Shown here piece after piece: positions 1-64,000 of a DNA stretch of 64,000 nucleotides. Source of the DNA: Candidatus Gastranaerophilales bacterium (GTDB taxonomy: Bacteria; Cyanobacteriota; Vampirovibrionia; Gastranaerophilales; Gastranaerophilaceae); contig CALUYY010000004.1 in the NCBI GenBank assembly GCA_944325155.1, forward strand, positions 1 to 64,000, written 5' to 3'. The number at the start of each line of letters is the position of its first letter. The first letter of the stretch is position 1. Below the pieces are notes generated by a model that saw only the letters and a program-made list of their open reading frames with translations, was not told the origin of the DNA and did not search any database. The translations under genes and the position numbers were made by a program.

Positions 1-2
1 TT

Positions 3-74
3 GTACAAAACGGAGGCAGAAACGGCGTTACCCTTAATGCGGGCATAAGATGGGCGATAGGTAAAGGTGAATAA
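3..74 (+). CDS. C-terminal fragment of an unidentified protein, possibly an outer-membrane beta-barrel
   Basis: An open frame enters from the left edge and ends at TAA (72-74), leaving 23 residues. The fragment is rich in Gly and Asn with alternating hydrophobic residues (GVTLNAGIRWAIG), which resembles the last strand of an outer-membrane barrel, although it ends in KGE rather than the usual terminal aromatic residue. It runs toward queE on the other strand, so the repeat array lies between two convergent genes. Too little is visible for an assignment; it could also be a chance frame. Confidence 0.35.
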   Translation, partial: VQNGGRNGVTLNAGIRWAIGKGE

Positions 75-76
75 AC

Positions 77-132
77 CGACAGCTTTGGTCGGACGTCATC
101 CGTCCGCCCTGCGCTCCGGCTTGCGCTTTTTT
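77..132 (+). repeat. Structured repeat, copy 1 (divergent stem)
   Basis: This copy starts with CGACAG (77-82), has a TCATC loop (96-100) flanked by an imperfect 9-bp stem (87-95 with 101-109), and ends with a GCGC-rich tract and T-run (110-132). Copies 2 and 3 have the same loop and the same distances from CGACAG to loop. The stem bases differ from the other copies but still pair, so the fold rather than the sequence appears to be conserved. The tail could act as a terminator for the gene ending at 74. Confidence 0.6.
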
Positions 133-208
133 GCTCCTGTGGGTATTTCGCCATTTGCTCGCTATTGCATACGCAATCGCTCGCATGACTCAATTATCCT
201 ACGTCGCT

Positions 209-267
209 TATCGACAGTTACGGGCAGATTTCATCAATCTGCCCTGCGCTCCGGCTTGCGCTTTTTT
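209..267 (+). repeat. Structured repeat, copy 2
   Basis: A TATCGACAGTTAC head is followed by a perfect 9-bp hairpin (GGGCAGATT 222-230, loop TCATC 231-235, AATCTGCCC 236-244), then a GCGC-TCCGGCTT-GCGC element and six T's (246-267). It is identical to copy 3 over most of its length. The tract is clearly more GC-rich than the surrounding genes. Confidence 0.75.
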
Positions 268-318
268 CCGCCTGTCAAATCAAAGATTTGTCCGTTCGCT
301 GTCGCTCACAACGGCGGT

Positions 319-376
319 TATCGACAGTTACGGGCAGATTTCATCAATCTGCCCTTCACTCCGGCTTGCGCTTTTT
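319..376 (+). repeat. Structured repeat, copy 3
   Basis: Same organisation as the copy at 209: hairpin 332-354 with TCATC loop, then a CTCCGGCTTGCGC tail and T-run. The only clear difference is TTCA in place of TGCG at about 355-358. The T-run touches the stop codon of queE (375), so on the plus strand this copy sits exactly at the convergent gene boundary. Confidence 0.75.
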
Positions 377-1037
377 ATCTAAGGTTTAGGAATTTATGCG
401 TTTGGGGAATAAGAAGCGTTGTTTTATGCTTATCATAAAATTTATTATAAATTTCCATAAACGGTTCATCTTCCCTGAAAGGAGTTTTTGGCTGCAAAAC
501 AAGCGGGGTATTATATTTTGAAACAAGATTTAAAATTGAATTTATTTCATCTTCCGTTATTGAAGATGTGAAAACAACTTTTATAAAAACGTCTTTTTTA
601 TACGCAACATCCAAAAATTTTTCATTAATATCAAATTGGTTTATCTGATTTGTTGCGGATCGGATTTTAATATCCATTGCAATAATATCGACTTCATCAA
701 TTATTCTGTCCAATTCATCGGGCAGGGTTCCGTTTGTTTCCAGATAGATTTTTTTATTTAAGTATTTCTTATACTTTTTTAAAAAAGAATCAAGAAAATC
801 AATGCTCATCAAAGGCTCGCCGCCGGTTAAGCTTATAATACCGGCGCCGTATTTTCTTAATTTGTCAAAAAGCTCTTCCTCTTTTAAAACAAGGGTTGAT
901 TTATCAATATAATAATCCGTATCACAATATGCACATTGCAAATTACACCCTGCAAACCTGACAAATACCTGTTTTTCACCGACAAAAATTCCTTCGCCCT
1001 GAACGGATTCAAAAATTTCTTTTATATTTGCCTGCAT
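375..1037 (-). CDS. queE: 7-carboxy-7-deazaguanine synthase QueE (radical SAM)
   Basis: Radical SAM enzyme that converts 6-carboxy-5,6,7,8-tetrahydropterin to 7-carboxy-7-deazaguanine on the route to preQ0 and queuosine. The N-terminus has the family-typical ESVQGEG segment (residues 10-16) followed by Cys31, Cys35 and Cys38 in a CX3CX2C cluster motif, and SLTGGEPL near residue 70. Length (220 aa) fits the family. The start overlaps the end of the J-domain gene by 16 bp, so the two are co-transcribed. Other genes of the route in the window are folE2 (44520) and queA (57110), both far away. Confidence 0.93.
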   Translation of the reverse strand: MQANIKEIFESVQGEGIFVGEKQVFVRFAGCNLQCAYCDTDYYIDKSTLVLKEEELFDKLRKYGAGIISLTGGEPLMSIDFLDSFLKKYKKYLNKKIYLETNGTLPDELDRIIDEVDIIAMDIKIRSATNQINQFDINEKFLDVAYKKDVFIKVVFTSSITEDEINSILNLVSKYNTPLVLQPKTPFREDEPFMEIYNKFYDKHKTTLLIPQTHKFLNLR

Positions 1038-1954
1038 ATATCTTCTTCCCGACTGTTTAAGCTTCTTATTTTATCATAAAGAATTTTCTCTTCTTTAGAA
1101 AGAGTTTCGGGAAAAATTACTTCAATAGTTGCATAATATTTAATGGGATTTATTTTATTCTTTTGTTCAATTTCAAGGGGAATTCTTGTATTCGGTTTTG
1201 TTAAAGGCGGAATTTCAAATTTTATAAATCCCGCTTGTTCAATATAAACTTCTTTATTTATTCCTAAAATTGCGTCATATAAAGGAATTTGAACTTTAAT
1301 TAAAACGTTTTCCCCTTCAAAATATAATTTTTGGGGCGGTTCAATTACAACTTTTAAAAATAATTTCTTGTCATAAAGGGCACTTGAATTGATTTTACCT
1401 ATATAGATATATTCGTTGTTTTGTACATCTTTTTTAATTGAAGCTTCAATTTTTTTATGTTCTTTTTTCTCTCCTTCACCGAGACAAAAAGAACATCTTG
1501 CGCCGTTTATAAATTTTTTTCCGAGGCATTTGGGGCATTTTTGTGTATTTAAAATGTTTACCGTCCTTGTTGTGCCGAAAAGTGCTTCTTTTTTTGAAAT
1601 TTTAACTTCTTTTATAATTGAATTTTCATCGGGTACAATTGTTTTTTTATACTCATATAAAGTTTTTTTTATTTCTTTATATTCCTTTTTTTCAGGGTCT
1701 TTTTTTTCATCTTTTTTATAAAAATTTTTATTTGTAATGTTTAAGATATTATCATAGTTTCTTCTTTTTTCTTCATCGGATAAAATATCATATGCATTAT
1801 TTAAAAGCTTAAATTTGATATCTGCGTCATTTGATTTGTTAACATCGGGATGATAAATTCTGACCAGCTTTTTATACGCCCTTTTTATCTCGTCAAATGA
1901 AGCATGGGGCGATACGTTTAATATTTCATATAAATTTTTAGTACAATCAACCAT
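1022..1954 (-). CDS. J-domain co-chaperone with reduced zinc-finger region (DnaJ/CbpA-like)
   Basis: Hsp40-type partner of DnaK. Taking the internal ATG at 1954 as start (protein begins MVDCTKN), the J domain covers about residues 5-70 with HPD at 35-37. A central zinc module has only two CxxC pairs (CPKCLG and CSFCLGEG) instead of the four CxxCxGxG repeats of full DnaJ. The last third matches the DnaJ substrate-binding beta domain. There is no Gly/Phe-rich linker; instead there is a Lys/Glu-rich stretch. An upstream ATG at 1984 adds ten residues and has no better support. This is probably an auxiliary J protein rather than the main DnaJ. Confidence 0.85.
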   Translation of the reverse strand: MVDCTKNLYEILNVSPHASFDEIKRAYKKLVRIYHPDVNKSNDADIKFKLLNNAYDILSDEEKRRNYDNILNITNKNFYKKDEKKDPEKKEYKEIKKTLYEYKKTIVPDENSIIKEVKISKKEALFGTTRTVNILNTQKCPKCLGKKFINGARCSFCLGEGEKKEHKKIEASIKKDVQNNEYIYIGKINSSALYDKKLFLKVVIEPPQKLYFEGENVLIKVQIPLYDAILGINKEVYIEQAGFIKFEIPPLTKPNTRIPLEIEQKNKINPIKYYATIEVIFPETLSKEEKILYDKIRSLNSREEDICRQI

Positions 1955-2015
1955 AACCAAGGTTATTTTAATGAAGATTTTCATAAAATCAATCGGAAAT
2001 TACGGTAATTTTCAA

Positions 2016-2047
2016 CAAAAAATGCGGATAAAATTTATCCGCATTTT
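2016..2047 (-). terminator. Rho-independent terminator for the leader-bearing nucleotidyltransferase gene
   Basis: A near-perfect inverted repeat (AAAATGCGGATAAA with TTTATCCGCATTTT) lies 23 bp beyond the stop at 2070. Read on the minus strand it ends in a run of six T's; on the plus strand it ends in TTTTCTTT, so it may work in both directions. Confidence 0.8.
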
Positions 2048-2069
2048 CTTTATGAAATCGTGCTTATTT

Positions 2070-4136
2070 TTAATGAGCTTCCGAATATCTTTTGATGGCA
2101 CCCGGAACTTCGGCATATTTATCAACAATTTCTTCGGATACGGCTTTTGCTTTAGGCACAACCATAACCTGTCCGTTGATATCGTACTTATCTTCAATTT
2201 GCTGTTTTTGTTCGGGATTTGAAGCAACAAGACCGGTTTCGGTGTTAACCGAATCAAGAACATGTTTTCTTTCAAAATCTTCAAGCGGGAATGCGCCCGA
2301 TGCAATTTCCATTGTGGTATGATAAAGTGCGTTTAGCGTTCCGCAATCCGCCCAGGGTTCTGAGGTTCCTACGGCATAGATTTTTTGGTCTCCCAATACT
2401 TCTTTTGCCTTTGCAAGAGCAGGTTCGGGGATTTCAAGTTTTGTTGCCGCTTTGATTTGTTCCTGCATGTCTTCCGTATCATCGTTTTGAGTTAAGCCCA
2501 TAAGAATCGGCGTAAATGTTTTTGACCAGTCTCTGGGTTCTTTACCCGAATCATTTTTGGGTAAATAAGGTTCCAGAATATCAAGTGCTTCAAACGCTTC
2601 TTTACTTACGACAAATTGGAACGTATTTGCAAGGCAGCTGCCGTTTACAATGTATTCATCTTTGATTTTTTTCGGTTTTTCGGCAAAAGCCTGAATTTCA
2701 CCGTCTTCGTTAATTTGCATAATGCCCAGTGAACCTCTTGCGGTTTCGGGAGCAACTTCTTTTGCAATCATAACCATTGCGGCTTCACCCGAATTCATTT
2801 TTGCGTTTGCTTCTTTTAAGGCTTCGGGGATTCTTGACATTGCGTCATTAGGAAGAATTAAGAGGCTTTTTCTTTCTTTGTCTTCGGGTTTCATTGTATC
2901 GTACATATCAACCGTAAAGCCGCCGTTTCCGCCGTTTACGTTTGAATCGTTCAGATAGAATTTAATATTTTTGCCTATACCCAAATTGCCTTTTGAACAA
3001 TCGAGCAAGCCTGCTTTATGAAGAGAAATAAATGTTGTTTCCATAGGCGTTAAACCTGTTGCCGTTCTGAAGCAGCCTTTTGTCAGGTTGGAACCGTTCG
3101 GATTGTCGTGAATAATTTTGCTTGATGAAGCGTTTGTATATTCGGCACGTGAACCGAAACCGCCCGCTAACATTGAAAGCTGCATATTTTCGGCGCCTTC
3201 TGCGGGAACAAACTCATCCAATACAATCTCGCCGTTATTTACCTTTTCAACAAACGTTTCAATTGAATCAATGATTTCGGGAACAAATCTTCCGCTTTCA
3301 AGGCCTATAACAAGCTCGGATCCGCCGCCTTGCGAACCGCCGGATTTTTCTCTTACTTCGGGAACATCTTTTACTTCAAAGGGAGTAAAAACATTTTTAT
3401 CCTGTGCCGTATGAATTCTTAATGTGCCCGTTGTCTGGTCTTTTTTGACAATGTCGCCGGCATTTGTTAAAAGAACATTCTCGCCGTCTTCAACAACCGC
3501 CATTAATTTTCCTTTTGTATTTAATACGTAAGCATTTTCTTTTGTACCTTTAATGCTTCTTTTGTTATCGGCGTCAAGTTTAATTCCGTACGGATCAAGT
3601 TCAAAACCTAAAATCTGTGAAAAATCTTTAATTCTGCCGGGGTCGGGTTCGGTTTTTAGTCTTGAAGGTCTTACAACCATTTCAAATTTAATATCGTCGC
3701 CTCTGCCTTTTTTAATTTGTGTTCTGGCATCGGTTATCATTACTCCGTCATCGGAAATGGGAATTGTGGTTTTGATGGCGTCATCATAATTGGGAAGGTC
3801 ATCTTCAAATTGCGATAATAATTTGCTTACATCAATTCTTGAGCCGACTTTTTCGCCTTTTTTGCCATGGGCATCATCTTTACAGGTTACCATTGATTGG
3901 TTTAATTCATTAAATGCCGTATATAAGCTTCCGCCGCCGGTAAAACTTACGGTCGAAGCCATATTAATGTTATTGTAACCTCTGTATGCAGCCGCTAATT
4001 TGTCTGCGGGCGCCTGTTTGTAGCCGTTAAAGGATACAACGTTTGTTGCGTTATTATTGGTTTTTTTAACGCCGCCAATTGAATTTGCGTTAAAATTTCC
4101 GGACGCAACGTTCATCATGCTTACTTTGTTTAGCAT
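2070..4136 (-). CDS. Sugar-nucleotide nucleotidyltransferase (GlgC-like) with long non-catalytic N-terminal region
   Basis: 688 aa. The C-terminal half carries a nucleotidyltransferase fold: LAGGFGSR is a variant of the LAGGxGxR phosphate-binding signature, LPNDAM supplies a likely metal-binding Asp, and an EKPK motif follows, as in glucose-1-phosphate adenylyl/thymidylyl transferases. The first ~300 residues are not part of that fold. The extreme N-terminus is low-complexity, Asn/Ala-rich and contains VVSFNG (33-38) and TVSFTG (62-67), a motif type seen in other proteins here. A good Shine-Dalgarno (AAAGGTG) precedes the ATG. It has a promoter-sized gap upstream and its own terminator, so it is probably monocistronic. 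The substrate cannot be told from sequence alone; sugar-1-phosphate is inferred. Confidence 0.72.
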   Translation of the reverse strand: MLNKVSMMNVASGNFNANSIGGVKKTNNNATNVVSFNGYKQAPADKLAAAYRGYNNINMASTVSFTGGGSLYTAFNELNQSMVTCKDDAHGKKGEKVGSRIDVSKLLSQFEDDLPNYDDAIKTTIPISDDGVMITDARTQIKKGRGDDIKFEMVVRPSRLKTEPDPGRIKDFSQILGFELDPYGIKLDADNKRSIKGTKENAYVLNTKGKLMAVVEDGENVLLTNAGDIVKKDQTTGTLRIHTAQDKNVFTPFEVKDVPEVREKSGGSQGGGSELVIGLESGRFVPEIIDSIETFVEKVNNGEIVLDEFVPAEGAENMQLSMLAGGFGSRAEYTNASSSKIIHDNPNGSNLTKGCFRTATGLTPMETTFISLHKAGLLDCSKGNLGIGKNIKFYLNDSNVNGGNGGFTVDMYDTMKPEDKERKSLLILPNDAMSRIPEALKEANAKMNSGEAAMVMIAKEVAPETARGSLGIMQINEDGEIQAFAEKPKKIKDEYIVNGSCLANTFQFVVSKEAFEALDILEPYLPKNDSGKEPRDWSKTFTPILMGLTQNDDTEDMQEQIKAATKLEIPEPALAKAKEVLGDQKIYAVGTSEPWADCGTLNALYHTTMEIASGAFPLEDFERKHVLDSVNTETGLVASNPEQKQQIEDKYDINGQVMVVPKAKAVSEEIVDKYAEVPGAIKRYSEAH

Positions 4137-4260
4137 TTTAACACCTTTCTCTAAAATATATATCTATGCGCTTAAACAACACGTTATTCTTTTTTAGCAC
4201 ACAAAAAGAGAAAACTCAAAAATATTTTTTTTTGTTTAAAAAAGTTCATGTATGTTAATA

Positions 4261-4923
4261 TTACTTAACAATTCCCAAATCAAGAACCTTTTTAACTTCT
4301 TTAACTATGTTTTGATGAACGACATCCGGCGGAAGTTCGCCGTTTATATCAATAAAATTATATTCTTTTTTGAGTTTCTTATATTCTGCCATACATCTTT
4401 TTTGATAAATTTCAAAACTGTTGTAAATATCGGTTGACAAGCCTATATCTCTTCCGGATTCATAAAAATCAAGCCCGGTTGAACCGATTATTCTTTTTAA
4501 TAAAACGTCAACCGATACATCAAGATAAAAAATTAAATCGGGTTCGGGCGCAAAATCATAAAGTTTTTTAACCCAGTTAATATCATGGCCCCTGACAGAG
4601 TCCCTTACAAATGCGGTGTAGATGTATCTGTCCAAAATAACGACAAAGCCTGCCTTAAGTGCGGGGATTATATTATTTTCAAGCCTGTCGGCATAATCTG
4701 CGGCATAAAGAAGAGAAAAAGTCGTTGTATTTAAAAGATTTCTGTCTTTTGCTTCGTTTATGACGTTTGAAATCAGTCTTGAAGTTTTCCATTCGCTCAG
4801 CATACAGCCGTAGCATTCATTTTCTATATATTTTTTTAATAAATTTACCTGCGTTGATTTTCCGACACCGTCGGTGCCCTCCAAAACAATTAAAAGACCG
4901 GGGTATCCATGGCTTTGATACAT
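4261..4923 (-). CDS. tmk: Thymidylate kinase-like protein, second of a tandem pair
   Basis: P-loop nucleoside monophosphate kinase, 220 aa; the expected reaction is dTMP + ATP to dTDP. Walker A is GTDGVGKST (residues 16-24), followed by a DRYIYTAF segment corresponding to the DRY motif of thymidylate kinases, and a region with YESGRDIGLS instead of a classical LID. The start overlaps the stop of the upstream paralogue (TGATG), so the two are translationally coupled. The sequence differs from the upstream copy at most positions outside motifs, so this is an old duplication. Confidence 0.8.
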   Translation of the reverse strand: MYQSHGYPGLLIVLEGTDGVGKSTQVNLLKKYIENECYGCMLSEWKTSRLISNVINEAKDRNLLNTTTFSLLYAADYADRLENNIIPALKAGFVVILDRYIYTAFVRDSVRGHDINWVKKLYDFAPEPDLIFYLDVSVDVLLKRIIGSTGLDFYESGRDIGLSTDIYNSFEIYQKRCMAEYKKLKKEYNFIDINGELPPDVVHQNIVKEVKKVLDLGIVK

Positions 4924-5597
4924 CAGATTTTAATACCTTTCTTATCTAAAACTTCCATAACAAGTTTTCTGAAATACTGCTGTCTTGAATGAATGGTATC
5001 GTTAGCATCCAGCTGGATTAAACCGAATTCATCAATCATGTTTTTATATTCCTGAATAACTCTGTTTTGAAATAAAACGTAGCTTTTATAAGGGTTGTTC
5101 GATAATTTTAAATCCATGCCGGCTTCATAGTATTTCGGCTGTCTTGTCGAACAAATTCTATCCAGTGAAACTTTGGCGGAAACGTCAAAATAAACGGTAA
5201 GGTCGGGTTTAATTGCAAAAGAGTACATATTTCTTACCCATTTTGAATCAACATCTCTTGCAACATCCCTTGCAAAAGCGGTATAAACATATCTGTCCGC
5301 AAGAACTATAAACCCCGCTTTAAGCGCCGGAATTATAACTTTTTCAAGCCTGTCGGCAAAATCAACGGCATGAAGAAGAGAAAAAGTTCTGGGCGAGAGC
5401 ATGTTTTTCTTTTTTGCTTTTTTTGTCGTATTTGCAATCAGGTCGGATGAATTCCACCTTGTTAAAATAACATCGGCATTTTTTGACTTCAGCCAGTCGT
5501 ATAACAAATCAATTTGGGTGCTTTTGCCCGAACCGTCAATGCCTTCGGTGCAAATCAGCGCTCCTTTAAAATTGTGGTCTTTTGAAAATCTTAACAT
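4923..5597 (-). CDS. Thymidylate kinase-like protein, first of a tandem pair
   Basis: 224 aa with Walker A GIDGSGKST (residues 19-27), DRYVYTAFARD and YYEAGMDLKLS motifs matching the paralogue that follows. Both copies share TAFxRD after DRY and a [FY]YE[AS]GxDxxLS segment, which mark a thymidylate-kinase-like subfamily rather than textbook E. coli Tmk. A Shine-Dalgarno-like AAGGGATGAA precedes the ATG. It is not possible to say which copy provides the essential dTMP kinase activity; one may act on another nucleotide or regulate its partner as a heterodimer. Confidence 0.8.
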   Translation of the reverse strand: MLRFSKDHNFKGALICTEGIDGSGKSTQIDLLYDWLKSKNADVILTRWNSSDLIANTTKKAKKKNMLSPRTFSLLHAVDFADRLEKVIIPALKAGFIVLADRYVYTAFARDVARDVDSKWVRNMYSFAIKPDLTVYFDVSAKVSLDRICSTRQPKYYEAGMDLKLSNNPYKSYVLFQNRVIQEYKNMIDEFGLIQLDANDTIHSRQQYFRKLVMEVLDKKGIKI

Positions 5598-5677
5598 TTC
5601 ATCCCTTGTAATTAAATAAGCTTTATAATTAATATTAATAGTATAAGCTCATATTTGCAAATTTTAAGGAATAATAA

Positions 5678-6538
5678 ATGAATTTCTGTATAAAAAACTC
5701 TTTTAAAATAATAGCCGACAACCCGCATATTATGCTTCTTTTGGTTACGTATCTTCTTGCGTTTTCGGGGTTATTATCGGCGGGCATATTTTTTGCCGGA
5801 AAACCCGTATTTACCGTTATGCTTGTTTTAATTTTCCTTTTAACCTGTGCTTTTATTGCAGGGTGGCTCGGAATGATTAAATATCTTTTATTATCCGAAG
5901 AAACCGATAATCAGGAAGAAATTTTAAAAAATAAATATAAATCATTTTCAATAGGGTTCTTTTCATCGGTTGCAAATTACATATTACCTGTTTTATTTTT
6001 TATCGTTTTATTTATGTTTTTTATAAAAGGAATAATAAGCTTAACCGATACCGTTTTTAACGGTTCGCAAGAACTGTTCGGGCAAATAGGAACTCTAATC
6101 GGAGATAAAGATGCACTTTATAACTATATTTCAACGCTTCCCGAGGATAAGCTGATTGCGGTTATAAAAATCAATTTGTTTATTTATTCCTGCATTTTAT
6201 CTTATTTACTTTTAACTTTTTATGCGATACCCGCCACATTTTTTAACGAAAAAAGCTCAAACCCTCTTTTGGGTTTAAAAAACGGTTTAATCGCATTTTT
6301 TAAAAAACCCCTTCAAACCTTGGGGCTGTTTTTGTTTTTATTATTAATTCATACGATACTTGTGTTTTTTGAGGGAATTTCCGTTATTAACCAAATATTA
6401 ATGTTCATTGCCCTTGTATTAAGAGTAAGTTTTATCACATATATTGTTGTGTTAATATTTTCCGTATATGAAAAAAACTTTGCCCATAATTGTAATAACG
6501 GGTCCGACGGCGTCGGGGAAAACAAGTCTTGCAATTGA
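5678..6538 (+). CDS. Integral membrane protein of unknown function, six predicted helices
   Basis: 286 aa with about six hydrophobic helices (roughly residues 18-40, 43-70, 92-118, 165-190, 213-232 and 238-263) and a short Asn/Gly-rich tail. I recognise no family motif; general layout resembles DUF-type proteins with paired helices around a cytoplasmic loop. AAGGA lies just upstream of the ATG. The last 71 bp overlap the start of miaA in a different frame, so the tail sequence is constrained by, or is a by-product of, the miaA start. The two genes must be co-transcribed. Confidence 0.65.
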   Translation: MNFCIKNSFKIIADNPHIMLLLVTYLLAFSGLLSAGIFFAGKPVFTVMLVLIFLLTCAFIAGWLGMIKYLLLSEETDNQEEILKNKYKSFSIGFFSSVANYILPVLFFIVLFMFFIKGIISLTDTVFNGSQELFGQIGTLIGDKDALYNYISTLPEDKLIAVIKINLFIYSCILSYLLLTFYAIPATFFNEKSSNPLLGLKNGLIAFFKKPLQTLGLFLFLLLIHTILVFFEGISVINQILMFIALVLRVSFITYIVVLIFSVYEKNFAHNCNNGSDGVGENKSCN

Positions 6539-7373
6539 GCTTGCAGGAGAAATTAATGCAGAGATTATCTCTGCCGATTCAAGAATTATATATAAAGATT
6601 TGGATATAGTTTCCGCCAAGCCCAAAAAAGAAGAACGAAAAGGAATTATTCACCATTTAATTGATATAAAAACTGTGGATGAGGGTGTATATTCCGCGGG
6701 AGATTTCGTAAAAGACGCAAAAGAAATAATAAAAAAGTTAAGAGAAAATAAAAAAAACATAATAATTCAGGGCGGAACCTGGTTTTATATTAAATCTTTA
6801 CTGGATGATAAAAGTTTAATTGAATTCGGACAAGATAAAACGTTAAGAGAAAAATTAAACAAATTGTCAAACGATGAATTATATGAAATTTTAAAATCCA
6901 AAGATGAAAAAAGAGCGGATACGGTTCATAAAAATAACCGCGATAAAGTTATCCGTTCAATTGAACTTATCGAATTAACGGGAAAAAAATTAAGCGAATA
7001 TGAAAGAAAAGAAAATGAAAAATATGATTCAATCTGGTTTATGAAAGATATAACAAGAGAAGATTTATATGAAAGAATAAATTTAAGGGTCGATTTAATG
7101 ATAGAAGAAGGATTGTATGAAGAGTGGGAGAAAAACGTTAAAAAATATAAAAACTGCGGGCTTTTATATGACACAATAGGATACAGAGAATTTTTCGACC
7201 TTAAAGACAATATTTATCAATCTTTTGAAGAAGCAAAAAATAAAATAAAACAGCACACAAGAAATTTTGCAAAGAGACAGTTAACCTGGTTCAGGCAAAA
7301 CGAATTAAAATCAAATATTCATAAAATAAACTCTTTACAAGATGTAACAAATTTTCTTCACTTGAAGCAATAA
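6468..7373 (+). CDS. miaA: tRNA dimethylallyltransferase MiaA
   Basis: Transfers a dimethylallyl group to N6 of A37 in tRNAs reading UNN codons. Walker A GPTASGKT (residues 12-19), SADSR and SAKP motifs for substrate binding, and DTIGYREF near residue 235 are all present; 301 aa is normal. The start cannot be moved downstream because the P-loop begins at residue 12, so the 71-bp overlap with the upstream membrane-protein gene is real unless that gene is shorter. The usual second residue after DSR (Gln) is Ile here, a minor variation. Confidence 0.95.
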   Translation: MKKTLPIIVITGPTASGKTSLAIELAGEINAEIISADSRIIYKDLDIVSAKPKKEERKGIIHHLIDIKTVDEGVYSAGDFVKDAKEIIKKLRENKKNIIIQGGTWFYIKSLLDDKSLIEFGQDKTLREKLNKLSNDELYEILKSKDEKRADTVHKNNRDKVIRSIELIELTGKKLSEYERKENEKYDSIWFMKDITREDLYERINLRVDLMIEEGLYEEWEKNVKKYKNCGLLYDTIGYREFFDLKDNIYQSFEEAKNKIKQHTRNFAKRQLTWFRQNELKSNIHKINSLQDVTNFLHLKQ

Positions 7374-7424
7374 TTTTAATTTTCGGGTTTTATCCAAATA
7401 AGGTAAAGTGAAGGCAAAATAAAA

Positions 7425-7715
7425 ATGAGATGTGGTTATATGAATTCTTTGTCTAATCTGCATTTTGGTGCCGGTGCACCAAATATGAATATGAAAAACG
7501 AGGCATTGAATTTCGGAGTTGTTGCGCCGCCCGATCAGCTGCCCAATTACTCTTTATATAACACCGTTTATTCCAAAAGCCCGAATGATGCAAAAGATAC
7601 AGTTAAATCAGGCGGCGCACATACGCTTGAAGCGGGGAAAATAAGCGCAGGGCTTAGTATCGGCGCTATGATTCTTGCCGCTTTATCATTTTTACCGTTT
7701 ATAAGGCGACATTAA
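7425..7715 (+). CDS. Small protein with duplicated LxFG motif and C-terminal membrane helix
   Basis: 96 aa, unknown. The N-terminal part has two copies of a short motif, LHFGAGAP (12-19) and LNFGVVAP (28-35), separated by an Asn/Met-rich spacer. A hydrophobic segment at about 73-90 is followed by RRH, a tail-anchor-like arrangement with positive residues at the end. The first ATG (7425) is 10 nt after AAGG; an ATG at 7440 would give a start MNSLSNLHFG more like the leaders of neighbouring proteins. It lies 12 bp before the helicase gene, so the two are co-transcribed. Confidence 0.6.
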   Translation: MRCGYMNSLSNLHFGAGAPNMNMKNEALNFGVVAPPDQLPNYSLYNTVYSKSPNDAKDTVKSGGAHTLEAGKISAGLSIGAMILAALSFLPFIRRH

Positions 7716-7727
7716 AAGGATATTAAG

Positions 7728-10310
7728 ATGAGAATTTTTTCAATAAGCACAAGTGATATAACTTTTCAAAGAAGAAAAAGAAGAGATGACGATAAAAGAA
7801 AAGGACAAGATTTTCATAATGAGTCTTTTAACAGATTTATGGAAAAATTCGATTCCGATGATTTAGGAAGTTATCCCGAATTTGCGGTTCAAATGCCCGT
7901 TAAAAGAAGCGCCTTTAAAAATGCGCATCCATATACGGAAGGGTATTTTGATATGGATAAGCTTTTAGAAATCAAACTTCCCGAAAACGAAGCCGAAAAA
8001 CCGAAATCTTTTGAAGAAAGCCACAAAAAATTTACATTGGACAGATACCAAAAAGAAGCAATAGATTCTGCAATAAGCGGGCAAACAACCATAGTAACGG
8101 CGCCGACAGGCACGGGAAAAACCCTGATTGCGGAATATATTATTGAAAATTCTCTTAAAAACGGCAAAAGATTAATATATCTATCCCCCTTAAAAGCATT
8201 GAGCAACGAAAAATATACGGATTTTGCAAAATTATTCGGAACTTATGACGAAAAAGGCAATCTTGTCGATACAAACAATGTGGGGCTTATGACGGGAGAC
8301 ACCGTTATTAACCCCGAAGCTCCGATTCTTGTCATGACAACGGAAATTTACAGAAACAGCCTTCTTGCAAACGATAAAAGAGTTGCGGATGTCAATTATA
8401 AAGATTATGACACCGTTATATACGATGAATTTCACTATATGGGCGAAAAACAAAGAGGCGGCGTTTGGGAAGAAGCCGTTATGAACACACCCGGGCATAT
8501 GAAACAAATAATGCTATCCGCCACGGCTTCAAATGCCGAAGATATTCAAAACTGGGCGCAGGAATTAAACCCCGAAATTAAAGCTCATCTTGTAAATGTT
8601 CCCGAAAGCGAAAGACATGTTCCCCTAAGAGAATTTTTTGTTACAAGAGATGACGGGGGCGGTCTGCATTTTGAAAACGTTAAAATACAAAAAATAGATT
8701 TATACAGATTAACAAACAGAATTAATCTTTCAGACAGGCAATTAAGCGCACTTGAAGAATTAAAAGAATCAATGGGGTTTCAAACCGATGAAGAAGTTAA
8801 CGGCTTTTTAAAAAGTCTGGCGGGAAAAAGAAAAGAGCTTGATTCTGCGGTTCTTGCAAAAAAATTAAAAGAAAACGGTATGGAACAGGATAAGGCGGAT
8901 GCGGTTTCTTTGATTTTATCCAATAAAAATTCAACGGTATATAAAGAAACTACGGAAGAAAACCCAGCACTAAACGTAAGAAACAGCAAAGTTATTGCAA
9001 AATTGCAAAAGAAAAATATGCTTCCCGCTCTTTTTTACGTATTTTCCAAAAAAGGATGCAACAGAGAACTTGAAGGTGCGGCAGATAATTCGGAAAGCCT
9101 CCTTACCCCCGAACAATCAAAAAAAGTTTATGATGAAGTTCAAAAAGCAAAAGAAAAAGGTGTATTTTTAGGTTCAGACTTTGACGATAAACAGCTTGAA
9201 TATTTAATGAAAGGTTATGCCGTCCACCATGCGGGAAAACTCCCCGCATATAAAAGCTTGGTTGAAAACCTTGCAAGACAGGGGCTTATAAAAGTATGCT
9301 TTGCAACCGATACGCTTCTTGCGGGAATTAATATGCCGTTTAGGACAACGGTATTTACCTCAATGGATAAATTTAACGGCGAAGATATTGTTGATATACC
9401 GCCCGCTACATTTAAACAGGGTGCAGGGCGTGCCGGAAGAAGAGGAAAAGACGAAATCGGAAATGTTGTCATAGTTCCTCAAAAACCCGAAGATTATGAC
9501 AAATATGTTCTTTTATCAAAATCAAAAGATACATCAATAATAAGCCAATACCATCCTTCTTATGCTTCGGTTTTATCGGACAGAATGCTTAACTGCGTTG
9601 ATGAAACACTTTTAAGAACAATGGCGGCAAGCCAGAGCGACCGTAAATTAGGAAGATTGGAAGACTTAACAAACGGCAGGCTTGAAATTCTTCAAAACCA
9701 AGGCTACATTGAACGGGATGAAAACGGCATTTATCACAGAACAAAAAAAGGAGAACTTGCCAAAAACGTATTCGGCGTTAATGAAATGTTTTTAACAGAA
9801 CTTCTTTTGGATGAAAATTATTTAAAAGATTTTACCGATGTTGAATTAACCGCACTTTGCGCAATGTTATCGGACGTTAAAGATGAAGATCCGTCAAAAT
9901 TATTTAAAGGCGAATATTCATATCTTAATGACAGAATGTATCCCGTTATGGATTTAATAGATAAAGTAGATACAATAGAACAAATACACGGTATAAAAGA
10001 CGAACCCACGCCGTACAGTACAAATCTTGTGCCTTATATTTTAGAATTTGCACAGGCGCCGGATGACAGAAACAGCGCACTTCAAAGCTGGTGCGATATA
10101 ATGAATGATTTAAGAAGCGAAGAGCTTATTTTCCATAACGGCGACTTTTTAAGAGTCATAAACGGAACAATAGACATTTTGAAACTGATTTATGAATTAT
10201 CGCCCGATGAAAACATCAGAAATGAAGCATCAATTGCAATGTCTAAACTTACAAAAGCACCCGTTATTGATATTTTCAATTACGAACTTAAAGATAACAA
10301 AAAAGCCTAA
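7728..10310 (+). CDS. Ski2-like DExH-box RNA helicase with N-terminal leader
   Basis: 860 aa superfamily 2 helicase. Walker A APTGTGKT (125-132), DEFH box (233-236), SAT (264-266) and the QGAGRAGRRG motif VI (around 565) define the Ski2/Mtr4-like group, which unwinds RNA for degradation or processing; in bacteria the role is inferred. The first ~100 residues precede the helicase core and begin with ISTSDITFQRRKRR, an ITF motif followed by a basic patch. The stop codon overlaps the convergent gene by 4 bp, leaving no room for a separate terminator. Also possible: an Hel308/Brr2-like DNA helicase. Confidence 0.85.
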   Translation: MRIFSISTSDITFQRRKRRDDDKRKGQDFHNESFNRFMEKFDSDDLGSYPEFAVQMPVKRSAFKNAHPYTEGYFDMDKLLEIKLPENEAEKPKSFEESHKKFTLDRYQKEAIDSAISGQTTIVTAPTGTGKTLIAEYIIENSLKNGKRLIYLSPLKALSNEKYTDFAKLFGTYDEKGNLVDTNNVGLMTGDTVINPEAPILVMTTEIYRNSLLANDKRVADVNYKDYDTVIYDEFHYMGEKQRGGVWEEAVMNTPGHMKQIMLSATASNAEDIQNWAQELNPEIKAHLVNVPESERHVPLREFFVTRDDGGGLHFENVKIQKIDLYRLTNRINLSDRQLSALEELKESMGFQTDEEVNGFLKSLAGKRKELDSAVLAKKLKENGMEQDKADAVSLILSNKNSTVYKETTEENPALNVRNSKVIAKLQKKNMLPALFYVFSKKGCNRELEGAADNSESLLTPEQSKKVYDEVQKAKEKGVFLGSDFDDKQLEYLMKGYAVHHAGKLPAYKSLVENLARQGLIKVCFATDTLLAGINMPFRTTVFTSMDKFNGEDIVDIPPATFKQGAGRAGRRGKDEIGNVVIVPQKPEDYDKYVLLSKSKDTSIISQYHPSYASVLSDRMLNCVDETLLRTMAASQSDRKLGRLEDLTNGRLEILQNQGYIERDENGIYHRTKKGELAKNVFGVNEMFLTELLLDENYLKDFTDVELTALCAMLSDVKDEDPSKLFKGEYSYLNDRMYPVMDLIDKVDTIEQIHGIKDEPTPYSTNLVPYILEFAQAPDDRNSALQSWCDIMNDLRSEELIFHNGDFLRVINGTIDILKLIYELSPDENIRNEASIAMSKLTKAPVIDIFNYELKDNKKA

Positions 10311-12547
10311 ATACTTAAATATTTGCTGAATTCTTTTTCGGTTCTATCCATATCGGCAATTATACTGTTAAATCTTTGAGCTTCGGCATTGTTTACCGCA
10401 GAAAAATCAGCGGGTTTGCTTGAGGGGATATATGACCTTTGAGGTTCAACAATGCCGTTATTTTGATTACCGTTTTGCTTAGGAGCCTGATTTTGAACGG
10501 AGGGTGCTGGCATTGAAGCAGGGTTAATGTTCATTGCCGAATTTTGATTCATATTAAAGCCGTTTGTGTTCATTGTTTGCGTCATTGAAGAAGGCTGATA
10601 AATATTACCCGATGGCTGAGGCTGCACATAAGGATTTTGAGGATTTCTGTTATTTATATAAGTTTGAAGAATGGGGCTTGGACCCAAATTTTGTATTGCA
10701 GCGTCTTTTTTCATTGCGCCTTCTTTTAAAATATCATAGAGTTTTTGCGGATTTGTCTGCAATTCCTGCATAAGAGCGGGGTTATTTTGTATCTGCATTA
10801 AAGTATCTTGGTTTTTAGACAGCAATTCCAATAATTCCTGTTCGCTCATTTTTGCAAAAGGATTATTTTTCATCATCTCTTCTTGAGCTTTCTTTTCCTG
10901 TTCTTCTTTTTCTTTAACGGGATCATAGGGCTTGCCGAAGATTTTATTTACAACCCATTTAATGGGTTTGGATAATAAAGGCGATAAGACAAACATAACA
11001 ACTGCAAATCTTGCAATACCGCCCGGGGTAATACCGAAGAATTTACCTGTTTTAAAGCCGTATAGAGCTTTTTGAATTTTGTTTGAAACATTAAGCCCCA
11101 ATTGTTGAAGTTTGCTTGCATTTGCGGGTATTTTATCATCAATAAAGGGTTTGATTGTTTCCGCTTTATAGTTTGAACCGAAAAGTTTGCCAAGCGCCTT
11201 AAACGGTTTTTGCCAGAATTTGGTATCGCCTTTTAAAACTTTTTTAATCTCTTTAACTTTATTTACATATTCGCCTCTTGTAAGGCTGCCGCCATCAACC
11301 AGTTTATTGAGGTCGGCAACCATATTTCTGTATTTATCAACGTTTTTAATCTGAGCTTCAACGGTTTTTCCCATGCCCATATATTTTAAACCGCCGCCCA
11401 ATTTAGTCATTATGTTTGTTGCAAGAGGCATTGTAAATAAGGTTGCAACACCCATTGCTTCTTCATCCATAAAGGTTGCAAGCTTTTGTCCTTCAGGTGC
11501 GTCTTTTGCTCTCATTGCAGCTTGGGCAAGGAAATATGCCTGCAATAAGGGGGCAATTTTTCCTCCCGCATAGTTGTTGGTTAAAGCTTCATAAACTTTT
11601 GAAAATGCACTCGGAAGAGCTTTGCCAAGCGTTGTTGCCGCTGCAGTCCCGCCGGCCGCCGTTATTGCTCCCGTTGCCACTTTTGTTTTATTTGCGGCTT
11701 CCGACATGGGAACTTTAAGCGTTAAGAGTTTCTTTAATCCGGGGATTTTACCTATGGGAAGAGGTCCCCATTTATCAATAACAGCCGTTTTATCCGTTTT
11801 TGAAAATATATTTATAACATCATCCACGGCTTCTTTTGCCGCTTTTTCCGAATCCAGTTTAATATTTTTCTGCGCCAAATCTCTTAATGTTCTTGAAACA
11901 ATACCTAAGGCTTCATCATCTTTTGCGATATTTTCAATTCCGTTTTGTTTTAACAGCTCCCAGAATTTTCCGTTACTGCCTTTTTTGAACATCTCAATAA
12001 CGTCTTTGCCTCTTTCCCTGAAGCCTTTTTCAATTAAATCCGCATTATCATACATAACCTGGCTGTATAAGCCTGAGGCCTGTGAAATTGCAAAAGAACT
12101 TTCAAGCTTTAGGGGTGTTGACAGTGAACGGGCAAAGGCGGAATGGTTTTGGAACCATCTTTTTGCACCGCCCAATCTTTCTTTAAGTTTTTCGTCCCAA
12201 TTGCCTTTACATATTTTGTTATGTATTTTATCGCCGAGTTTGGTCAATTTACCTAAAAATGTTTTATCATATTCGCCCGAAAACGAAAAAGGCGAACCCT
12301 TTTTATCGTTTAAATTTCTTAAAAGCAAAAATGAAGTATAAAAAGGAAGAGACAGTGCCATGGTTTTTGCGTTCATGCCTTCTGCCGTAGACAATGCGCC
12401 GTTATTTTCCGCAATTTGCTTGGCGTCAAGATTTTGCAGATTTTCAGGCAGCTTTTGGTTGACGCTTTGGGGTACAACGTCTTTAACAGCTCCGTATGAA
12501 ACATTACTCATATTGGGATTGTATCCGTTAATGTTATTGTTTATCAT
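10307..12547 (-). CDS. 746-aa lineage-type protein with several hydrophobic segments and Asn/Gln/Pro-rich C-terminus
   Basis: No recognised enzyme motif. The N-terminus is Asn-rich and contains NVSYGAVK (residues 15-22); a second SFSGEYDK-like segment occurs near residue 85. Hydrophobic stretches occur near residues 60-78, 290-312, 365-385 and 505-525, so it may be membrane-associated. A Glu/Lys-rich segment follows and the last ~150 residues are low-complexity, rich in Asn, Gln and Pro. The start follows a TAGGT-like ribosome site. It ends convergently on the helicase gene with a 4-bp overlap. Likely a surface or envelope structural protein specific to the lineage; this is a guess from composition. 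Confidence 0.55.
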   Translation of the reverse strand: MINNNINGYNPNMSNVSYGAVKDVVPQSVNQKLPENLQNLDAKQIAENNGALSTAEGMNAKTMALSLPFYTSFLLLRNLNDKKGSPFSFSGEYDKTFLGKLTKLGDKIHNKICKGNWDEKLKERLGGAKRWFQNHSAFARSLSTPLKLESSFAISQASGLYSQVMYDNADLIEKGFRERGKDVIEMFKKGSNGKFWELLKQNGIENIAKDDEALGIVSRTLRDLAQKNIKLDSEKAAKEAVDDVINIFSKTDKTAVIDKWGPLPIGKIPGLKKLLTLKVPMSEAANKTKVATGAITAAGGTAAATTLGKALPSAFSKVYEALTNNYAGGKIAPLLQAYFLAQAAMRAKDAPEGQKLATFMDEEAMGVATLFTMPLATNIMTKLGGGLKYMGMGKTVEAQIKNVDKYRNMVADLNKLVDGGSLTRGEYVNKVKEIKKVLKGDTKFWQKPFKALGKLFGSNYKAETIKPFIDDKIPANASKLQQLGLNVSNKIQKALYGFKTGKFFGITPGGIARFAVVMFVLSPLLSKPIKWVVNKIFGKPYDPVKEKEEQEKKAQEEMMKNNPFAKMSEQELLELLSKNQDTLMQIQNNPALMQELQTNPQKLYDILKEGAMKKDAAIQNLGPSPILQTYINNRNPQNPYVQPQPSGNIYQPSSMTQTMNTNGFNMNQNSAMNINPASMPAPSVQNQAPKQNGNQNNGIVEPQRSYIPSSKPADFSAVNNAEAQRFNSIIADMDRTEKEFSKYLSI

Positions 12548-12630
12548 ATAAACCTATGGTCTTCCCTATATAAAGATAAAGTATTTAAAATATTTTTTAT
12601 TGTCATGTTGTTACATTTCTTTACTAAAAA

Positions 12631-12639
12631 TGATATAAT
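12631..12639 (+). promoter_or_regulatory. Extended -10 promoter of etfBA
   Basis: TG-A-TATAAT (TG at 12631, hexamer 12634-12639) lies 9 nt before the etfB ATG, and no Shine-Dalgarno sequence fits between them. The transcript would start at or within about 3 nt of the start codon. Confidence 0.6.
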
Positions 12640-12648
12640 TTTAAAACC

Positions 12649-13413
12649 ATGAAAATAATAGTATGCATAAAACAAGTTCCGGATACAAACGATGTTAAAT
12701 GGAGCAAAGATAATAATTTAATAAGAGAGGGATTGATTTCGGTTGTTAACCCTTATGATGTTTTAGCAATTCAATTTGCGCTTGATATTAAAGAAAAAAT
12801 TAAAAATACAACAATATCTCTTTTATCAATGGGACCGAAAGGAGCGGTTGATGCGATTGATTTCGGTTTAAACAGAGGGTGCGATTGCGGTTATTTATTA
12901 TCGGATAAAAAATTTTCAGGCTCAGACACCGTTGCAACCTCAAAAACCTTGTATTATGCAATTAAAAACGTTATTAAAAATTTTGATTTAATTATAACGG
13001 GTCAATTTGCAACGGACGGCGATACGGCGCAGACCCCTTATATGCTTGCAAATTTATTAAATATACCAAACGTCGGATTTGTATATAAAATTGATGAAAT
13101 TGATGATAAAAAAATTGTTTTATATTCGGCCAAAGATGACGGAACGTATAAAATTGAGGGAAATTATCCTCTGCTTGTTTCAATTTCAAAATATGACGGA
13201 AAATTATATAAGCCGAAAATTAAAGATTATATAAATGCAAAAGATAAAGAAATTAAAATTTTAAATGCGGAGGATATAAATATGCCGGGTGAATTAACGG
13301 GTATAAAAGGTTCGCCCACATACGTTTCAAAGGCATATAAACCGCAAAATAACAGGGTTTGCAAATTTATTGAAACAAAAGATTTATTGAATGAGATTAA
13401 AATTAATGAATGA
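12649..13413 (+). CDS. etfB: Electron transfer flavoprotein beta subunit
   Basis: 254 aa, begins with the family signature MKIIVCIKQVPDT, followed by NPYDVLAIQFAL and GQFATDGDTAQTP (near residue 120), which line the AMP/FAD pocket in this family. It forms a heterodimer with the EtfA encoded next, carrying electrons from flavin dehydrogenases, or, in bifurcating forms, splitting NADH electrons. No acyl-CoA dehydrogenase or FixCX gene is adjacent, so the redox partner is not visible. Overlap with etfA is 8 bp (ATGAATGA). Confidence 0.94.
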   Translation: MKIIVCIKQVPDTNDVKWSKDNNLIREGLISVVNPYDVLAIQFALDIKEKIKNTTISLLSMGPKGAVDAIDFGLNRGCDCGYLLSDKKFSGSDTVATSKTLYYAIKNVIKNFDLIITGQFATDGDTAQTPYMLANLLNIPNVGFVYKIDEIDDKKIVLYSAKDDGTYKIEGNYPLLVSISKYDGKLYKPKIKDYINAKDKEIKILNAEDINMPGELTGIKGSPTYVSKAYKPQNNRVCKFIETKDLLNEIKINE

Positions 13414-14401
13414 AATTTTGGTATATACACAATTAAATAAAAATGAAATTTGCGACTTTTCTTATGATTTAATTTCTTATGCAAAAGAAATTTCAAAAAA
13501 CGAAACGGTTATATCATCCGCAATTATTGCAAATAGTGATTTTATTTTGGATGAGAATAAAAAAAAGAATCTTTATAAATTCGGGGCGGATAAAGTTTAT
13601 TTAATAAAGGAAAATTTCAGTTATTATGATAAATATTATTTTCCCGATTTAATTTTTGAAACGGTAAAAAAAATTAACCCTTCAATTGTTCTTTTTAATT
13701 CAACAACCGAAGGAAGGGAAATTGCGCCGAAAACGGCTTCAAAATTAAATACGGGTCTTACCGCAGACTGCACGGGATTAGAAATTATTAAAAAAGAAGA
13801 TGGATTTAAACTTATCTCAACCCGCCCGACATTCGGCGGAAAATTAATGGCTTCGATTTTATCAAAAACAACACCCGATATGTCAACGGTAAGAGTCAAC
13901 ACATTCAAGAAAAAAGAATTTAATTTTGAAGGAGAAATTGAAGTTATTGAATTAAATTTTGAAGTTAATCAAAATTCATCAATTAAAATTCTTGAATTTA
14001 TTGAAGATAAAAAAGAATTTTCAACTCTTGAAAACGCAAAAATTATAGTTTCGGGCGGAATGGGGTTAAAAAATAAAGAAGGGTTTGAAAAATTAGAAAC
14101 TTTTGCAAAATTAATAAACGCTTCAATCGGCGCCACAAGAAAAGCGGTTGATAAAGGGTTGATTGACAGAAAATTTCAAATCGGACAAACAGGAAAATGC
14201 GCAACGCCCGAAATTTATATTGCATTCGGCATAAAAGGCGCCATTCATCATATTGTGGGTATGGAAAATTCAAAAAAAATCATAGCGGTAAATACGGATA
14301 AAAACGCTCCCATATTCAACTATGCCGATTTTGGAATAATTAAAGACGCAAATCTTGTTTTGGATGAATTGATTTCTTTTTTGCAAAAAGAAAAAGTTTA
14401 A
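13406..14401 (+). CDS. etfA: Electron transfer flavoprotein alpha subunit
   Basis: 331 aa from the ATG at 13406, which overlaps the etfB stop by 8 bp; an upstream in-frame ATG at 13391 lies inside etfB and is less likely. The C-terminal FAD-binding domain is typical: VSGGMGLKN, GATRKAVDKG, IGQTGK, then IAFGIKGAIHHIVGM and VNTDKNAPIF. Length is normal for a protein without a ferredoxin domain. The -35 box of the rnpB promoter lies inside the last codons of this gene. Confidence 0.94.
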   Translation: MNEILVYTQLNKNEICDFSYDLISYAKEISKNETVISSAIIANSDFILDENKKKNLYKFGADKVYLIKENFSYYDKYYFPDLIFETVKKINPSIVLFNSTTEGREIAPKTASKLNTGLTADCTGLEIIKKEDGFKLISTRPTFGGKLMASILSKTTPDMSTVRVNTFKKKEFNFEGEIEVIELNFEVNQNSSIKILEFIEDKKEFSTLENAKIIVSGGMGLKNKEGFEKLETFAKLINASIGATRKAVDKGLIDRKFQIGQTGKCATPEIYIAFGIKGAIHHIVGMENSKKIIAVNTDKNAPIFNYADFGIIKDANLVLDELISFLQKEKV

Positions 14402-14409
14402 AATATAAT
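14381..14409 (+). promoter_or_regulatory. rnpB promoter
   Basis: TTGCAA (14381-14386), 17-nt spacer, TATAAT (14404-14409), a strong sigma-70-type promoter. The RNase P RNA begins about 8 nt after the -10 box. The -35 box lies within the end of etfA. Confidence 0.75.
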
Positions 14410-14416
14410 CTGGTTA

Positions 14417-14751
14417 AAAGCAGGCGGGTAATTACGCAAAAATTATTTTTTGTGAGGAAAGTCCGAACATCCAAAGTACAGGGCCGCTTGGGAAAGCCAA
14501 GTGCGTGCGAGCGTGAGGAAAGTGCCACAGAAAAGTAGACTACAAAATTTATTTTGTACAGGTGCAACGGTGAGGTAAAAGCTCACCGCCGCTTTTGTGA
14601 AAAAGCGGGTCATGGTAAACCCCAGCCGGATGCAAGTTCAAGTTTGCAAGAAGAATTGTACTTTTCGCTTAATTTTTTTAAGATTGCAAGAAAAGAACGC
14701 ATTAGACAGATGATTACCTTAAACAGAATTCGGCTTACAGCCTGCTTTTTT
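14417..14751 (+). ncRNA. rnpB: RNase P RNA (class A)
   Basis: Catalytic RNA that cleaves the 5' leader of tRNA precursors. Conserved blocks are in order: GAGGAAAGTCCGAACATCC (CR-I, 14454-), GTGCCACAGAAA (14522-), GGTAAACCCC (14612-) and AGACAGATGATTACC (14704-), then the distal strand ACAGAATTCGGCTTACAG. P1 is formed by AGCAGGC (14419-14425) with GCCTGCT (14740-14746), followed by a T-run (14746-14751) that doubles as terminator. About 335 nt. The histidine kinase gene on the other strand ends at 14750, within this T-run. Confidence 0.95.
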
Positions 14752-16537
14752 ATACATTTTGCACAATATCAGATGTTTTATCGGTAAGAGGAATAATAAA
14801 ACCGAAAGTCGAGCCTTTATTTAATTCGGATTCGACAAAAACTTTTCCTTTATGCTGTTTTTCAATTGCAACCTGAACCAGATGGAGCCCGAGACCCGTT
14901 CCTTTAATTGTGTGGGTTGTGTTTTCGGTTCTGTAAAATCTGTCAAAAACTCTGTCCAGACAATCTGGTGCAATTCCTATGCCTTCGTCTTTAACGGAAA
15001 CTTTAACATGGTTTTTATCTTCCGTTAATTCTATCTTAACTTCAATTTTTGAATTATCGGGGGAATACTTAATCGCATTTGTAACAAGGTTATTCATAAC
15101 TCTCTCGATTGCTTCTTCGTTAATTAAAACGGGGGGAATATCATTTTGTTTTACAAATGAAATTTTCATATGTTTTTCATCCGCCAAAACTTTCAGGCCC
15201 ACAAGGGCGCGCTCGATTGTGGATGTTATATCAAGCATTGATTTTTCGATTTTGTTGTCGGCTTCAAGCTTTGTAAAATCCAAAATGTCGTTTACCATTT
15301 TATTTAAATGAACAATTGAATCATTTATTATTCCTATAAATTCTTTTTGTTCATCTTTGCTTAAATCATCGCCGTAGTTATAGAGAGTGTCTATATAGCT
15401 TCTTAAAATCGTAACTGGGGTTCTCAGTTCATGAGAAACGTTTGAGATGAAATCGCTTCTTAATTTATCGACTTCGGCTTCTTTTGTAATATCAATTAAA
15501 ATAATAATGTATCCCAAATAATCATGAACGTTTGAATACATTGAAGATGTAATTGCTTTTATGATTTTATTGTCTACTTTAATTGAAAAAGAAACGGGTT
15601 TAATTTCAACATCTTCCAGAGGCGTATTTTTAAAGGCTTCTATTCCGCTTTTAAAACATTTTGTTCCTTTTGAATCCGTAAAATCCAAAATTGATGTATT
15701 TAAAACAGCTTTATTTAAAAGCTTTTGTGCGGAAGGATTTATAAGAACGACTTTATCAAAACTGTCGCACACAACAACCCCGTTTGCAATACCCATAAGA
15801 ACGGATTCAAATTTGTTTCTCTCAAAGGTCAGCTGGTCAATGTTTTGTTCTTCATATATATGAAGTCTTTGCGACATGTCGTTAAAAGCGCTTATCAGCT
15901 CTTTTATCTCGCCAGATGCCTGTTTATTTTCAAGAATGGTCCCGAAATTTCCGCTTGAAATTTCTTTAACGCCGCGTCTTAAAATTCTTAATTCTCTTCT
16001 GATTAAAATAGCGTTCAGAACAATTACGACCGTATATATAAACCACATCATCGCAAAAACAACAAGCATTGAATTTTTTGTCGTGTTTGAAATTGATTTT
16101 GCAAGATTGGCATTAAGCCCTAATTCCACATATCCCCTTATAACGCCTTTTTCGTTTATAACGGGGGTTGTCAGCGTTGTTTTTGTTTCGGCTTTTCTTT
16201 GAGGATAATCGTATTCGGTTGTATATAAAACGTTTCCGTTTATATCTTTATGGGCTATGTATGAAATATCCGAATTTCCTTCAAGAACAACTTTATCATG
16301 ATATTTAAACACTTTGTTGACGGAATTTTTCGGTATATCTTTAATCATTTCATAGCTTTGAATTGCAATTGTTCTTCCCAAAAGTTGTCCGGAGTTTGCA
16401 TAGTTTTCATAGAGCTTTTCTCTTATCGTATCAATTGCAAAATAAGAAACACCCATAATAAGGGCGGTCGAAACCAAAAGACCCGCTATGATTAATTTAT
16501 TTTGAGCGCTTAAATTGAATTTATATTTTTTTACCAT
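14750..16537 (-). CDS. Membrane sensor histidine kinase (HAMP-PAS-HisKA-HATPase)
   Basis: 595 aa. Two membrane helices (about 13-34 and 157-180) bracket a ~120-residue extracytoplasmic sensor region, followed by HAMP, a PAS domain (about 240-350), the phosphoacceptor SHELRTP near residue 375, and an ATPase domain with N box NLVTNAIKYSP, DEGIGIAP and GTGLGLHL. The architecture matches PhoR/VicK/NblS-type kinases. No response regulator lies nearby, so its partner is encoded elsewhere. The longer reading starts with TTG at 16540; I prefer ATG at 16537, seven nt after a TATAAT box. Confidence 0.9.
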   Translation of the reverse strand: MVKKYKFNLSAQNKLIIAGLLVSTALIMGVSYFAIDTIREKLYENYANSGQLLGRTIAIQSYEMIKDIPKNSVNKVFKYHDKVVLEGNSDISYIAHKDINGNVLYTTEYDYPQRKAETKTTLTTPVINEKGVIRGYVELGLNANLAKSISNTTKNSMLVVFAMMWFIYTVVIVLNAILIRRELRILRRGVKEISSGNFGTILENKQASGEIKELISAFNDMSQRLHIYEEQNIDQLTFERNKFESVLMGIANGVVVCDSFDKVVLINPSAQKLLNKAVLNTSILDFTDSKGTKCFKSGIEAFKNTPLEDVEIKPVSFSIKVDNKIIKAITSSMYSNVHDYLGYIIILIDITKEAEVDKLRSDFISNVSHELRTPVTILRSYIDTLYNYGDDLSKDEQKEFIGIINDSIVHLNKMVNDILDFTKLEADNKIEKSMLDITSTIERALVGLKVLADEKHMKISFVKQNDIPPVLINEEAIERVMNNLVTNAIKYSPDNSKIEVKIELTEDKNHVKVSVKDEGIGIAPDCLDRVFDRFYRTENTTHTIKGTGLGLHLVQVAIEKQHKGKVFVESELNKGSTFGFIIPLTDKTSDIVQNV

Positions 16538-16544
16538 CAAAAAT

Positions 16545-16550
16545 ATTATA
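16545..16550 (-). promoter_or_regulatory. -10 box of the histidine kinase gene
   Basis: TATAAT on the minus strand, 7 nt before the ATG at 16537. There is no Shine-Dalgarno sequence in between; the mRNA is probably leaderless. Confidence 0.5.
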
Positions 16551-16558
16551 CTCTAAAT

Positions 16559-17803
16559 TTAATTATTTAATTCATCCAAAATGCCTCTCAGGGCAATTTT
16601 AACATGGTAATAACTCAAACCCCCCTGCATATAGATCGCATACGGAGGACGAATCGGGCCGTCTGCGGATAATTCAATCGTTGAGCCTTCAATAAAGCTT
16701 CCGCCCGCCATAATTAATTTATCATCGTATCCCGGGACAACATCGGGAATCGGCGTTAAATAACTTTCAACGGGAGAATATCTTTGAAGCGCCCTGCAGA
16801 ATTTTTCCTGTTCTTCGCCTTTTGTAAATTTAATTGTCTGAATTAAATCAACCCTTTTTTCGTTTGAATGAGGATGAGTGATAAAACCCGTATCTTCAAA
16901 AACCCTTGCCGCTAAAACTGCCCCTTTAAGAGCATTTGCAACAACGGAAGGTGCCATAAAAAAACCCTGCAAAATAACTCTTGTGGTATTAAACATTGCT
17001 CCGCCTTCACGCCCGATACCCGGGGAAGTCAGCCTTCTTGCAGCTGTTTCGACAAGATTTTCCCTGCCCGCTATATATCCGCCCGCTTCCACAATGCCGC
17101 CCCCCGGGTTTTTGATTAAGCTTCCCGCCATAATATCGGCGCCGATTTCAACGGGCTCTTTTTTATCTGTAAATTCACCGTAACAGTTATCAACAAAACA
17201 AATTATTTCGGGATTTATACTTTTTATGATTTCAACGATTTTTTTAATATCATCCAAAGTTAAAGATTTTCTTAAAGAATAGCCTCTCGATTTTTGAATT
17301 AAAACCATTTTTGTATTGGGTTTAATGTAAGATTGAATTTTTTCAAAATCAACTTCAAATTCATCTTTAAGCGGAACTTCGTCATATTCTATGCCATGAC
17401 CCATAAGAGAAGTTGAATGATAAGGATCGTTTTTTCTTTTTCCGATAATTTCTTCCAGAGTATCATAAGGGGCACCCGCTATCGATAACAAATGGTCGCC
17501 ATGGTGCAAAAGCCCGAATAAAACGCAAGAAAGAGTATGTGTACCGGATACAAAATGGGGGCGAACAATTGCCGCTTCCGCATGAAACGCATCAGCAAAA
17601 ACTCTGTCCAGAGCTTCTCTTCCAAGGTCGTCATGACCGTATCCGGTTACCGTATAAAAATGTTCTTCGCCGATTTTATTTTTATAAAATGCATTTAAAA
17701 CTTTTTCCTGATTAAATTCGGCAATTTCATCAATGAGCCTGAATTGTTCTTTTACGGAAGCTTCCGCCTGTTCTATTATTTTTTTTGAATCGGTCTTTAA
17801 CAT
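16559..17803 (-). CDS. PLP-dependent lyase, methionine gamma-lyase / YnbB 'aluminium resistance' family
   Basis: 414 aa. The segment FVSGTHTLS near residue 85, DNCYGEF (substrate pocket) near residue 205 and GSLIKNPGGG near residue 230, whose Lys should bind pyridoxal phosphate, identify the YnbB-like family related to Cys/Met metabolism enzymes. A Shine-Dalgarno AAGGA precedes the ATG. In some bacteria homologues are linked to glnA or hfq; here the gene stands alone with its own 5' region. The true substrate is not known for most members; 'aluminium resistance' is a historical name. Confidence 0.85.
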   Translation of the reverse strand: MLKTDSKKIIEQAEASVKEQFRLIDEIAEFNQEKVLNAFYKNKIGEEHFYTVTGYGHDDLGREALDRVFADAFHAEAAIVRPHFVSGTHTLSCVLFGLLHHGDHLLSIAGAPYDTLEEIIGKRKNDPYHSTSLMGHGIEYDEVPLKDEFEVDFEKIQSYIKPNTKMVLIQKSRGYSLRKSLTLDDIKKIVEIIKSINPEIICFVDNCYGEFTDKKEPVEIGADIMAGSLIKNPGGGIVEAGGYIAGRENLVETAARRLTSPGIGREGGAMFNTTRVILQGFFMAPSVVANALKGAVLAARVFEDTGFITHPHSNEKRVDLIQTIKFTKGEEQEKFCRALQRYSPVESYLTPIPDVVPGYDDKLIMAGGSFIEGSTIELSADGPIRPPYAIYMQGGLSYYHVKIALRGILDELNN

Positions 17804-17870
17804 TTTATTTTCCTTTTAATATAAGATAAAGATACTATTTCAAAAAAAATTATCAATATTAAAAGGGGTT

Positions 17871-17899
17871 TTGCCTTTTTATGACATTCAAATTATAAT
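17871..17899 (+). promoter_or_regulatory. Promoter of the GT-C glycosyltransferase gene
   Basis: TTGCCT (17871-17876), 17-nt spacer, TATAAT (17894-17899). The ATG at 17906 is 6 nt downstream, so transcription should begin at the start codon itself. Confidence 0.65.
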
Positions 17900-17905
17900 T
17901 CCTCT

Positions 17906-19891
17906 ATGAAAACAAACAAAACGTATATATTCTTCGGGCTTTTTATCCTTACGGTTTTATTATTTATAATATCTTTTTTAAACCTTTTAAATTCAAAAAG
18001 ACCTTTGTATAAAATTTTTCCGCCGGTATATAACAATATGAATATCATCCTTGAAACAAAAGGAGAAGTTTTGCCCGATGATATTTTAATTAAGGCAAAT
18101 GAAAATTATTATACTTTGGCAAAATCAAGAAATTTATCAAATAATACTCTCTATGGAAAAATTGAAACGCTTGATTTGGTTATAAATAAAAATTTTAAAG
18201 GAGAAATTAAAGATATTATTGTTTTTAACGATTTAAAGACAAATTACTTTAAAGATTTTTCCCTGTTTAAAAAAGAAGATGTTGAATTTTCAGACGGCAA
18301 AATCAATAAAGCATATATAAAATATACGTTTCCGGACAGTGTAAAATACAATAAAAATTCTAAAAGCTATAATTTTCATTCAATCAATAATTTAATCTGT
18401 AATATATTTTTACTGCCCTTCAGTTTTAATATTGCATGTTTAATTCCTTATATTATGCTTTTTATCTCAATTGTTTATTACATTAACAATAAAAAAGAGA
18501 TTAAACCCGTAAAAATTAATCCTTATTTAATAAGCGCCGTTTTATTCATATTCGGAATTTTTATTTATTCTAACGGCATGGGGGATTACCTTCCGTGGAA
18601 TGATGAATATTTTTCAATAGAATTTTCAGACCCCTCATCGTCTTTAAACAAGCTTTTTTCTGACCCCGGGAATCCGCCTTTATTTTATATAATATTCAGA
18701 ATTTTTCTTTCGATATTTAAAATATCAACCCTCTCCGTTAAAGTTTTTCCTTTTATATTCGGGGTTTTAACCTTATTTTTCATCTGGTGTTTCTTAAAAA
18801 AAAGATACGATACAAAAAGCGCAAATATAGGCTTATTGCTTGCAATTATCAACATTCCCCTTGTTTATTATGCGCTTGAAGCAAGAAGCTATATTATGCA
18901 GGCGATGTTAACGCCTTTAATTGTTTATTCTTTATTTGAAATACTTGAGAAAAACGACAAAAAACATTATGTAATTTATACGGTTTTATCGGTTATTGCG
19001 TTTAATCTTCATTATTATGAAATATTATTTTTGTTTTCAAACTTTTTATTTGCGGTAATTTATCTTTTAATAAATAAAAGATATAAAGACATCTTGAAAT
19101 TTGTTTTATGCAATTTTATCGCATTTTTGTCGTTTCTGCCGTTTTTTTTAAATACGGCGTTAAATAAAGCTTTAATTGATTCAAATTTTAACAATTGGAT
19201 ACCCGATATTAATTTTTCACAAATTAAAAAATGCATCTTTTATATAACGGGGGGAATTTTTTCATTAATTTTATCTTTTGTATTTTTTATAAAAAATGCT
19301 TTATTGAACGAAGATAAAAAAAGAAAAGATATGATAATTTATTCCTTTTTAACAATAACATCCACAATAGCTTTCGGAATAATTTTATCTTATTTAATAC
19401 GCCCCATGCTGGTTGAGAGGTATCTTGTTTTATTATCTCCTCTTTTTATAATCTTTTTGGCATCAATATTTACATCAAAATATAAATTTAAATATATTGC
19501 GGTTGTTTTTATTATATGGGTTTTAGTTTTGCAGATTGGGTCTTTTGAAAAAAATAACAAAAGAAAAGGGATGATTGAAATTCCGCTTGAATTTTCAAAA
19601 AAATATATGGAAGAAAAGAAACCAAAAAATAATATCTATACGGTAACAAACATCTCAAACGTTTCATATCTTAATAATAAAGATAAATATATAAAAGACG
19701 GCATTATCTATCTTTCAAAATCCGTAAAAGTTATTGAAGAAGAAATAAATAACATTTTAAAAAATGATAAAAACGCCGTTATTTTTACGATGTTATTGGA
19801 AACGGATGAAAAAAATTCAAAAATGCCCGATAACTACCACTGTTATTTTAATTCATCAAATGATTTATGCTTGTGGAAAATTACAAATTAA
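17906..19891 (+). CDS. GT-C membrane glycosyltransferase (PMT/ArnT-like, GT39-type)
   Basis: 661 aa. After one N-terminal helix (about 8-28) and an ~120-residue extracytoplasmic domain, a series of about ten membrane helices follows. In the first long loop PWNDEYFS provides the acidic catalytic-type residues seen in GT-C enzymes, and EARSY matches a motif of ArnT/PMT-like proteins. These enzymes transfer sugars from polyprenyl-phosphate donors to lipids or proteins outside the inner membrane. The acceptor is unknown; no sugar-synthesis genes are adjacent. Very AT-rich and Ile/Asn/Lys-rich. Confidence 0.78.
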   Translation: MKTNKTYIFFGLFILTVLLFIISFLNLLNSKRPLYKIFPPVYNNMNIILETKGEVLPDDILIKANENYYTLAKSRNLSNNTLYGKIETLDLVINKNFKGEIKDIIVFNDLKTNYFKDFSLFKKEDVEFSDGKINKAYIKYTFPDSVKYNKNSKSYNFHSINNLICNIFLLPFSFNIACLIPYIMLFISIVYYINNKKEIKPVKINPYLISAVLFIFGIFIYSNGMGDYLPWNDEYFSIEFSDPSSSLNKLFSDPGNPPLFYIIFRIFLSIFKISTLSVKVFPFIFGVLTLFFIWCFLKKRYDTKSANIGLLLAIINIPLVYYALEARSYIMQAMLTPLIVYSLFEILEKNDKKHYVIYTVLSVIAFNLHYYEILFLFSNFLFAVIYLLINKRYKDILKFVLCNFIAFLSFLPFFLNTALNKALIDSNFNNWIPDINFSQIKKCIFYITGGIFSLILSFVFFIKNALLNEDKKRKDMIIYSFLTITSTIAFGIILSYLIRPMLVERYLVLLSPLFIIFLASIFTSKYKFKYIAVVFIIWVLVLQIGSFEKNNKRKGMIEIPLEFSKKYMEEKKPKNNIYTVTNISNVSYLNNKDKYIKDGIIYLSKSVKVIEEEINNILKNDKNAVIFTMLLETDEKNSKMPDNYHCYFNSSNDLCLWKITN

Positions 19892-19902
19892 ATATAGAGT
19901 TA

Positions 19903-19911
19903 TGATAAAAT
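19903..19911 (+). promoter_or_regulatory. Extended -10 box of the HAD phosphatase gene
   Basis: TG-A-TAAAAT at 19903-19911, 6 nt before the ATG at 19918; no ribosome-binding site fits between. Confidence 0.45.
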
Positions 19912-19917
19912 CAGTTT

Positions 19918-20586
19918 ATGCAAAACCTTAAAAATTTAAAAATCGATACATTAATTTTTGACCTTGACGGAACGTTAATTGATACGGTTGACGATTTAAC
20001 GGACAGCGTTAATTATGCGCTTAATTATTTTAATTACCCCGTTAAAACAAAAGATGAAATAAGGCTTGCGGTGGGCTTTGGCGTTTCCAAACTGTTTGAA
20101 AACGTGCTGCCTTCGGGCGTCAGCGATAAAAGATTTATGGAATGCATTGAAAAATTTAAAGAATTTTATACAACTATAGAAAAATCAAAAACACACCCGT
20201 ATGAAGGAATAATTGAACTTTTAAAAACCTTGAAAGAAAAAAATTATAAAACTGGCGTTGTTTCAAATAAATTTAATATCGCAACAAAAATGAACTGCAA
20301 AAAATTTTTTGATGATTTAATCGACTATGCGATAGGCGAAGACGAAGCAAACGGAATTATAAGAAAACCGAATCCCATAGGTGTATATAAAGTTATTGAA
20401 AAATTAAATTCAAAAATTGAAAATTGTATATATCTGGGAGATTCAGATGTTGATATTCAAACCGCCAAAAATGCAAATATACCGTGTATAAGCGTTTTGT
20501 GGGGGTTCAGAAGCAAAGAATTTTTAATTAAATCGGGCGGGGAAATCTTTGTTTCAAAACCGGGTGAAATTTTGGATATTATCTAG
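19918..20586 (+). CDS. gph: HAD-family phosphatase, phosphoglycolate phosphatase-like
   Basis: 222 aa. Motif I is FDLDGT (Asp15 nucleophile and Asp17), VVSNK supplies motif II near residue 118, and YLGDSDVDIQ the acidic motif near residue 181. The cap domain position (after motif I) and sequence VGFGVSKLFENVLP fit Gph/PpaX-type enzymes that hydrolyse 2-phosphoglycolate or pyrophosphate. Lies between the glycosyltransferase and yifB with its own likely promoter. The substrate is inferred from similarity only. Confidence 0.82.
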   Translation: MQNLKNLKIDTLIFDLDGTLIDTVDDLTDSVNYALNYFNYPVKTKDEIRLAVGFGVSKLFENVLPSGVSDKRFMECIEKFKEFYTTIEKSKTHPYEGIIELLKTLKEKNYKTGVVSNKFNIATKMNCKKFFDDLIDYAIGEDEANGIIRKPNPIGVYKVIEKLNSKIENCIYLGDSDVDIQTAKNANIPCISVLWGFRSKEFLIKSGGEIFVSKPGEILDII

Positions 20587-20588
20587 AG

Positions 20589-20594
20589 TATAAT
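20589..20594 (+). promoter_or_regulatory. -10 box of yifB/comM
   Basis: TATAAT at 20589-20594, 7 nt before the ATG at 20602, overlapping the stop region of the upstream gene. No Shine-Dalgarno sequence. Confidence 0.5.
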
Positions 20595-20601
20595 ATTAAT
20601 T

Positions 20602-22119
20602 ATGGTTATAAAAGTTATAAGTGCAGCAGTTACAGGACTTGATATTCATAAAATATCGGTTGAGGTTGATGTTACAAATTCGCTTCCGCAGATTATAATT
20701 GTGGGTCTTGGAGATACCGCCATATCGGAAGCAAAAGAAAGAATCAAACTTGCGATAAAAAATTCCGGCTTTGAATTTCCGAAAACAAAAGTTGTGATAA
20801 ATCTTGCTCCCGCCAATTTAAAAAAAGAAGGTGCGCTTTATGATTTGGCAATGGCAACGGGAATTTTAGCCAAAGAAAAAATAATAAATAAAATCCCCGA
20901 TGATATTGCATTTTTGGGCGAATTATCTCTGGATGGCTCAATTCGTCCCGTTAACGGAGTTTTACCGATAGTATCAGGGTTAAAAGAACTCGGAATTAAA
21001 AAAGTTATTCTTCCTTTTGAAAATTTAGACGAAGCAAGCTTTGTTGAAGAAATTGAAACATTGGGCGCCAGAAATTTAGGGGAAGTTGTTTTATATTTAA
21101 ATGAAGATTATCCTCTTAAAAAATTAAAACAAAAGGTTGATGATTTTTTAAATATTGATTTTAATTTTGAATTTGATTTTAAGGATATTAAAGGGCAATT
21201 CCACGCTAAAAAAGCACTTGAAATCGCGGCGGCGGGCGCCCATAACGTTTTGATGTCCGGGTCTCCGGGGTCGGGTAAAACAATGCTTGCAAAAGCATTT
21301 TGTTCGATTTTGCCGCCGTTAACCAAAAATGAAGCAATTGAATTAACGAAAATTTATTCCATTGCCGGTCTTTTGGATTTAAAAACTCCATTAATCAACA
21401 AGCGTCCGTTCAGATCACCCCACCACAGCGCTTCATCCGTTGGCATAACGGGGGGCGGTACAATGATAAAACCCGGGGAAATTACGCTTGCACACAGAGG
21501 AGTTTTATTTTTAGACGAAATGCCCGAATTTCAAAGAAGCGTTCTGGAAGTTTTAAGACAGCCTCTGGAAGAAAATTTTGTAACAATTTCAAGGGCTCAA
21601 AACACGGTAAAATATCCCGCCAATTTTATTTTAATCGGTGCGATGAACCCGTGCCCGTGCGGATTTTTGGGAGATAAACAAAAAAAGTGTATTTGTTCGG
21701 ATTTTCAGATACAAAGATATAAATCAAAATTATCGGGGCCTCTGTTAGATAGAATTGATTTGCATATAACCGTTCCGAGGCTTACGGATGAAGAGCTTTT
21801 AAACATTAAAGAAGATAAGGAAACATCGTTTGATATAAGACAAAGAGTAATAAAAGCAAGGCAAATTCAAACGGAAAGATATAAAAAAGATAATATTTAT
21901 ACAAATTCGGAATTAACGCCCAAATTGATAAATAAGTATTGTAAAATCGACGAAGGGTCAAAACAAATGCTGAAGGGCGCAATCAATAAATTTAATTTAT
22001 CCGCAAGAAGCTATGACAGAATTTTAAAGATTTCAAGAACGATAGCAGACCTTAACGGGTCAAATGATATTAAAACGGAACATATAGCGCAGGCTTTGAC
22101 GTTCAGGGGATTAAATTAA
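20602..22119 (+). CDS. comM: ComM/YifB family AAA+ ATPase (magnesium-chelatase-like)
   Basis: 505 aa, full length. N-terminal Lon-protease-like ChlI domain (about 15-140) with the typical ALYDLAMATGIL segment. A central AAA+ core has Walker A GSPGSGKT (about 217-224), RPFRSPHHS, Walker B LFLDEMPEF and the AMNPCPCG motif with a following cysteine cluster (C-x-C near CICSD). ComM is a hexameric branch-migration helicase that helps integrate incoming DNA during natural transformation. The comFC gene at 60380 is another competence-type gene in the window, but both are widespread in non-transformable bacteria. Confidence 0.93.
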   Translation: MVIKVISAAVTGLDIHKISVEVDVTNSLPQIIIVGLGDTAISEAKERIKLAIKNSGFEFPKTKVVINLAPANLKKEGALYDLAMATGILAKEKIINKIPDDIAFLGELSLDGSIRPVNGVLPIVSGLKELGIKKVILPFENLDEASFVEEIETLGARNLGEVVLYLNEDYPLKKLKQKVDDFLNIDFNFEFDFKDIKGQFHAKKALEIAAAGAHNVLMSGSPGSGKTMLAKAFCSILPPLTKNEAIELTKIYSIAGLLDLKTPLINKRPFRSPHHSASSVGITGGGTMIKPGEITLAHRGVLFLDEMPEFQRSVLEVLRQPLEENFVTISRAQNTVKYPANFILIGAMNPCPCGFLGDKQKKCICSDFQIQRYKSKLSGPLLDRIDLHITVPRLTDEELLNIKEDKETSFDIRQRVIKARQIQTERYKKDNIYTNSELTPKLINKYCKIDEGSKQMLKGAINKFNLSARSYDRILKISRTIADLNGSNDIKTEHIAQALTFRGLN

Positions 22120-22200
22120 CCTTATTTTGTAAACAACAGGATAAATTCATTTTTAAAAGACTTGATTATAATAAAAATAACAAATTAAGAAAGGTTTTTT

Positions 22201-22596
22201 ATGAGAAATTGGATAATAATTTTACTTGTTTTTCTTATACCGATTTCGGTTTTTGCGGTTTTACAATATACAACAAATGATTATGCCGCAAACGCAAATT
22301 CAATCCAAAATGTTCAGGGAGCAAGATTGTTAAAATTTTCATCGCCCTTGTGCTCCGAATGCAAAGAGGTAAAAAAGGTTGTATCTTCCGTTATGCCCGA
22401 TTATAAGGACAGTATTATTTTTGAAGATATAAATGTATCCGATAACAGCGAAAAAAGCGAAGAGATGATTGAACAATATCAAATATCGGTTGTGCCCACG
22501 GTTATATTTATCGATAAAAGCGGAAATATAACATATAAAAAAGAAGGGCTTATTAAAGAAGAAGAACTGAGAGAAAATTTGGATAAGATAAAATAA
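22201..22596 (+). CDS. Membrane-anchored thioredoxin-fold protein (CSEC active site)
   Basis: 131 aa. A hydrophobic segment at residues 4-20 acts as signal peptide or anchor, followed by a thioredoxin fold with redox motif CSEC (about residues 52-55) after KFSSPL and a cis-Pro in VVPTVIFI. The stop overlaps the ATG of the CcdA gene (TAATG), which supports a joint role: CcdA passes electrons across the membrane to this protein, which then reduces disulfides outside the cytoplasm, for example in cytochrome c maturation or oxidative repair. AAGAAAGG precedes the start. Confidence 0.85.
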   Translation: MRNWIIILLVFLIPISVFAVLQYTTNDYAANANSIQNVQGARLLKFSSPLCSECKEVKKVVSSVMPDYKDSIIFEDINVSDNSEKSEEMIEQYQISVVPTVIFIDKSGNITYKKEGLIKEEELRENLDKIK

Positions 22597-23315
22597 TGAA
22601 CGAATTAACCGATATATTTACGTCATATCTTCAAAACGGGGAATTTTCCCTGTTTGTATTATTGATTTCTTTTGCGGGCGGGATTATTTCGTCTTTAAGC
22701 CCCTGTACATTAGGAATTTTGCCGATTGTAACAGGTTATGTCATAGGATATGACAACGAAAGAAAATCTTTTTATACGTTTATTCAAATGCTGTCTTTTG
22801 TTTTGGGTTTAAGTGTTATTTTAACCGCAATAGGAATAATTTGTGCGCTTTCGGGAAAAGTTTTTATTGCAATCGGCGGAAATTACTGGGTTTTATTTAT
22901 GGCGTCTTTAATTATGATTTTGGGGCTTAATTTAGTCGGCGTTGTTGAAATTCCGATTCCCGTCATAATTAAAAAAATGCCAAAAACCAAAGGAAAAAGC
23001 CTTTTTATATATCCTTTCATTCTGGGTGTTTTCTTTGCTCTTGCGTCAACCCCCTGTTCAACCCCCATACTGGCGGGGATTATGAGTTTTGCGACATTAT
23101 CCCAAAATATAATGTATTCGGCATTATTACTGCTGGCATTTTCGTTGGGGCAAGGCGTTATTATTATTCTTGCGGGCGTATTTTCATCATTAATTAAAAA
23201 TATGAAAAGCATAAATAAATACAGCGGGCTTTTGATGAAAGCGGCAGGCGGATTGCTTATTTTATCTTCATTATTTATTTTTTATAAAATATTTTCACCC
23301 TTTATTTTGAAATAA
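22596..23315 (+). CDS. ccdA: CcdA/DsbD-type transmembrane electron transporter
   Basis: 239 aa with six predicted helices. The two hallmark cysteines lie in SLSPCTLGILP (helix 1) and ALASTPCSTPIL (helix 4), arranged as an inverted repeat as in CcdA/DsbD. It transfers reducing power from cytoplasmic thioredoxin to extracytoplasmic partners, here most likely the thioredoxin-fold protein encoded immediately upstream and overlapping by one base. Confidence 0.9.
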   Translation: MNELTDIFTSYLQNGEFSLFVLLISFAGGIISSLSPCTLGILPIVTGYVIGYDNERKSFYTFIQMLSFVLGLSVILTAIGIICALSGKVFIAIGGNYWVLFMASLIMILGLNLVGVVEIPIPVIIKKMPKTKGKSLFIYPFILGVFFALASTPCSTPILAGIMSFATLSQNIMYSALLLLAFSLGQGVIIILAGVFSSLIKNMKSINKYSGLLMKAAGGLLILSSLFIFYKIFSPFILK

Positions 23316-23408
23316 TATTAAGTTTTATTAATAAAAAAATCTTTCTAAAGTCATTTTTTTCTTTCAAAATGTTTTTTTAAAAATATAAAAGTGGAAGGAA
23401 GATTGGTT

Positions 23409-24017
23409 ATGGAAATTTCAATGAATGCAAAAACCGAATCACCCGTAAAAGATACGCTTAAAGCAGGTGTCGTAGGTGCTGCAACATTAGGAGGAGTTCA
23501 GGTTGCAAAAAGCGTAGCGCCCGTACTTAAAGACGGCTACACAAATTCTATTTCCCGACAACAAAGCGTAATAGATAAATTTGTAAAATCAGGTAAATCT
23601 GTTGAAGAATATATGAAAGGCCCGAGAAATTTTATAGAAAAAATTAAGGAGCCCGGTTCAATTGTAAAAACCCATGAAACAATGTCTGCCCAAAAATGGA
23701 GCGACAGTTTTGTTCCCAAATATAAAGAAACTGTATTGAAAGGCACATTGCAGGCTTCAAAAGATGCGGATAAAATGGAAAAATTATTAGAGAAAGGAAA
23801 ACCATCAAAGCTAAGTGCAATAAAAGATGCATTGGGCGATTTTGCTTCAAAAGTTAAAGGAAAAGCAAAAGATTTTATGGGCGCAGAAAATAAAATTGAT
23901 TTTCTTAAAAATCAAAAAGCACTGAAAAAAGCGGGTAAATTTGCACTTATCGGTGCAGGAATTATGGCAGGCGCCACCGTTATTAAAAATGCGCTTTCAG
24001 ATAAAAAAGCAGAATAA
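23409..24017 (+). CDS. Small protein of unknown function with C-terminal glycine-rich hydrophobic segment
   Basis: 202 aa from the ATG at 23409, chosen because GGAAGGA lies 9-15 nt upstream; a GTG at 23391 would be an alternative. The protein is Lys/Ala-rich and mostly helical, with a hydrophobic patch TLKAGVVGAATLGGV near the N-terminus and FALIGAGIMAGATVI near the C-terminus, suggesting two membrane-interacting hairpins. The C-terminal style resembles parts of the 746-aa protein at 10307. Monocistronic, ending in a strong terminator. Function unknown. Confidence 0.6.
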   Translation: MEISMNAKTESPVKDTLKAGVVGAATLGGVQVAKSVAPVLKDGYTNSISRQQSVIDKFVKSGKSVEEYMKGPRNFIEKIKEPGSIVKTHETMSAQKWSDSFVPKYKETVLKGTLQASKDADKMEKLLEKGKPSKLSAIKDALGDFASKVKGKAKDFMGAENKIDFLKNQKALKKAGKFALIGAGIMAGATVIKNALSDKKAE

Positions 24018-24034
24018 TTAGAGAAATTTATACA

Positions 24035-24066
24035 AAAAGAGGTTATTTAAAATAACCTCTTTTTTA
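24035..24066 (+). terminator. Rho-independent terminator
   Basis: AAGAGGTTATTT pairs with AAATAACCTCTT around a short loop, followed by a T-run; 18 bp beyond the stop at 24017. Confidence 0.9.
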
Positions 24067-24178
24067 TTTGTTAATAAATGTAACAATAAATTGAATTTTA
24101 CTAAAGTTTAATTAAAACAGAGCCGATAGCCTTTATATAAGAACAAGGATTAAAGAACTTATTTTAAAGGAGGCTCAA

Positions 24179-24556
24179 ATGAGCGAAATTAAATTAAACG
24201 GCTTAAACAGCAACTACGGTTTTTATCAGAAAGATGATTCCGAACCCGCCGTTAAAAGCGATGTCCAAAAAAGCGAACCTAAAGCGCCCGAAACAAAATC
24301 GGTAAATCCCGATAAAGTTTTTGATGCATTGGATGTATTGGGCAGACAAAACGCTATTAACGTTCAAGGGAAAGTATCAATCGATCCTAAAGATTATTTA
24401 AGCGAAGACAGAATCGCATCAATTGAAAGTTCAATTGCCGAATTTGAAAAAGGCGTGGAAAAATACGCCAATGCGGTAAGAGAAGAATTCGGCGGCGTGT
24501 TTAGTGAAGATACGGTTTTAGCCGTTGCAGCCAACGCATTTGCACTTAATGCATAA
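24179..24556 (+). CDS. Small acidic protein of unknown function
   Basis: 125 aa. It has the strongest Shine-Dalgarno in the window (AAAGGAGG, 24167-24174), suggesting high expression. The N-terminus is polar (SEIKLNGLNSNYGFYQKD) and appears disordered up to about residue 45; the remainder is predicted helical and ends in AVAANAFALNA. No known motif. Own promoter region upstream and terminator downstream make it a single-gene unit. Function not recognised. Confidence 0.6.
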   Translation: MSEIKLNGLNSNYGFYQKDDSEPAVKSDVQKSEPKAPETKSVNPDKVFDALDVLGRQNAINVQGKVSIDPKDYLSEDRIASIESSIAEFEKGVEKYANAVREEFGGVFSEDTVLAVAANAFALNA

Positions 24557-24620
24557 AAAATGTGCAAATGAAAACAAATATTTCTCTCTCCTCCTTATCT
24601 CTATAGTTCTTTAAAATTTT

Positions 24621-24652
24621 ACCCTCAGACGTTTTGTTTGGGGGCTTTTTTT
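24621..24652 (+). terminator. Rho-independent terminator (G-U containing stem)
   Basis: CCCTCAGAC pairs with GTTTGGGGG (two G-U pairs) across a short loop, followed by seven T's, downstream of the small acidic protein gene. The T-run overlaps the end of the minus-strand LuxR-type gene by one or two bases. Confidence 0.75.
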
Positions 24653-24884
24653 ATACATCTATTTCATTTATTTTTAAAACCCCTTTTTTAATTCCGATAA
24701 TAACCGCAATCAGTCTGTCTTTTGCCTTCAATTTTTTTAAAATTGAAGCCACATGGGATTTTACGGTATGCGAAGTGATGGAGAGATTATATGCGATTGA
24801 ATTATTATTAAGCCCTTTTGCCATAAGGTTCAAAACCTGAAATTCTCTTTTTGTTAAATGAATTTTATTATCCGGGCTTTTCAT
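24651..24884 (-). CDS. Tiny LuxR-type helix-turn-helix protein (77 aa)
   Basis: Consists almost only of a GerE/LuxR DNA-binding domain: LTKREFQVLNLMAKGLNNNSIA, then TVKSHVASILKKL as recognition helix. There is no receiver or ligand-binding domain, in contrast to NarL/FixJ regulators of about 200 aa. A second protein of the same kind (65 aa) is at 47905. It may act as a constitutive DNA-binding dimer, or dimerise with a larger partner. Lies 94 bp upstream of the dnaE stop, in the same direction. Confidence 0.85.
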   Translation of the reverse strand: MKSPDNKIHLTKREFQVLNLMAKGLNNNSIAYNLSITSHTVKSHVASILKKLKAKDRLIAVIIGIKKGVLKINEIDV

Positions 24885-24978
24885 TTTATTTCTTTCAAAT
24901 TATATTACGTCGGACTAATTTTACCTTTTTTTATTTAAAAAAAGTTTATGTATTTTACCCGATAAAAATAATTTGAAA

Positions 24979-27900
24979 TTATTTGCCCAAAGCCCTGACG
25001 CTTAGTTCCAATTTGCCTTTAAAGGCTTTATTTATTTCATTTTGCAAATCGGAATCGGGGTTAACCCAGAGTCTTTTGTTTGTTAAGATTTGAACTCTTT
25101 TATCAAAATTCGGGCTTTCGGGGTCTTCAAAATCGATAACCACCGGGCTTTTGCCGCCGTATTTAGATAAAAGTTCTTTTAAATATTCGTTTTCTTCAAA
25201 TTCAAAATGCTGAAGCATTTTTATCGTAACAAGATTAACGTTTTGAACGGGCTGAACTTCATTAACCGATATATTTAATTCGCCGCCCTCTCTTACGTTT
25301 ATTCTTCCTGTCATTATAACTTTTTCATCGTTATTTAGAATTGAAGAAAATTGTTCCGTAATTTTAGGAAATGAAACAAATTCAATTCTTCCGCCCGATA
25401 AATCTTCAATTGTGCCGATTTTTAAAATTTTAGAAGGGTCTTTTCTTGTGGGTTTTGAGATGACCTGCGATAAAAGACCGCAAATTGTAACCTGTTTATC
25501 TTTTTCAGGCGCCTGTATAATTTCTGAAATCGTATCGGTAGTTAAATATTTAATTGTGTCTTTTATACTTGATAAAGGGTGAGATGTAACGTATATTCCC
25601 ATTAAATCATGCTCAAACTGCTGAATTTCCGTATCTTTATATTCTTCGGAACTTCCCAGAAGTTCAAAAGTAGGAAGCCCGATTTCCTGTGCGTCAATAC
25701 CCGCGCTTTCAAAAAGGCTTACCTGCCCCGCTTTATGGGAAGATTTTCTTTGCGCAACATCTTTATTTATTCTCTCTAAATTTTCGATTAACTGTTTTCT
25801 TGATTTTTCAATTCTTGAAAATGCACCGACTTTAATTAATGCTTCCAAAGTAAGCTTATTAACGCCTCTGCCGTCCATTCTCGTACAATAATCATACAAA
25901 CTTTCAAATTCTTTTTCTTTCCTTAATTCCATAATCTCTTCAACAACGCCTCTTCCGACGTTTTTAATTGAAGCAAGACCAAATCTTATATTATCGCCGT
26001 CGGGTGTAAAATCGGCGTCCGATTTATTTATATCGGGAGGCAAAACCTCAATCCCAAGCGCCTGACATTGGAGAATATAAGCTTGTGTTTTTTCCTGATT
26101 ATTTGCTTGCGAAGTTAAGTTTGCAGCCATCCATTCAACGGGATAATGAGCTTTAAGATATGCTGTTTGATAAGCTATAAAAGCGTATGCCGATGAGTGA
26201 GCTTTATTGAAACAGTATTTTGCAAAACTTTCAATTTGTTCAAACAAAGTATTTGCGGCGTCTTCCGTCATGCCTTTGTTGGCGGAAGCTTTAACGAAGC
26301 GGACTTTTTGTTCCGCCATCTGCTGAAGCTTCTTTTTACCCATCATGCGGCGCACCATATCGGCATCGCCCAATGAATAATCGGCAAGCGTTCTGAATAT
26401 TTGCATAATCTGCTCTTGATATAAAATCGTGCCGTATGTATCTTTTAAGATATTTTCCAAAAGCGGATGAGCGTATTCGATTTTTTGGCGTCCGTGTTTC
26501 CTGTCGACAAAGTCTTTTGTCATGCCGGCTTCCAGAGGTCCCGGGCGAAAAAGAGCAACAAGAGCGCCAAGATCTTCAAAAACAGAGGGTTTTAATTCTT
26601 TTACCAATCTTTTCATCCCCGGAGATTCAAGCTGGAATACACTGTCCGTATCGCCTTTTTTCAACAATTCAAATGTTTTTTCATCATCCAGAGGAATTTT
26701 GTTTATCTCTACATCGATTCCTTTTCTTTTTTTAATCATATCAAGGCAATCTCTTATAATGGTAAGAGTTTCAAGGCCCAAGAAATCCATTTTTAAAAGA
26801 CCGATTTTTTCAATTCCCGCCATAGGGTATTGGGTTGTTGTCGATTTTTCTTTTGAAAGTGCAACGGGAATAATTTCAGACATCGGTTTCGGCGCAATAA
26901 TAACGCCTGCGGCGTGGGTGCCCACCTGGTTTTTTAAACCTTCAAGATGAAGTGCTTCATCAATCAGCCCGTGGGCTTCCGAATTTGTGTCATATAATTT
27001 CCTGAATTCAGTACCGTCCAAAAGAGCGTCATTTAATTTGGTCCCGGGAACCGACGGAATCATGCCTGCCCAGGTGTTGCTTGTCGTAAAATCAATATCA
27101 TAAACTCTTGCAACCGCTTTTAGTGCGGCTTTTGCAGCAAGAGTGCCGAATGTTATAATCTGGCAAACATGGTCGCTGCCCCAGCGCTCCGATACATAAT
27201 CAATGACTTCGCCCCTTCTTCTTTTGCAAAAGTCAATATCGATATCGGGCATTGATATTCTTTCGGGGTTTAAAAATCTTTCAAACAACAGATTGTGTTC
27301 AATAGGGTCCAGTTCGGTTATACCCAATGCATAAGCAACGATACTTCCCGCAGCCGAGCCTCTTCCGGGACCTACCGGTATATCGTGGTTTTTTGCCCAG
27401 TTGATAAAATCCCAGGTCAAAAGGAAGTATGCGGGAAAACCCATTTTAAAAATTACGCCTTTTTCATATTCGTATCTTTCCAAAATGTCATTTGGTACAG
27501 GGTCGGAATATCTTTCTTTTAAACCTTTTTTGCATAAGAGGTCAAAATATTCTTCTTCGGATAAATTATCGGGGCAAGGGAATTTTGGAAGATATTCTTT
27601 TGTTTTCCCGAATTCAAGCTTATCCATTTGAAAATCGATTTTATCCGCAATTTCAACCGTATTATTAATGCATTGGTTAAAATATTCTTCATCCATCCAG
27701 GAAAACGCTTCTTTTAATTCTTCAACCGTTTTTACATAAAATTCGCTGTTTGAAAATTTAAAACGGTTTTGCTCATGTTTAGAAGATTTTGTTTGTTCGC
27801 AAAGAAGAGTATCATGCCATGAGGCGTCTTCTTTTCTTAAATAGTGGGAGTCGTTTGTAATAACGGTTTTTATATTATGCTTTTTTGCCATTTCCATTAA

Positions 27901-28506
27901 GAAAGGGTTTGAATCTTTTTGTTCTTTAAGCCCGTGGTCTTGAAGCTCAATATAATAATCATCCCCGAAAAGGTTTTTATAATATAAAATTCTTTTTTCG
28001 GCTTCTTCTCTGTCGCCGTCTAAAAACGTTCTTGCGGCTTCGCCCTGAATGCAGGCGGATAAACAAATAACGTCTTCTTTGTATTTTTCCAAAAGTTCAT
28101 GATTTATACGGGGTTTATAATAATAGGCGTCTGTTGACGCTATTGAATCAAGGCGGCATAAATTGTGGTATCCGTTTTGGTTTTTGGCAAGCAAAACAAG
28201 GTGATACATAGTTTTTTTGCTTCTGTCTTCAATAACATCGCCGTCGCATATATAAAACTCACACCCCAAAATAGGTTTAACGGCTTCAATTTGTTTTTTA
28301 AATTCCTGTTCTTCTTCGGATAACATATGCGATAAAAGCTCATTTTTCGCAATGAACATATCGACACACCCGAACATAACGCCATGGTCCGTTATTGCAA
28401 CGGCAGGCATATCATTTTTGGCGGCAAATTTAAATAAATCGGGAATTTTGATGGCGCCGTCCAAAAGCGAATATTCTGTATGAAGATGCAAAGGAACGTA
28501 TTTCAT
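24979..28506 (-). CDS. dnaE: DNA polymerase III alpha subunit
   Basis: 1175 aa replicative polymerase. N-terminal PHP domain (LHLHTEYSLLDGA), then the palm with GPGRGSAAGS and catalytic PDIDIDF near residue 420, VFQLESPGMKRL, a helix-hairpin-helix region, and an OB fold in the last 200 residues. It is one continuous reading frame with no intein, unlike the split-intein dnaE of many cyanobacteria. The start at 28506 has no Shine-Dalgarno; a TG-C-TAGATT -10-like element sits 7 nt upstream. Confidence 0.97.
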   Translation of the reverse strand: MKYVPLHLHTEYSLLDGAIKIPDLFKFAAKNDMPAVAITDHGVMFGCVDMFIAKNELLSHMLSEEEQEFKKQIEAVKPILGCEFYICDGDVIEDRSKKTMYHLVLLAKNQNGYHNLCRLDSIASTDAYYYKPRINHELLEKYKEDVICLSACIQGEAARTFLDGDREEAEKRILYYKNLFGDDYYIELQDHGLKEQKDSNPFLMEMAKKHNIKTVITNDSHYLRKEDASWHDTLLCEQTKSSKHEQNRFKFSNSEFYVKTVEELKEAFSWMDEEYFNQCINNTVEIADKIDFQMDKLEFGKTKEYLPKFPCPDNLSEEEYFDLLCKKGLKERYSDPVPNDILERYEYEKGVIFKMGFPAYFLLTWDFINWAKNHDIPVGPGRGSAAGSIVAYALGITELDPIEHNLLFERFLNPERISMPDIDIDFCKRRRGEVIDYVSERWGSDHVCQIITFGTLAAKAALKAVARVYDIDFTTSNTWAGMIPSVPGTKLNDALLDGTEFRKLYDTNSEAHGLIDEALHLEGLKNQVGTHAAGVIIAPKPMSEIIPVALSKEKSTTTQYPMAGIEKIGLLKMDFLGLETLTIIRDCLDMIKKRKGIDVEINKIPLDDEKTFELLKKGDTDSVFQLESPGMKRLVKELKPSVFEDLGALVALFRPGPLEAGMTKDFVDRKHGRQKIEYAHPLLENILKDTYGTILYQEQIMQIFRTLADYSLGDADMVRRMMGKKKLQQMAEQKVRFVKASANKGMTEDAANTLFEQIESFAKYCFNKAHSSAYAFIAYQTAYLKAHYPVEWMAANLTSQANNQEKTQAYILQCQALGIEVLPPDINKSDADFTPDGDNIRFGLASIKNVGRGVVEEIMELRKEKEFESLYDYCTRMDGRGVNKLTLEALIKVGAFSRIEKSRKQLIENLERINKDVAQRKSSHKAGQVSLFESAGIDAQEIGLPTFELLGSSEEYKDTEIQQFEHDLMGIYVTSHPLSSIKDTIKYLTTDTISEIIQAPEKDKQVTICGLLSQVISKPTRKDPSKILKIGTIEDLSGGRIEFVSFPKITEQFSSILNNDEKVIMTGRINVREGGELNISVNEVQPVQNVNLVTIKMLQHFEFEENEYLKELLSKYGGKSPVVIDFEDPESPNFDKRVQILTNKRLWVNPDSDLQNEINKAFKGKLELSVRALGK

Positions 28507-28513
28507 AATTAAA

Positions 28514-28522
28514 AATCTAGCA
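28514..28522 (-). promoter_or_regulatory. Candidate extended -10 box of dnaE
   Basis: TG-C-TAGATT on the minus strand, 7 nt before the dnaE ATG. The hexamer matches TATAAT at four of six positions; support comes mainly from the TG extension and the recurrent spacing. Confidence 0.35.
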
Positions 28523-28558
28523 TAAAATGAATTTAATTTGGCTAAATTTTAAATTATA

Positions 28559-30286
28559 TTAATTGCATCTTTTATATTCTTCCAATTCTTGTTTTGCCTG
28601 TTCGCCCAATCGGGTTTCATCATAGTCTTCAGGGAGATGTTCAACGATTTCTTTAAAATTAAAACCGTATTGAAATGCGCTCGGCACCTGAGCACAAACA
28701 TGTTCATATTCACCCGCAACCGAATTAACCGAATGCATAACAGAGGGGCTTATAACCGCAAGATCACCTTCTTTTAGAATTTTAATCTGTGATTTTCCGT
28801 CTTTAACAACATTTAATGCCGCAGCTCCGCTTGTTACAAGATAAATTTCCGTTTGTCTTTTATCTGCACGGTTGGGGTGGGAATGGAGTTTTTCGCCCTT
28901 TCTGAGTGCGCTCATCGGGACTATTTCTTCATCATCCAATTGAACCATTGAAACGCCGACAAAAGGAGAATTTCCGTCTTCGGATTGCATTGCGGTTGAA
29001 TTGGTAACCCAGTTTGTAGCTCCCTGAGTCCAGTTATTTAATTTATGATTCAGATTATAAACCGCTAAATTTCCGTCTATGAATTTTAAGCCCGATAAAT
29101 CATAGCCTGTTTTATTTTGTTTTTTCCAGTTTTCTATGATTTCCCGTTTTTCATCTTCACTGAACCCTTTTTGTTCAAGGGCGGCTGAAAGCGATTCTTC
29201 GTTTCCGTATGCCCTTTTCCAGTAGATGTGGCTTAAGTCTCTTTTATTGTTGTACAAAATGCCCGTTTGTTTCATTTTGGCTATGGTTTCTTCTCCGTAG
29301 CCTTCGGCGGAATTTTTCAGGGCGGCTTTTGTATCTATAAAAGCCTGTCTTGCCTGTTCATATACGGGCATTAATTTTTCAATTTCATCGTCGGTGAAAC
29401 CTTTTTGTCTTAAAACATTAATTTTATGAGCGGGTTTTGAATATGTGTCAAATTTAACATAACCGTCATCTCTTTGTACTATTACACCCGTTTCATATAA
29501 TTTATCCATAAGGGCTTTTGCCTGTTCGACATCTTTTCTTTTTTCTTCATCAAGCAGATGTCTTCTGTTATATAAATCGTTAACAAGATATCCTTTTGAT
29601 TCATTTTTATCAATTCCTATTGATTTCAGGAAATCATAGTCATCGGAATATGAGGGGTCTAAAAATACGCCCGGCGTAAATTCACCGTTATAGAGGTGCG
29701 AATTATAATAAACAAGTTCAAGAAATTTATTTTTTATGTCTTCATTGGAAGCGTTATTTGAATGTCTTTCATACCATTCATAATCTTTTTTGGACATAAT
29801 CATAAAAGGATAGCCTTTTTTGATTTTTACTTTGGCCTTTGTTCCTTCATTTATTAAAATGCCCGAATTTTCGGGAAGCGGAATTTCTTTTCCGTCTTGA
29901 GTATAAAGCGCCCCTTCGCAATTTTTGGGGAAAATTATCTGGGTATCATATTCAAATTCATCATTGTCGCTTAAATAGTCAATGGCTGCCGTTCCGTATA
30001 CGATTTCCGCTTGCGAGTCAAAATCAACAATAAAAGAATGGTTTTCCTCGGTAACTTTCAAAGGAATATCATCTTTATCGCCGGTTATAATAAAAGCTTG
30101 TTTTATTTTGGGGGCATTTCCGGTAAATGAAAGATTGGAAGCATAATTTGCCCTGTATGCGGATGAGGGGATATTTAAAGAAGAATTAAATTCTTCTTTA
30201 TTTTCTTTTTGTGCTTCTTTTGTTTTAACACCCGAAAATGATTGTATATTTGAACTTTGTATAGGATTTATATTTGTTATTTGCAT
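28559..30286 (-). CDS. Cupin-domain protein with SFxG-type N-terminal leader
   Basis: 575 aa. The last ~150 residues are a cupin: LHSHP, then TEIYLV supplies the first metal-ligand set, and ISPSVMHSV the second. Residues 65-170 form another beta-rich region that may be a degenerate cupin. The middle (about 190-400) is helical and charged. The N-terminus is disordered and contains IQSFSG (14-19) and LSFTG (52-56), like the leader of the nucleotidyltransferase at 2070. Cupin enzymes include sugar isomerases, dioxygenases and sensors, so no reaction can be named. Single-gene unit. Confidence 0.68.
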   Translation of the reverse strand: MQITNINPIQSSNIQSFSGVKTKEAQKENKEEFNSSLNIPSSAYRANYASNLSFTGNAPKIKQAFIITGDKDDIPLKVTEENHSFIVDFDSQAEIVYGTAAIDYLSDNDEFEYDTQIIFPKNCEGALYTQDGKEIPLPENSGILINEGTKAKVKIKKGYPFMIMSKKDYEWYERHSNNASNEDIKNKFLELVYYNSHLYNGEFTPGVFLDPSYSDDYDFLKSIGIDKNESKGYLVNDLYNRRHLLDEEKRKDVEQAKALMDKLYETGVIVQRDDGYVKFDTYSKPAHKINVLRQKGFTDDEIEKLMPVYEQARQAFIDTKAALKNSAEGYGEETIAKMKQTGILYNNKRDLSHIYWKRAYGNEESLSAALEQKGFSEDEKREIIENWKKQNKTGYDLSGLKFIDGNLAVYNLNHKLNNWTQGATNWVTNSTAMQSEDGNSPFVGVSMVQLDDEEIVPMSALRKGEKLHSHPNRADKRQTEIYLVTSGAAALNVVKDGKSQIKILKEGDLAVISPSVMHSVNSVAGEYEHVCAQVPSAFQYGFNFKEIVEHLPEDYDETRLGEQAKQELEEYKRCN

Positions 30287-30360
30287 ATATTTTTCTCACA
30301 CTACCTTATATTAATTAAGTCTATTTGTATAAAAAAGTTGTTTAATAAAAAAAAATTTTC

Positions 30361-31038
30361 TTAACAATTATTCATATTGTTTTTATAAATGTTATATAGC
30401 CCGTCAACCAAAACAAATCTTCCTAAGGGAATTACTTTTGTATAAAAATTAAGAGAATCAACAAAGCATTTATTTTCGCAAAATCCGCCAGATAAATAAA
30501 TTCTGTCCGGACGTTTCGTAAAATTATAAGCATTATATGCAATACCCGATATAAATTTTGAAACGGCAAAAGATGTATCAACCCCGTTTGAAACATCATC
30601 CATAATTTTTTCTAAACCGAATATACCGCAGGTTACGGGGTATTTTTCTTTTGTTGCTTTAAGTTCATTTATATCAAGATTATAAAATTTTAAAAGCATT
30701 TCGATAGTGGCGCCGGTTGCGCTTGCACAGTTTGTATTCCAGTCCATATCTTGAAATTTTGAATTTTTAAATTTTATCCATTTTGCATCTCTTGAACCTA
30801 AATCAAGAATTGTTTCATTTTGAAGTTTTTGTTTATCAACGCCGAATGACAGCGCCACAACTTCGTTTTCATATTTTCCTTTTGTTTTGTCAACGCTGTG
30901 TCCCGTTTTAATTTCAAAATCAATATCCGAATTTTTAATATCCGATGTTTTTATAATCGAGTACTCTTTTTTATCGTTTTGAACTTTTAAAATTTTGCTC
31001 CAGGTTGTACCGGCATCCAGAAAATATACAGGTTTCAT
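30361..31038 (-). CDS. Small ASKHA ATPase, 2-hydroxyacyl-CoA dehydratase activase-like
   Basis: 225 aa. DAGTTWSK (8-15) is the phosphate-1 motif of the BadF/BadG/HgdC fold; LDLGSRDAKWIKF (about 78-90) and YLSGGFCEN (181-189) are phosphate-2 and adenosine motifs. Cys104 (NCASATG) and Cys137 (TCGIFGLEK) correspond to the two cysteines by which an HgdC dimer holds one [4Fe-4S] cluster. Such activases use ATP to push an electron at very low potential into a partner enzyme. It overlaps the upstream gene by 4 bp (ATGA). No classical dehydratase or reductase subunits are nearby, so the target is unknown. Confidence 0.75.
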   Translation of the reverse strand: MKPVYFLDAGTTWSKILKVQNDKKEYSIIKTSDIKNSDIDFEIKTGHSVDKTKGKYENEVVALSFGVDKQKLQNETILDLGSRDAKWIKFKNSKFQDMDWNTNCASATGATIEMLLKFYNLDINELKATKEKYPVTCGIFGLEKIMDDVSNGVDTSFAVSKFISGIAYNAYNFTKRPDRIYLSGGFCENKCFVDSLNFYTKVIPLGRFVLVDGLYNIYKNNMNNC

Positions 31039-31760
31039 CTTAACCTCAAAAATGCTTCAATTTTAGCTCTTGTGGAATTTGAAGAAAGTCCGTCTATATC
31101 AATATATAACCCTTGATATTTATCTGCAAGATATTTTGCAAGCTGATTTTTGGCGCAAAATGTCTGGGCAAAAAAGACCGTTCCGATGTTTTTATCTACA
31201 AATTGTTCAAGTTCCAAATCATAAGGCGACATTTGTTCGACACATCTCATCCAGCCGAAAACATGAGTATCATCGGGAAATAATTCAAGTATCGATAAAT
31301 CATTCGGCGGAACCCCCCAGAAACCAAACGACGGTTTTGTCTGCGGAAGATATGAATAGTCTTTTTGCTCGATTATATTTGCCGTTATTAATTCAACTTT
31401 TTTTCTTAAGGGAAGGTTGCTTGATGAGATATATATTTTATCTTTTTTATACTCTTTTTCTTCAAAAACCGATGTTTCAATTATAAAGCCTTCGTTTTTT
31501 AAAATTTCAACCGCAAAAAGCGCACTGTCGCATTTATCACGGCCTATCGGAGCTAAAATTTTTATAATTCTTTCTTTATAAAAAAGTGCGTTATTAAAAA
31601 TATTTTTTATGATTGAACAATAATTTTCGGGCAGTATTGAAGTTTTGGGGCTGTTAAAATCAACGTCCAAATCAAGCCAGACGGCATTTTTATACTCTTC
31701 TTTCGTTTTTTTAATAAGATTCGGGTGCGGATAACCCCAAAAAGCAATTATATCTTTCAT
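31035..31760 (-). CDS. Partner protein of the activase-like ATPase, with duplicated FWGxP motif
   Basis: 241 aa, not clearly assigned. It contains an internal duplication: FWGYPHPNL (7-15) and FWGVPPNDL (147-155), suggesting two related Rossmann-like halves, as in HgdB/BcrB-type subunits. Cysteines at 48, 77, 173 (MRCVEQ) and 202 (TFCAKNQ) could include cluster ligands. Its stop overlaps the start of the activase gene by 4 bp, so the two are made together. A distant relative of the 2-hydroxyacyl-CoA dehydratase D/BcrB family acting as electron acceptor is the most reasonable inference, at roughly half the usual subunit size. Confidence 0.5.
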   Translation of the reverse strand: MKDIIAFWGYPHPNLIKKTKEEYKNAVWLDLDVDFNSPKTSILPENYCSIIKNIFNNALFYKERIIKILAPIGRDKCDSALFAVEILKNEGFIIETSVFEEKEYKKDKIYISSSNLPLRKKVELITANIIEQKDYSYLPQTKPSFGFWGVPPNDLSILELFPDDTHVFGWMRCVEQMSPYDLELEQFVDKNIGTVFFAQTFCAKNQLAKYLADKYQGLYIDIDGLSSNSTRAKIEAFLRLR

Positions 31761-31769
31761 ACTTCTTTT

Positions 31770-34649
31770 TTAACACAAAGAAAAGATTTCATAAATTTCA
31801 TCATCCGATAATTCGGTTATTATTTTTTCTCCGATAAATACGGCGGAATCTGCCAGTTCTCTTTTATCTTTTATGATTTTATCTATTTTTTCTTCAAAGG
31901 TAGATAAGGTTATAAACCTGTGCACCATAACATTTTTATCCTGCCCTATACGATAGGTTCTGTCCGTTGCCTGATCTTCAACGGCAGGATTCCACCAAAG
32001 GTCATAATGGATAACATTGGATGCGCTTGTAAGGTTAAGCCCCAATCCGCCCGCTTTCAGAGAAAGTATCATAATTTTTTTATCCGGATTATCGGAAAAT
32101 TCTTTTATCATTTCTTCTCTTTGTTTGACGTTTAATGACCCGTGGAAAAAGAGAGGCTCAAAATCAAATTCTTCTTTTGTGATTTTTTCTAAAATGCTTC
32201 CCATTTCTTTATATTGGGTAAACACGAGAACTTTTTCATTGTTTGAAACGATAGTATTTAAAATTTCCATTAACTTTTCTGTTTTACCGCTTGCGCTTCT
32301 GCCCATATCACCGTGTTTAAGATAATGATAAGGATGGTTGCAAACTTGTTTTAAGCTTGTTATAAGTTTAAAAATAGCGCCGCGTCTGTTTATTCCCTGT
32401 CCTGCGGATTGAATTTCAGACATTGACTGTGATAAAACTCTTTCATATAAAGCGGCCTGCGCTTTTGTCAAATAGCAGTATTCATCCAAAACAATTTTTT
32501 CCGGTAAATCCGATATAATTGTTTTGTCCGTTTTTAGGCGTCTTAGCATAAAAGGTGAAATTGCCTGTTTAAGTTTTTGCGCTCTTTGGGTTTCTTTAAA
32601 TTTTTCAATCGGCATTGAATAATTTTTTGAAAAATCGGTTAATGAACCCAGATAGCCTTTATTTATAAAATCAAATATGCTCCAGAGTTCAGACAATCTG
32701 TTTTCAACGGGGGTGCCCGTCATTGCAACTTTCATGTTCGCTTTTATTGTTTTAACCGCCTGGGTTTGGCTTGTTGAAGAATTTTTAATATTTTGGGCTT
32801 CATCAATAATTAAAATATCCCAGTTGTATTTTTTAAATTCCTCCAAATCAATTCTTAAAATCGCATAGGTTGTTAAAATGACATCCGTTTCAATTGAAAA
32901 TTCGCGGTTAAAACCGTGGTATATATGAACCTTTAAAGACGGTGCAAAAGTTTCAAGCTCTCTTTCCCAGTTTCCTAAAAGCGTTGTCGGACAAACAACA
33001 AGAGCCGGCTTTTTTAGTTTGTTTTCTTCTTTTAATTTTAAAATCAAACTTATAACCTGAACCGTTTTACCGAGACCCATATCATCCGCTATACAACAGC
33101 CAAAACCCTTTGTTGTATTTGTGTATAGCCATCTGTATCCGATTTCCTGATACGGTCTTAATTTTCCCTTCAGGTCTTTTGGAAGCGAGATATCTTCAAC
33201 TTTTGTAAAATTGGAAACAACCCTTGCAAAAGCGGCGTCATAGTCAAAATCGTAATCATCAATTTTACCCGACAGTGCATGGTGCAATAATTCCATTTTA
33301 TTCATCACAAAATTGGGTTTTTTCAATCTGGATAATAATTTATCGGTTTCTTCCTTATCAATTAAAATAAATTTGCCTTTATACTCAATCAAACCGTTTG
33401 TATTTTTGGCAAGTTCCCTGAATTCTTCTGCCGATATTTTTTCGTTACCCAGGGCAACTTCAATTGAAAAATCCATAATTTCATCAAGCGAAATTGATGA
33501 ATTGTTTTGAAGAGAGAAAAATTCTTCAATATCGGATAATCTTTTTTCTTTGATTTTGGCGTTAATTGAAGCTCTCGGGATAATAACATTTTCCATTCCC
33601 TCGGGCAGATTAACTTCCATGCCTGCCTGTGCCAGATAAAATGTAATTTGGGTTATTAATTTATAAACACCCGATAAATCAAGCTCTAAAGTAACATCTT
33701 CCAGATCTTCAATATATTTTGTCGCCCAGTTTATTTGCTTTTCAACTATTGTTTTATCTGTTTCTTTTAATTCTTCAAGCTCAATTATCTTATTTTGAAT
33801 TTTATCTTTTGCCTTAATTCTCATTAAGAATTTTTCGCCGTCAAGTTTTTCTATGTTAAAGACGGGAACTATGTTATAAGTTCCGAGGCTCATTTCATCA
33901 AGCCAAATTTGAATATCCGATGCCAAATCATGGCCTTTTAAAAATCTTTTATGGCTTGTGTGCTTAACAAAATAAATTGCGGCTTTTAAGTCTTTAAATT
34001 TATAGTGTTTTACGTTTAAAAACGTAAAGATAAGATAATTTAAATATTTATCTATTAATTTTTTGGTTGTTTCTTTGTCTAAAATATCGTTATTTATAAT
34101 TTCGGTATAATTTTTTAAATATTCTTTATTTTGAAAATAAGGCTCATAAATAACCGAAAAAGTTTCTTTTCTGAATTGAACCGTGGGAATAAAATTTAAT
34201 TTTTCAACGGTTTTTTTAACAAACTGCGTCAGGAAAAAATAAAAACGGTAAGTTTTTGACACATCTTCCATTAATTCGGAATTTTCCGAAACTCCGGTAA
34301 AATATTCAAAAAATAAATCAAGCGGGATATTATATCCGATTTTATCGTTTTTATATTCGCTTCTTAATTTATATAAAGAACCCCTCGATTTAAGGTAAAA
34401 ATCAAAGTTATAGGGGGGTGTTATAAAAATTTTTACTTCATTTTCACTATTTTCAAGAAGGATATCGGTTGTTCTTAAAACATTATTTTTTGTATCAAAA
34501 GTGTCGGGGAATTCTTCTTCAATCAGTTCATATATTAATGAAAGAGTGTATCTGAAATCTTTATTTTTTTGTGAATAAGGATTAGAATCCAAATTCAAAA
34601 GCAGTTTTTCAATATCGTTTTTCTTGAATGTTAAATTGTTTAATTCCAT
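31770..34649 (-). CDS. SNF2/RapA-family ATPase (Swi2/Snf2 helicase-like)
   Basis: 959 aa. The C-terminal half contains the SNF2 core: LRPYQEIGYRW, Walker A DDMGLGKT, DEAQ box, TGTPVENRL, and the helicase C-terminal motifs VLVFTQY, LSLKAGGLGLNL and DQATDRTYRIGQ. The first ~450 residues are unrelated helical sequence, probably a SNF2-associated N-terminal domain. Such proteins use ATP to remodel DNA-bound complexes, such as stalled RNA polymerase. The start is divergent from ricT with about 47 bp between them. Confidence 0.9.
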   Translation of the reverse strand: MELNNLTFKKNDIEKLLLNLDSNPYSQKNKDFRYTLSLIYELIEEEFPDTFDTKNNVLRTTDILLENSENEVKIFITPPYNFDFYLKSRGSLYKLRSEYKNDKIGYNIPLDLFFEYFTGVSENSELMEDVSKTYRFYFFLTQFVKKTVEKLNFIPTVQFRKETFSVIYEPYFQNKEYLKNYTEIINNDILDKETTKKLIDKYLNYLIFTFLNVKHYKFKDLKAAIYFVKHTSHKRFLKGHDLASDIQIWLDEMSLGTYNIVPVFNIEKLDGEKFLMRIKAKDKIQNKIIELEELKETDKTIVEKQINWATKYIEDLEDVTLELDLSGVYKLITQITFYLAQAGMEVNLPEGMENVIIPRASINAKIKEKRLSDIEEFFSLQNNSSISLDEIMDFSIEVALGNEKISAEEFRELAKNTNGLIEYKGKFILIDKEETDKLLSRLKKPNFVMNKMELLHHALSGKIDDYDFDYDAAFARVVSNFTKVEDISLPKDLKGKLRPYQEIGYRWLYTNTTKGFGCCIADDMGLGKTVQVISLILKLKEENKLKKPALVVCPTTLLGNWERELETFAPSLKVHIYHGFNREFSIETDVILTTYAILRIDLEEFKKYNWDILIIDEAQNIKNSSTSQTQAVKTIKANMKVAMTGTPVENRLSELWSIFDFINKGYLGSLTDFSKNYSMPIEKFKETQRAQKLKQAISPFMLRRLKTDKTIISDLPEKIVLDEYCYLTKAQAALYERVLSQSMSEIQSAGQGINRRGAIFKLITSLKQVCNHPYHYLKHGDMGRSASGKTEKLMEILNTIVSNNEKVLVFTQYKEMGSILEKITKEEFDFEPLFFHGSLNVKQREEMIKEFSDNPDKKIMILSLKAGGLGLNLTSASNVIHYDLWWNPAVEDQATDRTYRIGQDKNVMVHRFITLSTFEEKIDKIIKDKRELADSAVFIGEKIITELSDDEIYEIFSLC

Positions 34650-34683
34650 CTTATATACATTTTAATATAAAAAAGTTTTATTG

Positions 34684-34689
34684 TATAAT
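34684..34689 (+). promoter_or_regulatory. -10 box of ricT
   Basis: TATAAT, 7 nt before the ATG at 34697; the intervening bases (CATTTTT) contain no ribosome-binding site. Confidence 0.5.
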
Positions 34690-34696
34690 CATTTTT

Positions 34697-35614
34697 ATGA
34701 AGTTTGCAGTCAGACTAATTAAAAACACATTCCACCCTCTTAAGGTTCAAGACGACGTTAATCTCAGCCGGGACCAGCTTATAATAGTCAGAACCGAAAA
34801 GGGCGAAGAAGTTCATAGAGTTATTATCGTAAACGATGAAATCGCAAAACACTGGCAAAAATATAAACCTGAAGCATTAAGCGTTGTCCGGGTTATGACG
34901 GATGAAGATTTGAATACTTATAAAGAACAAAAAGAGCTTGAGGTTAAGGCATTATTAAAATGCAGAGAGTTTGCCGAAAAAAGAAAACTTGTCATGAACC
35001 TTACAAAAGCCTGCTACACTTTTGACAGAAAAAAAATTACTTTTTATTATACGGCGCCTGAAAGAGTAGATTTCAGAGAGCTTTTAAAAGATTTAACACA
35101 GGAATTTAAAAGAGTAAGGATTGATTTAAGACACATCGGTGTCAGGGACGAAACGGCACTGCTGCAAGGACAGGGTATTTGCGGACAGAATTATTGCTGC
35201 TGCAGTTTTTTAAAGAATTTTGATTTTGTATCCACAAAACTTGCAAAAGACCAGAATATCCCCTTAACCCCGGGGAAAATAACGGGCGCCTGCGGAAGAT
35301 TATTATGCTGTTTAAATTATGAATATTCAAATTATATTGAAATTGCAAAAATGCTTCCGCCCGTGGGTTCGGGCATTATGACACCTGACGGCGTTGCAAA
35401 AGTTGCATCGATTTGCTTTTTAAAACAAAAAGTATCAGCCAAACTTGAGGACGGAAAAATTAAAGAATATTCAAAAGATGAAATTGAAATGCTTGATCAG
35501 GAAGTAAACATTGAAATTGAGCAGACGGAAAATCTCTTAAATTACAATGAAGAAGAAAATATTGATTTAAAAACTTTGGATAACGATAAAAATTCTACAA
35601 CGGGAAATATTTAA
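34697..35614 (+). CDS. ricT: PSP1-domain protein, RicT/YaaT family
   Basis: 305 aa from the internal ATG at 34697; the longer frame beginning at 34628 would cross the divergent promoter and adds a non-conserved segment. The PSP1 core carries the family's cysteine clusters, CGQNYCCC (near residue 160) and GACGRLLCCLNYE (near 200). In Bacillus subtilis the RicAFT complex binds [4Fe-4S] clusters and supports RNase Y-dependent mRNA maturation. Here the gene is coupled to rsfS by a one-base overlap, so a link to RNA or ribosome metabolism is plausible. Confidence 0.88.
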   Translation: MKFAVRLIKNTFHPLKVQDDVNLSRDQLIIVRTEKGEEVHRVIIVNDEIAKHWQKYKPEALSVVRVMTDEDLNTYKEQKELEVKALLKCREFAEKRKLVMNLTKACYTFDRKKITFYYTAPERVDFRELLKDLTQEFKRVRIDLRHIGVRDETALLQGQGICGQNYCCCSFLKNFDFVSTKLAKDQNIPLTPGKITGACGRLLCCLNYEYSNYIEIAKMLPPVGSGIMTPDGVAKVASICFLKQKVSAKLEDGKIKEYSKDEIEMLDQEVNIEIEQTENLLNYNEEENIDLKTLDNDKNSTTGNI

Positions 35615-36006
35615 TGGAAGAAATCACAAGCAGAAAACTTGCAAGCGTTATTGCAAGAATTTTAGACGATAACAAAGCAAAAGACATAGTTATTTTAAAT
35701 GTCGGAAACGTCAGTGTTTTATCGGATTATTTCGTTATAGCCTCCGCAACAAGCACGCCTCAGGTTAAAGGGCTTACAACAAACGTAAGAGAAAAAATAA
35801 AAATGCTTTTTGATAAAATCCCGAAAGGAAACGAAAATGATTCCAAAAACACATGGAATTTATTGGATTACGGCGATGTTGTAGTTCATATTATGCACTA
35901 TGAACAAAGAAATTTATACCAGATAGAAAAATTCTGGAACCATGCGCTTAAAGTAGACAGAAATTCCTGGGAAGAAGAATCGAAAGAATACGCACAATAT
36001 AATTAA
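35614..36006 (+). CDS. rsfS: Ribosomal silencing factor RsfS (Iojap)
   Basis: 130 aa. Typical segments: AKDIVILNVGNVSVLSDYFVI, SATSTPQVKGL, then WNLLDYGDVVVHIMH with the near-invariant DYGDVVVH. RsfS binds ribosomal protein uL14 and prevents 50S-30S joining when nutrients are low. The start overlaps the ricT stop (TAATG); the stop overlaps the convergent gene by 4 bp. Confidence 0.95.
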   Translation: MEEITSRKLASVIARILDDNKAKDIVILNVGNVSVLSDYFVIASATSTPQVKGLTTNVREKIKMLFDKIPKGNENDSKNTWNLLDYGDVVVHIMHYEQRNLYQIEKFWNHALKVDRNSWEEESKEYAQYN

Positions 36007-36839
36007 GCTTTTATAAGGCTTCTTATTTTTTGAATTTCAAAATATATTTCATCATAGGTTAAATATGCCCATATATAGGGTTTTAGAAGCGTTATTCTGA
36101 ATATTGCCTGAATAATGTTTTCAACATAAAATTTATCCGCTATTTCTTTTGTTTTAGCTTTGAATTCATCCATGGTTTGAATATCTTGTATACGGGATAA
36201 AATTTCATCTTCATCAAACCCGAAAATTATTGCGGATAAAATTTTATATTCATCTTTTTTTAAAGGGGCAATTTTTTTATTTCTGTTTTCTTCAATCCAT
36301 AAAAACAGAAGAGGAAGATTTAAAATAAAATCGCCAAAATCAAAATTTTCGTTTTCTTTTATATCGTTTGATAAAAGAGAATATAATAAAACCGTATAAT
36401 CATTAATATGTTCCGTATATTTTTCTTTGGTAAGTTCTTCGTTTAATAAATCATCGGGTGAAAAATTTAAAAGAGCCTCTTGAAGAATATGAACGTTAAC
36501 ATAAAGGGAAAAGTCGGAAAATTCTTTATTGTTTTTATAAAGATTTTGAAACGACAAAATGTCGTTGCTGTAATTTTTTCTTTTTATTGATTTTAATATT
36601 GAAGTTTTCAGGTCTTTGGGGAAATTAGACAAGAAAAAACAAATCCCCGCAAGCTTCATTATATTACGGCTTGAAAAATCAATCAGTATATCGGATAAAT
36701 TTTCTTCGGTCGATATAAAAAGTTCTTCATTTATATTAAGAAGCTTTTTTAAGGTTTGGATTTTTCTGTATTTAAGAGAAAAATCGCATGAAAAAGGTTT
36801 CAGACCTCTTTGCAGAGCTTTATTGACAGTTTTTTCCAT
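36003..36839 (-). CDS. Helical protein of unknown function
   Basis: 278 aa, rich in Leu, Ile, Glu and Lys and predicted all-helical, without membrane helices or cysteine motifs. A ribosome-binding site AAAAGG lies 8 nt before the ATG. It reads toward rsfS with a 4-bp overlap and away from the XRE regulator, sharing a 160-bp region with it. No family recognised; an HEAT-like or scaffold role would be speculation. Confidence 0.6.
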   Translation of the reverse strand: MEKTVNKALQRGLKPFSCDFSLKYRKIQTLKKLLNINEELFISTEENLSDILIDFSSRNIMKLAGICFFLSNFPKDLKTSILKSIKRKNYSNDILSFQNLYKNNKEFSDFSLYVNVHILQEALLNFSPDDLLNEELTKEKYTEHINDYTVLLYSLLSNDIKENENFDFGDFILNLPLLFLWIEENRNKKIAPLKKDEYKILSAIIFGFDEDEILSRIQDIQTMDEFKAKTKEIADKFYVENIIQAIFRITLLKPYIWAYLTYDEIYFEIQKIRSLIKA

Positions 36840-36926
36840 TATGAGCCTTTTTAAAAGTTATTAAACAATTTTCTATAATTTTATCCGCAAATTGATTCTA
36901 TTGCTATTAGCCACATGGGTGGTATT

Positions 36927-36965
36927 TATCCTTTAAGGATAATTATTTTTTATCCTTATTGGATG
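36927..36965. promoter_or_regulatory. Candidate operator: two spaced TATCC-N5-GGAT[AG] inverted repeats
   Basis: TATCC-TTTAA-GGATA (36927-36941) and TATCC-TTATT-GGATG (36951-36965) are two dyads whose starts are 24 bp apart, about two helical turns. They lie 36-74 bp upstream of the XRE regulator ATG and also upstream of the divergent gene at 36839. A CCAC-ATGG-GTGG dyad is adjacent (36911-36922). This arrangement suits cooperative binding of a small HTH repressor, probably autoregulation. Confidence 0.5.
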
Positions 36966-37000
36966 TGGATTATAGGCAAAGTTCGCTCTAAACTCTTTAA

Positions 37001-37324
37001 ATGAGCCTTAAAAAAGAATTCGGGAAACGTGTTAAATTTTTACGCGAGGAAAGAAAATTATCGCAGGCAAAGCTCGGCGAACTTATAGGAGTCGAAGCAC
37101 TTGCCGTAAGCAGAATTGAGAACGGAGAAAATTTTGTAAGAGCGGAAACGCTTGAAGCCATTAAAAACGCATTTTGCGTAAATTACAAAGAACTTTTTGA
37201 TTTTGAAGAAGAAAATATTGATGATTCAAAATCAAAAAGAATTTTATGCCATTTAAACGGATTAAATGAAAAAGAAATTGAATTTTTCATATCGGTTATT
37301 CAGGCATATAAAAATATAAAGTAG
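37001..37324 (+). CDS. XRE-family transcriptional regulator
   Basis: 107 aa. A Cro/CI-type helix-turn-helix occupies residues 7-62 (FGKRVKFLREERKLSQAKLGEL, then AVSRIENG). The remaining 40 residues form a short acidic and helical tail, likely for dimerisation. Dyad sequences upstream suggest that it regulates its own gene and possibly the divergent one. No phage or toxin gene is adjacent, so it is probably a chromosomal regulator. Its stop codon directly abuts that of the convergent 59-aa gene. Confidence 0.85.
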   Translation: MSLKKEFGKRVKFLREERKLSQAKLGELIGVEALAVSRIENGENFVRAETLEAIKNAFCVNYKELFDFEEENIDDSKSKRILCHLNGLNEKEIEFFISVIQAYKNIK

Positions 37325-37504
37325 TTATTCGATTTTTTTTAAAAGTCCGCATTTTGTACAGGCAAGAACTTTTTTTGTCGAATCAACGGGAACAAAAATG
37401 TGGTCGCATTCGGGATAGTTTTCCTTAAAATCTTCTTTTTTTATAAAAATCTTCCCGTTTTTTATTTTTTCGATTATTTTATATACCAATTCAAATATAT
37501 ACAT
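37325..37504 (-). CDS. 59-aa zinc-ribbon-like small protein
   Basis: A complete small reading frame, MYIFELVYKIIEKI at its start, with C-x-x-H (CDHIF) and C-x-x-C (CTKCG) spaced by about 16 residues near the C-terminus, a plausible zinc-binding knuckle. The N-terminal half is amphipathic helix plus Lys-rich strand. The stop TAA (37327-37325) directly follows the XRE stop on the other strand. A TATAAT box (37523-37518, minus) lies 13 nt before the ATG. The coding style (no rare stops, motif spacing) supports reality, but no homologue is recognised. Confidence 0.6.
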   Translation of the reverse strand: MYIFELVYKIIEKIKNGKIFIKKEDFKENYPECDHIFVPVDSTKKVLACTKCGLLKKIE

Positions 37505-37517
37505 AGGTCTTTTTTAA

Positions 37518-37525
37518 ATTATAAT
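37518..37525. promoter_or_regulatory. Overlapping divergent -10 boxes
   Basis: The palindrome AATTATAATT contains TATAAT on both strands: plus-strand box 37520-37525, 8 nt before the isomerase ATG (37534), and minus-strand box 37523-37518, 13 nt before the 59-aa gene. Only one polymerase can occupy it at a time. Confidence 0.45.
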
Positions 37526-37533
37526 TAATTTAT

Positions 37534-38343
37534 ATGGAAAAGAAAATCAAAAAATATATCTCATCCACCGTTTCATATCATGATATCTACAAAGCCGTTG
37601 AAATTGCAAATGAGTTGAATTTAGGCTTAGAGATAAGCAGATTCGGCAAATTAAAAGATTTGGACGAAAAATTTAATGAAACATTAGATGAATATGAAGA
37701 TGCAATCAAAGACCTGAAGGGTCCTTTATCTTTGCATGGCTTTTTTTCAAACCTCTGCCCGGTATCAAAAGACCCTTTAATAAAAGAAGCTTCAATTAAA
37801 AGATATTATCAAAGCCTTGAAATTGCTTCAAGGCTCGGGGCAGATAAGGTTGTATTCCACACTTGTTTTAACAATTTGTTAAAACAACAGGTATACAGGG
37901 ATAATTTTTTTCATTCAACCGTTGAATTTTATTCGGAATTTGTTTCATATTTTGAAGAAAGAAAAATAACCCTCTTGATTGAAAACGTCCATGAACCAGA
38001 CAGCTCAATGATAAGAAACATTATAGGAGCGGTTAATTCCCCTTATTTGAAAGCAACAATTGATATAGGACATTGCAACATTCATTCAAAAAACTCCGTT
38101 TCGGATTGGATAAAAGATTACGGAATTATGCTTTATCATATGCATTTTCATAATAACTTTAAAGATGAAGATTCACACAGCTCCTTAAAACAGGGAACAT
38201 TAAACATAAAAGAAATTATACAAACGTTGAAAGATTTAAGATTATATCCTTCGGTTACTTTTGAAATTTTTGATAAAGACGCTTTGGGCGAGAGCGTTCA
38301 ATATTTAGATGAAATTCTTGATGAGCTTAAGTTCGGGATATAG
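37534..38343 (+). CDS. Sugar phosphate isomerase/epimerase-like TIM-barrel protein
   Basis: 269 aa xylose-isomerase-like/AP-endonuclease-2 fold. Metal-binding positions appear as Glu in LLIENVHEP, Asp and His in ATIDIGHCNIH, His residues in YHMHFHNN and Glu in VTFEIFD; SLHGFFSN and VVFHTCF give further family features. Substrate unknown: members isomerise sugars or inosose, or cut DNA. It stands alone with a likely leaderless start. Confidence 0.8.
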   Translation: MEKKIKKYISSTVSYHDIYKAVEIANELNLGLEISRFGKLKDLDEKFNETLDEYEDAIKDLKGPLSLHGFFSNLCPVSKDPLIKEASIKRYYQSLEIASRLGADKVVFHTCFNNLLKQQVYRDNFFHSTVEFYSEFVSYFEERKITLLIENVHEPDSSMIRNIIGAVNSPYLKATIDIGHCNIHSKNSVSDWIKDYGIMLYHMHFHNNFKDEDSHSSLKQGTLNIKEIIQTLKDLRLYPSVTFEIFDKDALGESVQYLDEILDELKFGI

Positions 38344-38344
38344 C

Positions 38345-39268
38345 TTACTGATATTTTGAAGGAAGAATGTTTTCAAATTTGAAGATATATTGTTTTTTAT
38401 CCTCATCGTTTTTGCTGTACCCTAAAATACGCTCCAAATCAGCTTTTAAGTTGCCCAAATCTTCATATTTTTTCAAAACGCCTTCGGTTGCAATTGAAAC
38501 ATCGCCCGTTTCTTCGGATACTACAATGCAGGCACAGTCCGAAATTTCAGTAATGCCTATTGCGGCTCTGTGCCTTGTGCCATAGCGCCAGCTCAATTTA
38601 GGGTCTTCCGTTAAAGGAAGAAGAGCGCCTGCGTATACGATTTTATCTTTATCCAAAATAACGGCGCCGTCATGAAGCGGAGTATTAGGGTGAAAAATCG
38701 TAAGCAAAAGTTCCTGCGACAAAAGAGCGTCCAATTTAACGCCGACATCGTTTTGATTCAGGTTATCGCCTTTGCTTTTTAAAACAATAAGAGCACCTGT
38801 TTTTGTTTTGGATAAATATTTAATTGCTTCAATTAATTCTTTTACGACATTAATTTCATTTGAAGATTTTTTTTCATCATTTTTATTGAATATATTTACA
38901 AAAAAATCGCTCTGCCCTATATAGCCCAAAAATCTTCTCATCTCGGGCTGGAAAATGACAATAAGGCTGACCGTAATAAAGGTTACAAGCATTTTTAAAA
39001 ACATGCCGATAATTTGAAGAAAATTAAATCTTATAAAAAGTTCGGATACACCCCATAAAATTAAAAGTACAAAAAGTCCTCTGACCAAGCTTTCAGAGTG
39101 TGTGCCTTTAATATATTTGCGGTAAACAAAAATTAAAATGCCGGCAAGAATTAAAACCTGCAGAATACTAAGCAGCGCAAACGAAGCGGAAAGCCCCCCG
39201 GCACTGTCTATTAAAAAATCGTGAAAGGGTCTTATTAAAAATTGATGTATATACGTTGAAAAGTCCAC
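38345..39268 (-). CDS. cdaA: Diadenylate cyclase CdaA
   Basis: 307 aa. Makes c-di-AMP from two ATP. Three N-terminal membrane helices (about 22-46, 62-80, 82-105) are followed by the DAC domain with its two catalytic motifs, LHDGAVI (DGA) and GTRHRAAIG (RHR). Start is GTG at 39268 with AAGGA upstream. It follows lysA by 26 bp in the same direction. The usual partner genes cdaR and glmM are not adjacent. c-di-AMP typically controls potassium and osmolyte transport. Confidence 0.94.
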   Translation of the reverse strand: MDFSTYIHQFLIRPFHDFLIDSAGGLSASFALLSILQVLILAGILIFVYRKYIKGTHSESLVRGLFVLLILWGVSELFIRFNFLQIIGMFLKMLVTFITVSLIVIFQPEMRRFLGYIGQSDFFVNIFNKNDEKKSSNEINVVKELIEAIKYLSKTKTGALIVLKSKGDNLNQNDVGVKLDALLSQELLLTIFHPNTPLHDGAVILDKDKIVYAGALLPLTEDPKLSWRYGTRHRAAIGITEISDCACIVVSEETGDVSIATEGVLKKYEDLGNLKADLERILGYSKNDEDKKQYIFKFENILPSKYQ

Positions 39269-39294
39269 TTGTATCCTTACTTTTTAAGGTTTTA

Positions 39295-40611
39295 TTATTT
39301 TAAAACATCATTTTGAACAAGCTGTTCGTATGTTTCTCTTTTTATAATAATATCAGATTGCGAATTATTTACAAGTATCATAGCGGGCTTCAGAACTCTG
39401 TTATAATTGCTTGACATGGAATAGCCGTAGGCACCCGTATTATATACGCAAAGAATGTCTCCGGTTCGGGGATCATTCAGTTCAATGTCTTTAATTAAAA
39501 TGTCGCCCGATTCGCAAAATCTTCCCGCAACGGTAACTTTTTCCATATTTTTATTGTTTTTATAGTTTGCAATTTCGGCATAATATTTTGCTTCATACAT
39601 TGAAGGGCGCGGATTATCCGCCATGCCGCCGTCAACTGCTATATATTTTCTTCCGTTCGGAACCTGTTTATTTGAACCGATTGTATATAAAGTAACCCCT
39701 GCGGTGCCGACGATTGAGCGGCCGGGTTCAATATATAAAACGGGTTCTTCCACATCATATTTTTTGCAGTGGTCTTTAATTGATGTAATTATTGTATTTG
39801 CAATCGTATCAACCGAAGGCGGGCAATCAGTTGCAATGTATGTTATTCCAAGACCGCCGCCTGCATTTATTTCATCAAGATTTAAATTGTGGGTTGTATT
39901 TATTCTTTTTAGTTCCTTAATTAAAACCCCGATTTCATCATAATAAACCTTTGTTTCAAAAATTTGAGAGCCTATGTGTGCATGAAGCCCTTTAATTTCA
40001 AGATTGGAGCATTCGTTTTTAATTAAATTTATAACTTCATCAATTTGGGTTAAATCAAATCCGAATTTTGAATCTAAATGTCCCGTTTGAATGTATTTAT
40101 GCGTGTGGCATTCGATACCGGGGGTAATTCTTAATAAGATTTTTTGGATTTTATTTTGTTTTTTTGCTTCTTCATCAAGCATTTTAACTTCAAGGAAATT
40201 ATCAACGCTTATGCGTCCGATGTTTAATTTAAGCGCCGTTTCAATTTCATCTTTTGTTTTATTGTTGCCGTTAAAGGTTGCAAAATTCATATCGACTTTG
40301 GCATTATGAATTGTATAAATTTCGCCGCCCGATACCACATCAAACCCGAAGCCTTCTTCGTGGAGAATTTTTGCTATTTGTGATGTCATTAAAGCTTTTG
40401 AAGCGTACATCATATTAGTTTTTTTGTATGAAGAAAAAGCATTTTTATATTCTTTTGCAATTTGTCTTAATGTAACTTCGTCCATAACATATAAGGGCGT
40501 TCCGTATTTTCTTGCAAGTTCAACCGTGTCGCAGCCCGAAATTTCAAGGTTGCCCAAGTTGTTTCTTGTCGTGTTGAGGGGTTTAATGCTTTGGTTTACC
40601 GTCTTTGGCAT
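39295..40611 (-). CDS. lysA: Diaminopimelate decarboxylase
   Basis: 438 aa from the ATG at 40611, chosen because AAGGAG lies 8 nt upstream; the longer frame to 40653 is not supported. Last step of lysine synthesis: meso-DAP to lysine. The PLP-binding Lys is in YASKALM; further motifs are HIGSQI, NAGGGLGI, EPGRSIVG, and the C-terminal catalytic CESGD. Upstream of cdaA in an apparent two-gene operon. Confidence 0.95.
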   Translation of the reverse strand: MPKTVNQSIKPLNTTRNNLGNLEISGCDTVELARKYGTPLYVMDEVTLRQIAKEYKNAFSSYKKTNMMYASKALMTSQIAKILHEEGFGFDVVSGGEIYTIHNAKVDMNFATFNGNNKTKDEIETALKLNIGRISVDNFLEVKMLDEEAKKQNKIQKILLRITPGIECHTHKYIQTGHLDSKFGFDLTQIDEVINLIKNECSNLEIKGLHAHIGSQIFETKVYYDEIGVLIKELKRINTTHNLNLDEINAGGGLGITYIATDCPPSVDTIANTIITSIKDHCKKYDVEEPVLYIEPGRSIVGTAGVTLYTIGSNKQVPNGRKYIAVDGGMADNPRPSMYEAKYYAEIANYKNNKNMEKVTVAGRFCESGDILIKDIELNDPRTGDILCVYNTGAYGYSMSSNYNRVLKPAMILVNNSQSDIIIKRETYEQLVQNDVLK

Positions 40612-40681
40612 TGGCTTATTCTCCTTGCTAAAATCCGGTAATAATTGTAACATAAATATATTAATTTATAGGGATTTAATT

Positions 40682-41719
40682 ATGTTTGCAAACAGCTTTT
40701 CAAATTATTATAAAACGGCAATTTTTATCATTATGGCAATTTTGACCATTGTTTTCATAGGACAGATTGCAGATATTGCAATTATGTTTTTTGCGGCGTT
40801 TATCATTGCGGCATCAACCCTGCCCTTAATTGAAAAATTAAAAAAGTTTATGCCGAGGACCTTAGCCGTTGTTTTAATTTTGCTTCTTGTTCTTATAGGC
40901 GTTTTGCTTGTTTTTATACCGTTGGGGATTATTACGATTAACCAAACGGCGCTTTTATTTGAAGAGGCGCCGAAATATATTGACCAATTAAAAACGTTAT
41001 TGGGATTTGAAATTTTCGGGCATAAATTATCCGATTTTATTAACTTTAACACATTTGAGAATTTCGGTTCTTCTTTGAGCACCGTTGCCGCCGACCTTGT
41101 AAACAGGGGGTTAAATGCGGGAAAAGTTATTGCAAATTCGATAACTTCAATTCTGGCGGTTTCAATTATGGTATTTTATTTATGCGTTGATGAAGAACAC
41201 ATGAAAAAAGCTTATCTTGCGTTTTTCCCGCCGAAATTCAAAACAAAAGCAAAAGAAGTTCTTGATATATTAACTTCAAAAGTCGGCGGATACGTTTTGG
41301 CACAGGTCTTATCAATGATTGGAATCGGCGTTTTAACGTTTCTGGGACTTCTTATTATCCGCCATCCGCAGGCACTTTTGGTCGGGTTTATAACTTTTGT
41401 AACCGATTTAATTCCCGTTGTGGGCGCTTTTGTTGCCGTTCTTTTAGGTATTGTAACGGCTCATGAGGGCGGAATCGGTTATATGGTTTTAACGCTTGCC
41501 GTTATGATGATAGCGCAATGGCTCCAAAACCAAATTTTAAGACCCGTATTATTCAGCAAATTTATGGATATGCACCCTTTGCTTATAATTGTTTCTCTTT
41601 TAATCGGCGCAAAATTTTTAGGCTTTACGGGCGTTGTTCTGGGACCTGCGTTTGCAAGTTTGGTTTGCGTTTTGGTTAATGAATTATATTTAAAACAAAT
41701 TAATAATGACGGAAAATAA
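40682..41719 (+). CDS. AI-2E family transporter (PerM/YdiK-like permease)
   Basis: 345 aa from the ATG at 40682; the frame extends upstream but only across lysA antisense sequence. An AGGG ribosome site precedes this ATG. About eight helices; the family-typical segment LIPVVGAFVAVLLGIV and the C-terminal LGPAFASLVCVLVNELY are present. Members export diverse substrates, sodium or autoinducer-2 and possibly lipids. Start spacing of 3 bp to the MCE gene suggests a shared envelope-related role. Confidence 0.85.
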   Translation: MFANSFSNYYKTAIFIIMAILTIVFIGQIADIAIMFFAAFIIAASTLPLIEKLKKFMPRTLAVVLILLLVLIGVLLVFIPLGIITINQTALLFEEAPKYIDQLKTLLGFEIFGHKLSDFINFNTFENFGSSLSTVAADLVNRGLNAGKVIANSITSILAVSIMVFYLCVDEEHMKKAYLAFFPPKFKTKAKEVLDILTSKVGGYVLAQVLSMIGIGVLTFLGLLIIRHPQALLVGFITFVTDLIPVVGAFVAVLLGIVTAHEGGIGYMVLTLAVMMIAQWLQNQILRPVLFSKFMDMHPLLIIVSLLIGAKFLGFTGVVLGPAFASLVCVLVNELYLKQINNDGK

Positions 41720-41722
41720 AAA

Positions 41723-42445
41723 ATGAGAAAGCAAAGAATTATTGAAATTTTAATATTAATTTGTTTGCTTGCGCTTGTTATAACGGGAGTTTTGATATTT
41801 AAACATTATAAATACGATAAACCGAACACCTATAACATTGTTTTTAAAGATATTGATTCAATCGTTAAAGGTTCGCCCGTAAGGTTTATGGGCATAAATG
41901 TCGGATATGTTACCAAATTAAAAAGAAAAGACGGATATATAATCTGCAGAATAAGAATAACGAAAGAAAACGTTAAAATTCCCGATTTTACAAGAGCAAA
42001 AGTTGAATTTAACGGTTTGGGGGGGTCAAAATCAATTGAATTGTTCCCGCCCGCCACAAATGAATCTGGAATTGAAGGCATTGTTGCGATTGAATCTTTA
42101 AGGATTAATGACTTGGCCGGCATGGTTGAAGATTTGGTCGATGTTGCGGTGTTTATGAATAATTTTGTGCAGGAAATTGACCCCATTATGATTATGAACG
42201 GATTTAAGCAGTTTTCAAACCCCGAAATTATAAATAAAGTCGATAAAGGGTTAATTGAAGCAACAAAAAGGCAAAAAGACATAGAAGCGGGTTTAAAAAA
42301 AGAAAAACAACAAGAAAACGCCCTTGAACAATTTATTGATTTTATAAACGGTTCCCTCGCTCCGAAAAAAGAACCCTTAAAAGAAGAGACGGAAATAAAA
42401 CAAGAAAACGCGGAAAATTCAAACGGGAAAATAATGCAGCAATAG
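41723..42445 (+). CDS. MCE/MlaD domain protein, lipid-transport component
   Basis: 240 aa. One N-terminal membrane anchor (about 7-28), followed by an MlaD domain (about 38-115) with the characteristic GSPVRFMGINVGYV and GLGGSKSIELFPP motifs. Such proteins bind phospholipids in the periplasm and work with MlaEF-type ABC transporters to move lipids to or from the outer membrane. MlaE and MlaF are not in the window. The last ~60 residues are charged and disordered. Its presence supports a diderm envelope. Confidence 0.88.
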   Translation: MRKQRIIEILILICLLALVITGVLIFKHYKYDKPNTYNIVFKDIDSIVKGSPVRFMGINVGYVTKLKRKDGYIICRIRITKENVKIPDFTRAKVEFNGLGGSKSIELFPPATNESGIEGIVAIESLRINDLAGMVEDLVDVAVFMNNFVQEIDPIMIMNGFKQFSNPEIINKVDKGLIEATKRQKDIEAGLKKEKQQENALEQFIDFINGSLAPKKEPLKEETEIKQENAENSNGKIMQQ

Positions 42446-42478
42446 AGCAGAATTTTTTATTTAGAAAATTATTAGATA

Positions 42479-42487
42479 TGGTATAAT
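42479..42487 (+). promoter_or_regulatory. Extended -10 promoter of the HsdR-N gene
   Basis: TG-G-TATAAT at 42479-42487; the coding start at 42519 has its own Shine-Dalgarno (GAAAGGTG), so this gene is leadered unlike many others here. Confidence 0.55.
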
Positions 42488-42518
42488 TTCAAAATAATAT
42501 ATAATGAAAGGTGTTATT

Positions 42519-43568
42519 ATGGAATTTACCGAAAAGATTAATCAACTCAAAGAACGTTCTGCTTCATTAAAAGACAGTTTGCAAACAGAAGAAGCAACTA
42601 AAAATGCGTTAATAATGCCATTTTTAAATGCTTTGGGATATGATGTTTTTAATCCCCTTGAGGTAGTTCCTGAATACATTGCTGACAGTCGTCTTAAAAA
42701 AGATGAAAAAGTCGATTACGCCATTATGAAAGACGGCACACCAATAATTTTGCTTGAATGCAAAAAAGTTGATAATGATAAATTGGACGTCAAAAAACAT
42801 GCCGGACAACTTTTTAAATATTTTACGGCAAGTAAGGCTAAATTTATTATTCTTACAAACGGAATTGTGTATAAGTTTTTTTCAGACATTGAAGAACCCA
42901 ATATACTGGATAAGGAACCGTTTTTTACATTTAATTTAACCGAATTTAAGGAAAGCCAACTGGAAACATTATCGGAGTTTTGTAAAGAAAATTTTGATTT
43001 AGAAAAAGCATACTCAAATGCAGGTGATTTAAAATACATCAAACAGTTTGAAGAAGTTATAGAAAACCAATACAGAAATCCTTCAGATGATTTTGTAAGA
43101 TATTTACTTGATAAATCAGGAATATATGACGGAATAAAAACCGCAAAAGTAATAGAAAAGCACAAAAAAACAACTATAGAAGCTTTTAATCTTTTTATGT
43201 CCAAAGTTATGAAAACGTCTTTAGATTTTAATTTATCTGTTAAACAAGGTGAAGAAACGGATAAAAATGAAATTGTAACAACTCTGGAAGAACTGGAAGG
43301 GTATGCCATTATTAAGAGTTTGTTATTTGGTAAAATTGATGTTACACGAATAACATACAGAGATAATGCAAGTTATTTTAATGTTTTATTGGATGATAAT
43401 ATTAGAAAAACAATTTGTAGGCTGCGTTTTAATCGCACTCAAAAATATCTTGCGTTTTTAGATGGTACCAAAGAAGTTAAGATACCAATAAATAATGTTA
43501 ATGATATTTTTCAATACAAAGAGCAATTTATAAATAAAATTGATGAAATTATAAGCGTAAAAAAATAA
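42519..43568 (+). CDS. Stand-alone HsdR N-terminal (type I restriction nuclease-like) protein
   Basis: 349 aa from the ATG at 42519, which has GAAAGGTG 5 nt upstream. Residues ~20-150 match the N-terminal nuclease domain of HsdR: Asp66 in KVDYAI and Glu80-x-Lys82 in LLECKK form the PD-(D/E)xK core, and PEY precedes it. The helicase and specificity parts of HsdR are missing, and the remaining 200 residues are unrelated. No methylase or specificity gene is nearby. Such proteins exist in many genomes as possible solitary nucleases in defence or repair. Possibly acquired by transfer. Confidence 0.8.
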   Translation: MEFTEKINQLKERSASLKDSLQTEEATKNALIMPFLNALGYDVFNPLEVVPEYIADSRLKKDEKVDYAIMKDGTPIILLECKKVDNDKLDVKKHAGQLFKYFTASKAKFIILTNGIVYKFFSDIEEPNILDKEPFFTFNLTEFKESQLETLSEFCKENFDLEKAYSNAGDLKYIKQFEEVIENQYRNPSDDFVRYLLDKSGIYDGIKTAKVIEKHKKTTIEAFNLFMSKVMKTSLDFNLSVKQGEETDKNEIVTTLEELEGYAIIKSLLFGKIDVTRITYRDNASYFNVLLDDNIRKTICRLRFNRTQKYLAFLDGTKEVKIPINNVNDIFQYKEQFINKIDEIISVKK

Positions 43569-43596
43569 ACCGTGTCAATTTCAAGGAAATTTAAAT

Positions 43597-44466
43597 TTAT
43601 CCGTTAATTTGAAAATAAATTTCTTTTAAGCGCTTTTTGCTTATATGGGTGTATAGTTGCGTGGTTACAACGCTTGAATGCCCCAATAATTCCTGAACCG
43701 CCCTCAAATCCGCACCGTTTTCAAGCAAATGCGTTGCAAAAGAATGCCTGATTGTGTGCGGGGAGATGTGTTTGTGGATTAATTCTCCCTGTTTTTTTAT
43801 AAAATTATAAACCCATTGTCTTGTAATTTTTTTGCCGTTATCGTTTATAAAAATTGAATTTTCTTTATGATTTGAACCGAATCCGGTTTTTAAAATCAGT
43901 TCTCTTTGTTTTAAATATTCATTCAGCGCAGCTTTTGCTTTTTTGCCGACGGGAACAAATCTTTCTTTTGAACCTTTCCCCGTTGTTTTAATTAAATTGT
44001 TTTTAAGGTCAATGTTTTTAACCTCTAAATTCACAAGCTCCGAAACCCTTAAACCCGTTGCATATAACAATTCAAAAACCGCTTTTTCTTTAATTGTCAT
44101 ATTATTTTTTAAAATTGTTTTTATCTCATCCGAGCTGATAACTTTGGGAAGTCTTTTCGGAATTTTTGGCGAAGTTATTGATAATGCGGGGTTGGATTTT
44201 ATTTCTCTGTTTGCGGAAATATATTTAAAAAATCCTTTAATTGAAGCCAGTTTTCTTGTGATTGAAGAGCTTGAAATATTATTTGAAGCAAGAAACATTG
44301 TATATTCGCTGAAATTATTTCTTTTTATTTCATCCAAATTTTCAACGTTTTGAAAATAATCAAAAAAACCGATTAAATCGTTTTTATAGGCTTCAAGCGT
44401 ATTTTTGCTTAAGCCTCTTTCAATTTCAAGCCAATTTAAATATTCGCTTATTAATTGCACAATCAT
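43597..44466 (-). CDS. xerC: Tyrosine recombinase XerC/XerD
   Basis: 289 aa. N-terminal SAM-like core-binding domain (about 1-90) and C-terminal catalytic domain with Arg in ATGLRVSEL, His-x-x-Arg in SPHTIRHSFATHLL, LGHSSV and Tyr in TTQLYTHI. Length and overall sequence fit chromosome-dimer resolution rather than phage integrase. Only one copy is visible, so XerC versus XerD cannot be decided. A GATAAT box lies 7 nt upstream of the ATG. Confidence 0.9.
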   Translation of the reverse strand: MIVQLISEYLNWLEIERGLSKNTLEAYKNDLIGFFDYFQNVENLDEIKRNNFSEYTMFLASNNISSSSITRKLASIKGFFKYISANREIKSNPALSITSPKIPKRLPKVISSDEIKTILKNNMTIKEKAVFELLYATGLRVSELVNLEVKNIDLKNNLIKTTGKGSKERFVPVGKKAKAALNEYLKQRELILKTGFGSNHKENSIFINDNGKKITRQWVYNFIKKQGELIHKHISPHTIRHSFATHLLENGADLRAVQELLGHSSVVTTQLYTHISKKRLKEIYFQING

Positions 44467-44473
44467 AATTTTA

Positions 44474-44479
44474 ATTATC
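44474..44479 (-). promoter_or_regulatory. -10 box of xerC
   Basis: GATAAT on the minus strand, 7 nt before the ATG at 44466, no Shine-Dalgarno in between. Confidence 0.4.
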
Positions 44480-44519
44480 GCGCTTTAAAATCATCAATTC
44501 ATCTTTTAAAAAGAGGATT

Positions 44520-45314
44520 TTATCTTCTTTTAAATGTTTGATATGCCCAGGCGTTGTGATTGTGGATGGATTCCTGCGCTTCAATTTCAACTTCGTAAGA
44601 ATTTATAATTTCGTTTTGTTCAAGCTTTAAAACAATATCTCTTAAAACATCCTCAACAAATTTCGGGTTTTCATAAGCCGTTTCGGTTACTTTTTTTTCG
44701 TCTTCCCTTTTTAAAAGCGAATACAATTCGCTTGAACCCGATTGCTCGATTGTTTTAATTAAATCTTCAAGCCAGATATGTTTATCGTCGTCATAAGAAA
44801 TTTTAACTTTAACAAGCGCCCTTTGGTTGTGTGCGCCGTATTTTGAAATTTCTTTTGAACAGGGGCAAAGCGTTGTTATCGGAACTTTGGCGCTTAAATA
44901 AAAAGTGTAGCTGTCTTTTTCATAAATGCCTTCAAAAGAACAATCGTAACACATTAAAGACTGCAGACGGCTTATCGGCGCTTCTTTTTTGATAAAATAT
45001 TTAAAATCAAATTTGGCATAGGCGCTGTCTGAATTAAGCCTTTTTTTCAAGGTTTCAAGCATTTTTTTAATATCGACGCCGACCAAATTTTTCTTTCTTT
45101 CTTCGTCCAAAACCTCAATAAATCTTGACATATGGGTGCCTTTATATTCCTTGGGCAAAGAAACACTCATTTTTGCCTTTGCATAAACAAGGCGTGTTTC
45201 ATATTCGTCGTTATTTAATTTGCGTTGAATATTCAAAGGAATTTCAACGTCTTTTACGCCGACTTTTTGAATTTCAATATTTCTTATATCTTTTTGGTTC
45301 TGGACATCGTTCAT
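44520..45314 (-). CDS. folE2: GTP cyclohydrolase FolE2 (type IB)
   Basis: 264 aa. Converts GTP to 7,8-dihydroneopterin triphosphate, the common entry to folate and to 7-deazaguanine/queuosine. Typical elements: VGVKDVEIPL at the start, the metal-binding Cys in TTLCPCSKEIS, the GAHNQRALV segment, and the C-terminal ESIHNHNAWA. FolE2 replaces FolE in many bacteria and works with metals other than zinc. It lies in a minus-strand run with a repeat-bearing protein, rdgB and uppS. Confidence 0.95.
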   Translation of the reverse strand: MNDVQNQKDIRNIEIQKVGVKDVEIPLNIQRKLNNDEYETRLVYAKAKMSVSLPKEYKGTHMSRFIEVLDEERKKNLVGVDIKKMLETLKKRLNSDSAYAKFDFKYFIKKEAPISRLQSLMCYDCSFEGIYEKDSYTFYLSAKVPITTLCPCSKEISKYGAHNQRALVKVKISYDDDKHIWLEDLIKTIEQSGSSELYSLLKREDEKKVTETAYENPKFVEDVLRDIVLKLEQNEIINSYEVEIEAQESIHNHNAWAYQTFKRR

Positions 45315-45317
45315 TTT

Positions 45318-45668
45318 TTAAATTTCTTTTTTTTCTTCCAAAGAAAGAAGAATTTTTAAAGCCGCAATTCTTTGGGTTTTCGGGTCTGCATGTCTTAAAA
45401 TTTCAACCGCACGGAGCATAACGGGGTCGTTATCATACCAGCGGTTGCCTTTTCCCGCATACTGGGTAACCATTTCATAAATTCTTTCAATAACATCAGC
45501 CGCAACTTCTTCCTGTAATTTTAAAATATAGTCCTGCGCTTCTTTTCTTTCATCCGGTGCGGATAATCTTAAAAGCTCAAGCGCTTCTTTTAAAACGGGG
45601 TCTTTATCATACCAACGCATGTGCCCTTTTTCTTCATTATGTTCTTCGTTATCGAATTTATCTTCCAT
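45318..45668 (-). CDS. Small protein with two RWYDxDP helical repeats
   Basis: 116 aa, unknown. It has an internal duplication: RWYDKDPVLKEALELLRL (18-35) and RWYDNDPVMLRAVEILRH (76-93), each followed by a helix, giving two HEAT-like units separated by ~58 residues. The N-terminus is very acidic. It ends 3 bp before folE2 starts, so it is in the same operon. A protein-interaction role is likely from the repeat form. Confidence 0.65.
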   Translation of the reverse strand: MEDKFDNEEHNEEKGHMRWYDKDPVLKEALELLRLSAPDERKEAQDYILKLQEEVAADVIERIYEMVTQYAGKGNRWYDNDPVMLRAVEILRHADPKTQRIAALKILLSLEEKKEI

Positions 45669-45679
45669 AAAAAAGTCCT

Positions 45680-46276
45680 TTATATTTTAAAATTAACTTT
45701 TAACCATTCTAACATAGACTTTAGCGCCCGTCCTCTATGAGATAGAGTATTTTTTTCTTTTTCCGTAAGTTCGGCCATTGTCCTGTTGCCGTTTTCAACA
45801 AGAAAAACGGGGTCATAGCCAAAGCCGTTTGAGCCTTTTTTTGAATAAGCAATTTTTCCTTCAACAATTCCTTTTTCCCTGTGGAGAACTTTTCCCTCTT
45901 TATCGCAAAGACAAAGTGCACAGACAAAATGCGCCGTTCTTTTATTATCGTCTTTAAGCGCATCTAAAAGCTTTTCAATTCTTTTTTCGGGCGTTGTATC
46001 ATATCTTGCGGAATGAATCCCCGGGCCGCCTTTCAGATAATCAACGCAAAGCCCCGAATCATCCGCCATAAAATAATTTCCGTTTTTTGAAACCCTGCTT
46101 GCTTCTTTTGCTTTAATTTCGGCGTTTTCTTCAAAGGTTAAGCCGTTTTCATCTGGGTCAAAATTATTGCAGTCGGGAAGTATAAATTCGACATTATAAT
46201 CTTTTGCAATTTCATTTATCTCAAAAACTTTATGAGGGTTTGAAGTTCCCAAAACTATTTTTAATTTATCCGCCAT
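45680..46276 (-). CDS. rdgB: dITP/XTP pyrophosphatase (RdgB/HAM1)
   Basis: 198 aa. Removes non-canonical purine triphosphates. Motifs: LGTSNPHKV (residues 9-17), ADDSGLCVDYLKGGPGIHSARY, GFGYDPVF and SHRGRAL near the C-terminus. Its start overlaps the uppS stop by 11 bp. Confidence 0.95.
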   Translation of the reverse strand: MADKLKIVLGTSNPHKVFEINEIAKDYNVEFILPDCNNFDPDENGLTFEENAEIKAKEASRVSKNGNYFMADDSGLCVDYLKGGPGIHSARYDTTPEKRIEKLLDALKDDNKRTAHFVCALCLCDKEGKVLHREKGIVEGKIAYSKKGSNGFGYDPVFLVENGNRTMAELTEKEKNTLSHRGRALKSMLEWLKVNFKI

Positions 46277-46988
46277 ATCTTCTCTGTCTTTCGGAAAATT
46301 CTTTTATCGAATCAATTAAAGCTTCTTCATCAAATTCGGGCCAGTATTTTTTTGTTATATAAAATTCACTGTATGCTATCTGCCATAAAAGATAATTGCT
46401 GACTCTCATCTCGCCTCCGGTTCTTATTAAAAGATCGGGAGACGGAAGATTTTTTGTATATAAAAATTTTTCAAAAATTTCGGCGTCAACTTCTTTTATG
46501 TCTGATTTTATAATTTCATTGACCGCATGGACAATTTCATCTCTTGCGCCGTAATTTATTGCAATCTGCAAATTGACGCCTTCATTATTTTTTGTTTTTT
46601 CAACGGCTTCATATAAAATGTTTTGAAGATTGGAATTAAGCACGGATAAATTGCCTATAAAAGTTAATTTAACGCCGTTATCAAAAAGTTCTTTTAATTC
46701 ATTTTTAATCGTGTTTGCAAGAAGGTTCATTAAAAAATCGACTTCTTCTTTTTTTCTGTTCCAGTTTTCGGTTGAAAAAGCGTACATTGTTAAATATTTA
46801 ATGCCGAATTTATGCGACGCTTTCACAACTTTTTTAAGGGCTTCAACGCCTTTTTTGTGCCCCATCATGGAAGGAAGATTATGCTCTTTTGCCCAGCGTC
46901 TGTTGCCGTCCATAATAATTGCAATATGTTTTAAATTTGTTTTTTTAACAAGCTCTTTTATCTCATCTTTTAAAACTGTCTGCGGCAT
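46266..46988 (-). CDS. uppS: Undecaprenyl diphosphate synthase
   Basis: 240 aa from the ATG at 46988, supported by AAGGAA 5-6 nt upstream rather than the ATG at 47003. cis-Prenyltransferase that makes the C55 lipid carrier for peptidoglycan and other envelope polymers. Signature IIMDGNRRWAKEHNLP with catalytic Asp, then GHKKGVEAL, AFSTENW and RTGGEMRVSNYLLWQ. First gene of a minus-strand operon running through rdgB to folE2. Confidence 0.95.
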   Translation of the reverse strand: MPQTVLKDEIKELVKKTNLKHIAIIMDGNRRWAKEHNLPSMMGHKKGVEALKKVVKASHKFGIKYLTMYAFSTENWNRKKEEVDFLMNLLANTIKNELKELFDNGVKLTFIGNLSVLNSNLQNILYEAVEKTKNNEGVNLQIAINYGARDEIVHAVNEIIKSDIKEVDAEIFEKFLYTKNLPSPDLLIRTGGEMRVSNYLLWQIAYSEFYITKKYWPEFDEEALIDSIKEFSERQRRYGG

Positions 46989-47063
46989 AAAAATTCCTTG
47001 CATTAATAAGTAAAATAATTATAGAATAAAATTAAATTAAATGAAAACAATGCAAGGGTTTTT

Positions 47064-47579
47064 ATGCTTGAACTGTTGATTTTATATATTTTAAACAAAT
47101 ACGATTGCACGATTTATAAAATTCAAAAACTGATTGAAGAAATGTTTTTCATATTTTCCTGTCCTTCATTGGGCGCAATAAATCCTGCGCTAAAAAGGCT
47201 TGAGGGTTTGAATTGCGTTGAATTTAATTCAATTATGTCGGAAGGCGGGAAATTATCAAAAATATATAAAATTACACCATTCGGGCTTAAATATTTAAAA
47301 GAAACCATTTCTCTTTTTGATTTTAAAAATCCCGCTCATCTTTTAAACAATATAAAAGTATGTATCAGTTTATCCGATATTTTAGATGAAGATCAAAAAG
47401 AAAAATTTAATTTCAGTGCAAAAAGCAAACTTCAAATTTTAAAAGCCGATATTGAAAACAGATTAAATGACCCTTATATTTTATATAACAATCTGCAATG
47501 CGCAATTTTAAAAGGGGAGATAAAAGAAATTAACGCATTGATTAATTTAATTGAAAACGATTTTAACGATGAAAACTAA
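47064..47579 (+). CDS. PadR-like winged-helix regulator
   Basis: 171 aa. The N-terminal ~85 residues fit a PadR winged helix: LELLILYILNKYDCTIYKI, the wing, and YKITPFGLKYL before a C-terminal helical domain (about 95-165) used in dimerisation. AAGGG precedes the ATG. Divergent from uppS, with 75 bp between; it could control itself and/or the envelope operon. Ligand unknown. Confidence 0.75.
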   Translation: MLELLILYILNKYDCTIYKIQKLIEEMFFIFSCPSLGAINPALKRLEGLNCVEFNSIMSEGGKLSKIYKITPFGLKYLKETISLFDFKNPAHLLNNIKVCISLSDILDEDQKEKFNFSAKSKLQILKADIENRLNDPYILYNNLQCAILKGEIKEINALINLIENDFNDEN

Positions 47580-47841
47580 AAAAGCCGCGCCCTGTCTATC
47601 GTTGCAACAAAATATAACCATTCCTTTAAAATATCTCCTTTTTCTTATCAAACACCCGTTAACAACCGTCTTAGTGCTGCTATGTTTCCATCCTGACACG
47701 GTTCGAGGCATAATCGCCGTCTGAATAAAAAATTATCAACAATATTCAAAGTTCAAATCACACTTTCTTGCCCCTCATAACAGGCTCTGCACCCTGCATA
47801 AGCTTCAGGTCAAGAGTACGCAACACCCCGTGAAGCGCGGC
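47578..47841 (-). ncRNA. ffs: Signal recognition particle RNA, large type with Alu-like domain
   Basis: Minus-strand RNA of ~264 nt. The 5' end GCCGCGC (47841-47835) pairs with GCGCGGC (47590-47584), followed by a T-run. The conserved domain IV core GTGTCAGGATGGAAACATAG with AGCAGCACTAAG follows in the middle part (about 47711-47678), with the asymmetric loop and GGAAAC tetraloop typical of bacterial SRP RNA. The long 5' part contains TGTTG, compatible with the UGUNR motif of Alu domains. The length resembles Bacillus scRNA, not the ~110-nt 4.5S form. The T-run overlaps the end of the PadR-like gene. Confidence 0.9.
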
Positions 47842-47848
47842 AAATATT

Positions 47849-47857
47849 ATTTTAGCA
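47849..47857 (-). promoter_or_regulatory. Extended -10 promoter of the SRP RNA
   Basis: TG-C-TAAAAT on the minus strand; the paired 5' end of the RNA begins 7 nt downstream (47841), which fixes the expected -10 to start distance for this genome. Confidence 0.65.
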
Positions 47858-47904
47858 TAAAAAATATTTTTTATGCTTGGTAAATTATATAAACATTTTT
47901 ATTA

Positions 47905-48102
47905 TTATTCTAAAATATGCATTCTTAAAGCTTTTGCAACTCCTTCGGTTCTGTTTGAAGCGTTTAATTTTTCCAAAATGTCTTTTATGTGTTTTTTAAC
48001 CGTAGGTTCGCTTATAAAAAGCTTTTTTGCCATTGCTTTGTTTGTAAGCCCGTATGACAATAATTCAAGGGTTTGTTTCTGTCTTTCGGATAAATGAATC
48101 AT
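47905..48102 (-). CDS. Tiny LuxR-type helix-turn-helix protein (65 aa)
   Basis: Only a GerE/LuxR DNA-binding domain: LSERQKQTLELLSYGLTNKAMA, then TVKKHIKDILEKL as recognition helix. No receiver or sensor domain. It is divergent from the glutamate synthase operon (185 bp between) and could act on it. Similar in organisation to the 77-aa protein at 24651 but different in sequence. Confidence 0.85.
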   Translation of the reverse strand: MIHLSERQKQTLELLSYGLTNKAMAKKLFISEPTVKKHIKDILEKLNASNRTEGVAKALRMHILE

Positions 48103-48214
48103 TTTATTTCCCTTTCTTTTTTAAATCTATCCGTCATATTATTTTTACACTACTTTGTAAAATTTTTTCTATGTATTTTACCAAGTTCAAAATCAACTCG
48201 GGAGTTTATTTTTC

Positions 48215-48243
48215 TTGACAACTACGTTTGTAAAATGTAAATT
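48215..48243 (+). promoter_or_regulatory. Promoter of the glutamate synthase operon
   Basis: TTGACA (48215-48220), 17-nt spacer, TAAATT (48238-48243), 44 nt before the ATG. TTTGTAAAAT overlaps the spacer and also occurs about 76 bp upstream (48153), a possible regulator site. The downstream bases include GTA-N9-TAC, one base off an NtcA consensus spacing. Confidence 0.6.
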
Positions 48244-48287
48244 AAAATTACGTCATTACAGTTAACAACAAAAGGTAAAATAAATTA

Positions 48288-49397
48288 ATGTGCCGAATCG
48301 GTGCAATTAAATCAAGCGAATACTTTCATCCGTCAAAAACACTGGAATTAATGCGTTCACAACAAAAAGGCCATGATAACTCGGGCTTTGCATTTGTTAT
48401 GCAGGATCTGGGAGGAATTTTTGAAGGATATAAAGATTTACCTTTATTATCAATGGCTTGCACCGATAAAGGAGTCAGAATCGCCGAAGACATCCTTCAT
48501 TCAATAGGTTTTACAAGGCTTTTTCAATGGACGCCCGATATAAATAAAAATGCAAAAGGGCTTCAGATTTGCCCTATGCCGAATTATGTTTTTTGCGTTT
48601 TTAATTATCCCAAATTATATAAATACGCAACCAAAGAAGATAAAGAAGAACTTCTTCTGGATACAAGGCTTAAATTAAGATACGCTCTTGAAGAAAATGA
48701 CGAAGGGTATATTTATTCGTTTTGGCCCGATACTTTAATGCTTAAAGAAATCGGGAACCCCAAAGACATAGGAACATATTTTAACCTTCATACGCCGAAT
48801 AATGAATTTGTTTCAAAAATAATTACCGTTCAATGCCGCCAAAACACAAACTATGACATTGTAAGATATGCGGCACATCCCTTTTTCCTTCAAGGGTATA
48901 CCGTTCTTGCAAACGGTGAAAATACGTTTTATGAAAAAAATAAAAATTTCCAAAAAAATCTTCATAAAGGATATATCGGCTTTGAATCCGATTCGCAATG
49001 CTTTTTATATACGCTTCACTACGTAAATAAAATTTTAAAATGGCCCCTGAAATATTATAAACACGTAATTACGCCTTTAGAATACGATGATATTTTAAAA
49101 AGGGGCGACAGTGAAGTTTTACTTAGAATTAAAGCGTCTTTAGCGCATTTGGAAATTAACGGACCAAACACGATAATAGGTGTTATGCCCGACGGCACAA
49201 TGTTTGTTACCTGCGATTCAAAAAAACTCCGCCCCGTTGTTGTAGGGCAAGACGATAAAACGGTTGTAATCACAAGCGAAGTAACGGGCGTTAACGAAGT
49301 TTTACCAAAAAGAAACATAGAAAGCGACATCTACCCCAATGAAAGAGAAATGGTGGTTGTTGATAACAATTTGAAGGTACAAAGATGGCAGCAGTAG
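48288..49397 (+). CDS. Glutamate synthase, glutamine amidotransferase (class II) subunit
   Basis: 369 aa. After Met1 removal, Cys2 (MCRIGAI) is the N-terminal nucleophile that releases ammonia from glutamine. HDNSGFAF follows, as in class II amidotransferases. It equals the N-terminal domain of bacterial GltB made as a separate protein, as in archaeal-type split enzymes. It overlaps the next gene by 13 bp. A weak ribosome site AAAAGG lies upstream. Confidence 0.88.
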   Translation: MCRIGAIKSSEYFHPSKTLELMRSQQKGHDNSGFAFVMQDLGGIFEGYKDLPLLSMACTDKGVRIAEDILHSIGFTRLFQWTPDINKNAKGLQICPMPNYVFCVFNYPKLYKYATKEDKEELLLDTRLKLRYALEENDEGYIYSFWPDTLMLKEIGNPKDIGTYFNLHTPNNEFVSKIITVQCRQNTNYDIVRYAAHPFFLQGYTVLANGENTFYEKNKNFQKNLHKGYIGFESDSQCFLYTLHYVNKILKWPLKYYKHVITPLEYDDILKRGDSEVLLRIKASLAHLEINGPNTIIGVMPDGTMFVTCDSKKLRPVVVGQDDKTVVITSEVTGVNEVLPKRNIESDIYPNEREMVVVDNNLKVQRWQQ

Positions 49398-51028
49398 ACA
49401 TAACGGGAATTAACAAAGAAGATTTAACCTGGCAGATTGAATACGATGAAACAAAATGCGCACTTTGCGGAAAATGTGTTGCCGTTTGTACTTTCGGCGC
49501 CATAAAAGCCGATGTAAGAAAATTAAGAAAAGTTGAATCAAAAGGGGTTTTACCGAATCCGGAATGCGAACAAAAAGCAATACCCGTTATTAAACAGGTT
49601 GTAACCAAAAACAAAAACTGTGTCGGGTGCGGAATGTGCGCAAAAGTTTGCGCAAACGGCGCAATTAAGCCCGTTTATAACGAAAGAAACAGAATGAACG
49701 TTAAATACAGGGCGCTTAATGCGGAATCTCCCAAAAGAGGCGGAAGAACAAACCTTCATACGGAAGGAAGAACGCTTGATAAAATTAAAGTGGGAAGAAT
49801 TTCGCAAATGACAGACCCTTCATTGGACGCTCTGAGGCACACATTCGAGCTTCTGGCGCCTTTCGGAAGAGTTATGCCGCCTGAAAATCTGCCTTTAAGT
49901 TTAGACGGGTCGGGCAGCCTTGTAATGGATAAAAAAATCCCGACAACAAGATGGATTTATCCGATTATTATAGGCGATATGTCAATCGGGGCATTATCTC
50001 CCAGATTGTGGGAAGCAATTTCAATTGCCGTTGCTTATTTAAATGAAGTTCATCATATACCGATAAGAATGTGCTCGGGCGAAGGCGGAGTGCCCGAAAA
50101 ACTTTTAAGGTCAAAATATTTAAAATATATGATACTTCAAATTGCATCGGGGCATTTCGGGTGGAACAGAATTATTAATTCAATGCCCTATATGATAGAA
50201 GACCCCGCAGGTATTTTAATTAAAATAGGACAAGGCGCAAAACCCGGAGACGGCGGATTGCTGCTTGCAAAAAAAGTTGCACCGCATATTCAGGAAATAA
50301 GAGGGGTGCCGAAATCAGACCTTTTATCGCCCCCGAATCATCAAGGGTTATATTCAATTGAAGAAAGCGTTCAAAAAATGTTTTTATCAATGAACGCCGC
50401 ATTTAAATTCAGAGTTCCCGTTGCAATTAAAGTGGCGGCTTCCGTTACAAGCGTTTCTGTTTATAATAATTTGTTAAGAGATCCTTATGATATCGTGGGC
50501 GGATTTTTCGTTGACGGTATAGCGGGCGGAACGGGCGCAGCCCATGAAATTTCTTTGGACCATACGGGACACCCGATTGTATCAAGGTTAAGAGATTGCT
50601 ATCTGGCAGCGGTTCATCAGGGGAAACAAGGTCAAATTCCTCTCTGGGCGGCAGGGGGTCTCGGAATGAAAGGAACGCTTGCATCAGATGCGTTTAAAAT
50701 GATTTGTTTGGGCGCAAACGGCGTATTTACGGGGCGTTTAATTCTTCAAATCGCAGGATGTCTGGGTGATGATTACGGAAAATGCAATGCCTGCAACACG
50801 GGTCTTTGCCCGGCAGGGCTTACAACCCAGAACCCGATTTTAATGAAAAGGCTTGATATAGATAAAGTTGCACAAAATATTGTAAACTATTTTCTTTCGG
50901 TCGATGTCGAGCTTAAAAAATTAATGGCGCCAATCGGTAATTCAACGCTTCCCGTCGGAAGATCGGACGCTTTGGTTACGGTTGATAAAAATGTTGCCGA
51001 AAGATTAAATATTCAATACGTTTGTTAA
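49385..51028 (+). CDS. Glutamate synthase, FMN domain with ferredoxin clusters
   Basis: 547 aa. Two [4Fe-4S] motifs at the N-terminus, CALCGKCVAVC (near 28-38) and CVGCGMCAKVC (near 79-89), precede the TIM-barrel FMN/2-oxoglutarate domain with GEGGVPEKL, GQGAKPGDGG, DGIAGGTGAA and CNACNTGLCPAG, which binds the 3Fe-4S cluster. It makes glutamate from 2-oxoglutarate and ammonia received from the amidotransferase subunit. The ferredoxin part suggests that electrons may arrive through ferredoxin. Confidence 0.92.
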   Translation: MAAVDITGINKEDLTWQIEYDETKCALCGKCVAVCTFGAIKADVRKLRKVESKGVLPNPECEQKAIPVIKQVVTKNKNCVGCGMCAKVCANGAIKPVYNERNRMNVKYRALNAESPKRGGRTNLHTEGRTLDKIKVGRISQMTDPSLDALRHTFELLAPFGRVMPPENLPLSLDGSGSLVMDKKIPTTRWIYPIIIGDMSIGALSPRLWEAISIAVAYLNEVHHIPIRMCSGEGGVPEKLLRSKYLKYMILQIASGHFGWNRIINSMPYMIEDPAGILIKIGQGAKPGDGGLLLAKKVAPHIQEIRGVPKSDLLSPPNHQGLYSIEESVQKMFLSMNAAFKFRVPVAIKVAASVTSVSVYNNLLRDPYDIVGGFFVDGIAGGTGAAHEISLDHTGHPIVSRLRDCYLAAVHQGKQGQIPLWAAGGLGMKGTLASDAFKMICLGANGVFTGRLILQIAGCLGDDYGKCNACNTGLCPAGLTTQNPILMKRLDIDKVAQNIVNYFLSVDVELKKLMAPIGNSTLPVGRSDALVTVDKNVAERLNIQYVC

Positions 51029-51037
51029 AAGGAAAAT

Positions 51038-53353
51038 ATGAATACAACAATAATAGATACTCTGCAAGACGGAAAAAGATTATCAACAAAAGAACTTCTC
51101 GATTTAATTTATGAAAAAATCGAGATGGGTTTTAACGAATTTAAAATCATTGCCTCGGGTCAGCATGATATAGGAGGACCCCTTTGGTCAAAAGACGGAA
51201 AACCTCTTATTTTTCATATAATTAACCCCGGTCAAAGAGTAGGCTCCATGGGTATGGCGGGAACAAAAATAATCGTAAAAGGTTCAGCACCCGCTGATAT
51301 CGGCTGGTTAAATTCGGGAGCCGAAATTACCGTTCTCGGGGATGCGGGCGACACTGCCGCACACTGTCAGGCATCCGGAAAAATTTATGTGGGGGGAAGA
51401 GTAGGCACCCGCTCGGGAGCTTTAATGAAACATGACCCTAAATTTGAAGAACCCGAATTTTGGGTATTAAAAAACACGGGCTCTTTTTCATTTGAATTTA
51501 TGGGAGGAGGAAGAGCCGTTGTCTGCGGATACGGATGTGAAAATTTGGAATCCGTTTTATCAAACCGTTCCTGCTGCGGCATGGTGGGCGGAGTCGTTTA
51601 TGTCAGAGGAAACGTAAAAGGTTTAACAAACGATGTTGATATATTTGAGCTTGACGATAACGACAAAAATTTCTTAAAATCAGGTTTAATCAGGTTTTTA
51701 AACGAAATTGAAAAAAGCGAAATTTATGAAGAATTAACCGAATTCAGCCAATGGAAAAAGATTTTAGCCAAACCCTACGATAAAAAAGTTAAAAAAGTTC
51801 CTTATTCAATTAAAGAATTCAGAGAACAAAAATGGGTAAAAGGCGGAATATTTTCCGAATTTTTCGGAGAAAACGTTGAAACAACGGATGTTATAAATAC
51901 GGGCGACAACCGCCTGAGGGTTCCCAATTGGGAAAACAACCTGAAAAACCCTCCTTGCGAATTTGACTGCCCCGTTTCAATTCCGACACAAAAAAGAATT
52001 GAACTTTTAAGAAACGGTAAAACAAACGAAGCGCTCAATTTAATTTATGAATATTCGCCGTTTCCAGCAAGCGTCTGCGGGCAGGTTTGCCCCAATCTTT
52101 GTATGCGGAATTGTTCAAGAAACTCGGTTGATGAACATATAAAAATTCAAAATCTCGGGATTGAATCATTCAGACATGTTGATATAAAAGTTTTTGAACC
52201 CGACAAAAAACAAAAAGTTGCAATTATAGGTGCAGGCGTTGCGGGGCTTTCTTGCGCATGGAATTTATCAAGACTGGGGTATAATGTTGAAATTTTTGAA
52301 AAAGATTCCGATATCGGCGGTAAATTAAGACAGGTTATTCCGTCCGAAAGATTAAATCAGGAAACATTAAACGCAGAACTTGAAATAATTAAAAATGCGG
52401 GAATTAAAATTAATACCGATTATAAAATTGATAAAGACGAATTTGAAAGATTTCAAACGGAATATGACGCGATTGTTGTTGCAATCGGCGCACATAATCC
52501 TGCAATGCTCCCGATTGAAGGAAATGAGAGATTAATTAAAGGGCTGGATTTTTTAAAGAAAATAAATAAAAAAGAAAAAGTAAAAATAGGTAAAAATGTC
52601 GTTATTATCGGTGCGGGCAATGCGGCAATGGATGTTGTCATCGGCGCATATAAAGCGGGAGCTAAAAATGTTACCGCAATTGACATTCAAAAACCGATGG
52701 CTTTTGATAAAGAAATTGACCATGCAAAATCTATGGGAGCAAAAATTTTATACCCCTGTTTTACCGAAAAGATAACGGAAGAAGGAGTTATCCTGAAAGA
52801 CGGAAGAGTTCTGAAAGCGGACAGTGTTATAATTTCAATCGGCGACAGACCCGTATTTGATTTTATTGACGAAAAATATTTAAACGAGAAAAAATGGCCT
52901 TTAATTAACGAATTTAATCAATCCCAGAAAAATAAAAAACTTTTCTTTATAGGCGACTGCACCCGTCAGGGACTGTTTTGCGATGCAATCGGAAAAGGAA
53001 GGGAAGCTGCAATTAACCTTGATAATTTATTTAACAAAAAAGAATTGAAACTGTTTAAAACGAAAGAAAAAATAACCATAGATGAAGTTAAATGCGCCTA
53101 TTACCCCGTTATGAAGGGGTCTGAAATTTATGCTTCCGATACATTGGATGAAACAAACAGATGTTTAAGCTGCGCTGTTTGCAGAGATTGTAAAATGTGT
53201 ATGAATTCTTGCCCCAAAGGCGCCATTGAGAGGGTTGAATTAAATGATGAATTTGCATATATTTCTGATGCAAACAAATGTATCGGCTGCGGAATATGCG
53301 CAGGGGTCTGCCCTTGCGGAGTTTGGACAATGACAAGCAATATTGAAACATAA
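51038..53353 (+). CDS. Glutamate synthase GXGXG domain fused to FAD/NAD oxidoreductase and ferredoxin domains
   Basis: 771 aa fusion. Residues ~15-235 are the beta-helix GXGXG domain (GSMGMAGTKIIVKG, GGRVGTRSG). About 290-690 matches the GltD-type small subunit: CPVSIPTQ and CGQVCPNLC clusters, FAD fold VAIIGAGVAGLS, NAD fold VVIIGAGNAAMD, and GDCTRQG. The C-terminus adds ferredoxin motifs CxxCxxCKMCMNSCP and CIGCGICAGVCP. The three adjacent genes thus supply all GltB and GltD functions in a split layout. Translation follows 9 bp after the previous stop with AAGGAAA. Confidence 0.92.
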   Translation: MNTTIIDTLQDGKRLSTKELLDLIYEKIEMGFNEFKIIASGQHDIGGPLWSKDGKPLIFHIINPGQRVGSMGMAGTKIIVKGSAPADIGWLNSGAEITVLGDAGDTAAHCQASGKIYVGGRVGTRSGALMKHDPKFEEPEFWVLKNTGSFSFEFMGGGRAVVCGYGCENLESVLSNRSCCGMVGGVVYVRGNVKGLTNDVDIFELDDNDKNFLKSGLIRFLNEIEKSEIYEELTEFSQWKKILAKPYDKKVKKVPYSIKEFREQKWVKGGIFSEFFGENVETTDVINTGDNRLRVPNWENNLKNPPCEFDCPVSIPTQKRIELLRNGKTNEALNLIYEYSPFPASVCGQVCPNLCMRNCSRNSVDEHIKIQNLGIESFRHVDIKVFEPDKKQKVAIIGAGVAGLSCAWNLSRLGYNVEIFEKDSDIGGKLRQVIPSERLNQETLNAELEIIKNAGIKINTDYKIDKDEFERFQTEYDAIVVAIGAHNPAMLPIEGNERLIKGLDFLKKINKKEKVKIGKNVVIIGAGNAAMDVVIGAYKAGAKNVTAIDIQKPMAFDKEIDHAKSMGAKILYPCFTEKITEEGVILKDGRVLKADSVIISIGDRPVFDFIDEKYLNEKKWPLINEFNQSQKNKKLFFIGDCTRQGLFCDAIGKGREAAINLDNLFNKKELKLFKTKEKITIDEVKCAYYPVMKGSEIYASDTLDETNRCLSCAVCRDCKMCMNSCPKGAIERVELNDEFAYISDANKCIGCGICAGVCPCGVWTMTSNIET

Positions 53354-53387
53354 AGGATAGAAAACTTTTTAGAAAGGAGAAAAAGTT

Positions 53388-54605
53388 ATGTGGGAAAAAG
53401 ACATTAACATTAATGAAGTAAGAGAAATTCTTACCAAATCAAATGTTTATTTCGGTGTCGGGGCAATTGAAAAAATTGATGAAATTGCCGAAAAATTAAA
53501 AAATGAAGGAATTAAAAAAGTTGTTGTTGTATCAGGGAAAGGCTCTTATAAAATAACGGGCGCCTGGGATTATGTTGAAAAGGCATTAAATAAATATAAT
53601 ATTCAATATACAAATTTTGCAAAATGCTCCCCTAACCCCACAACGGATCAAATTGATGAAGCAACCGCTTTAGCTAAAGACTTCGGCGCCGAAGCCGTTA
53701 TTGCAATCGGCGGAGGATCTGCAATAGATACGGGAAAATCTGTTGCAATTTTACTTAAAAATACAAATCATACGGCAGATGAATTATATGAATATAAATT
53801 TACACCCGATGGTGCAGTTCCCATCGTTGCAATTAATTTAACCCACGGAACGGGAACCGAAGCAAACAGATTTGCCGTTGCAACGGTTGTAAAAAAAGAT
53901 TATAAACCCGCAATCGCATATGATTGCATTTATCCCAAATATTCAATTGATGACCCTTCATTAACAACAAAATTGTCGTTAAATCAAACAAAATATGTTT
54001 CGATTGACGCCGTTAACCATGTTATAGAAGCTGCAACTTCAAAAGTTGCTTCACCTTATACGGTTACTTTGGCAAGAGAAACAATTAAACTTGTTGCAAA
54101 ATATCTTCCCGTTGCAATTAATGATTTAGAAAATCTTGAAGCAAGATATTATCTTTTATACGCTTCATTATTGGGCGGAATTTGTTTTGATAACGGTTTA
54201 CTGCACTATACCCATGCGCTTGAACATCCTTTAAGCGCCGTTAAACATGATCTTTCACACGGGCTCGGGCTTGCCATTTTGCTTCCTTCGGTTATTAAAA
54301 ATATATACCCTTCAAAAGCAAATGTTCTTGCAGACATTTTATCACCTCTGGTTGACGGACTTAAAGGAGAAAAAGACGAAGCAAATAAAGCCGCTTTTGG
54401 TATTCAAAACTGGTTAAAATCCGTCGGAGTAAATGAAAAATTAACCGATATGGGCTTTTGTCAGGAAGATGTTTTAAAATTAACAAACCTTGCTTTTGAA
54501 ACGCCTTCATTATCGGGACTTCTTGCAATAGCGCCTACTGAAGCCACAAAAGAAGCGGTAAGCGAAATTTATCAAACATCATTAAGCGAATTTGCACTTG
54601 TTTAA
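53388..54605 (+). CDS. Iron-containing alcohol dehydrogenase
   Basis: 405 aa group III dehydrogenase. NAD-binding IGGGSAIDTGK near residue 107 and metal-binding Asp/His residues in HVIEAATS and in HYTHALEHPLSAVKHDLSHG. Substrates of the family include butanol, lactaldehyde, propanediol and 4-hydroxybutyrate. AAGGAG precedes the ATG. It lies 34 bp after the glutamate synthase genes and may share their transcript; a terminator follows. Confidence 0.9.
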   Translation: MWEKDININEVREILTKSNVYFGVGAIEKIDEIAEKLKNEGIKKVVVVSGKGSYKITGAWDYVEKALNKYNIQYTNFAKCSPNPTTDQIDEATALAKDFGAEAVIAIGGGSAIDTGKSVAILLKNTNHTADELYEYKFTPDGAVPIVAINLTHGTGTEANRFAVATVVKKDYKPAIAYDCIYPKYSIDDPSLTTKLSLNQTKYVSIDAVNHVIEAATSKVASPYTVTLARETIKLVAKYLPVAINDLENLEARYYLLYASLLGGICFDNGLLHYTHALEHPLSAVKHDLSHGLGLAILLPSVIKNIYPSKANVLADILSPLVDGLKGEKDEANKAAFGIQNWLKSVGVNEKLTDMGFCQEDVLKLTNLAFETPSLSGLLAIAPTEATKEAVSEIYQTSLSEFALV

Positions 54606-54622
54606 AAAATAAATTAATAAAT

Positions 54623-54656
54623 AAACCCTCTTATTATTAAATAAGAGGGTTTTTAA
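54623..54656 (+). terminator. Rho-independent terminator
   Basis: AAACCCTCTTATT pairs with AATAAGAGGGTTT followed by T's; it closes the glutamate synthase to alcohol dehydrogenase transcription unit. Confidence 0.9.
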
Positions 54657-54700
54657 TTATATAAAATTAGCTTCAAGAGTAATATAAAAAGCTTTTGTTA

Positions 54701-54709
54701 TGGTAAGAT
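54701..54709 (+). promoter_or_regulatory. Extended -10 box of the glutamate-cysteine ligase gene
   Basis: TG-G-TAAGAT with the hexamer at 54704-54709, 6 nt before the ATG at 54716; no ribosome-binding site. Confidence 0.45.
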
Positions 54710-54715
54710 TAATTT

Positions 54716-56008
54716 ATGCAAAATCTTTTATTAAAGCAAAAGCAATCACCCGGACTCGAAGATATAATAAATTATTATATTAATAATCAAAGTCCAAATG
54801 AAAAAATCGGGCTTGAGTATGAAAGAATTTCTCTTGATAAAAACAGTTTTAAACAGGCCGAATTTAATAATCTTTTTAATATAATTAAAGATTTTTCAAA
54901 AACAAACGGGTGGGATTTAATTTATGACAATGATACAATAATCGGCGCCAAATTCGGCAATTCTTCAATATCGTTAGAACCCGGCGGACAATTTGAAATC
55001 AGCCTTGCGCCGAATGAAAGTTTGGATAAAATTTATCTTGTCTTAAATAATTACGTAAGACAATTGGATAAGCTGGGTGAAATTTATAATACCAAATTTT
55101 TTGCAATCGGAAATAACCCTAAAAATTGTTATCAAAATCTTCAAATTTTAAATAAAAGAAGATATAAAATTATGGCAGATTACCTTTATAAAAAAGGGAA
55201 ATTTGCTCCCGTTATGATGAGAGAAACGGCGGGTGTTCAGGTTAATATCGATTATAAAAACGCAATTGATGCAAGAAGAAAAATTTTATGCGCCAACTTA
55301 ATGAGTCCTTTTTTAACGGGGTTTTTTGCAAACAGCCCGTTCAGAGGAGGAAAACTTACAAACTATAAATCAATAAGAGCGCTTGCATGGAAATATACGG
55401 GCCCTGACAGATGCAACATATTTTATAAAAATGTTTTAGACAGACCCAAAGGAAACATTTTTGAACAATATGCAAATTATATTCTGGATGTTCCGATGAT
55501 TTTTATCGTAAGAGATAACAATTATATCGAATTAAATGGCAATATAACATTCAGAGAATTTATGCAAAAAGGATACAAGGGATACAGCGCCGAAATAAAC
55601 GATTATCTTACACATCAAAGTTTATGTTTTCCCGATGTAAGATTAAAAAATTGTATTGAAATAAGAAACCATGACAGCCAGAATCTTGATATTGCAATTG
55701 CAATAGGAGCTATATATAAAGGAATTTTATATAACGATAAAACAATTGATAAAATTTTGGATTTGTTAGCACCACTAAATTCAAACAGTTTAAATAAATA
55801 CGGATTTTTAGCCGCAAAAAAAGGTGTTGATTATAAAGTAGGCGAATTAAATTTATATGCTTATGATATAGTTAAAAGAATTTTATATCTTGCACAAAAT
55901 AATCTTGATTTCAATGAACAAAAATATCTTGACTGGTTAATTGATTTAATTTCTTCAAAAAGATGTATAGCGGATATTATATTAGAACAAATTAAAAACA
56001 AAACCTAA
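54716..56008 (+). CDS. gshA: Glutamate-cysteine ligase (plant/EgtA type)
   Basis: 430 aa. Makes gamma-glutamylcysteine, the first step of glutathione synthesis. Motifs of the GCS2 family: GLEYER (residues 37-42), SLEPGGQFEIS, MMRETAGVQVNIDY and LAWKYTGPDR. No glutathione synthetase (gshB) is adjacent, so gamma-glutamylcysteine may itself be the thiol, or a related ligation is made. The last 27 bp overlap the convergent chromate-transporter gene. Confidence 0.85.
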   Translation: MQNLLLKQKQSPGLEDIINYYINNQSPNEKIGLEYERISLDKNSFKQAEFNNLFNIIKDFSKTNGWDLIYDNDTIIGAKFGNSSISLEPGGQFEISLAPNESLDKIYLVLNNYVRQLDKLGEIYNTKFFAIGNNPKNCYQNLQILNKRRYKIMADYLYKKGKFAPVMMRETAGVQVNIDYKNAIDARRKILCANLMSPFLTGFFANSPFRGGKLTNYKSIRALAWKYTGPDRCNIFYKNVLDRPKGNIFEQYANYILDVPMIFIVRDNNYIELNGNITFREFMQKGYKGYSAEINDYLTHQSLCFPDVRLKNCIEIRNHDSQNLDIAIAIGAIYKGILYNDKTIDKILDLLAPLNSNSLNKYGFLAAKKGVDYKVGELNLYAYDIVKRILYLAQNNLDFNEQKYLDWLIDLISSKRCIADIILEQIKNKT

Positions 56009-56545
56009 GATTGCACCCGCTAAAATTATAAGACTGGGGTTGGATTTTAAATATTTATATAATACAAAAAGAACGATTAAAAGCAAAAATGCTTTTAAAT
56101 TAAAACTTTGAATTAAATTATTTAATTTTGCGTCATTAAAAACATCCTGAATAATTAACTGTATCGCAACAAAAGATAAAAGAGCGCAGGATGTCGGCCT
56201 TAGACCTTTGAATATAAATTTAACGAGTTTTGCTTCCCTGAATTTATTTAAAAAATAAATAACGATTAATGCCAAAATAAAAGGACCGATTACAACGGCA
56301 AAAGTTGATAATACGCTTCCCAAAATTCCCGCCGTTGTATAGCCCGTATAAGTAGCCATATTAATTCCGACAGGCCCCGGGGTTATATTTGAAATTGCAA
56401 TCATGTTGGTTAATTCTTCTTTTGTAAACCAATCATAAATTTCCGTCATATGAAATAAAAAAGGCAGTGTCGCATATCCCCCGCCGACTGAAAAAAGCCC
56501 CGTTTTTAAAAATTCATAAAATAAAAGAAGATAAGTTTTAAGCAT
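55982..56545 (-). CDS. chrA: Chromate transporter family protein, second half
   Basis: 187 aa, about five to six helices. FSVGGGYATLPFL and NITPGPVGINMATYTGY are ChrA motifs. Together with the next gene upstream it forms a two-gene version of the ChrA transporter, which exists elsewhere as one double-length protein. The start overlaps the preceding gene's end by 8 bp. Chromate export is known for a few members; the physiological substrate here is unknown. Confidence 0.88.
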   Translation of the reverse strand: MLKTYLLLFYEFLKTGLFSVGGGYATLPFLFHMTEIYDWFTKEELTNMIAISNITPGPVGINMATYTGYTTAGILGSVLSTFAVVIGPFILALIVIYFLNKFREAKLVKFIFKGLRPTSCALLSFVAIQLIIQDVFNDAKLNNLIQSFNLKAFLLLIVLFVLYKYLKSNPSLIILAGAILGFVFNLF

Positions 56546-57089
56546 TTTTTTCTTCCTTCATTTTGTAATAAAAAATTGAAATTAAAACGGATAAGATAAC
56601 AAGAATGGTGGGCGACATAAAAGAAAAAAGCCCCAAAATAAAAATTAAAAGAAAAACAAACCGGCTGAATTTTGAATTTACGGAAGATTTAAATATGTCT
56701 GCAACCATTGAAAAAATCAAAACTATGATTGAAAGCCTTATTCCGAAAAAAGCACTTTGAACATATATGTTATCTGATATTTTTAATAAAAAGCTTGCAA
56801 CAAGCAAAATTATAATAAAAGGAGTTGTAACAAGCCCTATAACAGCCATTATTGCACCTTTAACCTTTCTTAAAGCGTACCCTGAAAAAACGGATATATT
56901 AAGCGCAATTAACCCCGGCAGACACTGCGACAGGGCAAGATAATCAATTAAATCTTCTTCTTTAAGATAAGAATTATCTTCAATTAAATATTTTTTTAAA
57001 AGGGGCATTATGACATATCCCCCGCCAAGCAGTTGAAGTCCTATGATAAAATATATTTTATAAATTTGCCATAAGCTTACTTTTTTCAT
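56538..57089 (-). CDS. chrA: Chromate transporter family protein, first half
   Basis: 183 aa from the ATG at 57089 (protein MKKVSLW). The frame extends upstream to 57128, but that would overlap queA's end by 19 bp without further support. LLGGGYVIMPLL and LSQCLPGLIALNISVFSGY match the family. Paired with the following ORF. It probably belongs to a transcript with queA and gcvPB. Confidence 0.85.
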   Translation of the reverse strand: MKKVSLWQIYKIYFIIGLQLLGGGYVIMPLLKKYLIEDNSYLKEEDLIDYLALSQCLPGLIALNISVFSGYALRKVKGAIMAVIGLVTTPFIIILLVASFLLKISDNIYVQSAFFGIRLSIIVLIFSMVADIFKSSVNSKFSRFVFLLIFILGLFSFMSPTILVILSVLISIFYYKMKEEKNA

Positions 57090-57109
57090 ATAAAAATCAT
57101 AACAAAAAA

Positions 57110-58153
57110 TTATTTTATAAACATGCAATCGCCGTAGCTAAAGAATCTGTATTTGTTTTTAACGGCTTCATTATATGCATTTAAAATAATGTCTTTTGAA
57201 GAAAATGCGGATACAAGCATAATAAGGGTTGATTTCGGGAGATGAAAATTTGTAAGGAGCTTATCCGTTACCTTAAATTTAAAGGGCGGATAAATAAAAA
57301 TGTCGGTTTCATCCGTTACGGGAATTATTTTATTATATTTTTTATAACAGGATTCAAGACACCTTACGGTTGTTGTTCCTATTGATATAATTTTTCCTTT
57401 TTTATTGTTTATTAAATCGGCGGTTTCTTTCGGAATTGTATAGGTTTCTGTGTGCATTTTATGGTTTTTTATATCATGCACTTTAACGGGTAAAAAAGTG
57501 CCTAAGCCCACATTTAAATGAATAAAGCCTGTTTTTACACCTTTATTTTTTATTTTATCAAGTATTTCATTCGTAAAATGAAGTCCTGCGGTAGGTGCAG
57601 CAACGGAACCGTCGAATTTTGCATAAACGGTTTGATAAGTTTCTTTGTCTTTTTCTTCCGCTTCTCTTTGAATATACGGGGGAAGTGGAATTTTTCCCGT
57701 TTTATTTAAAATTTCATTAATATTATTTCCTTCATATAAAAGTTCAACAATATGTTCGGGGATATTTCCGTCAGTTGATTCTTTTTTTTCTTTGATTAAA
57801 ACTTTAAGCTCGTCTGAAATTGTAACTATATCATTATTTTTTAATCTTTTTGAATTTCTGATAAGTGCGCTCCAAAGATTTTTATCCAAAGGTCTTGTTA
57901 AAAAAATTTCAATGTTTGCTCCCGTTTCTTTTTTGCCCTGCAGTCTTGCGGGGATAACTTTTGTGTTATTTAAAATTAAAATATCGTCTTTATCTAAATA
58001 TTCAACGATATCAAAAAAATGTTTGTGCTTAATTTCGCCCGTCAATTTATCCAACACGAGCATTTTTGAATTATCTCTTTTTTCAAGAGGATATTTTGCG
58101 ATTAATTCCTCAGGGAGATTATAATCAAAATCATCCAAAGTCAAATTATTCAT
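57110..58153 (-). CDS. queA: S-adenosylmethionine:tRNA ribosyltransferase-isomerase QueA
   Basis: 347 aa. Adds the ribosyl part of SAM to preQ1 in tRNA to give epoxyqueuosine. Motifs: the N-terminal DFDYNLPEELIA, VIPARL, the AAPTAGLHFT segment, GLGTFLPV, GTTTVRCLES and NFHLPKSTLIML. It overlaps gcvPB by 8 bp. QueE is at 375 and FolE2 at 44520. Confidence 0.96.
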   Translation of the reverse strand: MNNLTLDDFDYNLPEELIAKYPLEKRDNSKMLVLDKLTGEIKHKHFFDIVEYLDKDDILILNNTKVIPARLQGKKETGANIEIFLTRPLDKNLWSALIRNSKRLKNNDIVTISDELKVLIKEKKESTDGNIPEHIVELLYEGNNINEILNKTGKIPLPPYIQREAEEKDKETYQTVYAKFDGSVAAPTAGLHFTNEILDKIKNKGVKTGFIHLNVGLGTFLPVKVHDIKNHKMHTETYTIPKETADLINNKKGKIISIGTTTVRCLESCYKKYNKIIPVTDETDIFIYPPFKFKVTDKLLTNFHLPKSTLIMLVSAFSSKDIILNAYNEAVKNKYRFFSYGDCMFIK

Positions 58154-59570
58154 CTTTTTTATATCTTAAATTTAAGTGTCTTGCGGCTAAAACTTCATCT
58201 ACCTTTTTAACGGGAGTTTTTGAAGGATAGTTATCAAAATTTGAAGGTTCAAGATTAATTTCATTCATTATTTTAATCATAACATCTATAAAATTATCCA
58301 AAACTTCTTTTGACTCGGTTTCAGTGGGTTCAATCATCATTGCTTCATGAACGATTAAAGGAAAATAAACCGTCGGCGGATGAATATCATAATCCATTAA
58401 TCTTTTTGCGATTTTCAGCGTATTAACACCCGTTGAATGAAGATTTTCGGTTGTTAAAACAAATTCATGCAGGCTTTTTGTATCGTATGCGATTTTATAA
58501 TAATCTTTTAATTTCGCTTTTATATAATTTGCGTTTAAAACCGCATCCGATGAAACTTCTCTTAAATTGCGCCCGAGCATTAAAATATAGGTATATGCTT
58601 TTAACATTACGTTAAAATTACCGAAAAACGACGAAACTTTTCCTATTGAATCTTTTTTATCGTAATTTCTTAAGTATTTACCGTCTTTATATTCAATATA
58701 AGGGACAGGTAAAAAATCTTTTAATTCTTCAACAACGCCGATAGGCCCCGCCCCGGGGCCGCCGCCGCCGTGGGGGGTAGAGAATGTTTTATGCAGATTA
58801 AGATGAACAACATCAAAACCCATTAATTTAGGGTTGGTATACCCCATAATTGCATTCAGGTTTGCTCCGTCATAATATAAAAGAGAACCGTTTGAATGCA
58901 TTAATTTTGAAATTTCCAATATATTTTCTTCAAACAAACCTAAAGTATTGGGGTTTGTCATCATAATTGCCGCAGTGTCTTTATCCGTTACTTTTTTTAT
59001 TTCTTCAATATCAACAAGCCCTTTTTCGTTTGATTTAATTTCAATAACTTCAAACCCTGCCATAACGGCGCTTGCAGGATTTGTACCATGGGCGGAATCG
59101 GGGATTATTACTTTCTTTCTGAAATCTTTTTTCTTTTCAAAATATTTTTTTATAACCATCATTCCCGTTAGTTCGCCTTGAGCGCCTGCCATGGGCTGAA
59201 GCGAAACGGCGTCCATCCCCGTTATAATCTTAAGGGCTTCCTGTAATTTATACATAATTTCCAAAGACCCTTGGGAATCGTTATCGTCCTGCCCGGGGTG
59301 AAGATTTAAAAATCCTTCAAGTCTTGAAATTTCTTCATTTACCCTCGGATTATATTTCATGGTACAGGAACCTAAAGGATAAAAACCTTTTTCGATACAA
59401 AAATTTTTATCGGACAGTTCTTTATAGTGACGCATAACCTCTAATTCGGACATTTGAGGCAAATTTAGTTCTTTTGTTCTTTTAAATTCGCCGTTATATT
59501 CTTCAACATTAACAAAAAGAGGTTTTGTTGATATATTATTAACGGTTTTTTCAAAAACGGTTTTTGTCAT
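58146..59570 (-). CDS. gcvPB: Glycine dehydrogenase (decarboxylating) subunit 2
   Basis: 474 aa PLP-dependent P-protein B subunit of the glycine cleavage system. GFYPLGSCTMKYNP and SLQPMAGAQGE at the N-terminus, PLP lysine in NLHKTFSTPHGGGGPG. This is the split P-protein form (PA + PB), but gcvPA, gcvT and gcvH are absent from this window. The start lies 6 nt after a TATAAT box, so there is no room for a glycine riboswitch. Confidence 0.95.
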   Translation of the reverse strand: MTKTVFEKTVNNISTKPLFVNVEEYNGEFKRTKELNLPQMSELEVMRHYKELSDKNFCIEKGFYPLGSCTMKYNPRVNEEISRLEGFLNLHPGQDDNDSQGSLEIMYKLQEALKIITGMDAVSLQPMAGAQGELTGMMVIKKYFEKKKDFRKKVIIPDSAHGTNPASAVMAGFEVIEIKSNEKGLVDIEEIKKVTDKDTAAIMMTNPNTLGLFEENILEISKLMHSNGSLLYYDGANLNAIMGYTNPKLMGFDVVHLNLHKTFSTPHGGGGPGAGPIGVVEELKDFLPVPYIEYKDGKYLRNYDKKDSIGKVSSFFGNFNVMLKAYTYILMLGRNLREVSSDAVLNANYIKAKLKDYYKIAYDTKSLHEFVLTTENLHSTGVNTLKIAKRLMDYDIHPPTVYFPLIVHEAMMIEPTETESKEVLDNFIDVMIKIMNEINLEPSNFDNYPSKTPVKKVDEVLAARHLNLRYKKDE

Positions 59571-59576
59571 AAAATG

Positions 59577-59586
59577 ATTATATAAT
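59577..59586. promoter_or_regulatory. Palindromic shared -10 element of gcvPB and thiG
   Basis: ATTATATAAT reads TATAAT on both strands. The minus-strand box is 6 nt before the gcvPB ATG (59570); the plus-strand box (59581-59586) is 26 nt before the thiG ATG, which has its own GAAAGAGA ribosome site. Confidence 0.55.
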
Positions 59587-59612
59587 AGAAATTAAAGAAA
59601 GAGAAATTAATT

Positions 59613-60377
59613 ATGAGAGTTGCTGACAAAGAATTTTCTTCAAGACTTTGGGTCGGAACGGGTAAATTTGATGATTTTGAAGTTATGAAAAAAGCCCATG
59701 AGGCTTCGGGTGCCGAAGTTGTAACGGTTGCAATAAGAAGAGTTGAATCTAACGCAAAAGGTCATGAAGGCTTAATGAAACATTTGGATTTAAATAAATA
59801 TTGGCTTTTACCAAATACGGCAGGCTGCGCCACGGTTGAAGAAGCACTCCGTGTTGCAAGATTATCAAAAGCAATGGGCGTTAATAATTGGATTAAACTT
59901 GAAATTATTCCCGATGCAAAATATTTAATGCCGGATCCGATTGCAACTTTTGAAGCCGCAAAAATATTAATCGACGAAGAGTTTGTCGTTCTTCCTTATA
60001 TAGGAGCAGACCCGATTTTAGCAAAAAGACTTGAAGAAATAGGATGTGCAACGGTTATGCCTTTGGCTTCGCCGATAGGAACGGGACAGGGGATTAAAAC
60101 ATTAGAAAACATTAAAATTATAATCGAACAGGCAAATATTCCCGTTGTTGTTGACGCAGGGATTGGTGTTCCGTCGGATGCTTCAAAAGTAATGGAGATG
60201 GGAGCCGATTTTTGCTTAATTAATACCGCAATTGCACAGGCAAAAGACCCGGTAAAAATGGCTGAAGCTTTTAAATTAGGGGTTAAGGCAGGAAGAATGG
60301 CGTATGAAGCGGGAAGGATTCCAGTTAAAGAATATGCAAGCGCTTCTTCTCCTTTAACGGGAATTGTGGGAAAATAA
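59613..60377 (+). CDS. thiG: Thiazole synthase ThiG
   Basis: 254 aa TIM barrel that builds the thiazole phosphate of thiamin from deoxyxylulose 5-phosphate, a glycine-derived imine and ThiS thiocarboxylate. Signatures: SRLWVGTGKF, TAGCATVEEALR, IKLEIIPDAKYLMPD (with the Schiff-base Lys), VMPLASPIGTGQG and VVVDAGIGVPSDA. thiS, thiF and thiH/thiO are not in the window, nor is a TPP riboswitch visible. The stop is 2 bp before comFC. Confidence 0.95.
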   Translation: MRVADKEFSSRLWVGTGKFDDFEVMKKAHEASGAEVVTVAIRRVESNAKGHEGLMKHLDLNKYWLLPNTAGCATVEEALRVARLSKAMGVNNWIKLEIIPDAKYLMPDPIATFEAAKILIDEEFVVLPYIGADPILAKRLEEIGCATVMPLASPIGTGQGIKTLENIKIIIEQANIPVVVDAGIGVPSDASKVMEMGADFCLINTAIAQAKDPVKMAEAFKLGVKAGRMAYEAGRIPVKEYASASSPLTGIVGK

Positions 60378-60379
60378 TA

Positions 60380-61102
60380 TTGAAAATAAACGAATTATTT
60401 TTATATTTAAAAAACTCCTTTAAAATTTTATTAAAGGAGTTTTTGGATTTAATTTATAAAAGAAAATGTATAAATTGTTCCTGTTCAAAAACAAATGATA
60501 TTTTGTGCAAAAACTGTTTAAAAACTGTTCAAAAATTACCCTCTTTTGCACAAGATGTTATAAACGGTTACAGTGTTTATTCCGTTTTTTATTATGAGGG
60601 AGTTATAAAAAAATTAATCCGGGAATTAAAATTTAAACACAATAAACCATGTGCAAATTTGGCCGCTAAATTTTTATATGATTATCTTAAAACAATTGAA
60701 ATTGATATGGATAATTCAATTATAATCCCTGTTTTAACCCATAGAAAAAATTATTTTAAAAGAGGATATGATAACGTATTGGAAATTGCAAAAGAATTAA
60801 ACCGAATATCAGACATTGAACTTAATTATAATTCATTATTAAAAATAAAATATACAAAACCGCAGTATAAGCTAAATTACAAACAAAGACAGAATAATAT
60901 TAAAGGGAGTTTTCTGCTTGATAAAAATTTCAAAACCGAAAAACAAATAATTCTTCTCGATGATATCTTAACAACCGGCGCCACGCTTAATTATATAACT
61001 TCTTTATTTAAAGAAAGGGGGTTTAATAATTTAATTTGTTTAACTTTATCCAAAACAAAAAAACAAAAAAGTTTTAAACATGTTTTAAACATGTTCTTTT
61101 AG
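60380..61102 (+). CDS. comFC: ComF family phosphoribosyltransferase-like protein
   Basis: 240 aa with a zinc-binding start, C-x2-C...C-x2-C (CINCSC and CKNC near residues 28-46), and the PRPP-binding loop LLDDILTTGAT near residue 195. The start codon is TTG; no nearby ATG exists in frame upstream of the conserved region. ComFC helps DNA uptake in competent bacteria, but orthologues are widely kept in others. Follows thiG by 2 bp, so it is co-transcribed. Confidence 0.88.
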   Translation: MKINELFLYLKNSFKILLKEFLDLIYKRKCINCSCSKTNDILCKNCLKTVQKLPSFAQDVINGYSVYSVFYYEGVIKKLIRELKFKHNKPCANLAAKFLYDYLKTIEIDMDNSIIIPVLTHRKNYFKRGYDNVLEIAKELNRISDIELNYNSLLKIKYTKPQYKLNYKQRQNNIKGSFLLDKNFKTEKQIILLDDILTTGATLNYITSLFKERGFNNLICLTLSKTKKQKSFKHVLNMFF

Positions 61103-61234
61103 TTTTCAACAGGTTTTTAAAATCCAAAAATGTTTATATGAGAGATTTTTAAGAGTTTTGAACAATTTTTGACGCTTTATTATTATTATTAATTTTTTAT
61201 ATTATAATTAATTTAAAATATAAGGAATAAAAAA

Positions 61235-62377
61235 ATGAAGATAATACTTCAAAAAGAAAGTTTTTTAAATTCAATCAAAGCAGTTAAGGGTATAGTTTCA
61301 ACAAGAGGTGTACAGCCCATATTGGGTGCAATTTTAATTGAATCCGTTTCATCGGACAGAATTAAATTAACAACAACGGACCTTAATTTATCAATAAGCT
61401 ATACAACAAAAGCCGAAGTTGAAAAAGAGGGTAAAATCGCAATTAATGCAAAAGTTATTGAAGATATAATAACAAAAATGCCCGATAAAAATATAACAAT
61501 TGAATTGAATGTTGAAACAAACACAATTAAAATTCAAAGCGAAAAAACAAAATTTGAAGTAATAAGCTTAAATGCCGAAGAATTTCCGAATATTTTAAAT
61601 AAAAAAACGGATGAAACAGGTGAAGAAAAAACGTTTGAAATTTTAACGAAAGATTTAAATAAAGCAATTAAACAAACCGCATTTTCCGCCGTTCAAAACG
61701 AAATCGGAGGAGTTTTAACGGGGATTTGTTTTAATATTGAAGAAAATACGCTTGAGATGGTAGCAACCGACGGAAACAGACTTACAAGAAGCAGGATTCC
61801 GATTAATTCAAGAAATGAAGCTGCTAATTTTATTTGTTCATACAGAACGCTTGTTGAAATTTCAAAATTAATTTCTTTAGTCCAGGATAAAAACCTTAAA
61901 TTTACAATTAAGGGAAATAAGATAGTTTTTGAATTTGAAGATATTATTTTTCAATCAGGTTTAATTGAAGGAACATATCCTAAATATCAACAATTAATTC
62001 CGACAAACAATGAAAAAATTGCAACGATAGACAGACAAAAATTTATTGACTCGATAGACAGAGTTTCCGTTATGGTGAATAACAGAACAAATATAATGAA
62101 ATTTAATTTTGAAAACTCAATGCTTGAAATAAGCACCGATACCCCTGAAGCCGGGTCTGCAAAAGAAACTTTGGATATTGATTATTCAAGCGATAATTTG
62201 TTAATAGCATTTAATTATAAATATCTTCTTGATTGTTTGAGAAATATTTCAAAAACAAATGTTAAAGTCGAGATGTCGACAAATTTATCGGCAGCGCTTA
62301 TTAAACCGGATGATTCCGATAATAATGATGAAGAAGATAATTATATTTGTCTTATAATGCCGGTACAGGTGAGGTAA
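61235..62377 (+). CDS. dnaN: DNA polymerase III beta sliding clamp
   Basis: 380 aa with three clamp domains. Typical segments: KESFLNSIKAVKGIVSTRGVQPIL, DGNRLTRSRIPI near residue 181, EGTYPKYQQLIP, and the C-terminal ICLIMPVQVR. dnaA and recF are not adjacent and no DnaA boxes are visible upstream, so this is not an origin region. AAGGA precedes the ATG. Confidence 0.96.
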   Translation: MKIILQKESFLNSIKAVKGIVSTRGVQPILGAILIESVSSDRIKLTTTDLNLSISYTTKAEVEKEGKIAINAKVIEDIITKMPDKNITIELNVETNTIKIQSEKTKFEVISLNAEEFPNILNKKTDETGEEKTFEILTKDLNKAIKQTAFSAVQNEIGGVLTGICFNIEENTLEMVATDGNRLTRSRIPINSRNEAANFICSYRTLVEISKLISLVQDKNLKFTIKGNKIVFEFEDIIFQSGLIEGTYPKYQQLIPTNNEKIATIDRQKFIDSIDRVSVMVNNRTNIMKFNFENSMLEISTDTPEAGSAKETLDIDYSSDNLLIAFNYKYLLDCLRNISKTNVKVEMSTNLSAALIKPDDSDNNDEEDNYICLIMPVQVR

Positions 62378-62378
62378 T

Positions 62379-63305
62379 ATGAAAATCAGCGTGCAGACTC
62401 CCGCTACGGTTGCAAATTTAGGGTGCGGCTTTGATTGTTTCGGACTTGCGCTTCCTTTATATAATATTGTTACCATTGAAGAAACCATAATGCCGGGGTC
62501 CGGCATTGAAATTAATATTTTGGATAAAAATGAAAATCTTGAAGCGGAAAATATTCCGACCGATAAAAATAATATAGTTTATAAAGCAATTGAACTTTTA
62601 TATAACTATATAGGACAGACTCCCGCCGAATTAAAAATAAATATTAAAACCGGAATTCCTATTGCAAGAGGCTTAGGTTCATCCGCTTCCGTTATAACGG
62701 GCGGATTAATTGCCGCAAATGAACTTTTGGGGCGCCCTGCGGATGAAGCGGTTTTATTGTCGATTGCAACAGAAATTGAGGGGCACCCCGATAATGTTAC
62801 CCCCGCATTTACGGGCGGTATGACGATAGCTGAAATTGAAGACAGCGGTTCCGTTACATACAGAAAATTACCGTGGCCCAAAGAATGGAAAATAACGGTA
62901 TGTGTTCCCGATTTTGAACTTGCAACGGATATTTCAAGGTCGGTGCTGCCTGAATGTGTTCCCATTAAAGATGCCGTTTATAATTTAAGAAGAGCTTCAA
63001 TGTTTGTTGAAGCGGTTCACACAAAAGATGAAGAATTAATGAAACTTGCAATGAATGATAAACTTCACCAGCCGTACAGAATGAAACTGGTCCCCGGGTT
63101 AAATTCCATTATGCAGGATTTAAAACACACGGATAAAGTCTTAGGGTGTGTTCTTGCGGGGGCAGGTCCTTCCGTTGCCGTAATTTCAAGCGGAAACACC
63201 GATGAAATTAAGGAAATAGTACAGACAGGCTGGAACAATATTAATGTAAACTCTAAAATACATACATATAATATTGAAGAAAACGGCGCAAAAATAATTA
63301 ACTAG
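62379..63305 (+). CDS. thrB: Homoserine kinase
   Basis: 308 aa GHMP kinase. Phosphorylates homoserine on the way to threonine. Motifs: TPATVANLGCGFDCFGLAL (1), ARGLGSSASVITGG (ATP-binding, 2) and LAGAGPSVAVI (3). GAGGT lies 7 nt before the ATG. It follows dnaN closely (one base between). Confidence 0.95.
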   Translation: MKISVQTPATVANLGCGFDCFGLALPLYNIVTIEETIMPGSGIEINILDKNENLEAENIPTDKNNIVYKAIELLYNYIGQTPAELKINIKTGIPIARGLGSSASVITGGLIAANELLGRPADEAVLLSIATEIEGHPDNVTPAFTGGMTIAEIEDSGSVTYRKLPWPKEWKITVCVPDFELATDISRSVLPECVPIKDAVYNLRRASMFVEAVHTKDEELMKLAMNDKLHQPYRMKLVPGLNSIMQDLKHTDKVLGCVLAGAGPSVAVISSGNTDEIKEIVQTGWNNINVNSKIHTYNIEENGAKIIN

Positions 63306-63319
63306 AAAGGGTATTTATT

Positions 63320-63763
63320 ATGAAAAAAATCTTAACTTCAATTATAACGGCTTCCGTATTTTGTATGGCGCAGGCTGCTTTTGCACAGGTCGGTTTTGTA
63401 GATTACTCTTATATTTCAAAAAATTATCCCTTAGCCCAAAAATACAGCCAGACTTTAAGAAATAAATCCCAGTCAATAAGAACATATGCCCAGCAAAAAG
63501 ATGCACAGGTTGCAAAAGCAAAAACACAGGCAGAAAAAGACAGAATAAGAAAAGAAGGAATTTCGCAGGTTCAATTAAAACAAAAAGAATATTCTTCCTT
63601 AAGAACAAGATATGAAAACGAATTAAATACAAAAGTTCAAGCTGCCGCAGAAAAAGTCAGAGTTCAAAAGAAACTTGATATGATAATTAAAAAAGACGCA
63701 AGAGTAACGGGCGGTGTTGATTGTACAAGTGCGGTATTAACAATTTTAAAAACTACAAAATAA
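63320..63763 (+). CDS. skp: OmpH/Skp-like periplasmic chaperone
   Basis: 147 aa. N-terminal signal peptide (about 1-22, cleavage after AAFA) followed by VGFVDYSYI and a long coiled-coil rich in Lys, Gln and Glu, as in Skp. It would trap unfolded outer-membrane proteins in the periplasm. Its presence supports a diderm cell. Located between thrB and mnmG. Confidence 0.85.
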   Translation: MKKILTSIITASVFCMAQAAFAQVGFVDYSYISKNYPLAQKYSQTLRNKSQSIRTYAQQKDAQVAKAKTQAEKDRIRKEGISQVQLKQKEYSSLRTRYENELNTKVQAAAEKVRVQKKLDMIIKKDARVTGGVDCTSAVLTILKTTK

Positions 63764-63769
63764 TAAATT

Positions 63770-64000
63770 ATGTTTAAATTCGATGTTATTGTAACAGGTG
63801 CAGGTCATGCAGGTTCAGAGGCGGCAATTGCCGCCTCAAGACTTGGTGCAAAGGTTATGCTTGCAACATTGAATATAGAAAATATAGCTCTTATGCCATG
63901 TAACCCCGCAATCGGGGGGCCAGCCAAATCCAATCTGGTAAGAGAAATTGATGCATTAGGCGGTGTTATGGGAAGGTTATCCGATGATACTTATATGCAG
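63770..64000 (+). CDS. mnmG: tRNA uridine-5-carboxymethylaminomethyl synthase subunit MnmG (partial)
   Basis: The first 77 codons before the window ends. [16 protein letters not shown] is the FAD-binding start, followed by [24 protein letters not shown], a hallmark of MnmG/GidA. MnmG with MnmE modifies the wobble uridine of several tRNAs. The start follows skp by 6 bp. Confidence 0.96.

Follow-up and report, generated by a model that had tools for sequence, protein, structure and literature searches.

A candidate ATP-dependent iron-sulfur preQ0 reductase in place of QueF in Gastranaerophilales: a miniature relative of the DCCP and benzoyl-CoA reductase systems

What does an HgdC-like activase do when its gene overlaps that of a protein of only 241 amino acids? 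The question was raised by a locus in the window, a stretch of 64,000 nucleotides of contig CALUYY010000004.1 from a Candidatus Gastranaerophilales bacterium. The earlier note had described an HgdC-like ATPase retaining Cys104 and Cys137 and overlapping by 4 bp a 241-aa protein with a duplicated FWGxP motif and four cysteines. The open reading frames, their coordinates, the motif and the cysteines were all confirmed. Our reading, which we regard as quite probable, is that the two genes, here called A and B, encode an ATP-dependent Fe-S preQ0 reductase which displaces QueF and is a miniature relative of the DCCP/BCR/HAD enzymes. The folds, the cysteine site, the pairing of both genes, the mutual exclusion with QueF and the genomic slot shared with it are strongly supported. 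The locus comprises the following features:

30361-31038, minus strand: gene A, 225 aa, HgdC/DCCP-R-type ATPase (activase, 'archerase'), predicted to donate electrons to B at the expense of ATP
30727-30729, minus strand: codon of A Cys104 (NCASATG), predicted to bind the cluster that bridges the activase dimer
30628-30630, minus strand: codon of A Cys137 (TCGIFG), second predicted ligand of the bridging cluster
31035-31760, minus strand: gene B, 241 aa, miniature HgdB/BcrB/DCCP fold, predicted [4Fe-4S] reductase component (predicted preQ0 reductase)
31035-31038, minus strand: stop of B and start of A overlapping by 4 bp, seen in the sequence, translational coupling

The affiliation of A was apparent from several comparisons. 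A phmmer search matched A to HgdC (1hux) with an E-value of 1.7e-8. The family model TIGR00241 scored 57.8 bits (E 1.2e-15), below its curated cut-off of 125.4 bits, and PF01869 scored 27.5 bits, below its cut-off of 31.5 bits. The GGQD motif is changed to GSRD in A. Cys104 and Cys137 were invariant in 24 homologues and lined up with the activase cysteines of YjiL and of a COG1924 activase. By its sequence, A is a divergent branch of the acyl-CoA dehydratase activase family. The AF2 model of A (pLDDT 90.2) matched six activase entries, among them DCCP-R, HadI, HgdC and MbdQ, with Z scores of 19.7-20.5. The best match was DCCP-R (Z 20.5), and pantothenate kinase followed next (Z 17.0). The model thus presents the ASKHA ATPase fold of the HgdC type.

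Protein B was less accessible to profile searches. No significant match to B was obtained with Pfam and NCBIfam or in a comparison of a B profile with the sequences of solved structures, and a plasmid search returned no match. The dehydratase model PF06050 (HGD-D) did not match the B protein of the window up to an E-value of 10 and matched one of 28 B homologues (E 0.026). An AF2 model of B was built from 28 homologues and reached a mean pLDDT of 89.8. In a VIA comparison the ten best matches of this model were all BCR/HAD/DCCP subunits (including 3o3n, 7yzm, 6eno, 9g87, 8s02 and 9gai) with Z scores of 11.4-13.8 over 226-233 aligned residues, and the next unrelated chain followed at Z 6.1. Foldseek aligned residues 1-241 of B with MbdN, DCCP, HadB and BzdN (E 3e-6 to 2e-4). 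The model keeps two facing alpha/beta domains with four parallel strands each, at residues 4-7, 27-30, 65-72 and 94-98 in the first and 145-149, 165-168, 194-198 and 218-221 in the second domain. The two FWGxP motifs (residues 7-11 and 147-151) form the first strand-loop of each domain, which explains the apparent duplication. The assignment of B to the subunit fold of the BCR/HAD/DCCP dehydratase-reductases is therefore well supported by the model, and the structure comparison with HgdB/BcrB that the earlier note had proposed did reveal a fold relation.

The most conspicuous reduction in B affects the helices. According to both model and alignment, B is devoid of the N-terminal helix and of nearly all of the helical domain; between the two domains the model contains a single helix of 10 residues (118-127), and the alignment shows a gap there. 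In BzdNO the N-terminal helix and three intermediate helices pack into a bundle that occupies the interdomain groove and contributes to the channel for the CoA tail (PMC11971306). Since most of this bundle is missing in B, a CoA thioester is probably not the substrate. Because the helical domain and a PF06050 match are absent from the B of the window and A scored below the curated cut-offs, A-B does not qualify as a classical member of the family.

The four cysteines of B were compared with the cluster ligands of the characterized subunits:

31617-31619, minus strand: codon of B Cys48, predicted cluster ligand at the position of BzdN Cys73 and BzdO Cys95
31530-31532, minus strand: codon of B Cys77, predicted cluster ligand at the position of BzdN Cys100 and BzdO Cys128
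31155-31157, minus strand: codon of B Cys202, predicted cluster ligand at the position of BzdN Cys327 and BzdO Cys380
31242-31244, minus strand: codon of B Cys173, aligned to the distal-subcluster ligand BzdN Cys263, cysteine in most but not all homologues

Cys48, Cys77 and Cys202 were cysteines in all of 124 homologues, Cys173 in 112 of the 124. Both hhalign and an independent E-INS-i alignment placed the three invariant residues on the canonical ligand positions. The hhalign match of B to the BCR/HAD/DCCP family was weak by itself (P 0.02), so that the mapping rests on alignment and fold rather than on measured geometry. In BzdO, Cys95, Cys128 and Cys380 hold a [4Fe-4S]-OH2 cluster, whereas the double cubane of BzdN is coordinated by Cys36, 73, 100, 263, 293 and 327 (PMC11971306). 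BzdN Cys36 aligned with the invariant Gly9 of B, and BzdN Cys293 had no counterpart. With these two positions vacant and four cysteines in total, a double cubane is unlikely in B, which falls short of the six cysteines required for the [8Fe-9S] cluster of DCCP. The natural reading of the sequence is a single cluster site with one open iron.

Classical systems combine the activase with two subunits of about 45 kDa, as the earlier note had stated; this does not hold for all of them, as DCCP and YjiM/YjiL use a single subunit. In its anatomy, A-B is a miniature DCCP/DCCP-R (PDB 6eno, 7yyl) or E. coli YjiM/YjiL system: each consists of an activase and one dehydratase-fold protein, the folds and the three canonical cysteines are common to all, and the YjiM and YjiL genes are neighbours in E. 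coli like A and B. At 241 aa, against approximately 383-421 aa for DCCP and YjiM, B has no N-terminal helix and little of the helical domain; of the three cysteines of the distal subcluster in DCCP, it is missing two or more. Class I benzoyl-CoA reductase (BzdNOPQ, MbdONPQ), HadBC/HadI and HgdABC share with A-B the ATP-driven electron injection by an HgdC-type activase, which is presumed for A, and in BzdO and HadB two alpha/beta domains enclose a 3-Cys [4Fe-4S] site like that predicted for B. Unlike benzoyl-CoA reductase and 2-hydroxyacyl-CoA dehydratase, A-B has a single acceptor subunit where those enzymes have two, no helix bundle for a CoA channel and no visible CoA thioester pathway. Another reduced member of the superfamily of B is the 4-thiouridine desulfidase TudS (DUF523), a [4Fe-4S] protein acting on a modified nucleobase (PMC11971306; PMC10611767). 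TudS differs in comprising one of the two domains only, in having no ATPase partner named in these sources and in transferring sulfur, not electrons.

The pairing of A and B was assessed by their distribution. The searches detected B homologues in 38 of 58 relatives and in 74 of 386 genomes of the phylum, one of the latter (G135) being a spurious match to a sensor histidine kinase. Among the best 80 of 230 B matches, A was located directly behind B on the same strand in 71 loci, and the 4-bp overlap was identical in 47 of these 71 pairs while the flanking genes varied. For eight of the nine remaining loci, A was found elsewhere in the genome. Both genes occurred in 37 of the 58 relatives, A only in G038, where A ends at a contig edge, B only in G053, and neither in 19 (Fisher 4e-13, a value that overstates independence since the relatives share descent). 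G032 and G049 retained both genes in unlinked positions, and the deepest relative found, G068 from another family of the phylum, also has an adjacent B-A pair. Adjacency, co-occurrence and retention when unlinked are strong evidence that A and B work together, and the conservation of the pair across genomes that had been put forward as a check was borne out.

That A activates an enzyme encoded elsewhere, as the earlier note had considered, is not favoured by these results because B has its own cluster site and co-occurs with A; its other suggestion, a minimal reductase, agrees with the activase fold of A and the dehydratase/reductase-subunit fold and canonical 3-Cys site of B. The more specific version, in which A serves a separate dehydratase or the other HGD-D/DUF2229 proteins of the genome with B as an accessory, draws on the presence of two DUF2229/HGD-D-like proteins (L036, L037) and another activase (L031) in the same genome. 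We consider it very unlikely, as B has a complete 3-Cys site and accompanies A, DUF2229 proteins were present in 57 of the 58 relatives regardless of A-B, and the genome provides its own COG1924 activase. A partnership of A-B with DUF2229/HGD-D proteins was rejected on account of this independent distribution. The standard COG1924 activase (L031, 1261-2268) lies next to a rubrerythrin-like gene, and L031, L036 (718-1773) and L037 (601-1737) are mutually distant. In G068, an open frame of 1312 aa (C263:28606) gave a match with the activase profile and may represent a fusion of these proteins.

A connection of A-B to queuosine is indicated by the distribution of QueF, the NADPH-dependent preQ0 reductase. 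QueF was present in none of the 38 B-containing genomes and in 13 of the 20 genomes without B (Fisher 2.5e-8, with the same overstatement by shared descent). The QueF models TIGR03138 and TIGR03139 matched no protein of any B-containing genome, B itself included, and the NCBIfam matches to B with E-values up to 1 included no QueF model. The genera g6, g8 and g10 hold QueF-containing species, identified among the 58 relatives searched for QueF, as well as B-containing species, identified in the wider sample of the phylum; the exchange between QueF and B-A has thus probably happened more than once. A strong QueC match was detected in 53 of the 58 genomes, of which 37 contained B, 13 QueF, none both and three neither. 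Accordingly, QueC was strong in 37 of the 38 B-containing genomes. From the five genomes with no strong QueC, only G006 carries B, and G038 carries A. The three QueC genomes with neither B nor QueF are G007 (82% complete), G050 (66%) and G027 (94%). G027 is a real exception to the rule, which may be explained by an assembly gap, a third preQ0 reductase or preQ1 salvage.

Other genes of the pathway are present in the window itself:

57110-58153, minus strand: QueA (tRNA preQ1(34) SAM ribosyltransferase-isomerase), NF001140 462.8 bits, cut-off 324
375-1037, minus strand: QueE-like radical SAM protein (7-carboxy-7-deazaguanine synthase), tblastn to E. coli QueE 4.8e-11

QueA is 46.6% identical to the E. 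coli protein. The QueE-like protein, which would act in an upstream step of preQ0 synthesis, had QueE as its best NCBIfam match (E 8e-27, below the cut-off). QueC of the same genome lies at L232:9786-10490 (TIGR00364 157.6 bits, cut-off 150.3). QueF was not found in this genome, nor were Tgt, QueD and QueG in the approximately 0.52 Mb of it that were searched. QueC makes preQ0 and QueA acts on preQ1 in tRNA. The presence of QueA indicates that the genome uses preQ1, which then needs a source, and the pathway hole lies exactly at the nitrile reduction. Beside QueC, this genome encodes a DUF366 protein (PF04017, E 2.4e-63; L232:9221-9772), and a similar one adjoins QueC in G050 (L235:5722-6288); DUF366 may belong to the preQ0/queuosine pathway.

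The clue that had prompted this comparison is a genomic slot that A-B shares with QueF; apart from the arrangement described here, the neighbours of B-A revealed no enzyme in common. In nine of the 38 B-containing relatives, from two families (L187-L194, L151), an SDF-family (GltP-like) symporter lies directly upstream of B, and in L187, L192 and L194 a YraN gene after A completes the order symporter-B-A-YraN. QueF fills the slot between symporter and YraN in genomes without B (L197, L198), and symporter, QueF and YraN are contiguous in L238, L240, L241 and L243, the latter with QueF-II. Altogether, 12 of 13 QueF genes adjoin or lie near the symporter and/or YraN. In G033, which has no B, no QueF and no QueC, symporter and YraN touch and the slot is empty. 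As the symporter occurred in 56 of the 58 genomes with or without B, it is a position marker and not evidence of the substrate. Together with YraN it flanks the QueF or B-A slot in many Gastranaerophilales (L187-L194, L238-L246), and its sequence retains DMxRT...N...D, a motif characteristic of carriers for acidic amino acids.

The B-A pair also sits in many other gene contexts, and that of the genome studied here is outside the symporter-YraN slot. In none of the loci inspected did A-B adjoin queC, queE or tgt, and an Rfam search of the window and of 19 slot loci gave no preQ1 riboswitch. Other neighbours, namely OadG with a CitMHS/ArsB-type transporter (approximately 14 loci), glycine dehydrogenase (11) and SNF2 (approximately 6), look lineage-specific and were set aside as functional clues. 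The OadG-like small protein (OAD_gamma) and the transporter are encoded downstream of A in approximately 14 genomes (L065:11617-13212, L078 and relatives). In the window, a 575-aa protein is encoded directly downstream of A (28559-30286, minus strand); its N-terminal motif (NxxxFSG / SFxG) recurs in several Gastranaerophilales proteins. The window also contains a class A RNase P RNA (14416-14753, plus strand) and a bacterial large SRP RNA (47585-47840, minus strand).

These variable contexts, the relatedness of the genomes and DCCP-R as top structural match of A would also suit a general small-molecule reductase or electron sink of the DCCP or YjiM/YjiL kind, unrelated to queuosine, with shared ancestry and locus turnover accounting for the exclusion of QueF; DCCP itself has no known physiological substrate (PMC11971306). 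We judge this unlikely, since the exclusion (0/38 versus 13/20) recurs within three genera, a single slot accommodates either QueF or B-A and is empty in a genome devoid of QueC, and the preQ0 reductase step of B-containing genomes would be left unfilled. The co-occurrence with QueC would also suit a different step of the pathway, for instance the reduction of epoxyqueuosine (the QueG or QueH step); QueG needs cobalamin (PMC4646009), and the order has no corrinoid proteins of the MetH type. Such a role appears quite improbable, given that the nitrile reductase QueF is what A-B replaces, judged by the slot as well as by the phyletic distribution. Reactivation of a corrinoid enzyme by ATP-driven reduction, an activity known from some ATP-dependent activators (PMC6739815), is extremely improbable, as a B12-binding_2 (PF02607) protein was found in none of 57 genomes of the order, and this candidate was disfavoured. 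The earlier idea of an activated enzyme that reduces a cofactor is therefore unlikely to apply to a corrinoid; the gene context points instead to the nucleobase intermediate preQ0.

For the preferred reading of A-B as preQ0 reductase, we infer cluster type, electron flow, substrate and reaction as follows. A would probably form a homodimer in which Cys104 and Cys137 from both subunits coordinate one [4Fe-4S] cluster, and would be reduced by ferredoxin or a similar donor. Coupled to ATP hydrolysis, A would pass single low-potential electrons to the [4Fe-4S] cluster of B, held by Cys48, Cys77 and Cys202, of which one iron would be open for a small ligand or substrate. The gene context suggests preQ0 (7-cyano-7-deazaguanine), free or in tRNA, as substrate, and four one-electron transfers, accompanied by protons, would turn the nitrile of preQ0 into the aminomethyl group of preQ1, a step for which QueF is otherwise responsible. 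DCCP reduces acetylene, azide and hydrazine (PMC11971306), which makes an attack of A-B on a triple bond chemically plausible. QueF belongs to an unrelated protein family and fold, contains no Fe-S cluster and uses NADPH and a covalent thioimide (PMC5372742). Since it needs no ATP, an ATP-driven replacement would be costly, by analogy probably at least one ATP per electron. The predicted reaction (preQ0 to preQ1) and the genomic slot are nonetheless the same, and the distributions are mutually exclusive.

QueF has been presented as catalysing the sole nitrile reduction known in biology (PMC5372742), and no paper linking the BCR/HAD/DCCP family to queuosine was found in the openly licensed literature. 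A-B is likely a second, unrelated biological nitrile reductase, an ATP-driven and oxygen-sensitive system with nitrogenase-like Fe-S chemistry that would represent a CoA-independent branch of the family making preQ1 for tRNA queuosine, a branch to which a biological substrate can be assigned. If correct, biological nitrile reduction would have a second, ATP-driven Fe-S route, the 'archerase' family would gain a member acting on a nucleobase instead of a CoA thioester, and the dehydratase-reductase fold would gain a minimal version of 241 plus 225 aa. For the question of what DCCP-type reductases do in the cell, A-B offers a concrete and directly testable candidate substrate. The proposed reaction would also explain how gut Gastranaerophilales complete queuosine without QueF.
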